Shown: piece after piece, positions 1 to 64,000 of the stretch
Numbering within the stretch: the first letter of the stretch is position 1
Layout of the letters: every line of letters begins with the position of its first letter
Origin: Tetracentron sinense
Lineage: Eukaryota; Streptophyta; Magnoliopsida; Trochodendrales; Trochodendraceae
DNA length: 64,000 bases
NCBI GenBank assembly: GCA_015143295.1
Contig: CM026568.1
Location: 18,358,607 to 18,422,606 of the forward strand
Direction of reading: 5' to 3'
The notes under the pieces: model-generated
What the model saw: the letters and a program-made list of their open reading frames with translations, nothing else
What the model was told of the DNA's origin: nothing
The model's database searches: none
Translations under genes and position numbers: made by a program

Positions 1-155
1 TCATCATTACCGTTTCGGAATTTAAAACGCTTTATATCTCTGACGGTTACTCTCTCTATGTGAAACGTCAATCCTGCCACCACTCTTTCCAGCTTCGACA
101 CAGGTGTACGGCTCTGATGGAGGGTATTCTTGTCTTTTCCTTTCTCTGAGGTATC

Positions 156-163
156 TATAAAAA
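156..163 (+). promoter_or_regulatory. TATA box of the antisense extra ORF
   Basis: TATAAAAA lies 255 bp upstream of the ATG at 418. It is followed by a pyrimidine-rich leader (about 190-415) typical of a plant 5' UTR. It suggests that the extra ORF is, or was, transcribed from its own promoter on the plus strand, opposite to the retrotransposon around it. No transcript evidence is available. Confidence 0.5.
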
Positions 164-417
164 TCCCTCTGGGTTGCTTCGTTTCACTTATCTCACCATT
201 GAAGTACTGTTACTCTGCCTCGTTTGCGTCTCAAGCGAAAGTTCAAGCTCTCTTCAGGCTCTCTCGTTTTTCTCTTTGTGGTACGCTCTTATTCCTTTTC
301 TAACTGTCTTTATTGATTCTTCTTCTCTCTCTTTCTCTGCTTCTTTTTCTCCTTCTTTATCGTCAGTCTGCCTATCCTTTTCTTACCCACTGTTCATTGT
401 TCCGTTTCCCTCAATCC

Positions 418-2851
418 ATGGCTGCCGAGATCCCCATAGAATCCATTAGGCTAGATGAAGTTAGAGGCCAAACCGAAAATGAGACTAGTTGCACTGGTAG
501 CGCACCGTATGGTGCCTACATCGAGAAATCTTCCGCCGTATGCAAACAATTAGCATATCTTAACCATTTTAGGGAGCGTTTCGCATTCCCTTCCCACGTC
601 AACCTTCATTTCAAAAGGGAAGACGCCCATATTGACAAACGATCAGCCTGTATCGTTGTCTACCTTTCCCAACTCGAAGCTGGTCTTCAATTTCCTCTTC
701 ATCCCGTCCTGGACGAAGTCCTTTCCACTCTACACCTTGCCCCAGGGCAAATGCACCCCAGCTTCTACAAATATATATCTATGATGATTAAATTCATCAA
801 GGAAGGATACCCTATAGAAGCTAGACACCTCTTCCACTTCTACCACGCCGTCAGATGCCGAGGTACTGACGATGGCCCCTTTAACTATTATTCCTGGAAC
901 AAGAAGCCGTTGTACCCAGACCTCGTCTCAGGCATCCTGGACAGAGAAAGAGGGTGGAAGGCAACTCCCTTCGTTGTCTCTGGGAGCTGGAAGGCAGAGA
1001 CTTCCACTGTGCCCAATGTTTTCCAAGATAAACCAGGTAACACAATACCGTTATCCGTTGTCCGTTGTACATTACTTCTTCTGTCTCTTCATCTCAGCGT
1101 CCGTTGTCAGTTACTTTTGTTCATCCTGCTTACTTTCGTTGTCTCACACTTTTGTTTCTATTCTTTGCAGTTGAAGGGAAGAAACTCCCGTTCAAAAAAC
1201 TTGCGCCCGAAGAGGAAAGTCTTCTTACAAACATCAAGCGAGTACGAGGTGGGGAGTTCATCCGGTGGACGCCACTACCGCATGATACTTGGAGTCTCTT
1301 CAGTAGCTCGAACCCGTCTTCACAAAGGCAACAAGGCACCTCCTCCTCTTCACCCGCAGTTGAGCCGAGCTCGGAAGAAGAAATGGCCAGCACCAACCCT
1401 CCTGCGCTGATCCGAAAGCCAAGGACAACTCGTCCTGCAACTGCGCTGCCTCCTCTTCCACCTCCTCCAAAGACAGTTCCCTCTACAACGGGAGCGACAC
1501 CTTCCGAGCCGAAACGGAAGATTCTTACCCAGGCCTAGTTCGAGGCCAGAAAGAAAAGAAAAGAGGAACAGCGCCGTGAGAAGGACAATGCACGTGCTGC
1601 CACTCCTTCTCCTTCTGCTCCTGCAACACACCAAGGAGCTAAGGCTGCAATGGGAACGCTTGTAGCCAGCACAATACCTGCTGCTACTCAAGCTGTGGCT
1701 GTCCCAATTGCTTTGAGCTCCGCGATGGTCACCGTTGCCACAACAGAGACGACCACATCACGCCTGCCCATTGGAGCACCACCGTCAGAGGACATAGACT
1801 GGTCACCCGACTTCACGCGTTTCGGGAGGCCCACCGTTAACGACTCGGTGCAGACCTCGGAGAAGGTTGTTAGGGCCTTGACCCACTCCATGAGACTTCC
1901 CCAGGACATTGCTGATGCTGGCAAGATGTCCTTGCCCCAGGTCTCTTATACAGCCTGCCAGTCCGTGGCCTCGGTATGACTTCAGCCCTTTCTCCCCTAT
2001 TTACTTGTTCAATTCTCGTTGTGATATACTAATGTTCCTGATCTTTCGTATTATAGCTGAACGTCCTCCTCCACGAGTTATGCGATCGTAGTACCTACCA
2101 CTAAAATCACCTCAAAGACTCCATCAGCTACTGGCAAGGAAGGACTGAGGCGCTGGAGAGAACTCTGGCCGAGGATCGACTCAAGATTGAGTTCGACCTG
2201 TCTCAAGCCCGAGCCGAAGTGGTACGGGTGGAGGAGAAGTTCATTGCTGCCTTCAAGGGGCAAGAGAAGGCAGAACGCGAAGCTCGAGCAGCCAAGGAGG
2301 GAGAAAAGAAAGCCAAGCAAGAAGTGGAGAACGCCGTTCTCCGAATTAGCGAGTTGGAGCTCGTCTCCCAGGCTCTGAGCAGATAACTTGAGGAAGCTGA
2401 AGCAGCGAGTGCGACACTGATGGAGGAGCTCGAGGAAGCCAAAAAAGCTGAAGGGGCCATCGAGCAGACAGTGACCACGAGACTGCAACAACACTATCAG
2501 TCTCAGCTGGATACTCTTCTCGACGAGGATAGGGCAGAGACCGAGAAGAAGGTGATCAACATGCTCCGCCAACAAGGTCGTCTAAAGGAGGACAACGAGG
2601 AGGACGTGACTACCTTCTCCGAGCTCCAGAGCAAGGATGTCATCGACCTCGACAATGAGACCGAAGTCGAAGAAGCTGAGAAGCCACACCCCCTCGAAGG
2701 CCCTGCACCTCTTCCAACTGAACCATACTTTGAGCCAGCTACTCCTGAAGCTCCTCCTGTTGCCGAAGATCCTCCCGTTGCCGCGAAAGCTACTGATGCT
2801 GCTGATCCTACTGTCTCCCCTACTGCTGTCCCTGCTGCTGCGGAAACTTGA
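418..2851 (+). pseudogene. Antisense extra ORF of a Tat-type Gypsy element ('putative plant transposon protein' family)
   Basis: This three-exon gene model has exons 418-1036, 1171-1973 and 2057-2851. Both introns are GT-AG (134 and 83 bp) and both keep the reading frame. The ATG at 418 has good context (ccATGG). Exon 1 encodes a globular domain of about 205 residues (start MAAEIPIESIRLDEV) resembling the plant family called putative gypsy-type transposon protein (I recall Pfam Transposase_28, PF04195). Exon 2 is Pro/Ser/Thr-rich. Exon 3 is a long Glu/Lys/Ala-rich coiled coil followed by an acidic Pro-rich tail. The frame is broken by TAG at 1536, TAA at 2102 and TAA at 2384; each could derive from a Gln codon by one C-to-T change. 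It is antisense to the surrounding gag-pol, as known for extra ORFs of Retand/Grande-like Tat elements. Its function is unknown, and it is probably no longer expressed as a full protein. Confidence 0.7.
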
Positions 2852-3302
2852 TTTCTTCTCTCCTTCTTACTGAAACTTTCGTAATGCATTCTCTTTCTCC
2901 CCATGTGATGGGGCTTATCTGTACGTTACCCAGCAATGGGTTTCTCTAAATGAATGAGCAATCTCTCTTTCTTTTCTTTGCACCTTTCTTTACTTTTTGT
3001 AGTGTAACTGGAATTTACGGAGCTCGCACAACGTATGCATACAAGAAAGAATATAACATAAGTGTATGGATATGTTTTACGGATCATAGAATCAGACATA
3101 ATCATAATAGCTCACAACGTAGGCACTTGAGTGTATGTAAATGAATCTTCTTCGTAATGATTGATGCACACATCGAACAAAGCACTCTGAATCATACACA
3201 CAACAGAAACATACACACAACGGAAAAGAGAAATATGCCTAGATACGTCGTTATGTAGTTCACTGTGAATGTAATCTGAAAAATAAAATTCCATAAGATG
3301 AA
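2852..3302. other. Non-coding spacer of the Tat element
   Basis: No ORF or motif of note is visible between the extra-ORF stop and the solo LTR. The last five bases, 3298-3302 (ATGAA), are the left target-site duplication of that LTR. Confidence 0.5.
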
Positions 3303-5592
3303 TGTAAGCACCCTATTTTTGCACCCCCTATCCCTCTTCCCACTTCTTCAAATGCTCCAAGGTTTACCCAAGGCCCAAGCCCATTTGGCCAAACTTGTAC
3401 CCAAACAACTCAATCAAGCCCAATTACTTAATTCCATTACCCAAGCCCAAGTAGCCAAGCCTAATTACCCAATTGTCTTAGGCAAAACTCAATTGCTTTA
3501 GTGAAAGCCTAATTACCATAGGCCAAGCCCAATTGCCATAGTTAAAGTCCAATAACCATAACCCATGACCCATCTACTAACAACCCATGATCCATAAGGT
3601 CTAATCCACATACCCACATCCATTCAACCCATATCCAAGACCCACTAACCTAAGTCCACTTTCCACTTTCTTACAAAAGACCTTTTATTTTTTTTCAAAC
3701 CCCAAATAGTCCCATTTTAATGTTTACACACCTTTTTGACCACCCAATCATCTCTCACCAAGTACACACCTTTTTGACTAACCAATCACCTCTCATACTC
3801 CCTTACACCTCTTACAACTCATTCTTACACCTCTTACAAAACAATTAATTCTCTTACACTCCTTTTGACCACCCAATCACCTGTCATCAAGTACATACCT
3901 TTTTTATTACCCAATCACCAACCACATCAATTTTGACCAACCAATCACCTTCCTTCTTCTCACCCAACCCTCTATTTATCACCAAATTGCCACAACCCAT
4001 TGAAACCTCTATAAATACAAGACCCTCACAAGCCATTTCTTTCACCTCCAAAATCTCAAGTGGAAACCCTAGCTCTTCCTCCTCTCACCCCTTTTATTTC
4101 TTTTTAGCCTTGAAGAAAGTTAGAAGAAGCCAAGGTTTAGAGTGTGTAGAGAATTCTAGGAGTAAAAGCCTAGAGTTCTTCACTAACTCTCTTCCTTTGT
4201 GGACTCTAAAAACTCATCACCCCTTGGAGCATTGGAGAAGTAGTCTTGGAGGAGTAGGCACTCTTCCTTTTATTCTTTATCTTCTTCTTTAGTTCATATC
4301 TTTTTTTTATATTTGTAGTCCTCTTCTAGAATAATTTGGGAAGACCTTTCTTTTCTCAAGTTTAGTTGGGTCTCTCTACACCAATCTAATGGTGTAGAGG
4401 GACCCCACCCCAAAAGAAAGGAGATGTTCTTTTCTCTCGTGTAAATATTTCTTTCTTTCATATGTACCCACTAGTGTTGATATGGGTAGGCCCATAGAGA
4501 GTGGAAGCTAAAGCTATACCTCTCTTTTTTATTTTGTTTCTTCATTTTGATTCTAGTCCTTCTTCTAGAATCATTTGGGAAACTCATCATCACTCTAATT
4601 TTCATAGTTGAATCTCATTACATCATTCATAATGGTGTAAAGGGACTACATTAAAGGGGAGATGATGAGTTTTCATTTCTTTTTTTTTCATGTTCTATTT
4701 TGAATGGATAAATGATAACTTAAGGACCTAAGGACTTAAAGAGGACTTTATCCAAAATGTCTCATATCAAAGACAATGGTATTTGATTTATTATCAACAC
4801 CAATCCAACAAAATAGGTGTTGGCAATAGACCATACTATTCACAATGCACACCCCTCTTTATGTCCTAAATATAATCTTTTAGCCTAACTTTTCCTTAGC
4901 CTTTCTCTTGAATTAAATTTGACTTTAGTTAAGTTTGCCAAAATCTCACCTATATGAAAATCCAAAAAAAAACATGATAAAATCTCAAAATACCAAAAAC
5001 ATTATAAAATCTCAAAATACCAAAAAAAATCTAAAAATACCAAAAGACCAAAAACATGCTTGCTAGATCTTGGTTAGCCTACTCAACCATGGTTAACACC
5101 CTTCTAACCGCGGTTAGACCTAGACCTTGCACTTGACCAACCCGGTCAACTAAACCCTAGCCCCTAGGCTAGACCCTTGACCACCTTATGCACACACACA
5201 CACACCCTTAGCCTTGGCACGGGCTCATGTGCCAGAACTACGCTCGGTCTAATCTCACCCCAATGTGAGTACGTAGGCAACCCAACCCGGGTTCGACCCT
5301 AGCCAATCTAGCTTTCTTTCTTTCTTGGATTAGCATTTAATTAAACATTTAAACATTTTAATTAATATTGAGATTAAATTTGGCTTAAATTTAGGGAGTA
5401 GGTAACCATTACAAAATGGGGGTCTTGGGATGCCTAACACCTTCCCCATGACTTAATCGAACCGCTTACCCTAACTCTAATAGACCATTTGCCTTATCCA
5501 AATCAATCCGGGACCTATCCCTAAGAATGAATAGGTGGCGACTCTTAGTCAAACCACAAATGTGAAAGTGGGTAGAAAAATCCATGCTCACA
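3303..5592 (+). mobile_element. Solo LTR, copy 1 (large, Ogre-like family), TSD ATGAA
   Basis: The 2290-bp sequence begins TGTAAGCACCCTATTTTT and ends CATGCTCACA. It is flanked by a perfect 5-bp duplication, ATGAA (3298-3302 and 5593-5597). It has a TATA box (TATAAATA, 4010-4017) and no internal coding region. A second copy lies inverted at 7676-9742. The start TGT(a/c)AGCACCCTATTTTT and the size recall Ogre/Tat LTRs; that family name is from memory. The ORFs inside it (for example around 3933-4292) are not genes. Confidence 0.85.
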
Positions 5593-5624
5593 ATGAACAT
5601 AAAGTAACTCAGTTTAGAGATGCT

Positions 5625-5691
5625 TGCTCAGAGGATGTCATTAGGATAAGCCACTGGATTTGCTCAGATGACATCCTTAGGATAAGCCACT
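5625..5691. repeat. 31-bp direct repeat in the Tat 3' region
   Basis: Two imperfect copies (5625-5655 and 5661-5691) share TTAGGATAAGCCACT and the start TGCTCAGA. They lie in the otherwise featureless 3' non-coding stretch 5598-5885 of the Tat element. Confidence 0.6.
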
Positions 5692-5885
5692 AGTATCTCG
5701 TTGTGAATATGTTGTTCAAGCGAAATTTTATTCGAATTTGCAAAACATTCACAATATTACACTGATGTTCCAGACAACATATTGACGCAAATGCTCACGT
5801 AATAACACCGGAAAACTCTTTATTGTAACAACTCATTTATTCACCACAGATTCTATTGAAAGAATTACCTCAGGTTCATAATGTT

Positions 5886-6981
5886 TCAGGATTTTTGGAT
5901 GAGATTACCTTGTAGATCTTTCAAGTAGCAAGCTCCAGGACTCCCCAATCGTTCTACGATATAAGGTCCTTCCCAATTAGGTCCCAACTTGCCACTGTTA
6001 ATCTCCCTGGTATTCTGGAATACTTTTCGGAGAACGAGGTCTCCGACCTGAAGGACTCTTTGCTGTACCTTTCGGTTGTATGCCTTCCTTAGCTGTTGCT
6101 GGTATCTCCTCATCTGAATGCTGGCATCTTCTCGCTTTTCTTCTAACAAGTAGAGGTGAATGGCCATGAGCTCAATGTTCTTGTCTTTCTCTCCACTCTT
6201 CTTCTTGCTATGCCAAGAGCGTATTGTGGGTAAGCTAATCTCAGTAGGAATGACAGCTTCCATGCCATAAGCCAAAGAGAAAGGTGTTTCGTTTGTAGGA
6301 CTTCTCGGTGTCGTCCTATATCCCCACAATACGTTGTACAGCTCGGTAGTCCATTTCCCCTTCGAGTCTTCCAATCTTCTCTTCAAGGCGTTCAATATAT
6401 TTTTATTAGCTGCTTCAGTCAAGCCGTTCCCCTGAGGATAATATGGAGACGAGAAAATATGTTTGATCTTTAGTTTACTACAAAACTCTACAATGATATG
6501 ACCTGTGAACTGTTTCATGTTGTCAGTGATAATGGACCGAGGTATGCCGAACCTACAGACGATATGCTCCCACATGAATTTCTTCACTTCTTGTTCTCTG
6601 ATACGAGTAAGGGGAACGGCTTCAATCCAACGAGAGAAGTAATCAGTTGTCACGAGGAGAAAGATGAGATTCCCTAGTGCCTTGGGGAAAGGCTCCACAA
6701 TACCAAGGTTGAGAGACAGTGTTAAGTTCTTGAGCTGGAGCATGAATTAAACGAGCATATCGTTAACACTGACTGCACTTCTTAACATACTTCTGAGCAT
6801 CAGCTTGCATGTAAGGCCAGAAGTATCCTTGTCCCAGGGCTCGATGAGCTATCGTTCTCCCCCCTGAATGTATGCAACAAATCCCTTCATGAAGCTCAGC
6901 AAGAATCCTCTCCACATCTACAGGATGAACACACTTTAACAAAGGTCCTCCGAAAGACTTTTTATATAACTCTCCCTGCAC
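5886..6981 (-). pseudogene. Gypsy (Tat) integrase, broken
   Basis: This is the C-terminal part of pol. Residues from 6981 carry the zinc-binding HHCC region ending CSQC, followed by TAA (6760s) where related elements have Gln. A short deletion and frameshift follow near 6745. The catalytic core runs from 6743: the first Asp is in VTTDYFSRW, the second in ITDNMKQF, and the Glu in GLTEAANKNIL, so the D,D,E residues are still present, although the usual DNG has become DNM. The GPY/F-type motif (LGPNWEGPYIV) is near the end, and there is no chromodomain, as expected for Tat. Integrase inserts the cDNA into the genome. The two broken frames cannot give a working enzyme. Confidence 0.85.
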
Positions 6982-7011
6982 CAGGACATAACGAGGTGCC
7001 TTGAACTGGAT

Positions 7012-7675
7012 TTATCTTGACTCTTTTGCAGTGATAGAAAGAACTCCATCTTTCAAGTAGGCCGTCAACCCTGTCATCCAACTTGGTACTGGATTAACAA
7101 AACATACCTCCCGCTGCGACTGGAATGCTATCGAAGGATATTCTTTGTATTCCACAAGGATGGCCTTGGGTTCATCAGACTGTATCATGGAAGCGAGATA
7201 AGCTAGAGCATTAGCATGCTTATTCTCATTTCTTCGGGTATGCTTGATCTCCACAACGGTGAATGCTTCACACTGCAAACGAATGAGTGCAGTATACTGT
7301 TTCATTCGATCATCCTTGCATTCATAGTCTCCATTCACCTGATTTACTACAAGCTGCGAATCACAAAAAACCCTCAATCTAGAGACCTGCAGCTCGTGTG
7401 CACTCTGCAAGCCAAACAGCAATGCTTCGTACTCAGCTTCATTGTTGAAGGCAGTAAACCCAAGACGTAACATCTTCTGTACTTTTATGTTCTCCGGACT
7501 AATTAGCACAACACCAAGTCTTGAACCACTCGAGTTAGAAGATCCATCTACGTAGAACAGCTAATCAACCCACCTTGAAGATTTATCTCCATCTACACTG
7601 ATATCTTCGTTGTTAACTTCATCAGGGAGCTCACGAAGATCAGCAATCACCTCCTCTGCTTCCTCCACAGGGAAT
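7012..7675 (-). pseudogene. Second (archaeal-type) RNase H domain of the Tat polyprotein
   Basis: This domain after RT-RNase H is the hallmark of the Tat lineage. Visible motifs are YVDGSSNSSG (first Asp), FNNEAEYEALL (Glu), VFCDSQLVV (second Asp) and ENKHANALAYLAS. In the last, the usual catalytic Asp (ADALA) is Asn, codon AAT at 7212-7210. A TAG (plus strand 7561-7563) interrupts the frame just before the first motif. The solo LTR at 7676-9742 separates this part from the upstream RT part. It presumably once helped degrade the RNA template. Confidence 0.8.
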
Positions 7676-9742
7676 GTGAGCATGGGATTTTCTAACCCAC
7701 TTTCACAATTATATGTTTTGACTTGAGTCGCCACCTATTCATTCTTAGGGATAGGTCCCGGGTATTTGTTTGTTTGGATAAGGCAAATGGTTTAATCAGA
7801 GTTAGGGTAAGTGGTTCGGTTAAGCCCTGAGGAAGGTGTTAGGCACCCCAAGACCCCCGTTTTATAACTGTTACCTACTCCCTAAACTTAAGCCAATTAT
7901 AATCTCAAAGTTTAATTAGAATGTCCAAAGTTTTTAAGTGAGTGCTAATCCAAGAAAAATAGAAAGCTAGATGGCTAGGGTCGAACCCGAGTTGAGTTGC
8001 CTACGTACTCACATGGTGAGATCAGACCGAGCGTAGTTCTGGCACATGAGCCCGTGCCGAGGCTAGGGGGGAGTGTGTGTGTGCATAGGATGGTCAAAGG
8101 GTCTAGCCTAAAAGGCTATGGTTTAGTTGACATGTTTTTGAATTTTCATATAGGTAAGGTTTTGACAAACTTAACTAAAGTCAAATTTAGTCCAAGAGTT
8201 TGGCTAAAAGATTATAGTTTAAGACATAAAGAGGGATGTGCCTTATGAATAGTAAATGGTCTATTACCAACACCTATTTTGTTGGATTGATGTTGATAAT
8301 AGATCAAATACCATTGTCTTTAGTATGAAACATTTTTAAGAATGTCCTCTTTAAGTCCTTACACCATCATTTATCTTAAGTCCTTAAACCATCACCTACC
8401 CATTCAACATAGAACATGAAGAAAAAATAAAGAAATGAAAGAAAATGAAAACTCATCCTCTCCCTTTTAAGGTGGTTCATTTACACCATTATTAATGATG
8501 TAATGTTGCTCTAAAGAATGTTAGGGAGGGGATGAGCTTTCACAAAAAATTCTAGAAAGAGGACTAAAATCTCAAAAGAAAATAAAATGAAAAAGAGAGG
8601 TATAGCTTTAGCTTCCACTCTCTATGGGCCTACCCATATCCACACTTGTGGGTACATAAAAAAGAAGAAAATATGTACATGGAAAGGAAAAGAAAAAAGG
8701 GAGCATCTCCTTGCCTTTGATATGGGGTCCCTCTACACTATTAGATTGGTGTAGAGAGGCCCAACTATGCTTGAGAAATGAGAAATCAAGAAGAGAGAAC
8801 CAAATAAGAAAAAAGATAAAAAAAGAAGAGAAAATGAAAGAAGGAGTGCCTACTCCTCCAAGAATTCTCCTTCAATGCTCCAAGTGGTAGGGTTTTAGAA
8901 TCCACAAAGGAAGAGAGTTAGTGAAGAACTCTAAGCTTTTAGTCTTAGAATTCTTTCCAAACTCTAAACCTTAGTTTCTTCTCCCTTCTTCAAACTCAAG
9001 AGAAACACAAGTGGGTGGGAACCTTCTAGGGGTCTTGAGGGATGGATCTAAGGAGCTAAGAGATTGGTATTTATAGGAAAACTAAGAGGTTGGGTTGTGT
9101 CTTTTACATGGGGGATAAAAGGAGCTAGTGGGTAAAGACTTGAGTGTTGTAAGGTGAGTTGATAGATTGAGTGTTGTAAGGAGTGTAAGAGAGTTGATGG
9201 TTGAGTATTGTAAGGGGTGTAAGAGAGTTGGTGGGTTGAGTGAACTATGAGTTATATGGGTATGGGTTCTAGGATATAGGGTGGGTGGATATGGATATAT
9301 GGATTAGGTATTATGGATCATGAGTTATTAGTAGATGGGTCATGGGTTATGATTATTGGACTTTGACTATGACATTTGGGCTTGGGCTATGGAAATAGGC
9401 TTTGGCTTAGGCAATTGGGTGATTGGGTATTTGGGCTTGACTACTTGGGTTGGGTAATAAAATTAGGTAATTGGGTTTGATTGAGTTGTTTAGGTATAAG
9501 TTTGGTCAAATGGGCTTGGGCCTTGGGTATACCTAGGGCTTACTAAGGTTAGGCTAGGGCTACCTAGGGTTTGGGTTTAGGACTACCTAGGGTTAAGCTT
9601 AGGGTTAACTAGGGTCTTAACTAGGGTTTAGTCCTATGGTTAAGGGTTTACCTAGGGTTTGGAACTAGGGTTGATCTAGGGTTTGGACCATAGCTAAATT
9701 AATTAACCACGGTTAAGGGGGTGTAAAAATAGGGTGCTGACA
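7676..9742 (-). mobile_element. Solo LTR, copy 2, inserted in pol, TSD GGGAA
   Basis: The 2067-bp inverted relative of the LTR at 3303-5592 starts, on the plus strand, TGTGAGCATGGG and ends GGGTGCTGACA. Perfect 5-bp duplications GGGAA (7671-7675, 9743-9747) prove insertion into the Tat pol gene, between the RNase H motif ending SDFP and the downstream second RNase H. The TATA box is TATTTATA (9069-9076, read on minus). The part 9530-9690 is a degenerate tandem array of CTAGGGTT-like units. Confidence 0.88.
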
Positions 9743-11853
9743 GGGAAGTCAGAAAGGAATCCTGCCATTGCTTGCCCCTTCTCTGAACTTCTCGCTCTAT
9801 ACTGAATATCAAACTCACTCAGAGCCACAGCCCACTTCGACATCCTTCCCGCCAACTCGGGTCGTCCCAACACGACTTTCAAAAGATACATTGTGATGAC
9901 AACGATAGTATGAGCATGAAAGTAAGGACGAAGCTTTTCAGCAGAAAAGACAAGAGCAAGACACACCTTCTCGAGCTTGCTATAATTACATTCTGCCTTA
10001 AGAAAAGTTTTGCTGATGAAATAAACAGGCTTCTCGACGTCGCCACAACACCTGACCAGGACGGAGCCAATGGCCTGCTCTGAGACAGAAAGATAAAGAT
10101 ACAAGACTTCACCTGGCTCAGGGACGGAGAGAATAGGAGCTGAGCCTAAATACTCTTTCAAAGTAATGAAAGCTTGAGAACACTCTGGCGTCCACGCAAA
10201 AATAGAATCCTTCCTCAGGAGCTCAAAGAGGGGTTTACAACGATCAGAAGACTTGGAGATAAATCGATTGAGTGCAGCGATACGCCCTATTAACTTCTGG
10301 ATCTCCTTCTTCGACTTGGGCTCCGGCATGTCTAGCAGAGCTCGAATTTGAGCTGGATTAGCTTCAATACCCCGCTGGCTCACAAGATATCCCAAGAATT
10401 TACCAGAGGTAACTCCGAAAGTACACTTCTCTGGATTTATCTTCAAATTGAAAGTTCTCAGAATAGAGAAGGGCTCAACAAGATCCATCACAAGGGTATT
10501 CCGAAGTCGTCTCTTCACAACGATATTATCAATGTAAACTTCAACCGATTTGCCGAGGAGTAGCCCAAACATGAGATTCATCAGACGCTGATACGTAGCA
10601 CCGGCATTCTTCAGACCGAAAGGCATAACACGATAACAGAACAAGCCACACTCTGTAATGAAAGTGGTCTTCTCTTGATCTTCTTCCGTCAGGAGGATTT
10701 GATTGTAGCCCGAATAACCATCCATAAATGATAACATTTCATGGCCAGCAGTGGCATTGATGAGCCGGTCAATCCTTGGCATAGGGAAAAAGTCATTGGG
10801 ACATGCTCTATTGACACCAGTGAAGTCAATGCAAACTCTCACCTTCCCATTCTTCTTGGGTACTGCTACTACATTAGCTATCCAGTCAGGATACTGCACT
10901 TCTTGGATGAACCCAAACTGGATTAGCTTGTCTATCTCTTCATTCACTGCATCATGATAGGCAGGGGTCGGTCTCCGAGGTTTCTGCTTCACCGGAGGGA
11001 CAGCAGGGGGGTCAACATTGAGGTGATGACAAATAATGCTCGGATTTACGCCCGTCATATCTTTGTGCGACCATGCAAAGACATCAAGGTTCCTCTTCAA
11101 GAATTCTAGCAGCTCGCCCTCTTCGTCCGTTGTCAAGCTCGTCCCGATCTGCAACACCTTTGGCTCTTCTTCCGTTCCCAAATTGACTGCCTTCGTGGGC
11201 TCAACGGAAAGTCTGCACAACGTGGCCTCCAAGCTCTCTCCCACAACGGAGTCGACCTGTAATTGCTATTTGGGCACAACGGAAGGAGAGAGATCACACT
11301 TTTGCGACGCCAACTGATCCCCTCTGATCTCCTAGGGACCGTCCTGCGTCGGGTATTTCAACACCTGATAGTACGAGGAGGGAACAGCCTTCATCTCGTG
11401 GGTCCACCATCGACCCAAAATCGCGTTGTAAGGCAATGGAGTATCCAGAACGGAAAATCTGGTTTGTAGGACAATGGGTCCCGCCACAACGGGTAAGACG
11501 ACGTCGCCTAACGGTTTCATCGAACTGCCATCAAACCCAAACAGCGGGGTCTGAGCAGAGATGAGAACGGACGGATCCAACTTCATCTGAGTGAAAGCAT
11601 GAAGATACAAAATATCTGCCCCACTCCCGGAATCCACGAGCACCCTTTTGATGTCGAAATCTCTTATTCTCATGGTAAGAACAAGAGCATCATAATGAGG
11701 CCGGATTACCGTTGCCAAATCATGATCAGCGAAAGTAAGCTCTTGTCCCATGCTTCTTCCAGGCATCTGCACCTGACAAACCTCAGCTTCATGAGACATC
11801 TTCCTCGTCTTTGCTCTGAAATCTCTCTCCACGTCCTCCTCTATTGCTCGCAC
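9743..11853 (-). pseudogene. Tat-lineage Gypsy protease, reverse transcriptase and RNase H
   Basis: One reading frame carries protease and RT, interrupted by TAG at 11334-11332 and 11268-11266. The aspartic protease core is VLVDSGSGADILY, and the typical GRWWTHEMKAVPSSYYQVLKYP region follows. RT motifs are RVCIDFTGVNRACPNDFFPMPRID, FMDGYSGYNQI and VMPFGLKNAGATYQRLMN. The catalytic YxDD box reads YIDN (10536-10525), so the second catalytic Asp is lost. The first RNase H/connection domain (LYLYLSVSEQAIGSVL) is degenerate, as is usual in Tat elements that carry a second RNase H. The frame then runs into the solo LTR at 9742. The enzymes would process the polyprotein and make cDNA; this copy is inactive. 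Confidence 0.9.
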
Positions 11854-11943
11854 TCGGCAAATGACGTTGATAGTGCCTAAAGGGGCTCCCCCTCGTCCTC
11901 CTCCACTGGTACTTGGATTATTGGCAGGCTCTCCTGCACGAGG

Positions 11944-12874
11944 TTAGGATAACGGTTCTTTGGTGCGCATCGCGTTACCGTTATTGAAACTGAGATACTC
12001 TCCTAAGTACCCTTCCTGGACCAGCCTCTCCAAATACTCCCTCAAGATGCGACATCGGTTCGTAAGATGACCACGACATTTATGATAATGGCAATACTCA
12101 TGTGCCCGTGGTCCCGACGTAATATCTTGTACTGCTCTAGTAGGCCATTCGAAATACGCTTGGCCCTCCATTGACTTCATGATGGTCGCATGCTTGAAGT
12201 CAAACAAGTGCTCCTCCGGATCCATCTTCCCGGTGTACATGGGGAAGATTGGGGTCATAAGCTTGGAAGAAGTGTATGACTGATTGATGACATCTGTGAA
12301 AGGAGAGTTCTCGACGTTGTCTTTTGCTGATTGAGCAAAGTGATCAGGAATCCCTCCTTTCATGCTCTTGACACGAACACTGATCATAGCCTCCACCTCC
12401 TTGGAAGTCATTCAAGTCTTCTGAACAACCGCTCCCTCGGCAGCACCTCTCGAATCTTCTTGTCCTGCTTCTTCTCGAAAATCAATACGATCAGAAGGGA
12501 CTCTCTGCTCCGCACGAACCTGGTGTCACGGTTCTCCGGTGCTAAAAAGGGAGAAGAGAAGTCAAACTGACGTCTCACTGATGATCTCTGAGATGGCCCA
12601 TCATCTACTTCGAGCCTACTATGCTCAATTGTATCAAGCCTTTCTTGCATCATCTGCTGGTGTTTGGTGATCTGATCCAGAGCAGATTGTTGTCTTTGCA
12701 ACATCTTCAAAATACGATCAGAGACAGAAGGTTCAATGGGGGGAACATGGTCCTCTCTGGCTGGTCAGACGATGGACTGATCCCAGGAATGAAAGTCTGC
12801 ACGACAGAAGGTGCGAAAGGGGTGGCCTGAGGGGTTTGATTCTCACGCCCGGGCACAGAAGTTTGATCAGTCAT
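11944..12874 (-). pseudogene. Tat-lineage gag, frameshifted and internally deleted
   Basis: The likely start is the ATG at 12874 (MTDQTSVPGRENQTPQ), 38 bp after the PBS. A frameshift near 12740 leads to a helical stretch (MLQRQQSALDQITKHQQMMQ). A second break near 12520 and a TGA just before 12411 follow. The 12411-11944 part begins the conserved capsid region (SPFTDVINQSY, MYTGKMDPEEHLFDFK), then jumps directly to the C-terminal zinc-knuckle-like segment (EYCHYHKCRGHLTNRC). Most of the capsid domain, roughly 250 residues by comparison with typical Tat Gag, is missing. TAA at 11946-11944 separates it from the protease. Gag would form the virus-like particle. Confidence 0.75.
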
Positions 12875-12910
12875 GATCACAAAGAGCTAAGGAAGGTTCG
12901 TTTATGATTT

Positions 12911-12927
12911 CCCACAAATGGCGCCAA
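12911..12927 (-). other. Primer-binding site of the Tat element
   Basis: On the minus strand the sequence TGGCGCCATTTGTGGGA starts three bases inside the 5' LTR end (12931). TGGCGCC matches the usual tRNA-Asp-type PBS of plant Tat/Athila elements (assignment from memory). It fixes the element's orientation as minus. Confidence 0.75.
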
Positions 12928-12930
12928 TTT

Positions 12931-13700
12931 TGAAGGGGAAAAAGTACCGAAAAATACATGCGTCAGCTACAATTGTTCACACTCTGGTTAACTGGTAGAA
13001 GGTAAAAGTTGAAGGGTGTGATACCCTGACCTGTACTCCGATAATAAAGTAAGTAGGTGGAGAAGATGATGAACAGTAAGGCAAACAGTAGCACTGAAAA
13101 ATATATGCGTCTTTCGATCCTTTTAACACTGAAATTCTCGGGGTATTTATAGGTTAACCTTGGTATGGCCATAGATGACCATAGATGCCCATACCACGTG
13201 CCTTGCACTCATTACCAAATATGTCAGTAAAATCTGCCACCTGTTGCATCACACGTGAAAGCCTACCATTAGTTCAGTAGGTTGGGTCTAACAACACACA
13301 GAAGTGACCTGCATTAAATGCCAAGGCAGTGATTTCGGCCCACTTGTCAGAACAATCGATCACCTCCTGATTACTCCCTCCTGCGAGTCGGTCTCGTTGT
13401 TGACTCGAGCTCGGGTACGTTGTATATGTCTTAAAATATGACCTGGACATCATTATCTGAGTTACAACGGACTCGTTGTTTAATTAACACCGAAAACGTT
13501 GTCGAGAATACAACGTCTACGTTGTGCACAAGACAACGAACACGTTGTCAAAACCACAACGAGAACGTTGTTAGCAAGACCATGGATACATCGTAATTTA
13601 TGCAACGTGAACGCTATGCATCAGACAATGTTTATCCTTCTATTTTAAGCACGTGACTTAAACACATGTCCACGTGTCACTTTCGTGCACAAAACAACAA
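12931..13700 (-). mobile_element. 5' LTR of the Tat element (outer end approximate)
   Basis: The inner end, TGAAGGGG on plus (CCCCTTCA on minus), is exact. The outer end is not, because the 3' LTR lies outside the window; it must lie before 13832, where a host gene relic ends. A TATA box (TATAAATA on minus, 13151-13144) sits about 215 bp from the inner end. The U3 part holds a 23-bp periodic array (13474-13571). Confidence 0.65.
13474..13571. repeat. 23-bp tandem array of CGTTGT/ACAACG motifs in U3
   Basis: CGTTGT starts at 13474, 13497, 13520, 13543 and 13566, exactly 23 bp apart. The inverted partner ACAACG starts at 13510, 13533 and 13556, also 23 bp apart. More diverged members lie at 13395 and 13418 (again 23 bp apart), plus ACAACG at 13464. 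Each unit is a small inverted pair, which suggests repeated protein-binding sites in the LTR enhancer. Confidence 0.85.
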
Positions 13701-13831
13701 AAGCTAGCTCGTTCCCCAACGTTAATTAGTTTTACGAATTTTATCCCTTACCGAACTCATGTTTTTATTTGTATATTTTTGTACATAGATCCCATTAGTA
13801 TATAGTTTACATGGATGCTAGATATTGTCTT

Positions 13832-13911
13832 CTAACATACAAGTGATGCTACAAAGCTAAAGCTCATTGGTACTACTAACCACAGCAGTATTCCTACAGC
13901 CAATGCCATAG
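13832..13911 (-). pseudogene. C-terminal end of a membrane-protein gene (part 3 of 3)
   Basis: Read on minus from 13911 to the TAG at 13834-13832, this is a hydrophobic C-terminus (LAVGILLWLVVPMSFSFVA...). It continues, in frame, the protein read on the plus strand at 14055-14289, so the two belong to one gene broken by an inversion (see 13956-14289). The last nine bases, 13903-13911, are the MITE target-site duplication, in the orientation ATGCCATAG. Confidence 0.7.
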
Positions 13912-13955
13912 GGCAAAAGATTACCTCGGGCAGCCACCAGAGGTAATCTTTTGCC
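13912..13955. mobile_element. Foldback MITE, short copy
   Basis: GGCAAAAGATTACCTC...GAGGTAATCTTTTGCC is a 44-bp copy equal to the element at 14290-14358 with 25 bp of the centre missing. It is the left breakpoint of the inverted gene segment. Confidence 0.85.
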
Positions 13956-14289
13956 TGCCAGGAGGCTCATGACTACCTATCCACCCCTTCTCATTACGAC
14001 TTCGAGTCTCAGAATGCATAAGAACTCGGATGTCCGAATTCCAGCCGACGAAATATGATCTTCGGATTAGCATTTCTGACTGCGGTTTCACTCGTCCAAC
14101 TTCCCAATGAGAACATAAACGGGAACCCGGCTCCAACCATCATCTTTAAGCTTAGCCCATCCGTCTTTCACGCCTTCCTCTTACCACTTACTTTAGCCTT
14201 CTCGGCAGCTGTTTGGACTATGTCTCTCGGGGACGAGTATCCCAAGATTGCAAGATATTGCCGACGTTTCTCTGTTGCTTCTATGGCAT
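13956..14289 (+). pseudogene. Inverted middle part of a membrane-protein gene (part 2 of 3)
   Basis: The plus strand encodes, after a TAA at 14019, the stretch MIFGLAFLTAVSLVQLPNEN at 14055 followed by NINGNPAPTIIFKLSPSVFH and two hydrophobic helices, ending ...FSVASMA at the MITE. The other parts of this gene are on the minus strand (13911-13832 downstream, about 14410-14359 upstream). Both edges carry half of a 9-bp duplication whose partner is at the other MITE, showing that this 334-bp block was flipped. The protein family was not recognised; it looks like a plant multi-helix membrane protein. The pattern P-R/K-x-A...AS-x-x-L-A resembles the 39386-40183 protein, so they may be distant relatives (inference). 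Confidence 0.7.
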
Positions 14290-14358
14290 GGCAAAAGATT
14301 ACCTCTGGTGGCTGCCCGAGCTAAGCGCTCGGGCAGCCACCAGAGGTAATCTTTTGCC
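14290..14358. mobile_element. Foldback MITE, full copy (32-bp perfect arms)
   Basis: The arms 14290-14321 and 14327-14358 are perfect inverted repeats (GGCAAAAGATTACC...) with a 5-base loop. It is flanked on the left by CTATGGCAT (14281-14289) and on the right by CTCCTGGCA (14359-14367). These do not match each other but match the flanks of the other MITE. 9-bp duplications fit a Mutator-like transposase. Confidence 0.92.
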
Positions 14359-14407
14359 CTCCTGGCAATACCAAACAGCCCAGACTGACCATATATACAA
14401 ATTAAAG

Positions 14408-14769
14408 GGACGTAATCTTCTCCAGTTGTAACCAGTTTTGCCAAAACAGTTACACCTCTGAGGTGGCCACATGTCTCTTTTGACACATTTTAACTGTGGT
14501 TAAGGTTCACTCACCCTTAGGGTTTATTTACCTATCATTGGTTTTTATAAAAAATAATAAAATAATTTATTAACCGTGGTTAAAATTCATTACCTCCTAA
14601 GTTAAAATATTTTTAATATTTAAAAAAAAAACCAAAGATAGGTGACTGAACCCTAGTATTGGTTGAATCTTAACCATACTTGAAAGGTGTAAAAATGGAT
14701 ACGTGGCTACCTTGGGAGTGTAACTGGTTTTAGCAAAAACCGGTTACAACTTGAGACGATTATGAGTCC
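14408..14769. mobile_element. Foldback MITE, core family A, 'GTAACTGG' ends
   Basis: This is a long inverted repeat. The outer parts pair GGACGTAATC...TTGTAACCAG with CTGGTTT...GATTATGAGTCC. The inner parts carry the family-A core (TTAACTGTGGTTAAGGTTCA on the left and its mirror, ending in a TTTTTA(G)AAAAA-like centre). Other members are at 14918-15195, 18566-18800, 18843-19185, 36006-36205, 37882-38090, 48942-49341 and 49419-49770. Confidence 0.75.
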
Positions 14770-14806
14770 AAATTAAAATGTTGGTCAACTATTGTTCATA
14801 GGATTA

Positions 14807-15379
14807 GGGCGGAGCCAGGAATTTTTGATTGGGGGACCAAAATACATGTATAAAAAAATTAATGGAACTTTGGGTTCGGGGCATAGCCCCCGGGAAATTT
14901 TTTTTTGGGATAATTTGTTCCGGTAATGTCCTTGAGGTCGCCACATGTCCCTATTTATATTGCTTAATTGTGGTTAAGATTCACCCACCAATCATTGGTT
15001 TTAAAAAAAATATATCAATATTTTTCAAACCCTAGTTAAAATTTACTAACTTTTAAGGTTAAAAAAATTTAATATTTTTTCTAAAAACCCAATGATAAGT
15101 AGGTGAACCCTAAGAGTTGATGAATTTTAACCATATTTAAGGGGTGTCAAAAGAGACATGTGGCAACCTAAAAGGGCATAACTGGACTGCATTGGGGGCT
15201 CACTATATATATGACAAAAAATTGGGGAGACCACTATATATAAGACAAAAAAGTTTGGGGGGTCAAGTATACTAACAAATATAAAAAAAAAATTGAGAGG
15301 CCCACAATTCCAGACCACGACAAGAAGAAATTTCAAAAAATTTGGGGGGTCCATGGCCACCCCTGGCTCCGCCCCAGTA
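14807..15379. mobile_element. hAT-like non-autonomous element ('GGGCGGAGCC' ends) with a nested foldback MITE
   Basis: The ends GGGCGGAGCCAGG and CCTGGCTCCGCCCCAG are inverted repeats, flanked by near-matching 8-bp duplications (ATAGGAT core). It belongs to the same family as 37637-38253. A family-A foldback MITE occupies about 14918-15195. No transposase is encoded. Confidence 0.7.
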
Positions 15380-15605
15380 TAGGATAGTGATTTAAAATTC
15401 TCACTCGATTGAAAATCTAACAAGGTCAAGTGCTCATACATTAAATGGTGGCCCCACTTGATGTTTGGCGCCGTTGGATTTTCAATCAGGCGGCTTTAAC
15501 TCTTGATAGTACCTACTAGCGAGAATTTTAAATGACTACTTGTTCTTAGGACTATGATAATAGTTTGGGAATGGTGTTAAGACTTTGATACATATTTAAT
15601 TAAGA

Positions 15606-15770
15606 GCAGTGATTAGCATACCTGAGAAATGGATGTTAAAATTTAAGGCTAGACCTCATTGATCCATGCCCCCTTTTAAATACCCAACACAATTGGTAGG
15701 TATTTAAGAGGGGAGAATTGACCAATAATGTACAACCTTAGATTTTACGATCAATTTCCTAGGTACGTTA
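15606..15770. repeat. Foldback element, TACGT-ended type
   Basis: The imperfect inverted repeat runs from AGTGATTAGCATACCTGAG to TAGGTACGTTAAC, with an inner palindrome around 15690-15715. It is related to the shorter hairpin at 26107-26216. Confidence 0.5.
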
Positions 15771-16184
15771 ACTACTTCCCTTTAATTAATTATTCAAGTT
15801 GTAGGTATCTTTAAACTTCGGAATCTTGGACGTGTTAAAACGTGTGCTGAAAACGATAATCTCTAATAAGCGGAGTTGAAATTAAGCAGGTATATCTGGG
15901 TGGGGTTTGAATGGATATCTGACATGAATTTTGTCAATTGTTCAAGCAGTGATCGTTGGGGATTTTGTAAATAAGTATGGAAACTGATTTAAAATTCTCG
16001 GTTTTAGGTATCATTGGATTGAAAATCCAATGATGCCAGGCACACATGTTTTAAATGATGGCCCCACTTGATGTTTGACATCATTAGATTTTCAATCCAG
16101 TGCCCAACTCTCAATGGTATTATGGAAAGTTTTAAATCAATTCCGAGTAAGTATTTGTAATGGGAGTAGCTCTCTTAAAAAAAA

Positions 16185-16353
16185 GGACTTTGCTACTGAG
16201 ACCGTGTTAGGGCCGAGACCACTGAGACCTCGCGCCCCAACACGGGATCTTAAGTGGAGCCCATCTTCACATGGTGGGCCCCGCTTGAGATCCCGTGTTG
16301 GGGCGCGAGGTCTCGGTGGTCTCGGCCCTAACACGGTCTCAATAGCATTTCCC
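16185..16353. mobile_element. MITE, 'TGAGACC' family, copy 1
   Basis: The near-perfect palindrome has ends GGACTTTGCTACTGAGACC and GGTCTCAATAGCATTTCCC. The arms contain GGGCCGAGACCAC and GCGCCCCAACACGGGAT. Further copies lie at 19257-19443, 32145-32237, 33221-33382, 33401-33557 and 38511-38639. The two overlapping ORFs seen here are artefacts of the palindrome. Confidence 0.85.
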
Positions 16354-16752
16354 TATAAAAAATATTTATCAGTGCAGTGCCATGAGGGCTCATGCGCTTG
16401 TCAGGGAATGTATGGGTTACATGTATTATGTATATGAGGGTCCGCTCCATTTTGTTTAATATTGAGTATAATCTTTGGACTAAAAAATCAAAATCAAAAA
16501 GAATTGAAGCGTGGTTGCGTGTACGCAGGTTGCCCCTATAAACAATAGAAGAGAAGTGCTGGCCTTACCTTTTGTTTTTTTGAGCCAACCACTAATATAT
16601 TATGCAATATTAAAGTGGGATAAGTACCGTTTAGTCACCTAAAGTAAAAAAAACACTTCTTAAAAAGATATGGTTTAAAAAGTTTTACCAAATAGGATAT
16701 GGATTTCAATATCCCTCATTATTGTTTGGGTTTAATAAGCATAGCTAAGGGA

Positions 16753-16980
16753 TAAATATGTCAAAAGCATATATTTTTAGGTAATAAAAATACAAAACAT
16801 TTTTTTTTAATATAAATATGTCAAAAGCATGCCCTTTTAAGAAATAAAAACACAAATCATGCATTTTATAAAAAATATGTCAAGAGCATACCCTTTTAGG
16901 AAATAATAATGCAAAGCATGCCTTTTAAAAATCAAAAATATGCCCTTTTAGGTAATAAAAATGCAAAGGATACCATTTTA
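16753..16980. repeat. Degenerate tandem repeat of about 55-60 bp, four units
   Basis: Units start near 16753, 16813, 16873 and 16930. They share AAATATGTCAAAAGCAT, CCCTTTTAGG and AATAAAAATGCAAA. No coding potential is visible. Confidence 0.7.
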
Positions 16981-17099
16981 GGTGAAACGCCCATTAAAGT
17001 ACCCTCTCACCATAAGAATGGACAAGTGGTTGGTTGAGGGTGCGAGTATGGATTGACTAAGAGTACGGCTAGCATTCCTCAACAATAGATCGGAAATTC

Positions 17100-17984
17100 T
17101 AACTCCACCATTAACTCATAAACAATGGGGGAGACTGGGTCGGCTTGCAAAATTTTAATAAAATGAAAATAAATATATCAGATCCAGGAGCTAGAATTTA
17201 AAGTCAACTTTTGCAAGTTGGTCCTTTTGCAAGTTGGTCCATCAAAGCTGCCGTTAACCATTCATAAGACAATGGCATGCCACGTTCCACTGATCCAGGT
17301 CACCCATCGAAATTATATATATTATTCTATTACTATTTAATGAATATATAGATATTTAAGGGTATTAAAGTTATTTTAAATTTATTAACTTCAATCACTT
17401 AAAATACGATTGATTTTTTTAATTATCTACTCTTATTTTTTCTCACTCACTTTATGTTTTCAACGATTGGACAACTCAGTTTTCTAACATATTTTCTTTA
17501 ATGTTTCTTCTCTAACACACTCACTAGGATCTACTCTCTCTCTCCCTTTCATCTCTTACATGCTTCGCAAATGCGGCCCACTAGTATATATAATGATAGC
17601 AACACTCTCTATTAAGACTCTCTCTCTTTTTAGGAAGGGTCTTTCTTTTTAATTGGATAGAGTATTAGTTCAAAATATGTGTCTTTCTATTGATAGAAAA
17701 CAATAACACATGTCTTTCTGTTGAAGAAAGTGAGCTTACAAGAAAGTGGAGATAACATTGTCCACCCACCCCAAAAAATTGAGAGTTTACTTCGGGGCAA
17801 GTTCATGCTAGCACAGCCTTTATCCCTCGTGAAAAAGAAAACCATATGATCACAGAACGCTTAAAATCTACGGGTTAAGATTCACAGATCATGAGAACCT
17901 TCAACAAGAACATCAATAAGGGGGGTGGTGATTAAGTTAATGGACAAGTCATGCCATTTGAACTTTGAACTGCTGTCATACTCA
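17100..17984. other. AT-rich intergenic stretch without genes
   Basis: No credible coding region or element end was found. It contains CT-rich runs (17536-17625) and a GTGTCTTTCT...GAAGAAAGTG motif that recurs at 28700-28870. Confidence 0.4.
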
Positions 17985-18180
17985 TAAGACATTTCCTAAT
18001 TAGTTTAACAGAGTCACTAATCTTCCAATGACGCAACTTGGTGGCTACAAATGTCAAACATATCTTGTTATTTTTTTAATCGGTTAAAATATCAAGTATC
18101 TCTAGGTATTATACTTATTCCTGCGTCTCAGGAAAAATTTGAAGTAACTGGGGATGAGGGTAGCACTCTTTTAGTTTAGT
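17985..18180. repeat. Dispersed repeat family C, copy 1
   Basis: It contains ACTTGGTGGCTACAAATGTC followed by a TTTTTTAAT...GTATC segment and TGCGTCT. Related copies are at 20963-21150 and 34100-34275. No ends or duplications could be defined. Confidence 0.55.
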
Positions 18181-18565
18181 TTAAATATGAACCAACACTG
18201 CTCGGGTTAAGATTCACAGATCAAGAGAACCGTCTTGCCACCTTTTTGGGGCCACATGTACCATTTTTTACTCCCTTTAATTATTGTTTAGATTTATTAA
18301 CTCTTGGGGTTAAAGCATATAACCTTTAGTTTTTGAGAACTTAAAAAAAAAAAAATAAAAAAATTTGAAACTTATTAAATGGGCTCTGTGAGGGCGAGGA
18401 GGAATTGTCCCCTTCTCGCCCCAAGGACGGGACTAATTCCAAGCGCAGAGCGAGAGTTGGATGGCAACACACGCTCGTGTCTTAGAAAGTTGGGACCCAC
18501 ATTCAACAGGGTGGGCCCAACCTCAACAAAAGGTAAAGTGGTGAACCCATATTTTTTTTAGAGCC

Positions 18566-18800
18566 GTGATTAGGGGACCCCGCATTTCAATATGTAATGA
18601 AACGCTGTGTCCAAGTGTCCCTTTTAACCACTTTTTAACTATGGTTAAACATAACTAAATTAGAATTAAAATATATATTTTTTTCTTTTGAAAACCAATG
18701 TTGGATGGATGAGCCCAAGGCGTGCGTGAATCTTAAACACAACTAAGTAGGTGTTAAATAGTGTACATGGACCAATGAGGACGGGCATTTCCTACAAAGT
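18566..18800. mobile_element. Foldback MITE, core family A, 'GTGATTAG' ends
   Basis: The arms pair GGACCCCGCATTTC with GGACGGGCATTTCC. The inner core (TTTTTAACTATGGTTAAAC) is that of family A. It is close to 36006-36205. Confidence 0.65.
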
Positions 18801-18842
18801 GGAAATGCGTGGTCTATCAAACATTTCCCTTTTTCTTTTTTA

Positions 18843-19185
18843 AGGACTCTTGATCCTCTCCGGTTGTAACTGTACTCTGGGGAGTCCAGTTACGCCATTG
18901 ACGCTGCCATGTATTCCTTATGACACCCCTTAATTATGGTTAAGCTTCATCCGCCCCTAGGATTCACCCACCTATCCTTAGTTTTTAGAAAAAAGTATTA
19001 AAAAGAAATTTATCCTGGGTTAAATTTCACTAACTTCTAAGATTAATTTTTTTTTAAAATAATTTTATCTAAAATCAATGATAGGGGGGTGAATCCTAAT
19101 CCCAATTAAGGAGTGTCAAAAGGGACACGTAGCAGTTTCAGTGGCGTAACTGGACTCCCCGAGTTTTGTTATAATTTTTAAGACC
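18843..19185. mobile_element. Foldback MITE, core family A, 'GTAACTGG' ends
   Basis: GGGGAGTCCAGTTACGCCA on the left pairs with TGGCGTAACTGGACTCCCC on the right, around the family-A core (TTAATTATGGTTAAGCTTCA and its mirror). Confidence 0.8.
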
Positions 19186-19256
19186 CAACTCATCTAAATT
19201 CTGAACTCCAAAAGAGAGCAAGAAAGAGAGGGCAAATGCGTCGATCCTTCTAAGTA

Positions 19257-19443
19257 GAGAAATGCTAGTGAGACCGTAAAGGGCTAAGACCACACCGAGA
19301 CCGTCATATGATGCACAGAACTCAAACTTCAAACTTTTATTGATTGTTTTTATTTTTCTGAGTCCCGTGCATGTGATGCACAGTCTCGGTGTGGTCTCGG
19401 CCCTTTGTGGTCTCGGCTCTTTGTGGTCTCACTAGCATTTCTC
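19257..19443. mobile_element. MITE, 'TGAGACC' family, copy 2
   Basis: The ends GAGAAATGCTAGTGAGACC and GGTCTCACTAGCATTTCTC are perfect mirrors. The right arm has an extra duplicated GGTCTCGG..CTTTGT unit. Confidence 0.85.
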
Positions 19444-19835
19444 AAATAAATAATAGTATAGAATCTGGAGGAGTACGGAGGTAGAAGGCAAGGCCATTGC
19501 ACAATTTGGTTACTAATAAGGCTTAAAAGGTATAGGAGCTCATGTTCAAGAGATTACCGCAGCTCCGGTTCACCTTTAAGATCTTTCGTACTACTCTCTA
19601 CCTCTTGATAATGGTGAGAAGCTCCATTATTGTCATCCGTTTACTTTTGTATTTTAGAATTTGATTGACTTATTCTTAAGAAGAGAGTAGATTTGGTGTT
19701 TAGGTATTTTTTAAAAAAATTTGGTACACCCTTTTTTAATTTAGCTTGATCTTACCTGGAATTCGTTTCCCAGCTAGAAACGAATAGTTTAGTTGGATTG
19801 ATGTAGTTGTATAGAAGAAGTGGGATGGAAATTTT

Positions 19836-20028
19836 TATATAAATAGGGAAGATGAGTTAGCGGTTGCTATGATTTGAATATGAGGAAGGAGATGGGGGAA
19901 GATGAAGATGGCCATTGTTCTGCAATGATAGATGCAAAAACCCATTGGAAGATTTATACAGCATTTTCCAATGAGGTTAAATCGATCTCCACAACACGTT
20001 TTCTTTCATCGCATAGCAATCTGCAAAC
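19836..20028 (+). other. Possible promoter and first exon of an unidentified gene
   Basis: TATATAAATA (19836-19845) is followed by an ATG at 19880 and an open stretch of 49 codons (MRKEMGEDEDGHCSAMIDAK and on) that ends exactly at a good donor site, AC/GTAAGT (20028/20029). No downstream exon could be recognised before a foldback element at 20084, so it may be a gene fragment or chance. Confidence 0.3.
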
Positions 20029-20083
20029 GTAAGTAGCTTTTCAGACGGCTCATTTATAAGTTAAGATTTTGCGATTTTCTCTA

Positions 20084-20221
20084 ATTGGTGTTCGCGAGGA
20101 GACCCACCTACTCCCAAGGCACCACATGCTTGTGCATGCAAATCAATGTCTTTTTGTTGGCGTGCACAAGCTTATGTGGTGCCTTGGGAGTGGGTGCTCG
20201 CGGTGTCTTCGCCAGCACTAA
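20084..20221. repeat. Foldback element with ACTCCCAAGGCACCACA arms
   Basis: ACTCCCAAGGCACCACATGC on the left pairs with TGTGGTGCCTTGGGAGT on the right, with GTGCATGC/GCGTGCAC extensions. The outer parts (TTGGTGTTCGCGAGGAG and its partner) are imperfect. Confidence 0.7.
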
Positions 20222-20962
20222 CAACTGGAGAAGATCTCATGTCTAGATGACTCAGGTCTGGTTCGGTTAAACTTATCTGAAAGGTGACTTTTTAATTCTA
20301 TTATTTGTAAAATGTGAGCTAATGAGAGTGTAGTGACTTTCCTCAAAAGTTGAAACCTTCCCTTTCAGTAGAAGTCACCCCTATCAACTTCTTTTAAAAA
20401 TCAAAATTTTAACTTCAATACAATTTTGATTTCTGTAAAAATTAAAATGAACAACAAACTAAATGCGATTTTTTACAACTCCCAACTTTCATAAAGAAAG
20501 AAGTCAAGTCAATCCAGAAATTTATCCAAACAAAACGTTAGCATCTGTCCCTTTTCTCTCTTCCTCACTTTCTCTATGCCATTACTTGTCCTCACTTTTC
20601 TAGCGACCAATGCAACTATGCGACCACTTGTCCTCACTTATCTATCTACCTATGCAACCGATTATGACTAAGAAAGGGAGAGGCTTGAACGTTTGAAGCT
20701 TTAACAAGCTGCAATGGCAGCCAAATAGTGATAACTAATAACACTAGTTGGTCCATAGAGAAAGTGGGATAGCATTCCCCTCTTGCAATATATGATCTCC
20801 TCATTCCTAATTAGGAGGAACTGGGATGGATTCCAAGAAGGGGAACTCCACATTAAATTGGTAGAAGTTCCCTTAATTGACGTGGCTAGAGGGCTTACTC
20901 TCCCACCATTAACGCTAAGTAATAGTTGACAGATGATGCTTTGTATCAAATTAAAAAGGATT

Positions 20963-21150
20963 TTGCTAGCCTCAGTCGCAGTCGCAATCTACTAAAGACC
21001 AACTTGGTGGCTACAAATGTCAAATACTTCATATTTTGACTTTTTTAATCTGTAAAAGTATCAAACATCTCCACGTCCACGTGTTATAGCTACCCTTGCG
21101 TCTGTGGAAATGTTTGGAGTAAATGCGACTATGGCTAGCACTCCTCAATT
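20963..21150. repeat. Dispersed repeat family C, copy 2
   Basis: It shares ACTTGGTGGCTACAAATGTC, CAAACATCTC and CCCTTGCGTCTGTGG with 17985-18180 and 34100-34275. Confidence 0.55.
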
Positions 21151-21301
21151 AAAAATTATCCCAATGGTGACATGTAGAAATTTGAGGGAGATTTGTAAGT
21201 ACTAATTCTTTAACTGTTTTATTTATCTGGTCGGGGTCTGCCTAACCCCATCTTACCATCTACTCATCCTTTAACATTGGCATGTGGCAAATGGAGGGAA
21301 A

Positions 21302-21451
21302 CATATCCTCTGTGTTGCTCCCTATGGCAAGGGATGTTTGAAGGCTAAGATCATTTGCGGATTTAACAACAGTAGACAAGTTTACAAGTGATCTTGGCAT
21401 TTAAACACCATGGCCACAGGGAAGGCCATAGGGAGCAACACAGAGGATATG
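21302..21451. repeat. 27-bp perfect inverted repeat
   Basis: Bases 21302-21328 and 21425-21451 are exact reverse complements (CATATCCTCTGTGTTGC...). The 96 bp between them carry no matching pattern. It may be the ends of a small element or a recent inverted duplication. Confidence 0.85.
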
Positions 21452-21786
21452 GTTCCCAAATGGATACTGTTTTTCTATTTAAATGAGGCTAATGAAGGGA
21501 CTCTAGGAGTTCAAATATTTTGTAGAGGCCTCTCCTTTAGTATCCAGGAGGGTGGGCTTGATAGAAAAAGGAGATTGATTAATAATCTTGGATGATTACA
21601 ATGGTCACTAATAGGGTTTATATAGAGATTACATTGACCTCAAGATAGAAACTTAATCTAATAAAATCCTTATCAAATCTCAATCTAAATCCTTAACTGA
21701 TGATCTAAGATTGTGATGATACACATAATGATAGTGTATTTCATTCACCTTATTACAATACTCCTCGCATATTCTCTAATAGGGAT

Positions 21787-22158
21787 TAGGGCTATAAATG
21801 GATCAGATATGCCTAGATCCAAATCCGATCTGATTGAAAATCCGAGAGATCTGGATCCAATCTGAGATCCGTCAGATTACAAATTATCAAATCTGAATCC
21901 GAATCCAACTAATTCTAGATCAGTACTGTATTATATTATTTTTGTAAAAGTATATAAATATTATAAATATTATTATTATATATAATCTAATCGGATCTGA
22001 TTTTAATTGGATCGGATCACTATAGATCCAAACCCAATTCTATTATAATCGGATTCAAGATATCGGATCCGGATCCTATCCGACGGATCTATTATAGGAT
22101 TAAGATCTCGTCTAATCGGATTGGATTCGGATCAAGATCCGATCCATTGACAGCCCTA
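21787..22158. mobile_element. hAT-like MITE rich in GGATC motifs
   Basis: The ends TAGGGCTATAAATGGATC and GATCCATTGACAGCCCTA are inverted repeats. The flanking 8-mers ATAGGGAT and GATGGGAT match only in their last five bases, so the duplication is weak. The interior is a dense series of GGATC, CGGAT and ATCCGA words on both strands, with an AT-rich centre. Confidence 0.7.
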
Positions 22159-22159
22159 G

Positions 22160-22520
22160 ATGGGATACGTGCAGGGCATTTTTGAAATAACACCAATAAT
22201 CAAAATGGTGTTTTCATCTCATGATTGTTGTGTTCTTCTTAAAAATAGTCTCTGCAGGTATTTACGTGGCAGACTCTCCCGAATTTAACTAGGAATCCTT
22301 GTAAAGGTCATCTATAAAAGATCTGGACTCGGCATCTAGTTGTTCATATATTTTGAAACTGCAAATAAAGCGAAGAACCATGTTCAAGCTAGCTTACGAA
22401 GTCTGGGCTCCTTTAGGCCTAGCTCAACATATTTTAACTAGGCTGGATTCCGTCCCCATAAACAGACCAAGCTGAGCACAAACTGACCTCAGCTCGGCCA
22501 CGCTCTGCCCAATGTGTTGA
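22160..22520. other. Possible LTR-like fragment
   Basis: A TATAAAAG box (about 22312) is followed 60 bp later by AATAAAG. This resembles an LTR R region, but no boundaries, partner or duplication were found. Confidence 0.2.
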
Positions 22521-22776
22521 TCTAGTTACAAGTTGACGAAAATAGATCATGCAAAAGCTGACCTAACGAAAATAGATCATCCCCAAATAATTAATAGTAG
22601 TGATTTAAAGATATCATATAAATTATCAAAGATTAGCAATTCACGTATACATGCTTTAGCAGAAGATATGGCTGCTGTAGTGTTGTTAGACATGAATGCT
22701 GAGAAAGGATTCGAGTTACCAATCCCACATGGTAATTGGGATTGGTTCTGAGAAAGAACAAGCAGAAGTAATTCAT

Positions 22777-22997
22777 TTATCAAAGAGATTAAAATGAAAG
22801 GAGATCTGGTTGAAGAGAAAACCGAAGCATCCCAAAATGTACTTTATGGTAGGGTTAGTTTGGGAAATATAAAAAAAGGAAGGGTAGTTTTGACACCCAA
22901 ATTGTTTTCCTGTACTACAGTACTGTCAACGTATACTTTAGAATGTTCCGGTTATCTCTTCAACCGGAGCTGCTGGTCATAGTAAATCTCTTTATCA
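22777..22997. mobile_element. Foldback MITE, family B, copy 1
   Basis: The arms AAAGAGATTAAAATG...CTGGTTGAAGAGAAAACC and GGTTATCTCTTCAACCGGAG...TAAATCTCTTT are imperfect mirrors. Copies at 33893-34095 and 49781-49980 share the CTCCGGTT/AACCGGAG and (A)GATTAACTATGA motifs. Confidence 0.65.
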
Positions 22998-22999
22998 AA

Positions 23000-24365
23000 G
23001 ATAGTTTTCATTTGTCCTAGCGTTTCATTTCTTATACAAATTGAGTCGATCGCTATTATCTATTAGGCTAATCTTAAAAGAGTGTAATACCAAGGTCGAC
23101 TAATAATGAGATGAATTTGTTATTTTTTTTGTAGTGTTAGTACTTGTTAGTGAAGGCCTAACATTTAGAAGCTTGGCTTAAGATTGGCTATGCATCCCTC
23201 GGATTGATCTCAGAACATCCCTCCCAAGTAATGGAATGTACTACCATTGGGCCAACCTCACAGTCTACAAGAGCTATGAATTATGTAATGAGTAAAATTT
23301 GTAAAAGAAAATGGTAAAATGAGAATTCTCCACTTTAACAAATTAACCGACATAGCCCACTTAGGCAATGTACTGACTCTCTTGAGTGTTATCTAATAGG
23401 TGACATCATCGTGACCACACAAGTCATGATGACTCCAATTGCCTATAAATAAATGAAGAATCACCATATAGAAGGGGATGGTGCGGAAGGCAAGAGAGAA
23501 AGTAAGAAAAGACAGATGAAGATGAAGAAGAAAAAGAAGAAGAAGAAGAAGAAGGAGAACTGAGAAACTTAGGGTCGCTCACACCCCAACCCCGAAGGGC
23601 TATGAAAACAGTCACCCACCTGATTCTTTCATCTTCATTTGATGTTCTACGCACCACTTGATGTTTTCCACGGCCTCACGATCGATTATTGTTACCGGAT
23701 GCTCTCTCGAAACGGTCATGTCCATCTGATGTTCTCTATGATCGGTACCCTTACACTCTGTCAATACCTGTTGTTTCTTGTTTATTTACTTAGTTATATG
23801 TTAATGTCACACTACCACATGCACGTCCACGAAATTAATCATCTGCTAGATATATTCATATCTGAACTCGTGCCTAACGCCGTCGACTATACCCGAGCTA
23901 CATCCTTCAAGCTATGTCCTCCGAGCTATATCTCCCGAGCTACGTCCTCTGAGCTATATCTACGTTTTATTATTAGGATACACTTAAAAAGTAGGTATGA
24001 AGCTACTATTTAAAGTAGAAGTTTTTACCCTTAAAATCTCTAAAGTGTAGATATGCAATTAATCTTCAACTTAACAATATAAAGTCCAACTAAGCATAAT
24101 TTTCAAATAAGCACTTCTTTTTAAACTAGTGCTAATAAACGCCACCTAAAAATGAGGACAAAATTGTCAATTATCTAATTTTCAAATTTTCTTTTCCAAA
24201 AGTAGGCTTCTCTAAAGTCAGGTTTATCGTGAGTAGTCTAGATTTCCAAAGGCTTCGGCTTTCTAGTTGTTGTGTTATCTATTCCAACAGTTGTACGAAA
24301 CGTAAGCTTTTGGTTGATTTTTTATCAGATTTTTCCTACAATATCAGATTGGGCCACAATTACCC
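23000..24365. other. Intergenic stretch without a supported gene
   Basis: It contains a GAA microsatellite (23518-23555). Short ORFs here, including the Ser-rich one across the microsatellite and a hydrophobic one at 23639-24013, have no recognisable domain. Confidence 0.4.
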
Positions 24366-24373
24366 CTAGGGGA

Positions 24374-25053
24374 TAGGGATGGCAATGGGCCAGGCCAATT
24401 CGGTAACCCACCCCAGGGCCAGCCAAAGCCATTTGGAGGCCTAAAGCGAGAATTCTAAATGGGGCTTTTTTTAAATTGCATTCGCTATAAAATGGGGCCT
24501 TTTTTAAATGGGGTCTGTTTTAGGGTTTCTTTTCACTAAATCAGATTTATAAAGTCATCCAACCTATGCTTTGGGGTATTCTTCATTTTTTTGGGGCCTA
24601 AAGCGCAAACTTTGATGCCTTAATGGACGGGCCGACCCTTCCCGCCCAGCCCCTAGTGGGACAGGTTTGGGGAGCTTCTAAACGAGGGGCGGGTTTGGGA
24701 AAGAGATGTTAAACCCGAGTCGAGATCGGGCTGGGGATGGGTTTAGGCTACCCTGCCCCGTTTATAATACCAAATCACTATTTTGCCCTTAGTTTATTAA
24801 TAAAATTACCTCATTATACTAATTATAGTATGAAATATAGTGTTGACCCGTCTCGACCCGCCCAATCTAGTGCTTAACAGGGTAGGGCGGGGCGGGGCGG
24901 GGCGGGGCGGGGCGGGGACGAGTTAAAAACTGTTTTGAAAAATTAGAAGAGGCCTACCACAGTTCTTGAGATATGTTTGGGGTAGGAGTTTTCCATTAGG
25001 GGTGGGGTCGGGATGGGGGTCCCCGGCACAAAACCGCCTTGTTGCCATCCCTA
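24374..25053. mobile_element. Non-autonomous hAT element, TSD CTAGGGGA
   Basis: The 680-bp element has ends TAGGGATGGCAATGGG and GTTGCCATCCCTA and a perfect 8-bp duplication CTAGGGGA (24366-24373, 25054-25061), diagnostic of hAT. The interior is rich in GGGCCGGG-like and GGGTTT-like words and carries a GGGGC run (24890-24918). No transposase. Confidence 0.9.
24890..24918 (+). repeat. (GGGGC)n run, possible G-quadruplex
   Basis: Six consecutive GGGGC/GGCGG units lie inside the hAT element. The G-tracts are suitable for a quadruplex on the plus strand. Confidence 0.7.
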
Positions 25054-25319
25054 CTAGGGGATAATTGGATACATGGCATAATGGTGTGAAAGCCGGAGAA
25101 TTAGCCTTTGTGTAATCTTCTCTCACAAAAACTTGATTTTCAGGGATTGGATTTTAAAATTGGTCATTTGACCAGATTTTTCCTCATTTTATATCTAATT
25201 GACCGAGGAAAAAAAGGTACCTAGACATTATATGGTTCACTAGTGGTTTAATACTAAACCCTCATTAGATGGAATCATAAATAAATATATATATATATAT
25301 ATAGTAGCATTCTAATGAG

Positions 25320-25712
25320 TCATGCTCATTAAAGTCTTTAATGAATGGTCCCAAACAACATGACATGTGATGGGTTGTTCTAAAATCAAACTGTTGGATG
25401 TCAAGACAGATCTATCAAGAAACACATGCCAAAAAATCAGCTCAATCAAACTTTTATAGACCATCTGATTGAAGATGAGAACATTGACTATTTCTATAAC
25501 CTAGTTAGGGTTTAGTGAACACTAGGGGGTTAATGCTTTTTTAAACTAGGGTCTAATCGAATGGTCTAAATACGTCCGATCAGAATGATTTTTTGACATG
25601 TGTATCTCAATGGACCCACCTCAATATCCAACCGGTGAATTTAAAAAAAGATTGTCACATGTCATCTTTTTAGAGGGACCGCTCATTAAAAGCTTTAATG
25701 AGCATATATGAC
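25320..25712. mobile_element. Foldback MITE with CTCATTAAAG ends
   Basis: ATGCTCATTAAAGTCTTTAA...GGTCCC pairs with GGGACCGCTCATT...TTTAATGAGCAT. The ends are themselves small palindromes. Imperfect inner pairing continues (CACATGTCAT). Confidence 0.65.
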
Positions 25713-25719
25713 TAATTAA

Positions 25720-26100
25720 TACCCTTCCCTATATACATATATAGATTATCATTTGCATAGCTTACTACAAGTTATAGTGAACCACCCTTCTAAAATCTCG
25801 ACACCTAGCATGTCCTTTGGAACGCTGACAGTACTTGGATGTCAAGGTGGGTCCCATATGGTAAAAAGTAGGTCACTCGAACAATTATAGAACGCGGATT
25901 AGACTCTAGTTTGTCAGTATTAATGTGATAGGGTTCATTCGACCTACCTAGGTTATAGAAATCTCGGATTTTTCAACATTCAATTAGATGGTCTAGAAAT
26001 GTTCGATTGCCCTAATTTATTACAACGTTACTCCCAATGGATCCATCTAAACAATAAACGGTCAGAATAAAAACAACAACCTACCACGAGTTCTTTTTAG
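25720..26100. other. Intergenic, repeat-like sequence
   Basis: No coding region. The text resembles the interior of 25320-25712 (CCAATGGATCCA, a 'GGTCTAGAAATG' class of words), suggesting an older relative. Confidence 0.35.
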
Positions 26101-26106
26101 AGCAGT

Positions 26107-26216
26107 GATAGGCGTACCCTTGAAATCTATTTACAAACCTAAGGCTGGACACTGTTACAAACCTAAGGCTGTGTCTAGCCTCAAGTTTGTAAATAGATTT
26201 CACGGGTACGTTATTT
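26107..26216. repeat. Small foldback element
   Basis: CGTACCC..GAAATCTATTTACAAAC pairs with GTTTGTAAATAGATTTC..GGGTACG (26113-26210). A directly repeated ACAAACCTAAGGCTG lies in the loop region. Confidence 0.8.
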
Positions 26217-26219
26217 CAT

Positions 26220-27880
26220 TCTTCTTATGCTGAGCCACTCACTAGATGTTTTCATCACTAGATGTTTTCATGAGTGACGACTATTAGAATGTCACCATAT
26301 ATATATAGCTAATCTAATTTTTATAGCAAACTATAACACCCAAAATTTTAAGCTAGAAGGTTTAGATAATATTAGCAATTAATTGTTGAGTAGGCTAGTA
26401 GAAATGATTCGAGGTTAATAAGATTCTTTCTACCTTAATTAAGAAACGACCATTATGTGATTTACACTGAAAATATTTTAAAGTGGGCAATAATATCATG
26501 ACGAAAAGAGTGAATAAGATTGTTGTACCCATGAAACACCTACAAATGGGTATTAGCGGTAGCGTATATTCCCAGTTTGGTGGTATGGGACTGATTCCCG
26601 AGTTGGTGTGGCCCACAATTTTGCACAACTAAGTGAACTAACATACTAAACTACTAGGCATGACATCTACCTTCCTAACATTGCAAAAAGGGTGTTAAAA
26701 TGAGGCAGAGCTTAGCTTCAATTGCCTCGAGTGGGACTACCCTTTTCTATGGATAAATGGTTGTAAAGAGAATTTATTTCATCATTACAACATTGTCATC
26801 GATTTTACTTCAAAAACGATAGCTTCGCTCAAGGGGCTAGAGATGGAGCCCCGCCTAAAAAAAAAAAAACGATCCACTTGGGAGGATTGATCATTTAAGC
26901 ATTAATTAACTTTTTCCCTTGAATTAAATAATAAAGAGTAAATATAAGGGATTGTTTAGTCATTATAATTTTGTACTAGATTAATTTTTTGTATATTGTA
27001 AGGTGGATCTGAAAAGATGGGAAAGATATCCTTCTATGTCGTACAGATGGCTTTCATCCAGGGAATTCCTCATTTTTCTTCCTAGGATTGAAAATTCTAT
27101 AATATTTTACATATTTGTATCACAAAAAAAAGAAAAGGTATTAGTCCCATCAGGTAGGCATATGTTGTGCACTAATACTTAGGGTACCACACTCGCTCCT
27201 TTGGTCGGTATCCCTTTTGGTGGATTGTCGTTGGGGAGTCCTTCTATGCTGTGCGTGCGTGTTTAGTACTGTGTGTGTGTGAGTATTGTCTGTTGTTTCC
27301 TTCACATAAAAATAAATAAAATAAAATAGGGGGGGATCGTAAACCAACAAGCCTAACCTTGGGGTAGAAAAGTAAAAAAACCAGTTACATTCCTTCAAAA
27401 CCAACTTCACGATGCTACGTGGAACTCCATCTCAAGGTTCGAAATCCCAGTGTAATTTCGTTTTCATTGTAACTATTTCAAATCAAAATCCCACATACTT
27501 TGTTTTGACAGCTTTTTTTCTGAAAGTTTGAAATTTTGGGTCAAATATCAGAATTTCAAAATTTTGGTTGAAATTTCAAAATTTTATTTTGTAATAAAAT
27601 TATGAAATATTCTAAAATATTTAGAAAAATTTATCAAAATTTTGGAAATTTTTAACAAATACATAATAATATTTATATAAATGTATGAAATTTTAATAAA
27701 ATATATGTTCGTCCAAAATTTAAACCAAAATTTTTTAAAATATTTAATTTTAATAAAATATTGAAACTAAAAGTTCAGAATTTTAACTAGGAAATCCGAA
27801 AATTCTAAAATTTTGATTCAGGTTAAAGGATCGAAATTACTAATATAAACGCGATTTCAAACAATGCAATCCATCCCACT
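26220..27880. other. Gene-free stretch
   Basis: No supported gene. The AT-rich part 27540-27840 repeats words such as AAATTTTGAAATTT. A CACACA-type run lies near 27250-27300. Confidence 0.4.
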
Positions 27881-27924
27881 AAACCCCACTTGATGACCTA
27901 CTTTTGAGATTCATTCGTTTAAGA

Positions 27925-28440
27925 TCAATCAAACATTTTGAGTCCCCAAGGATCCATAGCTCCATCACACCATAGTGCATGGAATTCGGATGGGCAATAG
28001 CGCTCGTTGTTGTGGTATTGCCCCATTGTGTTTGAAAATCAGGGGCCCCATATTCAACAAGGTAGGCCCCACATAGATCCATAGAGGAGGGCCTCACTTG
28101 TTTTTTCAGACACAATGGGGCAACAGTGCAACAACGAGCACTGTTGCCATCCAAACTCCAGCGCATGTGTGTGGCCGACCTCTTCATTAAAGTCCACCTT
28201 GCTGTCACGCAGGGTTACATCTCCTTTCAGACACAGCCCGGCCAAATCCATCGCCACCTTACCCTCTTCGTCATGTAGGACATCTCCTATTACAGACTCA
28301 TCACGAATGTTCACCCATCTATCAAAGTTCAGCTTCTTCCATATGGCTCTCTTGTTGGATATCACCCGATCATCTCTCAAGAGCTTCTGCTTCCCATATT
28401 TCTCTCTCCACGTGCATTCAAAACAATATTTATTAACCTT
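27925..28440 (-). pseudogene. Exon of an unrecognised host gene, split by a MITE
   Basis: The minus strand from about 28440 reads an open, non-repetitive coding stretch (KRAIWKKLNFDRWVNIRDES, VIGDVLHDEEGKVAMDLAGL and on) to VGHTHA at 28160. There a MITE (27982-28159) interrupts it. Beyond the MITE and one copy of its 8-bp duplication the frame continues for about 16 codons (starting LWCDGAMDPWG) to TGA at 27927-27925. The composition looks like a genuine conserved protein C-terminus rather than a transposon. I do not recognise the family. Upstream exons were not found, so this is a fragment or a disrupted gene. Confidence 0.55.
27982..28159. mobile_element. hAT-like MITE inside an exon
   Basis: The ends (GAATTCGGATGG / CCATCCAAACTCC on plus) are followed inward by long arms: GCTCGTTGTTG... 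and CAACAACGAGC. The flanking 8-mers AGTGCATG (27974-27981) and AGCGCATG (28160-28167) differ at one base. The centre pairs GGGGCCCCATAT-like with GTAGGCCCCACA-like words. Confidence 0.8.
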
Positions 28441-28639
28441 CAGTGGAACTCTTGCAAAACATCACCCCTTGAAATTAGTTCTTATGTCCACTCTAATAAA
28501 AGAGATACACCATAGCATTAGAGCAAACGGTAGGTTTTGTTAGCCTCTTTGAAAGCGGCGTAGGAAGACAACATTATCAATAATCATAACCTAGGACTCT
28601 TCATGCATCCTAGCTTTTTCATCCACCCAATGTTGACAT

Positions 28640-28900
28640 CTAACCTATTTGATGACACCATTTTTCGATGACACGTGTTATTGTGATGTATTGGGAGAAA
28701 GACACTTGTGTCTTTCTCTTGAAGAAAGTGATTCTAAAAAAAAAAGTGAAACTAGCATTATCCAATGAGAGATTTAGAAAGGGTTGTGACACCCCATTTT
28801 CTTGACAGGCAATGCTAGTATCACTTTTTTTCAAACTCATTTTCTTTACAAAGAAAGCATGTGTTATTTTCTTAAATTAAGAGAAAGACATGTGTTTTCC
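28640..28900. repeat. Imperfect inverted repeat with GAAGAAAGTG/CACTTTTTTTC arms
   Basis: ACACTTGTGTCTTTCTC...AGTGAAACTAGCATTATCC pairs loosely with GGCAATGCTAGTATCACTTT...AAGAAAGCATGTGT. Half-copies occur near 17680-17760 and 29105-29165. Confidence 0.5.
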
Positions 28901-28914
28901 ACTAGGGAAAAGAT

Positions 28915-29095
28915 TTGCTCTGAAGGATGCCTGAGCATCCAGCTCGGGCATCCACAAATCATGCGACACTTGGGGATAATTTGGAGGAGAAGTCATTTCA
29001 TTTTCTCCCCATGATTTTGACTTCTCCCCAATTGATATTTCCTCACTTTTAAATGCCACATGCCCCATGATTTGTGGATGGCAGAGCCAATCTTT
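28915..29095. mobile_element. MITE, family D relative
   Basis: The inner GGAGAAGTCA...TTTTGACTTCTCC arms and ATCATGCGACACTTGG match the elements at 38808-39068 and 60549-60838. The outer ends (CTGAAGGATGCCTGAGC...GATTTGTGGATGGCAGAGCC) differ. Confidence 0.6.
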
Positions 29096-30054
29096 TGCCT
29101 TTCCAGTAACACTCTCTCCATTCAAAAAAGAGTAAGTGTTCAAAGAAACTGATGCTAGCATTATCCTTTTCTTGACAATGCACACCCCTTTTTCGGAAAC
29201 AATATGCAAAAGATTGATGTCCCGTCTTTGTGAGCCCACCAAAATACCTTTTTTTTTAATCAAAGAGGGGCGTCTGCATTGTGAGAAGAGTGCAACAGCA
29301 AAATCCTTCAGAAAGTGCCTCTAAACATATAATGAAAATATATAGAATAATATTATGGGATCACCTTGTCTAATGGAACTCAATATTACCAATTGGCATT
29401 TGGCCATGACAGTCTTCACAATGTCCTACACTACTATGTAGTTGGGCTTTTCCACATCAAGTTTTATGCTCGTCCAACCTGACTCTTAATGAAACTATTG
29501 AATATTTTAGGAGAAATCAATAATATGTCCATAATTAGCCTAATGCAAGTACCATTTTATTTTATTTTACTTTAGGCTGGGTAATCATTTATATATATAT
29601 ATATATATATATCATTCTACTAATAAAAGTACATGGAGTAACCTAAACTTTATGTAGACAAAATTAACCTTTATGTTACTTTATTATTCATAAAGTAAAC
29701 ATTATATTAATAAATAAAAAGAGAATTTTAGGACTAATTTTTATAGTGATTCTTAGGGATAGTATGGCCATTAGAAATTTCATTAATGACATTCTATTTA
29801 AATAATAAGCACATAAATTTAAGAAATTTACTCTCACCTTTATATTCAAGCCACGGTATTAATATATTTTATTAGTAATTATATTAATTTTTTATTTGAC
29901 ATAGAATTCTATTTAGTCTCAAATTACTCCACATTAGAATTCTAATTAATATACATCTCTAACCTTTCATCTTCTTAATCTATCCACACTAAAAGTTTCG
30001 TCAAAGTTACTCCTCTTTTCCAGCATAGACGGAACGTGAATGGTGGGCCTCTTA

Positions 30055-30370
30055 GGGCCTGTTTGGCATCATTCTCACGGAATGATTCCGCATTCCAGAA
30101 CAACCCAAGTAGACAGAAACTCGTTTGGGAGGAGTTATGGGTTCAACCCAGGTTCGAAACGGTACCCAACGGCACGGTTTTTGCGGAACAAAAAAAAACT
30201 GCTTGGAATGGCACAACTGCATGCTTCTTTTGTTCCCAAAAAAAAAAAGCAAACACAAGTCGTATTGAGTTGGGCGCTAGTGAAGAAAGTCGCAGGGGAC
30301 GACGAAGAGGAACCAAGATCCGGCAATGATCAACTCCAGTAACCACTCCGGATGGCGACAATGTATTCCC

Positions 30371-30404
<34 letters not shown>

Positions 30405-31525
30405 TTCTCTCTACCTCTCTTGTTTTGATTCAACAAAAATATTGTATCATCTTCATCTTTGTTGTCTTGCATGGTTTTATTGAAGATATTTGGACTATTC
30501 ATCTTGTAGATCTAATAAGGATTTTCGGGGATTTCTTTGTTTTTTTTTTTTTTTTCTGGGTACTCTCTTCCAAGCATGATCTCTCTAATGGGGTTTCCTC
30601 TTCTAGATCTATCACTGTTAGATTTTTGGGGGTTCTCTTCAACCCATGATCTCTCTAATGGGGGTTGCTCTTGAAGGACTGTTAACAAATTTTTTGGGGT
30701 TCTTCTTTATAGATTTATTTTTATTTTTTTGGTTTCTCTTTGTTTAAATATTTTGGGTTCGTCTCTTTTTTTTTTTTTTTTTTTATAATGATGTTTTACA
30801 AATTTATTTTTCCCGATTTGCCTTCCATTAACAAAATTCTGGGGTTTCTCTTGTATATATATCAATATTAAAAAAAAAAAAAGGTTTCTCTTTGTTAACA
30901 AATTTTTGAGATTCCTCTCGTAAATTTTTTTGACTGCTCTGCCTACGAGATGTTTGGGATTTCTCTTTGTATATTTTCAGTTTGTATTCCATTGACAAAA
31001 TTTTTTGGGGCTTATAAATTCTTAGCCTATGACTGTTATAGTGGGCTATAATTCTTAGGCTATGGCAGAAATTCTATGTTGGTCCTATTTGTTAGTATGA
31101 GTGAATTGTCAATTCAACTCTGAAATTCTTAGGCTACCATCTGTTTGTATGTATCTATGTTGGCTAGATCTGTTGCTTCCTTCCATATTTTTTTCACTCT
31201 AATCGAATTGCCAATTCAACTCTGTAATTTTTTGGTGCAAAGGGCTTTGCCTTCTTACATGTATTTGAAAGTAAAACATCCAGACTAGTGATACTTTGTT
31301 GCATTCTAGTTAGTCCTTTGTGATTCTGTTTTTGTTAGAATAATGTTATTGTGATTATGTTTCTTTTTTTTAATTCATTCAAACGCGATTCTGCTGCTTC
31401 TGTTCCCCGAATAGAGTCAGGTTAACTACATCCAAATGAGTTCTAAGAATATAAACATTCCAAAAAGAATTATAGTGTTCCAGAGAATAGAATCGTTTCT
31501 GATCCGGAATGATGCAAACGGGCCC
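30055..31525. mobile_element. Non-autonomous PIF/Harbinger-like element, TSD TTA
   Basis: The 1471-bp element has ends GGGCCTGTTTGGCATCATTC and GGAATGATGCAAACGGGCCC. It is flanked by TTA on both sides (30052-30054, 31526-31528), the 3-bp duplication typical of PIF/Harbinger. Inside are a CT microsatellite (30370-30415) and a T-rich region where phrases like TTTGGGGTTTCTC recur. No transposase or DDE motif is visible; short ORFs near 30036-30340 are not convincing genes. Confidence 0.8.
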
Positions 31526-31529
31526 TTAG

Positions 31530-32140
31530 CTGCCACATCTCTAGGCTCGAACTCTAGTCCTCTCAGAAGGGAAAGACACGTCCTACCACAGGATCAAAGC
31601 ATGCATAGAAGTACCTTTGGAGAGGAGAAAATATTCTATCTAATCTTATTAGCCAGAGTCTATTGGTTAGAATTTTTGCTATTGTTTATGAGGTTAAGAG
31701 AGAACATACGTTCAATAGTTGCTTTACAACCCAGGGGGTATTTTTGTTTCCGTCCCAGTGAAATAATCACAACTTTTAATGAATGTCCTTTCTAGTCTCA
31801 ATCCACATCCCCTCTTCTGACGTTAATCTCTAAATCCTATTCTTATGGTTCTAGGCAGTGGTGTGCAAAACATTTGTATTTTGGTCGCCCATTTTAACCA
31901 GGATGTCCCATCTCTTTGGATTCCAAAATTTTCACCACTGTTAATTTCTCATTTTCCTTTATTTAACATTGTTCTTCCCCCATCAATTCTAAGCAATATG
32001 GATTGCTCATTCTAGATTCTTGCATTTTCTTATAGTATCCTCTAATTCTTTTATTTTAAGTTTAGTGTTCCCAAATTCTACTATACTCCATATAGTTGCC
32101 AATTTAGAGAATTCCTTACATTTAAGACAGTTTTTTTTTG
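31530..32140. other. Gene-free stretch
   Basis: Nothing supported was found between the Harbinger-like element and the next MITE. Confidence 0.4.
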
Positions 32141-32144
32141 GTTA

Positions 32145-32237
32145 AAGCTTCTGAGACCCACTTAGGGCCGAGACCACCGAGACCATGCTCTTAGAGCATG
32201 GTCTTGGCCCTAATGGGGTCTCAGTAGCAAAGTCCTT
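32145..32237. mobile_element. MITE, 'TGAGACC' family, short copy 3
   Basis: TCTGAGACCCACTTAGGGCC pairs with GGCCCTAATGGGGTCTCAG, with GACCATGCTCTTAGAGCATGG at the centre. Confidence 0.8.
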
Positions 32238-32609
32238 TTTTTTTTTTTTTAATCTTACTATTTCTGGTTATCATTTATCTAGGTTAATATGCTGGTTAGG
32301 AGTTAGGTTAGGTGAGTACACATGATGGACTACTGCAACGCAAAACCGAGTTGTTCGCCCCCCAAAGGAGTCCATCATACCACTGGAGCAAACCAGGAAT
32401 GAGGGATGAGGTGTCATTTCAAGGCAAGTTGAAAGATCTTTAACTCCATTAGTTTCCTTTCTCCCTATATCTTTAAGCCCAGAATGGGTGAGCCACATCG
32501 TCTCAAATCTATACGGTTTCCTTCTAAATTCCTACACACGGATTTGTGTGGAGGATGAGAACATGATCTAAACCTACAACACAAAGGCGATTCACCATAG
32601 CAAGGTCAT

Positions 32610-32880
32610 TCCTACAGTCAGGGATTACCTGAAAAGCTTAGGTCGGCCAGATCACAGTAGTTTGAGTACCTGAACTCCTCAATAAGGGACCAGGTTAGCA
32701 TACATCCAACTCTTTTCTCCTCGATGGCGAGAGTTGCATTGAAGTCCCGGATGACCAGTCACTCCTCAGGGATGCAGTTTGTTATTTCACAAAATTCTTT
32801 TCATATTGCTTCTCACTCTCTTGCACTTGGATAGCCAAAAGAAACCATTGCTAGTTTTCTATCATACCAATTACAGCAGC
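32610..32880 (-). pseudogene. LINE endonuclease (APE-type) fragment
   Basis: The minus strand reads LVIRDFNATLAIEEKRVG, matching the 'WLviGDFNa' motif of plant L1-type LINE endonucleases. It is preceded by the Y/SARE...KEFCEITNCIPEE segment and followed by IEEFRYSNYCDLADLSFSGN. Stops interrupt it and the Gly of GDFN is Arg. The endonuclease nicks target DNA for insertion. No RT follows on this strand, so it is an isolated fragment. Confidence 0.7.
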
Positions 32881-33040
32881 ATGAATGAGTCTTACTGTGT
32901 CCTATAGAATTTCCACTTCACGTTTTTTTTTTTAATAGGAAAGATAGTATTAAGAATAAAAATATTTACAATCTGACGTACTGATGACCCGTGCATCCTC
33001 GGCAACAATTTGAGCCAGGGTTTCGGGAAATTCGAGGGAG

Positions 33041-33236
33041 ACAGGTATACTTCCTGGACAGAGGTACAATATATTCAGATAAAAAGTCTTTCTACCCTAT
33101 TACATTCTCTACATTCGAAACTATCTTGACTTTGCTACTGAGACAGATATACTTCCCGGACAGAGGTACAATATATTTAGATAAAAAGTCTTTCTGCACT
33201 ATTACATTTGGAAACTATCTTGACTTTGCTACTGAG
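33041..33236. repeat. Tandem duplication of about 100 bp at a MITE edge
   Basis: Units 33041-33142 and 33143-33236 share GGACAGAGGTACAATATATT, AGATAAAAAGTCTTTCT and the end TTGACTTTGCTACTGAG. That end is also the first bases of the MITE that follows. Confidence 0.85.
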
Positions 33237-33382
33237 ACAGTAAAAGGGCCGAGACAACCGTGACCGTGCATCCATGCACGGGAATTCAGGCGGGATCCAT
33301 GTTCACATGGTAAGCCCCACCTGAAATCCCCTGCGCGGTCTCAATGGTCTCGACCCTTCTGTGGTCTCAATAGCATTTCCCA
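33221..33382. mobile_element. MITE, 'TGAGACC' family, copy 4
   Basis: Ends are GACTTTGCTACTGAGAC and GGTCTCAATAGCATTTCCC. The arms contain GGGCCGAGAC...GTGCATCCATGCACGGGA. Confidence 0.75.
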
Positions 33383-33400
33383 AAGATAATAGTATCAAAT

Positions 33401-33557
33401 AGGACTTTGCTATTGAGACCGTATAAGTGCGGAGACTACCAAGACCTCATGCCCCAACATGAGATTTCGGGTTCAATCTTCATATGGTGGGTCCCGCTTG
33501 AAATCTCGTACTCGGGCATGAGGTCTCGGCCCTAACGTGATCTCAATAGCATTTCCC
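33401..33557. mobile_element. MITE, 'TGAGACC' family, copy 5
   Basis: Ends are AGGACTTTGCTATTGAGACC and GATCTCAATAGCATTTCCC. The arms CCTCATGCCCCAACATGAGA and CGGGCATGAGG pair. It lies 18 bp after copy 4. Confidence 0.85.
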
Positions 33558-33880
33558 TTTCAAATAAGGGGCGCATCTCCTGAATCTCGGAAAGGTCTAT
33601 GGTACAGTCCCAAGGCCATGGAATAATGTCGTTAATAATCTCAACAGCAAAACGAGAGTTTGAACGCACATTAAATTTCTAAATTCCCATATGGATAGCT
33701 TCTGTTAATCCACGTCGGATAGCTTCAACCTGAGCCTGAAGTACTGGCAATTGTCTAATCCCAGTGGCCAACACAAATAACGGGTTTCCTTCTACATCAC
33801 GAAATATGCAACCCACACCTGCTAAGGAGGTTCTAGATGACACATCAGTATTAAGGCTATGCTCACTAGCCACTTAGGAA
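33558..33880 (-). pseudogene. RNase H-like (RVT_3-type) fragment
   Basis: It reads DVSSRTSLAGVGCIFRDVEG, then VEAIRRGLTEAIHMGI, a TAG, and NSRFAVEIINDIIPWPWDC. This is the plant RNase H-like fold used by LINE C-termini and by stand-alone host genes (first Asp, Glu in 'xEAxxxGL', second Asp position here Asn). The stop and short length mark it as a fragment. Confidence 0.65.
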
Positions 33881-33892
33881 AAAAATATTTAG

Positions 33893-34095
33893 AGCTCAAC
33901 TATGAACAAAAACTCTAGTTGAAGAGCAAATCGGAGCAACAAGGGATAGTTTAGAAATAACAATACAAATCAAGAGTATTTCTATCAACTAAAACTTTTT
34001 CCTATAATTGACAAATTAAGACATATTTTTGGATTGCTCCGGTTTGGTCTTCAACCACTAGAGCTACTATTCATAGTTAGTCTCAAACTTTTCAG
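33893..34095. mobile_element. Foldback MITE, family B, copy 2
   Basis: CTCAACTATGAAC...TAGTTGAAGAGCAAATCGGAG pairs with CTCCGGTTTGGTCTTCAACCACTAG...TTCATAGTTAGTCTC. Confidence 0.7.
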
Positions 34096-34099
34096 AAAT

Positions 34100-34275
34100 G
34101 CCAGGCCAGTCTCAATCTTTCATAGACGCATAGATATTGCAAAGTGGTTACAAATGTCAAACGTCTCTTGATTTAAAAAAAAATAATCTATTTAGGTATC
34201 AGAATTTCTACATGTTGCACCTATTCTTGCTTCTATGGTTCATGTGCTTGAGACAAATTAGGTAGAAGCCAGAGA
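34100..34275. repeat. Dispersed repeat family C, copy 3
   Basis: AAAGTGGTTACAAATGTCAAACGTCTC and ACCTATTCTTGCTTCTATGG-like words match the copies at 17985 and 20963. It directly follows a family-B MITE. Confidence 0.5.
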
Positions 34276-34649
34276 GAATGTCCCTCGCTTTCTTGCATAA
34301 TTCAACACGTGTACTTAATTTTAAACTCTAGTTAAGATGATTTAACACTTAAGTTAGGATTATATTTCTAACCCTAATTTTTAGAATAAAAACTCAAAAA
34401 TTAAAAGGATGTCATTCCCTAATAAAAACCAGAGATGTTCCCTACCCTCTGGCTTTTGAGGATCCGAACTCTCTTATAATGAAAATCAAAATTTTTTCTG
34501 AATTTTCTAGATTTTTCCCTCTATTCTTACTTATTTTACCTTTTGTTGGTATTCTTAATACTCACATCGTGATTCAACCAATGACCCTGACGATTGAACC
34601 ATTGACCTGTAACCCAGTGCCACTAAGGGTTGGCCTAGAGCTTGGTTTC

Positions 34650-35270
34650 TTAAGTATTTTAAAAACTGGATTTGACAGGCCGGTTGAACTGGTTAAACCG
34701 GAGAACCGATATGTCAACCAATTCCCTCTAAACCATCAAAATCTTTTGGAAATCGACGTATTTAAAAAAGCAAAAAAGGAAAACTACATGTCCTCATTAG
34801 TCCACGCCCCAATTTTAAATACTTATTAATGTGGTTACTATTTACTCATCCCTAGGGTTGAGCAATCCAACTATAGTTTTTCAAAAAAAAAAAAAAAAAC
34901 CAAAATCTTAGTTTTAATTTAGGTATGGTTAATGAGGGTTAAAGGGGGTGTTAAAAGGGACACAAGGACACCGGGTAAGATTGGAAATGGACCCATGGGT
35001 CCACTAAGCAGTACTCTTTTAAAAACCCTCCTAAAATATACTGTAAGAACCGACCAATTATTCCATCATAGTGTACGCCTGGCCGCCTCAACATCCTATT
35101 CAAACAGGTTTTTTGGTAATTGTCTCTAATTGAAATTGAATGCCTCTCAACCAGGAAAATCGTAAGAATTAACAGGAAAAAAAAATTTAAGATAAAAGAC
35201 CGCAGTTCATCCACCGAGTCGAACCAGATCAGGTTGCCCGCTGTTTCGGGTTATTAAAATACTGGGTTTC
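34650..35270. mobile_element. Non-autonomous element with a nested family-A MITE
   Basis: Inverted AGTATTTTAAAAACTGG and the mirror of GTATTTTAATAACCC mark the ends, and GGTTGAACTGGTTAAACCGG lies near the left end. Within it, about 34790-34985 is a family-A foldback with GTCCTCATTAGTCC ends, like 37882-38090. A 15-A run is at 34885. Confidence 0.5.
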
Positions 35271-35274
35271 TTAA

Positions 35275-36005
35275 CATTGGAAAGAACTGCTTATTTTTTA
35301 ACTTGTTTAAGAAAAAACAAAATTCTCAGCATACTTTACGGTTGTCTTCGTTTAATTTTATTCCAATCAAATCCAAAACTCTTAACAACTGCAACTTTTT
35401 ATTATTATTTTAAAAATTTTCTTCTAGGTTTGATAACAACCTTAAGATGAGCTATTATTATATCTATTTGTAGAGATAAGAGAATTGGACTCGATCTCAT
35501 ATTATTTCTTTAGAGCCCCACTATTAAGATCTAAACTCCTACATGACCTAAAATATTCGTGGCCGTTGGCTTGGGAAAAGGATTAGCTCACAGCGTAGTG
35601 ACCGTGAAATGTGCCAAAAACAAGAATGTTACGTTAGCCGTTCTTAACTAAAGACTGGACCGTATATATCCCTTGAATGTAGATGAGAAGCAGTCCCTTC
35701 AAAAGGAATTATAATAAATTCTGACATCAAAATAATTTTTATAGTGTCTTTTTAAACAAAAATATTTTAAATTTTTTATTGGAGCCAAATCCTGTCTAGT
35801 GTAGCCCAATGAGCTGCAATAAGGGATGGGCTACAATAGGGGCTGCTGTTCATCTGCTCTCTTGATGCATTGTATACTACATGGACCAAGCCGAACAAAT
35901 AGGAATTTAGTAATGTTAGCAACAATATTGCAAAGGTTCAATCACTTGTTCAAATAAGGAGTTTTGCATATATTTAAAAAAATTTGAAGTAACAAATTGA
36001 AATGG
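35275..36005. other. Gene-free stretch
   Basis: No supported coding region or element boundary was found. Confidence 0.4.
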
Positions 36006-36205
36006 GTAGTGATTAGCGGACCACGCATCTTGTCATGTGGCCCTTTTAACACCCCTTTTAACTGTGATTAATTTTAACTAATTAGTACATACATATTTTG
36101 TAAAACAACTTTAGATTGATGAATCATAAGGTGAGTGAATCTTAACCACAATTGGTAGGTGTAAAAAGGGTGGCGTGGACCAATGAAATGCGTAGTCCCT
36201 TATCA
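36006..36205. mobile_element. Foldback MITE, core family A, 'GTGATTAG' ends
   Basis: GTGATTAGCGGACCACGCAT pairs with ATGCGTAGTCCCTTATCA. The inner parts (CCTTTTAACACCCCTTTTAA and mirror) are family A. A (TA)n tract follows at about 36270-36297. Confidence 0.75.
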
Positions 36206-36264
36206 GTTTCCCAATTGAAATTGTTTGGATGGTACATTCTATCGTTGCTCTCACAGGCAATACA

Positions 36265-36299
<35 letters not shown>

Positions 36300-36301
<2 letters not shown>

Positions 36302-37636
36302 TTTCACTTTTCTGTGTTTCTAAACAGTTGAACCACCTTAAAGCATGAGGGTGATTATATTTAATTCTTGGGATTTCCGATTACACAAACGAGAATGACT
36401 ATTGGGATGGTCCTTTTTTGTTGAGACTTTTAAGTCTTGGCTCTTTGCAGTAGTTATTAGGAAATTTGAGTCACTTTACCAAGGTTTTTAACAAGATTAA
36501 TTCTTACAATCACGAGACTTTATCATTTTTTATGAAATTTGAAATCATTCATTTTTTTTTTTATATTTGAAATCTTACAAAATTGCAACCCAAGAGATGA
36601 AAAACAAAATACATTTAGTTCTCAAAAGAAAATGCATATAGTCCAATGACAAAACTTGCAAAGTGTCGGTTTTGCCCACTGACGACCTAGCTAACATGAT
36701 AGGCATTTTAGAGTAAATACTAACCCTGCTAACTCAAAGAAGTGAGATTACCAAAAAATTAAAAAAAAATTACAGTTAATGAGAATAGTTTATAATTGAA
36801 TTATTAAATAAGTATTTAATCGTATAGTTTAAAGTTAATTAATAAGTATAGAGTATTTATAGAGTTTTGGAGGTATTATTCAATTTTTATATAATTAGTT
36901 TACAAATAAATATGGAGCATTCTAGAATATTCTAAACATTCTATTTAACTTCAAATAAAATTATATTACTTTGTAAGAAATAACCAAATTCAAAATTTTG
37001 ATATTTTACCAAATTTCATAAATTTCAAACAAACTTTTTTGGTTCAAAGGGAACTCCAAAATCTCAAAATACCAAAATTCAATCAATATTGTGTGAAATC
37101 AAAAAATAATCAAAAAAATTTGACTGATAGAATCTAATATGTTGAAAAGGTTGTGATGCTTTCCTTGTGCATTCCACTCAGGAGACGGTGTGTGCCTCTA
37201 CAGGCCACCACCTGTTCCTTTTATCCCCTTCAACTTTGGTTAAGCTTATTAAATTGAAGGTTAATTTTTTTTCTAAGAACCAAAGTTAGATGGATGAACC
37301 CTAGCGGTGAGTGCACCCACGTCTAACCTATATATCGAGCACACCAAATCATTATCCTTGTCATTTTGGTTACAATTTTTAGTTGAAACCAAAATTTTGT
37401 CAAGGTACCTTGATGTGCTCTAATTAGATTGGATTCCGATCATGATCCGACGCCTATATGAGAACTAGTGCGGCTAACAATGGCAAATCGTTGCTGGATG
37501 CTTAAATTGATGTTAGAAGTGTAGAGAAAGTATTGATTTATTATTGAATAGGTTGGATGATTTACAATGACCCCCCATAGAGGGTTTAGATGGGGTTTAT
37601 ATAAATATTATATCATCTATAGATAAAAACTCTAAG
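36300..37636. other. Gene-free stretch with a MITE remnant
   Basis: No gene is supported. A decayed family-A core is recognisable near 37195-37320 (CCCCTTCAACTTTGGTTAAG, GGATGAACCCTAG). Confidence 0.4.
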
Positions 37637-38253
37637 CAGGGGCGGAGCCACATGGGGCCCAGGGGGGGCTGAAGCCCCCCCTCAACTTTTGGGAATTTTT
37701 TTTTTTGCATAGTGTAATGTGGGTGTGGCCTAGGAGCAAGGGCAAAGCCGGGTGGTGGTGGGGGATCTAAGCCCCCCCTGAAAATTTTGAGAAGAAATTT
37801 TTTTTTTTTATATTTATATTATTTAATTTAAGATGGCGTAGGCATATGAAAATGCTTAAATTACCGGTGTTTTTCATCATTGAATGAAATGGCCGGTCCT
37901 CATTGGTCCATGCCCTTCTTTAACCCTCACCAATTATGGTTAAGATTCACTCACTCATAGAGTTAAGCAATCCAACCTAGTTTTTTAGAAAAGAAAATAA
38001 TAAAAATCTTAAATTTAATTTTGATAAGCTTAACCAGGGTTAAAGGAGTGTTAAAAGGGACACGAGGACACGACGGTAAGTTAAGCAGTGGGTTTGCTAA
38101 TCATCACTACTCAAAACTACATTCTTTACCAACGTACAAAGAGACGAGATGACCCACAAACTTGGCACTAAATTTTTTTTTCGGGGGCTACGCCCCCGAA
38201 CCCCCACATCTCACCATTAGCCCCCCTGGCCGAAAATCCTGGCTCCGCCCCTG
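37637..38253. mobile_element. Non-autonomous hAT element, TSD ACTCTAAG, with a nested MITE
   Basis: The ends CAGGGGCGGAGCCA and TGGCTCCGCCCCTG are exact inverted repeats. The perfect 8-bp duplication ACTCTAAG is at 37629-37636 and 38254-38261. A family-A foldback (GGTCCTCATTGGTCC ends) occupies about 37882-38090. It is the same family as 14807-15379. Confidence 0.92.
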
Positions 38254-38510
38254 ACTCTAAGCAAATCTAATTCTAACAAAATCAAATTAATTGACCATAA
38301 TCTTTTTCAAATTTAAATCTCCTACATAGATATGAGTTGAGATCTAGTGCATCTCATCTCACCTAATAACACTATTCTATATTCTTTAAACTATCTTATT
38401 ATCAAAGCTACTCTATATTTCTTTAAACTATCTTATTCTCTAATAAGAAGCACAACCAAACAGAATCTTCATCCAAAAAAAAACCAAACAGACTCGGTGT
38501 AAGCGTCAAC

Positions 38511-38639
38511 TGCTAAGGGGGTCTCAGTAGGGCATGGAATTTCATGTGCTATAAGGGCATATCATGTGAAATGGGCCTCACCTGAAATCCCTTATTCTTA
38601 GAGTACAGTCTTGGTGGTCTCAGTAGCAAAGTCCTTTGG
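38511..38639. mobile_element. MITE, 'TGAGACC' family, copy 6 (decayed)
   Basis: GGGGTCTCAGTAGGGCATGG at the left and GGTCTCAGTAGCAAAGTCC at the right are both in the rightward sense, so the left end is rearranged. The inner TCATGTGCTATAAGG/TGGGCCTCACCTGAAATCCC resembles copy 4. Confidence 0.5.
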
Positions 38640-38807
38640 AAAGGAAAAACACCCATGTGAGATGAGATCGTTTTGTGTGTGCAACCCTGCACACAGATCT
38701 TGTGTGCCCCTTATCAAATGACACCACGTGTCCCTAAACATGCATTCATGGCCAAGTGAGATTGAAGTCATCCAATTTCATCTGTTACCTTTCTTATTTG
38801 TTATAAG

Positions 38808-39068
38808 GCCTCGGATTGTCTCTGGCGAAGCCAAAATTGGCTCTCGGGGTTCCATACATTGTGCGACACTTGGCTTAATAATGGGGAGAAGTCATTCCAT
38901 TTTCTTTCCATAATTTTGACTTCTCCCCATTTGATATCACACGCTTATCGCCGCATGTCATATTTTAGGTGGAGAAGTCAAAATCATGAATCCCACGATT
39001 TTTATTTTTCCACCACTTGTCTCCTATTCTATGGAATCCTGAGATAAGCCCTTTCTGGCTACGTCAGA
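38808..39068. mobile_element. MITE, family D, copy nested in the foldback element
   Basis: It starts GCCTCGGATTGTCTCTGGCG and shares CCATACATTGTGCGACA, GGGGAGAAGTCATTCCATTT and CACCACTTGTC with 60549-60838. The right end is eroded. Confidence 0.75.
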
Positions 39069-39073
39069 AATGG

Positions 39074-39282
39074 AATGGATGACGTCAATCTCACTTGGTC
39101 ATGGATGGATGTTTAGAGACACGTGGCATTATTTGGTAATGGATGACGTCAATCTCACTTGGTCATGGATGGATGTTTAGAGACACGTGATGTTTAGAGA
39201 CACGTGGCATTATTTGGTAATGGATGACGTCAATCTCACTTGGTCATGGATGGATGTTTAGAGACACGTGGCATTATTTGGT
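39074..39282 (+). promoter_or_regulatory. Three tandem units with TGACGTCA and CACGTG sites
   Basis: The units are 39074-39137 (64 bp), 39138-39218 (81 bp, with an internal 17-bp duplication) and 39219-39282 (64 bp). The palindrome TGACGTCA occurs at 39080, 39144 and 39225; CACGTG occurs at 39120, 39184, 39201 and 39265, three times in the ABRE-like form ACACGTGGC. These are classic plant bZIP (C-box/G-box) sites. They lie 45-250 bp upstream of the TATA box at 39326, where an upstream regulatory region would be expected. Confidence 0.8.
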
Positions 39283-39325
39283 AAGGGGCACACAAGACCT
39301 GTGTGCAGGGTTGGGTAATTTCAAC

Positions 39326-39332
39326 TATAAAC
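39326..39332 (+). promoter_or_regulatory. TATA box of the membrane-protein gene
   Basis: TATAAAC lies 60 bp upstream of the ATG at 39386 and predicts transcription starting near 39356 (CTTCAGTG), giving a 5' UTR of about 30 bases. Confidence 0.6.
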
Positions 39333-39385
39333 TCCTTCCTTCCCCCTTCTGAAACTTCAGTGTGCAGACGGTCACGCATCTTGCA

Positions 39386-40183
39386 ATGGACTCCTTATCA
39401 ATCTCACCATTTCCGCATCCCATACCAGACACAACACCAACTCCCGGTATGACTCTGTTGGAGACCGGCGGATCATCGGTGGGTCACTGCACCTCCTTAT
39501 CAATCTCACCATTTCCGCATCCCACACCAGACACAACACCAACTCGGGGTTTGACTCAATTGGAGACGGGCGGATCATCAGTGGGTCACTGCACCTCCTT
39601 ATCAAGCTCACCTTCCTTGTGCGTCGCCATTGATGAATTTCAACAAACCACGGAAGACACACTGCAATTACTTGCGGGTGAGACGCGATCCTCGCGCAAA
39701 AGTAGCTATAGTAGGCGTTACCTAATAATCTCACAGTCTGGAATTTCAAGCTCAGCATCAGACCTTCCTTATTTTAATTTTCACAACACCAACATCCAGA
39801 CACCTCTCCCTGTAAATACCCAGAATTTGAACCCCATCATTTCTCAGTTTCGAGAGCAGGAACTCGGAAAACAATTAATTTTTTCCGCCTTTACCATGTC
39901 TACGATTTTCTTGCCTTTGTATATCGCAAGATCCACTCCACTCCTTGTATCCTTGGTGGTTCTTGCACTCATGCTAGGAATCGTTGGTATCTGGCTTGGA
40001 ATTTTGCTGCGTCGAACCCATCCGAGGTTTGCAAACATTGCAGAACCACTAGGAGCTGCTTCCATTCTTCTGGCCTTCTTTCAGATAGTAGGCATCTTGC
40101 TTCCAGTGCCACTCTATTGGGCTTCATGGTTTCTATACGGCCTCACCTTGGTTCCATTTGTGATATCTTTCTTCCGACGCTGA
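39386..40183 (+). CDS. Uncharacterised membrane protein with four predicted helices
   Basis: A single-exon ORF of 265 codons starts at the first in-frame ATG (39386) after the TATA box; the upstream in-frame GTG is not a plant start. Residues 1-70 contain two exact-length 34-residue repeats (SLSISPFPHP...SSVGHCT), DNA units 39391-39492 and 39493-39594, and the start of a third. Residues about 70-160 are Ser/Thr-rich and hydrophilic. The C-terminal 105 residues hold four hydrophobic segments: FSAFTMSTIFLPLYIA, LLVSLVVLALMLGIVGIWLG, LGAASILLAFFQIVGILL and LYWASWFLYGLTLVPFVISF, with a positively charged loop LRRTHPRF between the second and third. Topology suggests an N-terminal domain in the cytosol. 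No family is recognised. A paralogue start is at 61048 and a possibly related broken gene is at 13832-14289. The intact frame among relics argues for a working gene. Confidence 0.65.
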   Translation: MDSLSISPFPHPIPDTTPTPGMTLLETGGSSVGHCTSLSISPFPHPTPDTTPTRGLTQLETGGSSVGHCTSLSSSPSLCVAIDEFQQTTEDTLQLLAGETRSSRKSSYSRRYLIISQSGISSSASDLPYFNFHNTNIQTPLPVNTQNLNPIISQFREQELGKQLIFSAFTMSTIFLPLYIARSTPLLVSLVVLALMLGIVGIWLGILLRRTHPRFANIAEPLGAASILLAFFQIVGILLPVPLYWASWFLYGLTLVPFVISFFRR

Positions 40184-40189
40184 CATCTA

Positions 40190-42100
40190 CCAGCGTTATA
40201 GTACGTATAAGACATCTATACTACCCTATTTAAGTAACTATGAATAATATGCGGAGGAATGCTAGCCCCCAGAAAAAAAATTTATACATCAATGTTCCTC
40301 CCTTAGAAAGAGTGGGGAAGATAGAAAATTGAGGCTACAGAAAGCATTCCCCTAACAGAAATGTGACATGAGTGTGCAGTTTTTGATTTGAGTGGCGCAC
40401 TTTTTGTGTGTGTTTTGGCCCTTTTATTCCTTCATGCTGTTTTTTAGTAGAGTGTGTTGTGATAGTAGTGATTTATATCTGTCTGTGTTTCGTTTTGTAT
40501 GGCTCTTTGTTCCCTCTTATCCTATTTCTATATATCCATCTTTCATTTGCCGATTCAAAAATATATATATATATGCGAGGATTGTTAGCTACAGATTGAA
40601 GGCCAATAGAATCTACCCAGATGGGTGGGAACTCCATCGCTGCTGAGTAGAAAAGTGCCCTCTTGTTGTGAGACAATCTCTGGTGGAGGTCATTGTGGGT
40701 TCAACCGTACAGATTTGGAGGGCAGCAACTTGGCCAAGGACATAAAATCCCTTACCAGGTAAGTTTTATAGAACTTGTAATAATCTAGCTCGCATGCTGT
40801 CTTGTTAAGCTCTTGCGCAGTTATGAGAAGGTACATACCCACCTTGGTTGCTTGTAGACGTTTATTATGGCCCTTCTGGGTCTGGTTAATATATGGTGTG
40901 CTGATAAATTACTATTTTTGCATAATTTTTAGGTTTTACATTGTTTCATGCTTTGATACATCAGGTGTGCATGTATGTTCTTGATTATCTTGCTGAATTT
41001 TAGAGCTTCCTCAAACTACTAGCCAGTAATTCGATCTTAAAAATGATTAAGATTGACTTGTTTTAGAAAAAATCAAACTGTTTCGATGCATCACTGAAAG
41101 ATAGAGCCTAATTTTCTGAGTACTCGTTTTTTTTTAAGGTGTCTGTGTGTGTGTCAAGAATCCGTGTTGTACCTATTGATTCACAGTATCGTTCTCTCCA
41201 AACAGATAGAAACTTGCTCTGATTTCATGTAGCAAGGTCACCAAATATATCACCTTTGATGCAAAGAGAGTACTGGATTTCACTACTTCATCCTTTGTTT
41301 AGATACAGTAAGCTTTGTCCAAATCTTTTTTTACCATCCACATAAACTACACTATGAACTAAAACAAGTTTTCCTCTTAGGTCATGTTCTTCAGGTAAGA
41401 TTTCAAAATGACAGGAATTCGCTATCTCGAGTACAAAAATCTGTGAGTTGGAATTTTTTAAATTAACAATGCCTTTTTTATGCTCTCAATTTTCAGAATT
41501 CAAATTCCCTTGTTCTTGTGATGGAGGTGCAACAACGATTCAATATGTACAATTAAAGATTATAATAAGTTGCATCTTAATCAATATTCTGTGTTGAAAA
41601 TAATGTAAATTGGGTATATGATTGTAGCTTAGCCAATTTTAATTCAGTAGGTCTAATAGATGATGTATTAAGGTATCACCTTTATATACAACAAAACATG
41701 GTCAAACTGATATTGTGGTCTATTTATTTGTCTAAAATTGTTTGTGTTATTAGAATTTGTATGAATCACATCTGTGATTATAAAACCTTGACCGGACTGA
41801 CTATCACTGGGGTTCAAAATTGAGAAAAATAAAATGAAAAGAAGTTCTCATTTAATTGTTTTGAAAAGAGGAATTAGTGTTGACGTTTTGAAGAGGAGAG
41901 ACTGAAATCCATCCGACCTATGTCTTCTCCATAGATTACAAGTGAAAGCCAAAATTAAATTCTGGTTTGTCCCATGGATCTCAGAATCCCCATGATAATG
42001 GTAATTGATATCTTCATCGTAGTGAATCTCTACCTCCGAATAATATCATTCAGCTGATAAAGGATAGTCATCGGTGGAATTTCGTAGTTCGTCTGGTGCA
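40190..42100. other. Downstream region without a supported gene
   Basis: AATAATA (about 40242) could serve as a polyadenylation signal. A good donor context, CCAG/GTAAGT, at 40757-40763 hints at a spliced 3' region or a separate non-coding transcript. A (TA)n tract is at 40559-40574. No other coding signal was found. Confidence 0.35.
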
Positions 42101-42107
42101 TTAGGAT

Positions 42108-42470
42108 TCAATTGAAAGAAGATTTATAAGTTGGTTTAATATGCGAAAAGGAATTCCCAAATTGAACATTATTGGCTTGCTTTGTGACATACCTCCTCTT
42201 TGAAAGACTAGGTATTATTAGGTAACATATCATCCTCCACCTTTTCATTAACAGAAATAGAAAGAGATAAGGATTCATCAAAGAAACCAATTAAAAGGTC
42301 CTGAGAAATAAGTGTAGGCTGAATTTTAATCCCCCATAGAAAATAATTGAGCCCATCCATTTTGATTGGAACAAACTGGGTAATGTTTGAGAGATTGAGA
42401 TAATGGGGATTTAATGAAGGTTGGGATTGGGAGACAGTGGTGTTATTTGAAGAGGATGGCTTTGATACCA
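42108..42470 (-). pseudogene. Copia gag N-terminus, fragment
   Basis: The minus strand reads NLSNITQFVPIKMDGLNYFL followed by WGIKIQPTLISQDLL, the typical N-terminal Copia Gag segment that precedes UBN2. It ends at a stop near 42210 and dissolves. The initiator-Met-type primer-binding site TGGTATCAAAGCC lies at 42470-42458, directly before the frame, so an LTR should occupy 42473 to about 42640; its ends were not resolved. The rest of the element is missing. Confidence 0.7.
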
Positions 42471-42689
42471 TTAATTAGAGACTTTGTATTTGATAATTTC
42501 TGTGTTAGAGCTGACAGATATACAGAAAGATAGTTACAGCTGTGCTATCTTAGATAAAGCACTTATCACTAGCATGAGATTGCTATGAGATAGAAATCCT
42601 TTCCTTAAATCTCATTGAGTCTTGGTAGTTGACTTTAGGGTATGTTTAGTTTCCGAGAAAATAGGTGAAAACATGGAAAAAAAAAAAAA

Positions 42690-42797
42690 AAATTTAGATT
42701 TCTAATATGATTCTTAGTTGTGTTTCGTCCAACTTTATTTTCTTCCCTCTCTTTTCAATTATTTTCTCAGCACCAAACATAGGATTAATGAACTCAT

Positions 42798-42829
<32 letters not shown>

Positions 42830-43553
42830 GTAATGAAGAGGTGGAGGATGATACATTATCTAATACTCTCTGCAGCCACAAGGCAAGAGAGGTTTCTCAT
42901 AAAAAGAGGTTTATGTACAAAACAGATTAAGGACGAGTATTAAAATTTTGAAGCTGAACACTGATGGTGCTTGTATATGGTATTAACCAATATTCTTGGA
43001 GAATCAAATCCTACCAATTTTGGGGACTCTCGGTTGACTCCTACAAGGAAGATACTTCCCACATAGGAAAGAATCCTACCCTATGTACATTCCATAATAA
43101 AAGGAATATTGTTTCCTGTGTATTCCTTTAAAAAAAAAAAAAATTTAGATTTCTAATACGATTCTTAGTTGTGTTTCGTCCAACTTTATTTTCTTCCCTC
43201 TCTTTTCACTTATTTTCTCAGCACCAAACATAGGATTAATGAACTCTCTCTCTCTCTCATAATGAAGAGGTGGAGGATGATACATTATCTAATACTCTCT
43301 GCAGCCACAAGGCAAGAGAGGTTTCTCATAAAAAGAGGTTTATGTACAAAATAGATTAAGGACGAGTATTAAAATTTTGAAGCTGAACACTGATGGTGCT
43401 TGTATATGGTATTAACCAATATTCTTGGAGAATTAAATCCTACCAATTTTGGGGACTCTCGGTTGACTCCTACAAGGAAGATACTTCCCACATAGGTAAG
43501 AATCCTACCCTATGTACATTCCATAATAAAAGGAATATTGTTTCCTGTGTATT
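42690..43553 (+). repeat. Tandem direct duplication of about 430 bp
   Basis: 42690-43128 and 43140-43553 are nearly identical, from AATTTAGATTTCTAAT through GAAGAGGTGGAGGATGATAC to ATTGTTTCCTGTGTATTCCT. The unit contains the target-site flank and about the first 150 bp of the Copia LTR. The first copy therefore ends in a truncated LTR followed by an A-run. The copies differ by the length of a CT microsatellite (42800-42829 against 43243-43258). Confidence 0.9.
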
Positions 43554-43662
43554 CCTTATTGTATGGGTTGCTATCTATAGCATTGTATCTTCTATATATA
43601 CAATGGAATGAAATACAGAAGCAAGGCTTCAATTTAACACCAATACCTCTCTCTAAATTATT
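43407..43662 (+). mobile_element. 5' LTR of the Copia element
   Basis: It begins at (TGG)TATTAACCAATATTC and ends near AAATTATTA, followed at once by GTATCAGAGCTC, the Copia PBS for initiator tRNA-Met with the first bases changed. It matches 48013-48259. Confidence 0.8.
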
Positions 43663-43699
43663 ATCGTATCAGAGCTCAAGTTCTCTTCCTGAGAAATTG

Positions 43700-46600
43700 T
43701 TTTTCTCTTCCTATTCTATTACTACCACTCATCACATATGGTCTTCACTCCCCTCCTCACACCGATGACTCCCCTTTTGCAAATACCTCATCTCCCACTA
43801 TCTCTTCCACCTGGTCATCTCCCCATATCTCCAACATCTTGCAGTTTGTATCTGTCAAACTCACCGACCTCAACTATCTACTATGGCGCAACCAACTTCT
43901 CCCGATCTTGATCTCTCAAGACCTTTTTGGATACATCGATGGTACCTTCTCTCCCCCTTCTTCCCACCTTGACAATGGCTCCCCCAATCCTACTTACCTT
44001 CTTTGGCGTCGAGGAGATCAATATGTCGCCAGCTGCCTCAACGCCACTCTCACCGAACCCATGCTATCTTAGACCATGGGTCTCACCATTTCGAGGGCCA
44101 TATGGGACTATCTTGCTACCTCTTTCAGTGAGCAATCTCAGGCTCGTATCATGCATCTCCGTCTGAAATTACAAACACTCCACAAAGGCTCCTCCTCCAT
44201 TACGGAATACCTCAATGAATTGAAGTCCATTAGCGATTCTCTCCTTGCTGCCCAAGATCTAGTGTCAAATCGTGATCTTGTCATGTCTGCCATGGGTGGG
44301 TTACCTCCTGATTTCAAATCTTTCGTCACTACTATTACCAATCGTAAAGAATCCATTACATTCTCTGAATTGAGATCTAGGCTGCTGGTTCACAAACAAT
44401 GGCAACTTCAATTTCACCAGCTCTCTCCTCTAAATCCTTCCCCTGAACACGCCCTCTCTGTTGATCGCAACTCCCCACCACAACAACGTGGTCGAGGTCG
44501 GGGTGGTCGACCTTATAGAGGCCGTGGTCGTGGCCGCTTCAACCGTGGTCGTGGTGGAGGCTATTATCCTCCATGCAATTTCCAGCAAGGTCTTCTTGGC
44601 TCAGATCCAGCCCATACTTATCGACCTCCTACTAGGTCTCCATCTTCTTGTCAAATTTGCATCATTCCTGGCCACTCTGCTTTGCAATGCCGCAACCGCT
44701 TCAACCATGCCTTTTAGGACGACAATATTCATACCTCTTTTGCTGTTATGTCTCTTCATCAGGCTGGTGATGATCAATGGATTGCCGACACTGGAGCAAC
44801 CAGTCATATGACATATGATCCTTCATTGCTCCACAATTTCACAGACTATTTGGGCTTTGACCGCATCATGGTCGGTAATGGACAAGAAATCCCCATTCCT
44901 CGTGTAGGTAATTCCTCTATCTCTACTCCCACTTCCACTTTACAACTCCCTTCAGTTTTTCATGTTCCCTCTATTCGCAAGAACTTATTATCTATGGCTA
45001 CTCTTACTCGTGATAACAATTGTTCGTTTTCTTTCTTTCCATGGGGGTTTTCTATCAAGGATCTTCGCACGGGGAAAACGCTTCTCGACGTTCCCATTGA
45101 TAATGGTCTCTACCCACTACCAATCACTCGTCCATCACAGCATTCTGCGTTGTTCACTTCCTTTCCTCTTGCAACATGACATCAGAGACTTGGCCATCCC
45201 TCAACTTCTATGATGCAAGTTTTGAATAAGACAGTTCCATTTTCTTCTAGTAGTAATAAGTCATTTTCATGTACGGGCTATAATCTTTTTAAAAGTCATC
45301 GGTTACCTTTTCATCTTGTTGAACATCATGTTGAATCACCTTTAGAATTAATTCATTGTGATGTATGGGGCCTGACTCCTTTGGCTTCCAATTCTGGGTT
45401 TCTCTATTACATTATCTTTGTGGATGACTTTAGTCGCTTTACATGGCTCTATCCCATGTGTCAGAAATCAGAAAGTCTCTCTCGCTTTCTCTTATTTAAA
45501 ACTATGGCTGAAAATTTGTTTAACTCCACAATTAAACAAATGGCATTCACTTATGTTTTGGACTCGAATGGCATTCTCCATCGTCGTTCTTGTCCCTATA
45601 CGCCTCAATAGAATGGCGTAGTTGAACGTAAACATCGCCACACAGTTGAAACCAGCAACACCCTCCTCTCCGAGAGTGGTCTTCCTCGCTCTTTTTGGCT
45701 CGATGCTTTCACTAAGGCCACTTTCCTTATCAACTTCATGCCCACTCCCCTTCTTGGTAATATTTCCCCATTCGAAAAAATTGTTTCGCCGCCCTCCTGA
45801 CTATACCTTTTTACGTGTGTTTGGGTGTGAATGCTTTCCCTTTCTTGGTTCTACTCGCCCGGATAAACTAAGCCCCAAATCCATTTGATGTGTGTTTCTT
45901 GGATATAGTTTATCTCACAAAGGATACAAATGTTTCCACCCTCTCACTGGCCGTGTCTTCATATCCTGGCATGTAAAATTTTTGGAAACTTCCTTTCCTT
46001 ATGGTGACATCTGTGGATCTGCTCGGCCACCCCTCACCCCTTCAGTCACCATTCTTCCCGGCCACATTTTCCATCCTCCAGTTGCCTCACCAATGGCTCC
46101 TCTCACTGCTGCCACTAATCCCATCACTCCTCCTAGCACGCATCCCTCACCACTTCTCCCTGCTCCCTCACATGTTCCTCTCACCCCTATGAGCGCTACT
46201 GCCCCTTGTGTATCCTCCATTCCAGATCGGCCTCCACACTCACCCGCACCACCTATGCTCTCGTCCCTTCCTACTCTTGATTTGGTGGTTGATCTCCTAT
46301 CCACCTCCATGCCGCCCCCATCAGATCTACACACTACTTCCACTACTATACCGCCCTCCTTACCCATTGCCACCCATACTCATCCCTACGGTACACGAAG
46401 CAAAGATAGTACCCTTGTTCCCAAAGCTTGGTTCTCGACCCATCATCCCATTCCTTTTGCACTATTATCATCCTCCTCCCCTACCTACTGGGAACCTACA
46501 TGCTATTCCCAACCATCCAAACTCTCGCATTGGCGTGCAACCATGGTTGACGAGTTCAATGCCCTTCTGCGCAATCATACTTGGTCTCTTGTACCACCAC

Positions 46601-48000
46601 GTCCAAATATGAACATTGTTGGATCTAAATGGGTTTATAAAGTCAAACAACGTGCTGATGGTACCCTAGAGCGATACAAAGCTTGTCTTGTTGCTAAAGG
46701 TTTCAATCAACAACATGGCATTGATTTCAATGAAACATTCAGTCCGATTGTGAAGCCTGCTACAATTCCCTTGGTTCTATCTATTATCGTTTCCTCCAAT
46801 TGATCTATTCGAAAATTGGATGTCAGCAACACCTTCTTACAAGGCGAGCTACAAGTAGAGGTTTTCATGGCTCAACCTCAGGGTTTTGTTGATCGTGACT
46901 TTCCGGCTCATGTTTGTCGTCTTCCCAAGGCCATTTATGGACTTAAATAGGCCCCTCGTGCTTGGTTTTAGAAATTTAGTTCATATCTCCTCACACATGA
47001 CTTTATTTGCAGCAAGGCAGACTCTTCCATGTTCATCTCGAAGACATCCCGTGGTACCTTGGTCCTTTTGCTTTATGTTGACGACATTATTCTTGCCGGC
47101 ACTTCAGATCATTTGATTCAGTCCTTTATTCGGACTATGGGTTCCTCCTTCAAGATGAAAGATCTAGGCCCTCTTCATTATTTTCTTGGTATTGAAGTTC
47201 AGCGTTCTTCAACTGGTATGGTTCTTTCTCAACGAAAGTATGCTTTGGGCATCCTGGCCAAACACGATATGCTAGGTTCCAAGCCTTGTTCAACTCCGGT
47301 TGCCCTTTGCTCTAAGTTATCAGTCACTGAAGGTGATCTTCTCGTGGATCCAACTCCCTATCGTCAATTGGTTGGTGTTCTTCAGTACCTCACCCTCACT
47401 CGCCCAGATCTTACCTTTGCTGTTAATCAAGCCTGCCAATTTATGCACCGTCCCACCTCCCTTCATCTACAGGCTGCCAAACGCATCCTTCGTTACCTCA
47501 AAGGACTTCTTGATCATGGGTTAACAATTTGTCCCTCTCGGGACTTGACTATGCGAGCTTACTCCGATGCAAATTGGGCAGGTGATCCCGATGATCGCAG
47601 ATCTACTACAGTTTTTGTATCTTCCTTGACCTGAATCTCATATCTTGGTGATTGTTTCCCGTTCTAGTGCCGAGGCTGAGTACTATGCCTTAGCATTTAC
47701 TACTACCGAAACAGTTTGGCTCCGCTTTCTTCTTCGGGATCTCAGTGTTTGCCTTCCAGCTCCGGTTCGCCTTTTTTGTGATAATGTTAGTGTAACTAAC
47801 ATGACCTCGAATCCTATCTTCCATGCTCGCACTAAACATATTGAGATTGATTATCACTTTGTCAAGGAACGGGTTGTTCAAGGTGATCTTCAAATTAGCT
47901 TCATCCCTACCGAACACCAACTAGCTGATATTTTCACTAAAGCTCTTCCTAGTCCTCGATTTTATTCTCTACAGTCCAAGTTGCTATCTCCGTCGACATC
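43700..48000 (+). pseudogene. Copia gag-pol polyprotein, several stops and frameshifts
   Basis: In order: Gag with UBN2-like region (YLNELKSISDSLLAAQD), Arg/Gly-rich tail and zinc knuckle CQICIIPGHSALQC (about 44649); protease DTGATSHM (44788); integrase with GHPS zinc end, FVDDFSRFTWLYP and NGVVERKHR; RT with [16 protein letters not shown] and the intact catalytic YVDD (about 47076); RNase H ending SRSSAEAEYYALA and FTKALPSPRF. The frame is 0 up to about 45780, then +1, then another shift near 47640. In-frame stops include 44070, 44715, 45177, 45609, 45886, 46801 and the TAGs near 46948 and 46968. Several would be Gln or Trp in relatives. Confidence 0.9.
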
Positions 48001-48012
48001 CACTTGCAGGGG

Positions 48013-48259
48013 TGTATTAACCAATATTCTTGGAGAATCAAATCCTACCAATTCTGGGGACTCTCGGTTGACTCTTACAAGGAAGATACTTCCCACATAG
48101 GAAAGAATCCTACCCTAATGTACATTCCATAATAAAAGGAATATTGTTTCCTATGTATTCCGTATTGTATGGGTTGCTATCACCTTCTATATATACGATG
48201 GAATGAAATACAGAAGCAAGACTTCAATTTAACACCAATACCTCTCTCTAAATTATTAT
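48013..48259 (+). mobile_element. 3' LTR of the Copia element
   Basis: TGTATTAACCAATATTCTTG and the following 247 bp match the 5' LTR at roughly 95% by eye. It is preceded by the purine-rich GCAGGGG. Confidence 0.85.
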
Positions 48260-48393
48260 ATGGTAGTCACTATGGAACCTCCTCCAAAACTATTGCTGAG
48301 TTTAGAGCTATCATCTTAGGAATAAATAACCATGACTTATTGACCCATGCTCGTGATTCCATGATAAAAGTTGGATATATCAACCGAAAATGA
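48260..48393 (+). pseudogene. RNase H-like fragment next to the Copia insertion
   Basis: It reads YGSHYGTSSKTIAEFRAIIL, resembling the Glu-containing part of RVT_3-type RNase H domains. The matching N-terminal phrase KLNTDGA occurs on the other side of the Copia element (about 42940 and 43385), one base out of frame. Confidence 0.5.
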
Positions 48394-48667
48394 TGTAATT
48401 TGTGAGTCTCGCGGGCCATTCCATTCCTGGGAACTGGATCAAAAGAACATCTGTAGATTGACTACTCCTGGTAGTGGGCAATTCCTAGCTTCAGTTCCGT
48501 TGAAATAATGGGGCCTTGGAGAGAAAAGCAAAATAAATAACCTTGTGCATGACCCTATGCACCTGTGAGAATACTCAAGGATCAAGATTCAAGACCCAAT
48601 AACTGCATGACCGAGAGCTTCTATGAGCCATGACCTAGAGTTGTTCTTTCGTACACCCTCAAGGGTA

Positions 48668-48850
48668 GGGGTGTCAATGGGCTGGGTCGGCTCCCGCCCA
48701 TTACCCATATTAGGCCCTAGGGCTAGGGCTAGGGCCGGGCTCAAATTTTTAGGCCCATTTTAATATGGGTTGGGCTAGGGCTTGACTGCTTAATGCCCTA
48801 GCCCGGCCCGGCCCGATGTATTTATCTATATATATATATATTTTTGCTTA
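48668..48850. repeat. hAT-like end fragment with GGGCTAGGGC words
   Basis: TAGGGGTGTCAATGGGCTGG starts the segment; CCCTAGCCCGGCCCGGCC and a (TA)n tract follow. No mirror end was found. A similar single end, TAGGGGTGCAAATGGGG, lies at about 49998. Confidence 0.5.
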
Positions 48851-48941
48851 TTATCTAAATACTTACCATTACTAAGTTATATATGTGTATGTATATATAT
48901 ACATATAGTATATATTATAATACATAATATATAGTGCAAAG

Positions 48942-49341
48942 CATTTAACTAAAGAGGTGATAGCATGCATGCACATGTATCACCTATACGGTACATGCAC
49001 ACCTCCTAGATCACCACATGTACTATTTCACACCAATTAATTGTGCTTAAGATTCATTCATTCTTAGGGTTAAATAATATAACCTTGGTTTTTAGAAAAA
49101 ATATCAAAATGAATTTAACCTTCCTTATGATTTACTCACTCATGTGGTTAATTTTTTTTTTTTAATCCAAGGTTATATTATTTAACCCTAGGGATGAGTG
49201 AATCTTAATCACAATTTTTTTGGTAGAAAATCTTAATCCTAGTTAATGGGTGTCAAATAGTACATGTGGTTATTTGGGAGGTGTGGATGTACCGTATGGG
49301 CGATACATGCGCATGCATGTTATCACCTCTTTAGTTAAGTG
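48942..49341. mobile_element. Foldback MITE, core family A, 'AAGAGGTGATA' ends
   Basis: CATTTAACTAAAGAGGTGAT with AGCATGCATG pairs with CATGCATGTTATCACC and TCTTTAGTTAAGTG. The inner parts carry the family-A core twice mirrored (GGTTAAATAATATAACC and partner). Confidence 0.88.
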
Positions 49342-49418
49342 TTCCCATGCGTTATTCAAAGAGGCATGCCTGAGTAATTTCGGGCACATCTGCTAGAGAT
49401 AATCTGTTGCAAATTGAA

Positions 49419-49770
49419 TTAGAAGCCAAATCCTCTACGGTGATATCACCCCTAGAGGTCTCCACATGTTGCTTTTGACGCCTCTTAACTATGGTTAAGA
49501 TTCACCCACCCCTAGGGTTCACCCACCCATCCTTAGTTTTTAGAAAAAAATATTAATTTTTTAAAAATAATTAAATAATTGTTTTAAAGGCTTTTTTAAT
49601 ATTAAAATATTTTTAAAAAAGAATTAATATTTTTTCTAAAAACCAAGGATGCATGAGTGAATCTTAAACACATGAGTTAAGGGGTGTCAAAAGGGTCACA
49701 TGGACACCTCTAGGGGTGATAACCAGATTTGCCAAACCCAGTTATCATCGTAGATGATTTGGCTTCTAGA
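49419..49770. mobile_element. Foldback MITE, core family A, 'TAGAAGCCAAAT' ends
   Basis: TTAGAAGCCAAATC...TCACCCCTAGAGGT pairs with ACCTCTAGGGGTGAT...GATTTGGCTTCTAG around the family-A core (TTAACTATGGTTAAGATTCA). Confidence 0.85.
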
Positions 49771-49780
49771 AATACTATAG

Positions 49781-49980
49781 GAGATTAACTATGAACAGGA
49801 GCTCCGGTAGAACAAAGCAACCCAAAAAAAGCCTTAGGAATGGGTATTTATGAAAAAAAAATTAGTGTCAAAAAATATCTTCCTTTCTGTTGGTAATTAA
49901 CAAACTACCACTTCCCAAGCCTTTTTCTGGGTTGCTCCGGTTGACTGTTCAACCGGAGCTCGTGTTCATAGTTAATCTCT
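49781..49980. mobile_element. Foldback MITE, family B, copy 3
   Basis: GAGATTAACTATGAACAGGA with GCTCCGGT pairs with ACCGGAGCTCGTG and TTCATAGTTAATCTC; 200 bp. Confidence 0.88.
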
Positions 49981-50112
49981 AATGTGCATCAGAGATATAG
50001 GGGTGCAAATGGGGCCGCTTGATTCCAAATTGGCCCAATTGATAAATAGACTGGGCCGGGTCAGCCCACTTATTAATAAGGCTTAATTGAGTCAGGCCGT
50101 CAAAAAAATCAT

Positions 50113-50395
50113 ATGTATAATTTTGCCTATGAAGTGTTTAATTGTCTACATAAATCTTCTGAAGGTTTAAAACTTTGTTTGGACAAAGGTCTTACTCACG
50201 TGGTGGTTGAGTCTAATTCAAAGATTTTGGTGAATTGGGTAACGAAAAAGAACTCACCCACGTGGTGGTTGAGTCTAATTCAAAGATTTTGGTGAATTGG
50301 GTAACGAAGAAGAACTCACCGCCTTGGCATATTTTTTAATGGTGGTCAAAAAGCAGTTCGTTGTTAAGTAATTTTACATATATTATTTTTCATGT
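50113..50395 (+). pseudogene. RNase H-like fragment, left of the large LTR element
   Basis: It reads SSEGLKLCLDKGLTHVVVES followed by NSKILVNWVTKKNS, the second half of an RVT_3-type RNase H domain. A 62-63-bp tandem duplication (50196-50257 and 50258-50320) shifts the frame. After the second unit the sense continues (PPWH-type, then SSLLSNFTYIIFH) up to the insertion of the LTR element at 50396, and resumes at 57526. Confidence 0.65.
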
Positions 50396-51013
50396 TGTTC
50401 ATGGGGGTTTTTTGACACCTGCCACATAAGGGCCACATTAGCACCAAATAGACACTCGAGAAATATTTGTCGTATTGACATTCTAGCATAATGCCCATGA
50501 AGCATTTCGTCACACCGGGATCATAGAGGTTGAAGGTTTGGTGGCCAAGAAGAGGAGACTAGGTGGGTTGACACCATAAAAGGCATATTCGCATCATGTA
50601 TCATGAGCGATGGAGACCATTGGTATCAACTAGTTATCTCCGTACGATTGAGAGAGGCGATCAGTCCAAATATCATAGTTAATGGGTGTAATTACAATTA
50701 ATGACTTGTAACCGTTGAGAAATGGCCCATAACTACTACTTAATGAGAGAGCAGTTACAAAATGTGTCTTAAATGGATGTAACTCCCGCATAAGAATTGT
50801 TATAAAAAGGGACCTCCCATTCTGATAAAAACAGACTTCTTGGGGGCCCTTCTTGAGGAAGAGAAGGAGACTCTCTCTCTCCTGGGCTTCCCTCTCTCTC
50901 TTCTCCTCTCTCCAACTTTTCCTCTTCCTCTCCTTCCCGATTCTGGTGACAAGTGCAACGCCGTCCGTACGGCCATCAAGGTTTGGGACGTCTACGAAAA
51001 TCACCCGGTTACA
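50396..51013 (+). mobile_element. 5' LTR of the coding-free LTR element
   Basis: The 618-bp LTR runs TGTTCATGGGGG...GGTTACA. It has a CT-rich leader (50868-50940) and AT-rich promoter-like sequence GTTATAAAAAGG (about 50807). It matches 56890-57525. Confidence 0.9.
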
Positions 51014-51033
51014 TTTGGCGACTCCACTGGGGA
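51014..51033 (+). other. Primer-binding site of the LARD-like element
   Basis: TTTGGCGACTCCACTGGGGA begins at the LTR end (CA at 51012-51013). The tRNA could not be assigned with certainty. Confidence 0.65.
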
Positions 51034-52090
51034 CGTCTGAACTAAGACTTGGCCAGAGGGATTCTTCAAGATCTGAAGAATAAAGAGGAGAGGAATGATA
51101 GCCTCCCATGGTTGCTGTCGTACAGAAGGAGGGACACTATCAAATGATGATCAATGAACGCAAGAACACACTTTTGAAACTCATGAAGACACTCCTACTT
51201 GAGTGCTTCAGATTCGAAGATCAAAAGAAGAGGATGTCGTCCCATGCACCTTCAAAAAAAAACAGAGGTCGTCCCATCACCCATGCGCCTTCAAGATAAA
51301 GGCGGATGTCCACATGCGCCTTCAACTCTGTGTTAAAAAAAAGGGGGACCTCCTAAGATGTAATAGTAGAGCTACGTGACTTCAACTTCCAACAAAAAAA
51401 AAGTGCCTTTAGAGGCTAAAGCCGTCCCCATGCGCCTTCAACTCCAAAAAAAAAAAAAAAAAAAAAATTTCTAGGTAAAAAGATCCTAAGTCTCTTGAAG
51501 ATGAGATTCTTTGCAATCTTTGACTTCATGGTATGCTAGAAGCCATACCATAGAAAAGTCGGAATAGAGAGGTTGCGCCTTTGGTGGGTAGGAGTGTCCC
51601 ATGCGCCTTTAACTCCCATACCAACAAAAAAATTCGAGGGAAGGTGAACCTAGTCACTTGTCCTTTGAAGATGATATTTTCTTTGTGATCTTTGACTTGA
51701 ACCAAGATGAAGGCCATGTAAAAGGAACACAATTTGGTATTGTGTACAAATCAATGCTCAGAGTTCTCATGAATGGTGCATATCTGATGGTGCTCCTAAG
51801 AGGTCGCTCTTCACAAAGAATTCCCTTATGGTGCTCCCGGTGACAACAACTTCGTCTCAGTTGAAATTTCAAGCATGCATGCTCTACGATAACGGTGTTG
51901 TCGCCTTTGAAGTCCACTCGGAGCGGTCCATGTTAATGATGCCCCTGAAGGATGCCCACACCTTCAAACATGAGTCGGGGACGCCCACATAGACAAGCCA
52001 TGTGAGAAAGCTTGATATCACGTGTCGATCATCGCATTCCGAAATCGGGTATTCTCGTTCCTCTCTTTATTTTGCTATATATGCACATTC

Positions 52091-52289
52091 TTTTTTTTTG
52101 GTGACGAGGGTATCCGGGCCTCTTAGAGCACCCGACTAGTTCCCCCGGGCACGTGCAGAGCTCTCTCTCCACACGCACCAGGAAAGTCGAGATAAATCCG
52201 GAGGGTGGCCAACGAGAGCAAGGAATCGAACTCAGGACCTCCGCTTCGTGAGGCGTGGTCCTGGCCATCAGCCCCAACCCCCGTTGGTT
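52091..52289 (-). mobile_element. tRNA-derived SINE with 13-bp TSD
   Basis: On minus it starts about 52289, with an A-box-like GGGGCTGATGGCCAGG and a clear B box GAGTTCGATTCC (plus strand 52222-52233). It ends in an A-tract (T-run at 52091-52099 on plus). TATGCACATTCTT flanks it on both sides (52080-52092, 52290-52302). It was inserted into the LARD-like element, so it is younger. SINEs depend on LINE enzymes. Confidence 0.88.
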
Positions 52290-55200
52290 TATGCACATTC
52301 TTCCGTAGATATATATAGAAAAATGATGCATGTGAACCCACTGAAAAAAAAAAAAGAGGTTGCGCCTTCAGTTGATAAAGGCTTCCCATGCGCCTTCAAG
52401 AGAGAAGGTAAAAAAAAAAGTCGATCTGTTGTAGTCATTGCAACATTAGACCTATTGTGAGGGAAAAGGTTTTCAAGAAAAGTATTGTTTACTCCAAGTT
52501 AATGGTGGCATCAATGTGTTTTTGTGAACTTTTGGGGTGTTTTGGGACCCATCTGGCCTCTTGACTCTCGCCATCCTGAGTGCCCCGCCAAAAGAATGCT
52601 ACTAGCTTGCATCTGCCTTTTGTGTCTATGTTTACGTAAGATAGCTGATTTATGGTAATCCAATTCATGAAGCATATAAAATAATAGGGATAAAAGGGGG
52701 CAAGGGAAGGAGATCCTACAACTTAGTTGCTATAGAAAGCCATCTGTCCGTTTAAGATGAGATTTTATTTGTGATATTTGACTCCATCAGGATGAAAAGA
52801 AGAAGATTTGGTTCCCATGATGCAAGACATGTGTACACCATGAAGTCATGTATCACGGATCAGATTTCTCATGAACGGCTCAGATTTCTCATGAACCAAT
52901 ACTCATGGAGGCGCATACCAAGAGATTCAAAAAAACATAAAAAATCACAGACGCTCAATATTAGATCGGTCATCTCATTCAATGAAATGGAGCCGTACAG
53001 CAAGCCCTGAAAAGTGCAGCAACATCATCACTCATCACTCGTCAAGGACATTAAGACTGAGTGAGGAAGATGCTTTGGAGCATGTGTCCTCTACTAATTG
53101 TGATGGTGATGTCCTTATGTTACCAATGCAATGGAATCTGAAGTAGTCCAATCTCCAAGTCTTCCAACCAGGCTTAGTCGTTAAGAAGGCCATCATTTGT
53201 AATAGCGGGTCCCATTGAAATAAAAGGCCTATGGACAAAGTGTTCGACACTTGGTAGATGAAGCCATCTATGCAAAGCAAGCTAAGGAGTTTGGGCCAGA
53301 TTGTGGGCCCAACTCTTCACAACACTATTGAGGAAACAACAAAGGAATGACACTGGAGACACTGTACAGCATCAACGGCCCTCATTCTATAGCGCAATTT
53401 GTGGTGGTTGCTACAATCCATCTCTCCTCATCAAAGGCGGGTGTGTGAAAGTAGGTCATGTCTTAGCACCCAAAAGCGTCTTGTTACATAGAGATATCAC
53501 ATAGAGCTAGCGGGGATACGCTACTGGTAGAGCAGGCACACTCATTGTATAAGAGTAATGATTTACCAACCAAAAAACCGGGTACATCTCCTCCCACATT
53601 TATTTCATTTATACTCGTATGCATCATATTCTAGAGAATAATGTGTGTGACCCAATAACGGTGCCTGTTGCACATATGACTTTTAATATACACTCATACC
53701 ATAACCTGGAGAGACGTCCTCCAAATATATGCCGGGTATGGGCTGCCCTAAGACCCATGTCACTTGACACCCATATGGCATAGTATTAAATTTTGAACTG
53801 CTAGCCATTTGTGCCATATGACCCCTCTTATTGAATACTCACATGACCCGCATATAAAAAATATATATATATGCATGCTGGTAGTAGCCTATAATATTTG
53901 ACACGGGATGCTCAATACGTAGTGCATTTAAACCTTGAATGACGTTTAAGACACAACACATGGGAATATATGTCAGATGGTGCCAACCCAGCATAACCTT
54001 ATGTCTTCGACTCGAATTCATTGGTATCCATGGTAATACCATGTGCCTACAATCTGTATCATCTTTTCAATTAAAATCTCATTTGTAATACACTTGCCAT
54101 ATATATGCTTATATGCCGAAATATGTTTTTATTAGAATTTCTTTGGCACTGGTTATACATACCTAGTGCACTGGGCATGGATGATTTCCCTTGGGGCTTG
54201 ATACCCACCAATGAATTGCATACGTTCATTGGTAACCAATTAATCGAGTCTACGGTCTTTATGAATGAAACCAGGGTGATACCCAAAGTGCGTGATGCAT
54301 TTGGCGGCTACTAGAGACTCAATAATATCAGTGGTACTCAATCACTATTCAATATGGTATTTATGGTGTTGTGATACTCATCACCTAGACTTTGCATTTT
54401 TTACTTAATGTGCCTAGTGGTGTATATGGCACTCAATGTCATAGAACTATGAAATTTTGACTTCAAAGTATAGTGTCATTTGAACCAATGATGTTGAAGT
54501 CACTTAAACAACTTATATTATTTGCATATATGACACATTAGGAGCTTGATGCCCTAACTTGAATAATGCTTATATTGCAAACTTCTAATTTTCATGTGTT
54601 TTTTATATATGATCTTGCTTAAGCTTCCATAGATCAAACTTATTAGGCAAGACGCCTCATATATGCCTTTGATGTTCATGCTTGACATTCTCATTATATA
54701 ATGCCAAATATTTAGGCTATTATTGATGTTCATAAAGCATGATGCCATGAACTCTTCAAACTCGGTATGACATCACTATTTTTTCCTTATGAAAAATAAT
54801 GATTGCTATCAATTTTGGGTACCTATGAGAAGCATCCTAAGCCTTATGCCCCTATGAGCAGGGGGCTAAATATATCTATGCAGATATAATTGACAACCTT
54901 CTACAAATCATTGATGAGCCACAAGTCATTGTAGCACCCAAGAAGGTTGACAAAAGCACTAGTTTATAACTATGCTGAACATTTCTATTATTTTATGTTA
55001 CGTGATTACTTTGTTTGATTAAATACAAGCTTGTTTGCATCTTCGACACATGATAATTACGTTAATTAGAATTTGTCAAATAATACACCGGTTAACTTGC
55101 AATTTGATCAAAGGCATACTATGACGCAAAAACTCAAAATACATGTTGCTTGATACCTGAACCTTTTGTCACTTACAACATGATGCTTGCGCATCCAAAT

Positions 55201-56889
55201 TTTCAGTTTTTTCTGAATTAACTAGATACTGCTAGTTATTTTATGTGCTGATATTGCCTCAAGACTGCACCAATTTTTGGTTTATAATTGAGTATTATAT
55301 TAACATCACCTAACATTGCTACTAATGTTACATTTGATGTTTCTTTTGGAGAACAATCCATCATACTGTGAATTTTGCCATCAATGGTTAATCCTTAAAA
55401 GGATAATGAAGCAGTTCAGTACGAACAAAGAAATTTTGAATAAATGATCAGAACTCATTGAGAGGAAAGTGATTGATATTATTAATCACGACTATTGATT
55501 CGATCAACATGGAATCTACATGACGTCAATTATCTGATGTAGCAATAAAGAATGCACATTTGGCACCTCCACCAAGTACGATGCACCGTCAAAGGACCAT
55601 GATGCCTTCAGATGCACCACCTCAACCTTTGCGCCTTTGCCATGACACCTTCGTATATGATTCTCAGTTGATAATTACATTTGGCATGCCGCTTTCATAC
55701 TGGTCATTGCACCCTTAGGCAAATCGCCTCAACAAGTATATATGATCACCTCTACAGCCTTCTTCTCCCTTGGCTTATCACCCCCTATGGGTTCTGGTGG
55801 CTTTTGGCACATCGCCTCAATGGGCTCATATGTCATTGGTATGTCGCCTCATATTACATCTTTTCACTCTTTGACACAATGCCTCAATAGGCTCTTATGC
55901 CCTTATCGTGGTAACTTTGTGGGTCATTGCACCCTAAATAAACCATATTCTATTAAAAGATAGAAATGAGTTTGGTGAGCAAGTTAAAGACTCACCTATC
56001 AAGACAAATACTATTGCAACAGCTCATGACACTTTCATCAGCTCACTCAAGGTCGTTGTATGACACCTATGGTAGTGGCACGCAAAATCTAAGTAAAGAT
56101 TTGTTGATGGGTGATTAAAAGAGCTACACAAGCATATGACATGACAATACCTGGAAGAAATCTAGATGACACGGCAACATCTATGGAGTAGTAACACCTT
56201 CATAAAAAAAAAAAAAAAATCCTTGGGCCTTTAATTAAGGATATGCGAGTTTATGAGTGCTTAAATGATGCCTTTCACCTGTAAAGGTATTGCACTGTCC
56301 ATATTTGGCTAAACGCCTTCAATTTAAACTTATGCGTTGTTAAAAGCATAACGTTTGCAAAACCTGAAAGTGGGTAAAAATCGGACTCAAGGATTGGAGG
56401 GTGAGAGGTTCGTTAGCTTGAGGTGCGTATCACCACACATTCCAAAGAAGGAAGTGTGAGACCGCCTTTACTAACCCACTTGGAGCATTTTGAAGAGTAA
56501 CATGTCGCTGTAAGAAAATAAGACATCTTGTTAAACTTACGGATATATTCATTCAAGGTGTAACCGCCATCAAATGTATCCATTACAATTGTCTTTGTGT
56601 CTCCCAAATTAAAATCCTACAAATAGGATGGACTGTGAGTCTAAAAGGGATGATTCAAATATGGAAAGGCTAATGGTGGCCACCTCGGTACTCTCAAATC
56701 TCAATGTGTGCTCTCAATCCCCTTTACTTTTCCATTTTATTCTCCTTTCGCCAAAAGAACTTTTCTTTAGGCTCACCTGTCATTAAGAAGTGAGATTGAA
56801 CCTTCAATTATGATATCTATGGTGAATGCCATCAAAAAGGTGCCTGATAGAAGCTTTATACATGAGTGCTCTATCAGGCAGGGGGCTAA

Positions 56890-57525
56890 TGTTGATGGGG
56901 GTTTTTTGACACCTACCACGTAAGTGCCACATCAGCACCAAATAGACACCTCGATAAATATTTGTCGTATTGACATTCGGGCATAAAGCCCATGAAGCAT
57001 TTCGTCACACCGGGGGGATCATAGAGGTTGTAGGTTTGGTTGCCAAGAAGAGGAGACTAGGTGGGTTGACACCATAAAAGGCATATTTGCATCATGTATC
57101 ATGAGCGATGGAGACCATTGGTATCAACTAGTTATCACCGTACGATTGAGAGAGAGGCGATCAGTCCAAATATCATAGTTAATGGGTGTGATTACAATTA
57201 ATGACTTGTAACTATTGAGAAATGGCCCATAACTACTACTTAATTAGAGAGCAGTTACAAAATGTGTCTTGAATGGATGTAACTCCCGCATAAGAATTGT
57301 TATAAAAAAGGACCTCCCATTCTGACAAAAACAGACTTCTTGGGGGCACTTCTTGAAGAACAGAAGGAGACTCTCTCTCTCCCGGGCTTCCCTCTCTCTC
57401 TTCTCCTCTCTCCAACCTTTCCTCTTCCTCTCCTTCCCGATTCCGGTGACAAGTGCAGCGCCGTCCGTACGGCCATCAAGGTTTAGGCGGATGGTTGGGA
57501 CGTCTACGAAAATCACCCAGTTACA
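56890..57525 (+). mobile_element. 3' LTR of the LARD-like element
   Basis: TGTTGATGGGGG...AGTTACA, 636 bp. It differs from the 5' LTR by scattered substitutions and small indels (for example an extra TTTAGGCGGATGG near 57482). Confidence 0.9.
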
Positions 57526-57610
57526 CATGTGTTTCGTGAAATTAATTAACTCGGTTGCTGACTAGCTTGCAAGACTTGATGCTCAATCAGGTCAAAATGA
57601 GATTTCCGGG
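57526..57610 (+). pseudogene. RNase H-like fragment, right of the large LTR element
   Basis: Directly after the LTR the plus strand reads VFREIN.LVAD.LARLDAQSG (two stops), the end of an RVT_3 RNase H domain (HxxREvN..AD.LA). The preceding His codon is on the other side of the element at 50391, so the LTR element landed inside this motif. Confidence 0.65.
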
Positions 57611-59642
57611 CTTAAACAAGATCTTCCACATCATATTCATGCTTCATTTCATATGGAACGATAAGGTCTTATGATGTAGCAAGTACACTTCGATCGCACT
57701 AATCAGATAACTTTCTACTAAATCTATTGATTTTTCTTTAGAAAAATACCAGGAATCATGGGTTTCCACTGTCTTGTTGATTCACATGAATACCAAGAAC
57801 AATAAAGAAAAGAGAAAACTATTTGTAATTTTATACAAAACAAATTGTCGTTGCCCTGTGGCTTAAATCTCTATAAATATGATGCTAAATATGACAATTA
57901 CTAAAAATAGCAAAAAGTGAATTAATTACGGAAATTACTAATACTAAATACTAGAAGCATGCTAGAATGGACAGTATGAGATTTTGACTTCAATAACTAA
58001 AGTTATTAATAAAATAAAAAAAAGCTTCCAAAAATAGGAAAATTATTGTTTTCGTGGCTTAAACGATCTAATTTGACAAAAAAATGAGAATCAATGGCAA
58101 AACAATGGATCCTGTAGATCTTGACGTTTCCAGTCAACCGTATAAATTTCGCACGATTCCGGCTCCCGGGATCATGATCTCTGCTAGAGCAATTATGTCT
58201 TTCGTTCCATGATTTCTCCTAGAGATTTTATGCCTTTCATTTGGATTGTTGATGATCCAGCAATTCCATGAAATTCTCTGCCACTTGCTCAGCATCATCT
58301 TCCCTACATAAGGCTGTAATTCTTTTATTGTTCCAGGGTTTTTAGATTTTTGCTTAATACTTCATGCATCTTATGATCTCCTTTTTCTTTTTCATTATGT
58401 ATGTCTTGCTCCTCCTTGCCTAGGTGTACCTTTTTTCTCTTATCAATAATAACAGCCCTTCCTACCGCCCCTCCTACCACGGTGGTTCTCCCCCAAAAAT
58501 AAGCGTTGAGTTATATTACTAACTTTTAAACAACTAATCAAAGCATTCCAAACTTGTCTATTTTAAAGGGTATGGTACTTTTTACTTGGATAGTTACAGG
58601 TTCTGATCGAAGAAGGATCCTCATGTTGGATGTTCATATATATTCGAATTGAATGAGAGTTGGGTAATGGATTGATTAGATCCTAATAGGAAGTTAATAG
58701 TAGATTTTCTATTATTCTTTATTAGGACTTTTCAATTTGCAAACTGCAATAGTACTAAATCTCATGTCCACACTAACCTTTTGAAGGACTAATCTTTTGA
58801 AGGAATAATGCCTAAATATCTTTAAATGATGCTTACGAAGTTGAAAGTTTCCACCGCTATGTTTAATCATTTTCCTTTGTAACTTTTGTAAATGAATTAG
58901 GATGTCATTTTGCAACTACATAGTCTTTCAATTGTATGTGTGTGTTTAGATTTACCACTCTAACCAAAAAGAAAAAAAATCTGTATATTCCTTTACTATT
59001 CTTTCTAGCATATTAGCATTATAATAGTACTAGCGGATGGCACGTGTGATGCATGTGAGAGCGAAGGAAAGGAGTTAACGACACCTGATTGAACTTGCTA
59101 GTGACACGTGCAATGCGCGTGAGAGCGAGGGGAAGGAGTTAACCATAGTTAATAGGAATTAAAAGGGGCATGTGTTAACCCAAGAGTGTGATTGAACTCT
59201 TCTAAATAGATAGATGGCAAGGGGTAGTTTAGGAATTAAAGTAAAACATTAAATCAAAGGCAATTGTAGTTTGGGAATTAAAGCAAAACATTAAATCAAT
59301 GTTTTATTTTTATATAAGGGTAATTTGGGAAAAATCATCTACGCATGTCTCTCCCATTATAATAGTAAAGATATACACACACGTGTAGTAAGAGTAAGGG
59401 TTACTTCCAAAGTGTTCTTTCAAATATACACTCAAATCATAACCCTATAATTCAAGTATTAAAGGATTAAGATTAACCCTTAATCATTGTTACCTGGTTC
59501 GTCAGTTCGGACGATTCAAATTTGGGTTCACAATTCAAGGTTCGCCACTCTAGAGGGAACTTGGTTCGGCAGAGGTAGGATGAGACAATTCGTTTCTCAG
59601 TTCGCTTAGGTTCTTTAGTTTGGTTTACTAGCTTAGTTCGCT

Positions 59643-59705
<63 letters not shown>

Positions 59706-60290
59706 CTGTGCAAATAATATATTATAAATACTTATTTTTAAAAATTAAAAAAATTTTAAAATAAAAAATAAAAAAGAGGTTTCATGTCCGGTTCACGAAC
59801 CCATAAAACAAATTCACCGAACTCAAAGTATAAATTCGCCGAACTTTAAAAAAAAATTCACTGAATCCAAACAAAAAGTTCTTTGAACACAAACAAAAAA
59901 TTTGCCAAACCAAAACTATTGAGTTCAGGTAGATGGTTTGCACATTTTCACGAACTCAAACGAACCAGTTCATGGTTCGCACTAGTAGGTAGTGATCTAG
60001 GTAACACTACCCCTAATAGTGAACCATAAACTATTTGGCAGTATATTTGAACTGAAACTTGGCAGCAAAACACTTTCTAGCCCGAGGCTACAATGATCCA
60101 ATGACTTTCTTCCATGTCCAATGTTAGTGCCACTAGGTGCCACCACAAATTCTCAAAATGGTAGCACCAAAATTAGGACATTAAAAAGCTATCAAACAGT
60201 TCTAAATATTTATTAAGGAGCAATAGTTCGCTCCACTGGCAAGGAGCGAACAACTGTTCCTCGCTCTCACAAATACGCCTCTTCAACTGC
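57611..60290. other. Gene-free AT-rich stretch
   Basis: No supported gene. It contains a direct repeat of CACGTG(T/C)(G/A)ATGC..GTGAGAGCGA (59040-59075 and 59103-59140), a (TA)n tract (59648-59702), and a region rich in GGTTCG/CGAAC words (59490-60000) that looks like an old terminal-repeat element. Confidence 0.45.
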
Positions 60291-60292
60291 CA

Positions 60293-60440
60293 TGAACTTC
60301 CCTGTGGTTAAATTTTTATTTTTATTTTTTCTAAAACAAAATGGTAGATGGGTGAACCCTATGGGTTAATGCATCTTAACCATAGTTAAAAAGGGTTAAA
60401 AGAAGGAAAGTGGCATGAAAAGGGGATTCAAGATGCCCAT
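60293..60440. repeat. Family-A foldback remnant
   Basis: TTCCCTGTGGTTAAATTTTT...TAGATGGGTGAACCCTATGG and CTTAACCATAGTTAAAAAGG preserve the core, but the outer arms are lost. Confidence 0.5.
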
Positions 60441-60548
60441 CCTTGCTTCACCAGGAGTTGATTATTTTCCTTTATTAAAATAATATTGTTATGGAAAGTG
60501 CGTCACAAGTGAATGGACATGTCACTGTTCTCTCGGCCTGTTGCAAAG

Positions 60549-60838
60549 GCTTTGGCTTGTCTCTGGCGAAGCCAGAAAGTTGTCTCGGGGTTCCATACAT
60601 TGTGCGACAGTTGGCTGAAAAATGGGGAGAAGTCATTCCATTTTCTCCCCATAATTTTGACTTCTCCCCATTTGATATCTCTTACCCTTATTCTCACACA
60701 CTTATCGCCACATGTCTTATTATGGGTGGAGAAGTCAAAATCATGGGCCCCATGATTTTGACTTCTCCACCACTTGTCACCTATTCTATGGAACCCCGAG
60801 ATAAGCCCCTTCTGGCTTCGCCAGAGACAATCCGAGGC
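60549..60838. mobile_element. MITE, family D, TSD CTGTTGCAAAG
   Basis: The 290-bp element has ends GCTTTGGCTTGTCTCTGGCG and CGCCAGAGACAATCCGAGGC and a perfect 11-bp duplication (60538-60548, 60839-60849). The inner arms pair GGAGAAGTC...TTTTGACTTCTCC repeatedly. The 9-11-bp duplication points to a Mutator-like source. Confidence 0.9.
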
Positions 60839-61047
60839 CTGTTGCAAAGGGCACCCAAATCTGCCTTTTTAGACTCTTTTGGAACAAAAAAAAAGGTTCC
60901 AACTCGTTTGGAAAAAATACAGACAAAATATGCATCGTCTTTACAAAAACACTCCTAAGATGGGATATTCAGGGCACCAAAAATGAAAGTGGACTTGAGA
61001 AGGGATTTGCCAACACGATGAAGGCTATAATGCAGACTCATCTTGCC

Positions 61048-61110
61048 ATGGACTCTTTATCAAGATCACCATTTCTGCATCCCACACCATACCCAACTCT
61101 AACACATGGT
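61048..61110 (+). pseudogene. First 21 codons of a second copy of the membrane-protein gene
   Basis: It reads MDSLSRSPFLHPTPYPTLTH plus Gly, colinear without gaps with the first residues of the protein at 39386 (MDSLSISPFPHPIPDTTPTP). The upstream bases (GCAGACTCATCTTGCCATGG) also match. Coding stays in frame right up to the Copia insertion at 61111. The rest of this copy, if present, lies beyond 64000. It is disrupted here. Confidence 0.75.
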
Positions 61111-61487
61111 TGTTGGGATGAAATCAAGAGAATGTGAACTCCTGATGTTCAAAACACAAAAAAATGGAAGCGTTAGTGTTATAGACTCAAAGTCTCTTCA
61201 ACTTTCATTGATAAAACTTCTCAAGGAAAAAGATGACATGCTCTAATTTTTCATGTATTTTCAAAGTCGAATTTCAATTAAAATTAATTTCATTTGTCTT
61301 CTCCAAGACTACCCAACCACCTAAGACATGCAAGTACAAAGAAATAAATAAACTACATTCTCAAGCTAAAACATTAAAAGCTAGCTATCAACCACAACTA
61401 AAGGTAAACTAGTCTAGACCGAAAAGATAAAACTACTTAAACCAAATGCATAAGCCCAAAGAAAAGAGTCTAGCTTAAAGTCCAACA
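61111..61487 (-). mobile_element. 3' LTR of a Copia element
   Basis: The 377-bp LTR has ends TGTTGG...CCAACA, perfect 6-bp inverted ends. The polypurine tract CTTAAGGGGACTGT is next to it on minus. The adjoining 61106-61110 (ATGGT) should be the target-site duplication; its partner is outside the window. Confidence 0.8.
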
Positions 61488-64000
61488 GTCCCCTTAAGCT
61501 AGACCACTAATCATACAAAGCTTCTTCTTTATTTTGTTGAAAGCTTCACTCTTCAATGCCTTTGTAAAAATGTCTCCAACTTGATCTTGAGTCCTACAAT
61601 ACTTGACAATGATTTCTCAATTTACTACTAAGTCCCGAATAAAATGATATTTGATTCTAATGTGCTTACTCTTACAATAAAAAACTGGATTCTTTGAGAG
61701 AGCAATGGTTGAATATTGTCACAAAAAAAGAGTCGTACCTTCCACTTGAGGACGCTTGAGTTCTTCCAAAATCCATCTTATCTATAGAGCTTGACAAGAT
61801 GTCAAACCCAATAAAAATATACTATGCTTTCGTAGTAGAAAGAGCTACAATGGATTACTGCTTTGATGCCCTCACACTCGAACTAATGTGAAAACTATAT
61901 TTAGCGTTTTTGCAGGGGTAGTTTCAGCCTTACAGTTTTAATACTAAATATATAGCAGTGTGCATACTTTCTAGGTTAATGAGCATGGGAAGTGGACGTA
62001 ATTTTGAGAGAAGAAAAACAGTAAGTATTCTGTATCTTCATATATAGTGAATTGGTGTGGCTCCCAAGGACATAGGCATGTTGCCGAACCTCGTATATCT
62101 TTGTGTTTTGTCTTTATTTTATTCTCTATAATATCTTTTTATTTGCTATGTGATTTCTATAATTCATAGTTTCTAACATCCAAAGGGTTTAGGGATTAAA
62201 CACATAGTTCAAATCCCAATAGGAAGTACTTTCACACTCATCAAGACTTCCACCCCAATCACTATCACAATATCGAAGTAAACTTAAATCTTAAACTCTT
62301 CCATAATGTATTCCATCTTCAATGGTTCCATTTACATATCTCAAAATTCTTTTATTGGTTTTCCAATGACTTCTCTTTGGTGATTCCATGAATCTACTAA
62401 GCATACTCATTACAAACATAAGATCCGGTCTTGTGGCCGTCAAGTACATGAGGCTTCCAACAAGACTTCTATAAAGAGTTTTATGAACATTTTTCTCATC
62501 ATTAAACTTGCTTAACTTCAATCCAATATCCATTGGAGTGCTTATTGGTGTAGCACCATCTATTCTAAACCTCTTCAACAAATCGTTTCCAAACTTCTTT
62601 TGAGTAATGAAAATTTCATCTTCATTTTGTTTGACCTCAGTGCCAAGAAAAAAGTGTAGGAGACCCATATCGGTCATCTCAAATTCAAGCTTCATAGTTC
62701 CTTTAAACTCTTCACACATTCTTGAACTATTGCCGGTTAAAATAAAATCATCGACGCATAAGCTTATAATCAAAAAATCACCTTGAGTGACTTCTTTGAT
62801 GTAGAGAGTATGCTCAAATGGACACCTTTTAAATCTGTTCTTCAAGGAATACCTATCAATGTGACTATACCAAGCCTTTTGACGCTTGCTTCAAACCATA
62901 TAATATCTTCTTCAAATGACATACTTTGCTTTCTCTACCATTCTTCACATAACTGGGTGGTTGATCAACATACAGTTCCTCTTCAAGAAACCCATTAAAA
63001 AAGGCTGATTTTACATCTATTTTATAAACCTTCCAACTTCTTTAAGCCACCAAAGCTAGAACCATTCTAATTGTTTTAAAACGAGCAACAGAACCAAATA
63101 CTTCTTAAAAATCAATGTCATACCTTTGCTTGTAGCCTTTCATCACTAACCGGGCTTATCCTTGTCAACTTCTCCTTTTGAATTCAACTTTGTTTTGTAA
63201 ACTCACTTCACACCAATTGCCTTTTGGAAGCTTCATTAGCTCCCAAGTCCTGTTCCTTTTAATAGACTCTATTTCTTGATTCATAGCATTCTTCCATTTT
63301 TCTTCTTGAAATGACTATTAAAAACTAATTGGATCGGCATCAGCAAACAAAACAAAATTAATCAAATCTTCATCAAAGATTCTTCTTGATGTTTCATAAA
63401 TCTCTCCCATGCTTCTTGTTTTTTTTTGGAGATGTCATGACTACTTGATGATGATGACGGAGAAGAAAATGGAGAGGTAGGCGGCGTCCTATCTTCTTCA
63501 TTTCCTCCAATTTCATTACTTAGAGCACCATTGCTTTTTTCGACATCTACACAAACTGATTTTTGCTTTCTATCCCAATTTCAAGCTTCATCTTCATTGA
63601 ATTTCACATCTCTACTTATGATAACATTCTTGGTGATGTGGTTTTATAACTTGTATGCTTTCGAAACTTCACTATAACAAACAAGAATGCATTTTTCAGA
63701 TATGTCATCCAACTTGCTTCTTCTTTCATCTGGAACATGAGAATAAGCAATGCTTCTAAAAATTCTCAAGTGTCCAACACTTGGTTTATGCCTACTTCAA
63801 GTTTCTTGAGGGGTCATGTCTTAATCACTTTTGGGTGATGTCCAATTCAAGAGATAGATGACACATGCAACGGTTTCCCCCCAAAACATAGTAGGCATCC
63901 CTTTGGATTTCAACATGCTTCTAGCCAATTCCATAATTGCTCTATTCTTCCTTTCGGCATCCTCATTTTGTTGAGGGGTGTACCGAGTAGTGAATTGATG
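61488..64000 (-). pseudogene. Copia pol (integrase end, RT, RNase H), decayed, running off the window
   Basis: On minus from 64000: integrase C-part (TTRYTPQQNEDAERKNRAIM with the catalytic Glu, then RSKLDDISEKCILVCY), an acidic Ser-rich linker, and RT. The 62845-62291 frame contains GFKRCPFEHTLYIK and the catalytic box as CVDD (LCVDDFILTGN), where most Copia elements have YVDD; it ends RILRYVNGTIEDGIHYG. RNase H starts at YCDSDWGGS, is interrupted by a foreign piece (61915-62178), and resumes as IVALSTT. Many stops lie between 63300 and 62860. The 5' half of the element is not in the window. Confidence 0.85.
61915..62178 (+). mobile_element. Copia-type LTR fragment inserted in RNase H
   Basis: CATAGGCATGTTGCCGAACC, TTTGTGTTTTGTC and the end TTTCTAACA resemble the 3' half of common plant Copia LTRs. 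It splits the RNase H of the surrounding element. The left end is uncertain. Confidence 0.5.

Follow-up and report, generated by a model that had tools for sequence, protein, structure and literature searches.

Inversions flanked by transposable elements and marked by exchanged target-site duplications are already known. In Drosophila buzzatii, as described in PMC2775673, the transposon Galileo generated the inversions 2j, 2q7, and 2z3, and single copies are described in chromosomes uninverted for 2z3. According to the accounts in PMC2775673 and PMC8225341, ectopic recombination should exchange the duplications, and so should hybrid-element insertion when both copies are at one site. MITE-flanked inversions are known in plants as well. 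The cleistogamy inversion of Brassica napus is bordered on either side by a 327-bp PIF/Harbinger MITE (Wan et al. 2022, as described in the review PMC12595863). In maize, reversed-ends transposition of Ac/Ds leaves transposon ends at both inversion breakpoints and makes duplications there, as described in PMC8225341.

Here, we describe a 334-bp segment (13956-14289) that is inverted within a small membrane-protein gene. It lies in a 64,000-nt stretch of DNA (C18:18358607-18422606), which is called the window throughout. Elements of the same family were found at both breakpoints, namely MITE 1 (44 bp, 13912-13955) and MITE 2 (69 bp, 14290-14358). The locus resembles the Galileo inversions in that the same DNA transposon is present at either breakpoint and the duplications are exchanged as reverse complements (PMC2775673). 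It differs in scale, as the Galileo elements are about 1.5 kb long and their inversions are chromosomal (PMC2775673), whereas hairpins of 44 and 69 bp enclose 334 bp inside one gene here. The place of the uninverted chromosomes is taken in our case by uninverted paralogues, one of which (L001) carries no MITE. The Brassica napus case is likewise a plant inversion with a MITE at each breakpoint and changed genes, but it is about 30 kb long, swaps promoters, and has a phenotypic effect (PMC12595863). The Ac/Ds mechanism differs from the present case in that it needs an active transposase, makes a new target duplication, and eliminates whatever lies between the parental elements (PMC8225341). The gene studied here is colinear with L001 apart from small gaps, and if both elements had been at one site, the loss of sequence between them would not be visible today.

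The locus provides a base-exact record of a transposon-mediated inversion inside one gene, for which sister copies in the same genome serve as a control. The coupling of the inversion with a shortening of the elements may be the new part.

A 334-bp inversion within a membrane-protein gene

The left flank of MITE 1, ATGCCATAG (duplication A, 13903-13911, plus strand), is the reverse complement of the left flank of MITE 2, CTATGGCAT (14281-14289, plus strand). In the same way, the right flank of MITE 1, TGCCAGGAG (duplication B, 13956-13964, plus strand), is the reverse complement of the right flank of MITE 2, CTCCTGGCA (14359-14367, plus strand). The two flanks of each MITE do not match each other (6 of 9 positions differ for MITE 1 and for MITE 2), and flipping 13956-14289 provides both MITEs with perfect 9-bp duplications. 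The probability that both flank matches arose by chance is about 7e-12, computed at the base composition of the window. Both matches stop at exactly 9 bp, the tenth base being different on each side. The MITE positions, the unmatched flanks, and the swapped duplications had been claimed in the first-pass annotation, and our script reproduced every coordinate and letter of them.

The assembly (1.16 Gb, 1479 contigs) is that of a plant: 13 places in it exceed the cut-off for MIR156, a plant microRNA family, against none in 14 control genomes. It was searched for related copies of the gene. At the DNA level, 40 of 711 candidates were scored and four paralogues, which are not alleles, were listed (L001-L004). 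Each was aligned with the present order of the window and with the re-inverted, MITE-free order. For each of the four paralogues, the re-inverted order gave one alignment, whereas the present order gave two or three separate pieces that lie on opposite strands. L001, which is located on C18 at a distance of 78 kb from the window copy, aligned over 478 of the 490 query nucleotides, through both junctions. The alignments of L002, L003, and L004 covered 251 query nucleotides each and passed through the left junction; their similarity ends before the right one. Thus the 334-bp segment (plus strand) stands opposite to the paralogues with respect to both flanks in L001 and to the left flank in L002-L004, and the inversion is therefore shown. 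The alignment revealed no MITE at either insertion site of L001, and the L001 gene sequence is colinear with the window gene apart from small gaps. The gene flank to the right of MITE 2 (14359-14397, plus strand) lies outside the inversion and is also colinear with L001.

A protein-level search of the genome, in which all 24 candidates were scored, gave 11 matches. Two of them come from the window gene, whose halves lie on opposite strands, and another overlaps the C11 locus in a different frame. The other eight loci (two each on C18, C10, and C17, one each on C11 and C23) all cross the split point on one strand, the weakest being the C23 match (E 0.0014, 27% identity). Such a search of the same genome for a colinear paralogue had been proposed with the first-pass annotation; four DNA paralogues and, in the protein search, eight loci besides the window gene show the re-inverted order, and no homologue with the present order was found among them. 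The copies of this gene family vary: some have an unbroken frame, while others are shortened or contain a stop.

As now arranged, the gene body forms a plus-strand open frame inside the inversion (14022-14288, ATG at 14055), which runs on into MITE 2. The C-terminal 25 codons and the stop, coding for a predicted membrane segment, lie outside the inversion on the minus strand (13832-13909). After the flip, the open frame continues from 14288 into 13909-13832, as had been claimed. The gene body matches residues 1-89 of the rejoined frame at 100%, and the C-terminal piece (L042) corresponds to its residues 85-112. The first two of the 25 codons fall in the duplication, so that rejoining adds 23 residues and the stop at 13832. 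The added C-terminus is the most hydrophobic stretch of the rejoined frame. Among 127,856 overlapping 72-nt pieces from both strands of the window, 216 (0.17%) are open and equally hydrophobic or more. One of the two insertion sites is in the coding C-terminus, and the other is upstream of the part conserved among homologues. No Pfam family reached its cut-off for the two gene pieces, the rejoined frame, the L001 frame, or four homologues. The window copy differs in length from L001 near the N-terminus, and the likely start of the homologues would therefore be out of frame in it. Given this frame damage and the inversion, the window gene is probably a pseudogene on two counts. In the window as a whole, no Rfam match at the gathering score and no tRNA was found.

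The same results bear on the possibility of an assembly artefact at the two palindromes. Hairpins are difficult to assemble, but the error would need to switch exactly at the borders between the TIRs and the duplications, and the locus is present once at 100% among the 40 places scored of 711 candidates. We consider such an artefact most improbable.

Two further candidates were rejected. An inverted duplication of a longer sequence is ruled out by the identity ending at 9 bp. A Pack-MULE or other composite element delimited by the outer MITE ends disagrees with the outer flanks, which differ at 7 of 9 positions, and with the gene sequence, which continues across the left junction in all of L001-L004 and, in L001, across the right one too.

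The MITE family and its short forms

MITE 1 consists of a TIR joined to an inverted TIR, with perfect 16-bp arms. MITE 2 is a near-perfect palindrome with 32-bp arms and a DNA fold of -43.6 kcal/mol. MITE 1 equals MITE 2 without 25 internal bp. Compared with the standard element L005, both read as TIR-to-TIR deletion joints, with a microhomology of 3 bp (CTC) at the joint of MITE 1 and of 9 bp (GCTCGGGCA) at that of MITE 2; the extent of this microhomology varies with the reference, other compared copies sharing fewer letters and some having no overlap. In the window, the TIR 14-mer occurs without mismatch only at the four ends of MITE 1 and MITE 2, and a fifth place contains it with two mismatches.

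The family is mostly about 221 bp long. Its full-size copies share long TIRs, and deletion derivatives of 115-205 bp exist. We examined 27 other elements, defined by exact 16-bp ends among the fetched loci. They were taken from a similarity listing, from a TIR-end listing and there partly for their unusual length, or as the first places of pattern searches by gap range. L010 and L011, with a single TIR end each, were left out, as were L007 and L012, whose ends are inexact and whose duplications are perfect, and repeat fetches of the same place. The length was 213-226 bp in 17 of the 27, many of which were fetched by a pattern requiring that size. Target-site duplications with at most one mismatch, in addition to the TIRs, were found in 22 of the 27 elements (9 bp in 19, 10 bp in 3). 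Two others had duplications with two mismatches, and the flanks of three were unmatched. Mutator-like elements have target-site duplications of 9-11 bp. The family is like Mutator-like (MULE) MITEs in its TIRs and 9-bp duplications, and we take it to be a putative member of the Mutator superfamily, judged by the duplication length only.

The three elements with unmatched flanks are L032 (C23:23966971-23967119), L008 (its positions 206-425, C17), and L046 (C1:60855321-60855515), and they are candidate rearrangements themselves. Exact-pattern searches for an exchanged partner of L008 or L032 yielded no match, apart from one place fitting neither flank exactly. In L022 (positions 1439-1708), two left TIRs are arranged in tandem, 62 bp apart, within one 10-bp duplication, TCACTTATTA. 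The window itself contains a diverged 195-bp relative of the family (28905-29099), whose 9-bp flanks TTTCCACTA and TTTCCAGTA are in the ordinary order with one mismatch.

The rarity of the short forms was estimated by pattern searches with exact 16-bp ends, covering gaps of 10-40, 41-71, 103-133, and 175-205 bp. The genome contains 335 such ends (167 forward, 168 reverse). In 1.16 Gb, only MITE 1 and MITE 2 have such ends at a distance of 10-40 bp. There are none at 41-71 bp, one pair at 103-133 bp, and 84 at 175-205 bp, the last corresponding to elements of 207-237 bp. One 115-bp element, with a gap in the range of 72-102 bp, was present among the listed TIR ends. About half of the 335 ends lie outside the 84 full-size pairs, which suggests that many copies have one mutated end and are missed by two-ended patterns. 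A similarity search gave no other full-length match to the 69-bp MITE 2 among 40 scored of 659 candidates. With looser 11-bp ends, four elements of 42-72 bp were found genome-wide: MITE 1, MITE 2, and two of 61 bp with slightly different TIRs, L052 (C7:8512752-8512812) and L053 (C13:43027035-43027095). Thus, of the four short forms detected in 1.16 Gb, two sit at the breakpoints of one inversion. Each of the 61-bp elements is solitary and has an ordinary 9-bp duplication, with one mismatch in L052 and perfect in L053. This indicates that short forms can arise or insert without an inversion, and the proposal that they occur only at rearrangements is refuted for the wider family. Among 50 listed of the 84 full-size elements, no two lie closer together than about 6.9 kb, so that a pair of insertions separated by about 325 bp would be unusual for this family.

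Routes to the inversion and the short remnants

The first-pass annotation had explained the locus by two insertions into one gene followed by recombination between the MITEs. The order in the paralogues bears out the inversion and the broken gene, while the sequence of events proposed there is one of several possible routes. The main mechanisms, passive recombination, aberrant transposition, and break repair, predict different ancestral alleles.

By a narrow margin, we favour a single break-and-join event in which two ordinary MITEs were shortened while the segment between them was flipped. We give it somewhat less than an even chance, and hybrid-element insertion and simple recombination follow closely. 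According to this model, two ordinary MITEs of about 221 bp from the Mutator-like family would have inserted at two sites about 325 bp from each other, namely in the region coding for the C-terminus and upstream. Internal breaks in both elements would follow, by hairpin cleavage or by excision with incomplete gap repair. The four broken ends would carry the same TIR, and the repair could not tell the partners apart. Since all four ends of neighbouring MITEs are alike, a random choice of partners can flip the segment between them. The ends would be joined through short TIR homologies, and one event would produce both the inversion and the TIR-to-TIR remnants of 44 and 69 bp. The flip itself may thus have truncated the remnants, and each breakpoint would then keep a short foldback scar whose duplications are exchanged. 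That the inversion and both hairpin remnants are products of one repair event is a possibility we hold a little more doubtfully still.

The rarity of the forms with gaps of 10-40 bp, both of them at this locus, and the microhomology at the joints would speak for the coupled shortening. The solitary L052 and L053 with their ordinary duplications speak against it. They lowered our estimate for the break-and-join event from an even chance to somewhat below it, and that for the single repair from just under even to a somewhat lower one, and raised the estimates for the rival routes. The wide spacing of the listed full-size elements is a further argument against the coupled model. The comparison also rests on paralogues, not on an ancestral allele with two full-size MITEs. 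Finally, the 25-bp difference between MITE 1 and MITE 2 would be expected equally from another route, namely hybrid-element insertion followed by a later deletion.

In that route, an aberrant transposition between sister chromatids would start from a single short MITE at one of the two sites. Once this had been replicated, the sister copies would each contribute one end, and these ends would insert together at the nearby second site and invert the stretch between the sites. A MITE would be left at each breakpoint, and MITE 1 would later lose 25 bp. This process gives the same duplication pattern as recombination and is expected to place identical copies at both breakpoints, as described in PMC2775673. 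It accounts in one step for the rare short form at both breakpoints, and it agrees with the existence of solitary short elements in the wider family and with the sequence of MITE 1, all of which is found in MITE 2 if one 25-bp gap is allowed. However, two further deletions are required, the first from about 221 bp to 69 bp and the second to 44 bp. Chimeric elements were taken as proof of recombination for Galileo (PMC2775673); here the TIRs of MITE 1 and MITE 2 are identical wherever they are kept, and a chimera would look no different. We regard hybrid-element insertion as unlikely, but as the least unlikely of the alternatives.

Simple ectopic recombination between two already short MITEs, inserted independently or by a local hop, is the model of the first-pass annotation. 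Exchanged duplications are its expected mark (PMC2775673; PMC8225341), inverted homology of 44-69 bp is present 334 bp apart, and short solitary elements are known in the wider family. Against this model, there is no further short copy with exact 16-bp ends, and the two looser ones differ in their TIRs. With so rare a form, its independent insertion twice within about 325 bp would have to be put down to coincidence, unless one copy had hopped from the other. We judge this route somewhat less likely still. Recombination could also have taken place between two full-size MITEs, each internally deleted later. Such copies are available (84 with exact ends and long shared TIRs), and the derivatives of 115-205 bp document deletions in the family, but two independent extreme deletions at neighbouring sites would have to yield a form that is very rare elsewhere. 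This makes the full-size variant very improbable.

If the favoured break-and-join model is true, small gene-breaking inversions would be recognisable by a signature, a pair of short foldback scars that carry exchanged duplications. If such scars mark these events, other plant genomes could be searched for them and small inversions counted.

Clustered gene copies and neighbouring repeats

The region C18:18294082-18433039 contains three copies of the membrane-protein gene within about 140 kb, with the window gene between the other two. The gene is also paired on C10 and on C17, and it forms a small clustered family to which no Pfam name applies.

The window has repeats several hundred bases long at 14405-15170 and 18845-19136. 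They also align, in both orientations, with positions 909-1250 of L001 and resemble a foldback-type repeat family of high abundance. At 16200-16340 and 19270-19430, inverted repeats whose ends are GGTCTCGGCCCT-like resemble, by eye, another short transposon family. On the minus strand, the broken open frames at 9703-12411 presumably belong to a Gypsy-type retrotransposon, judged by their protein sequence.
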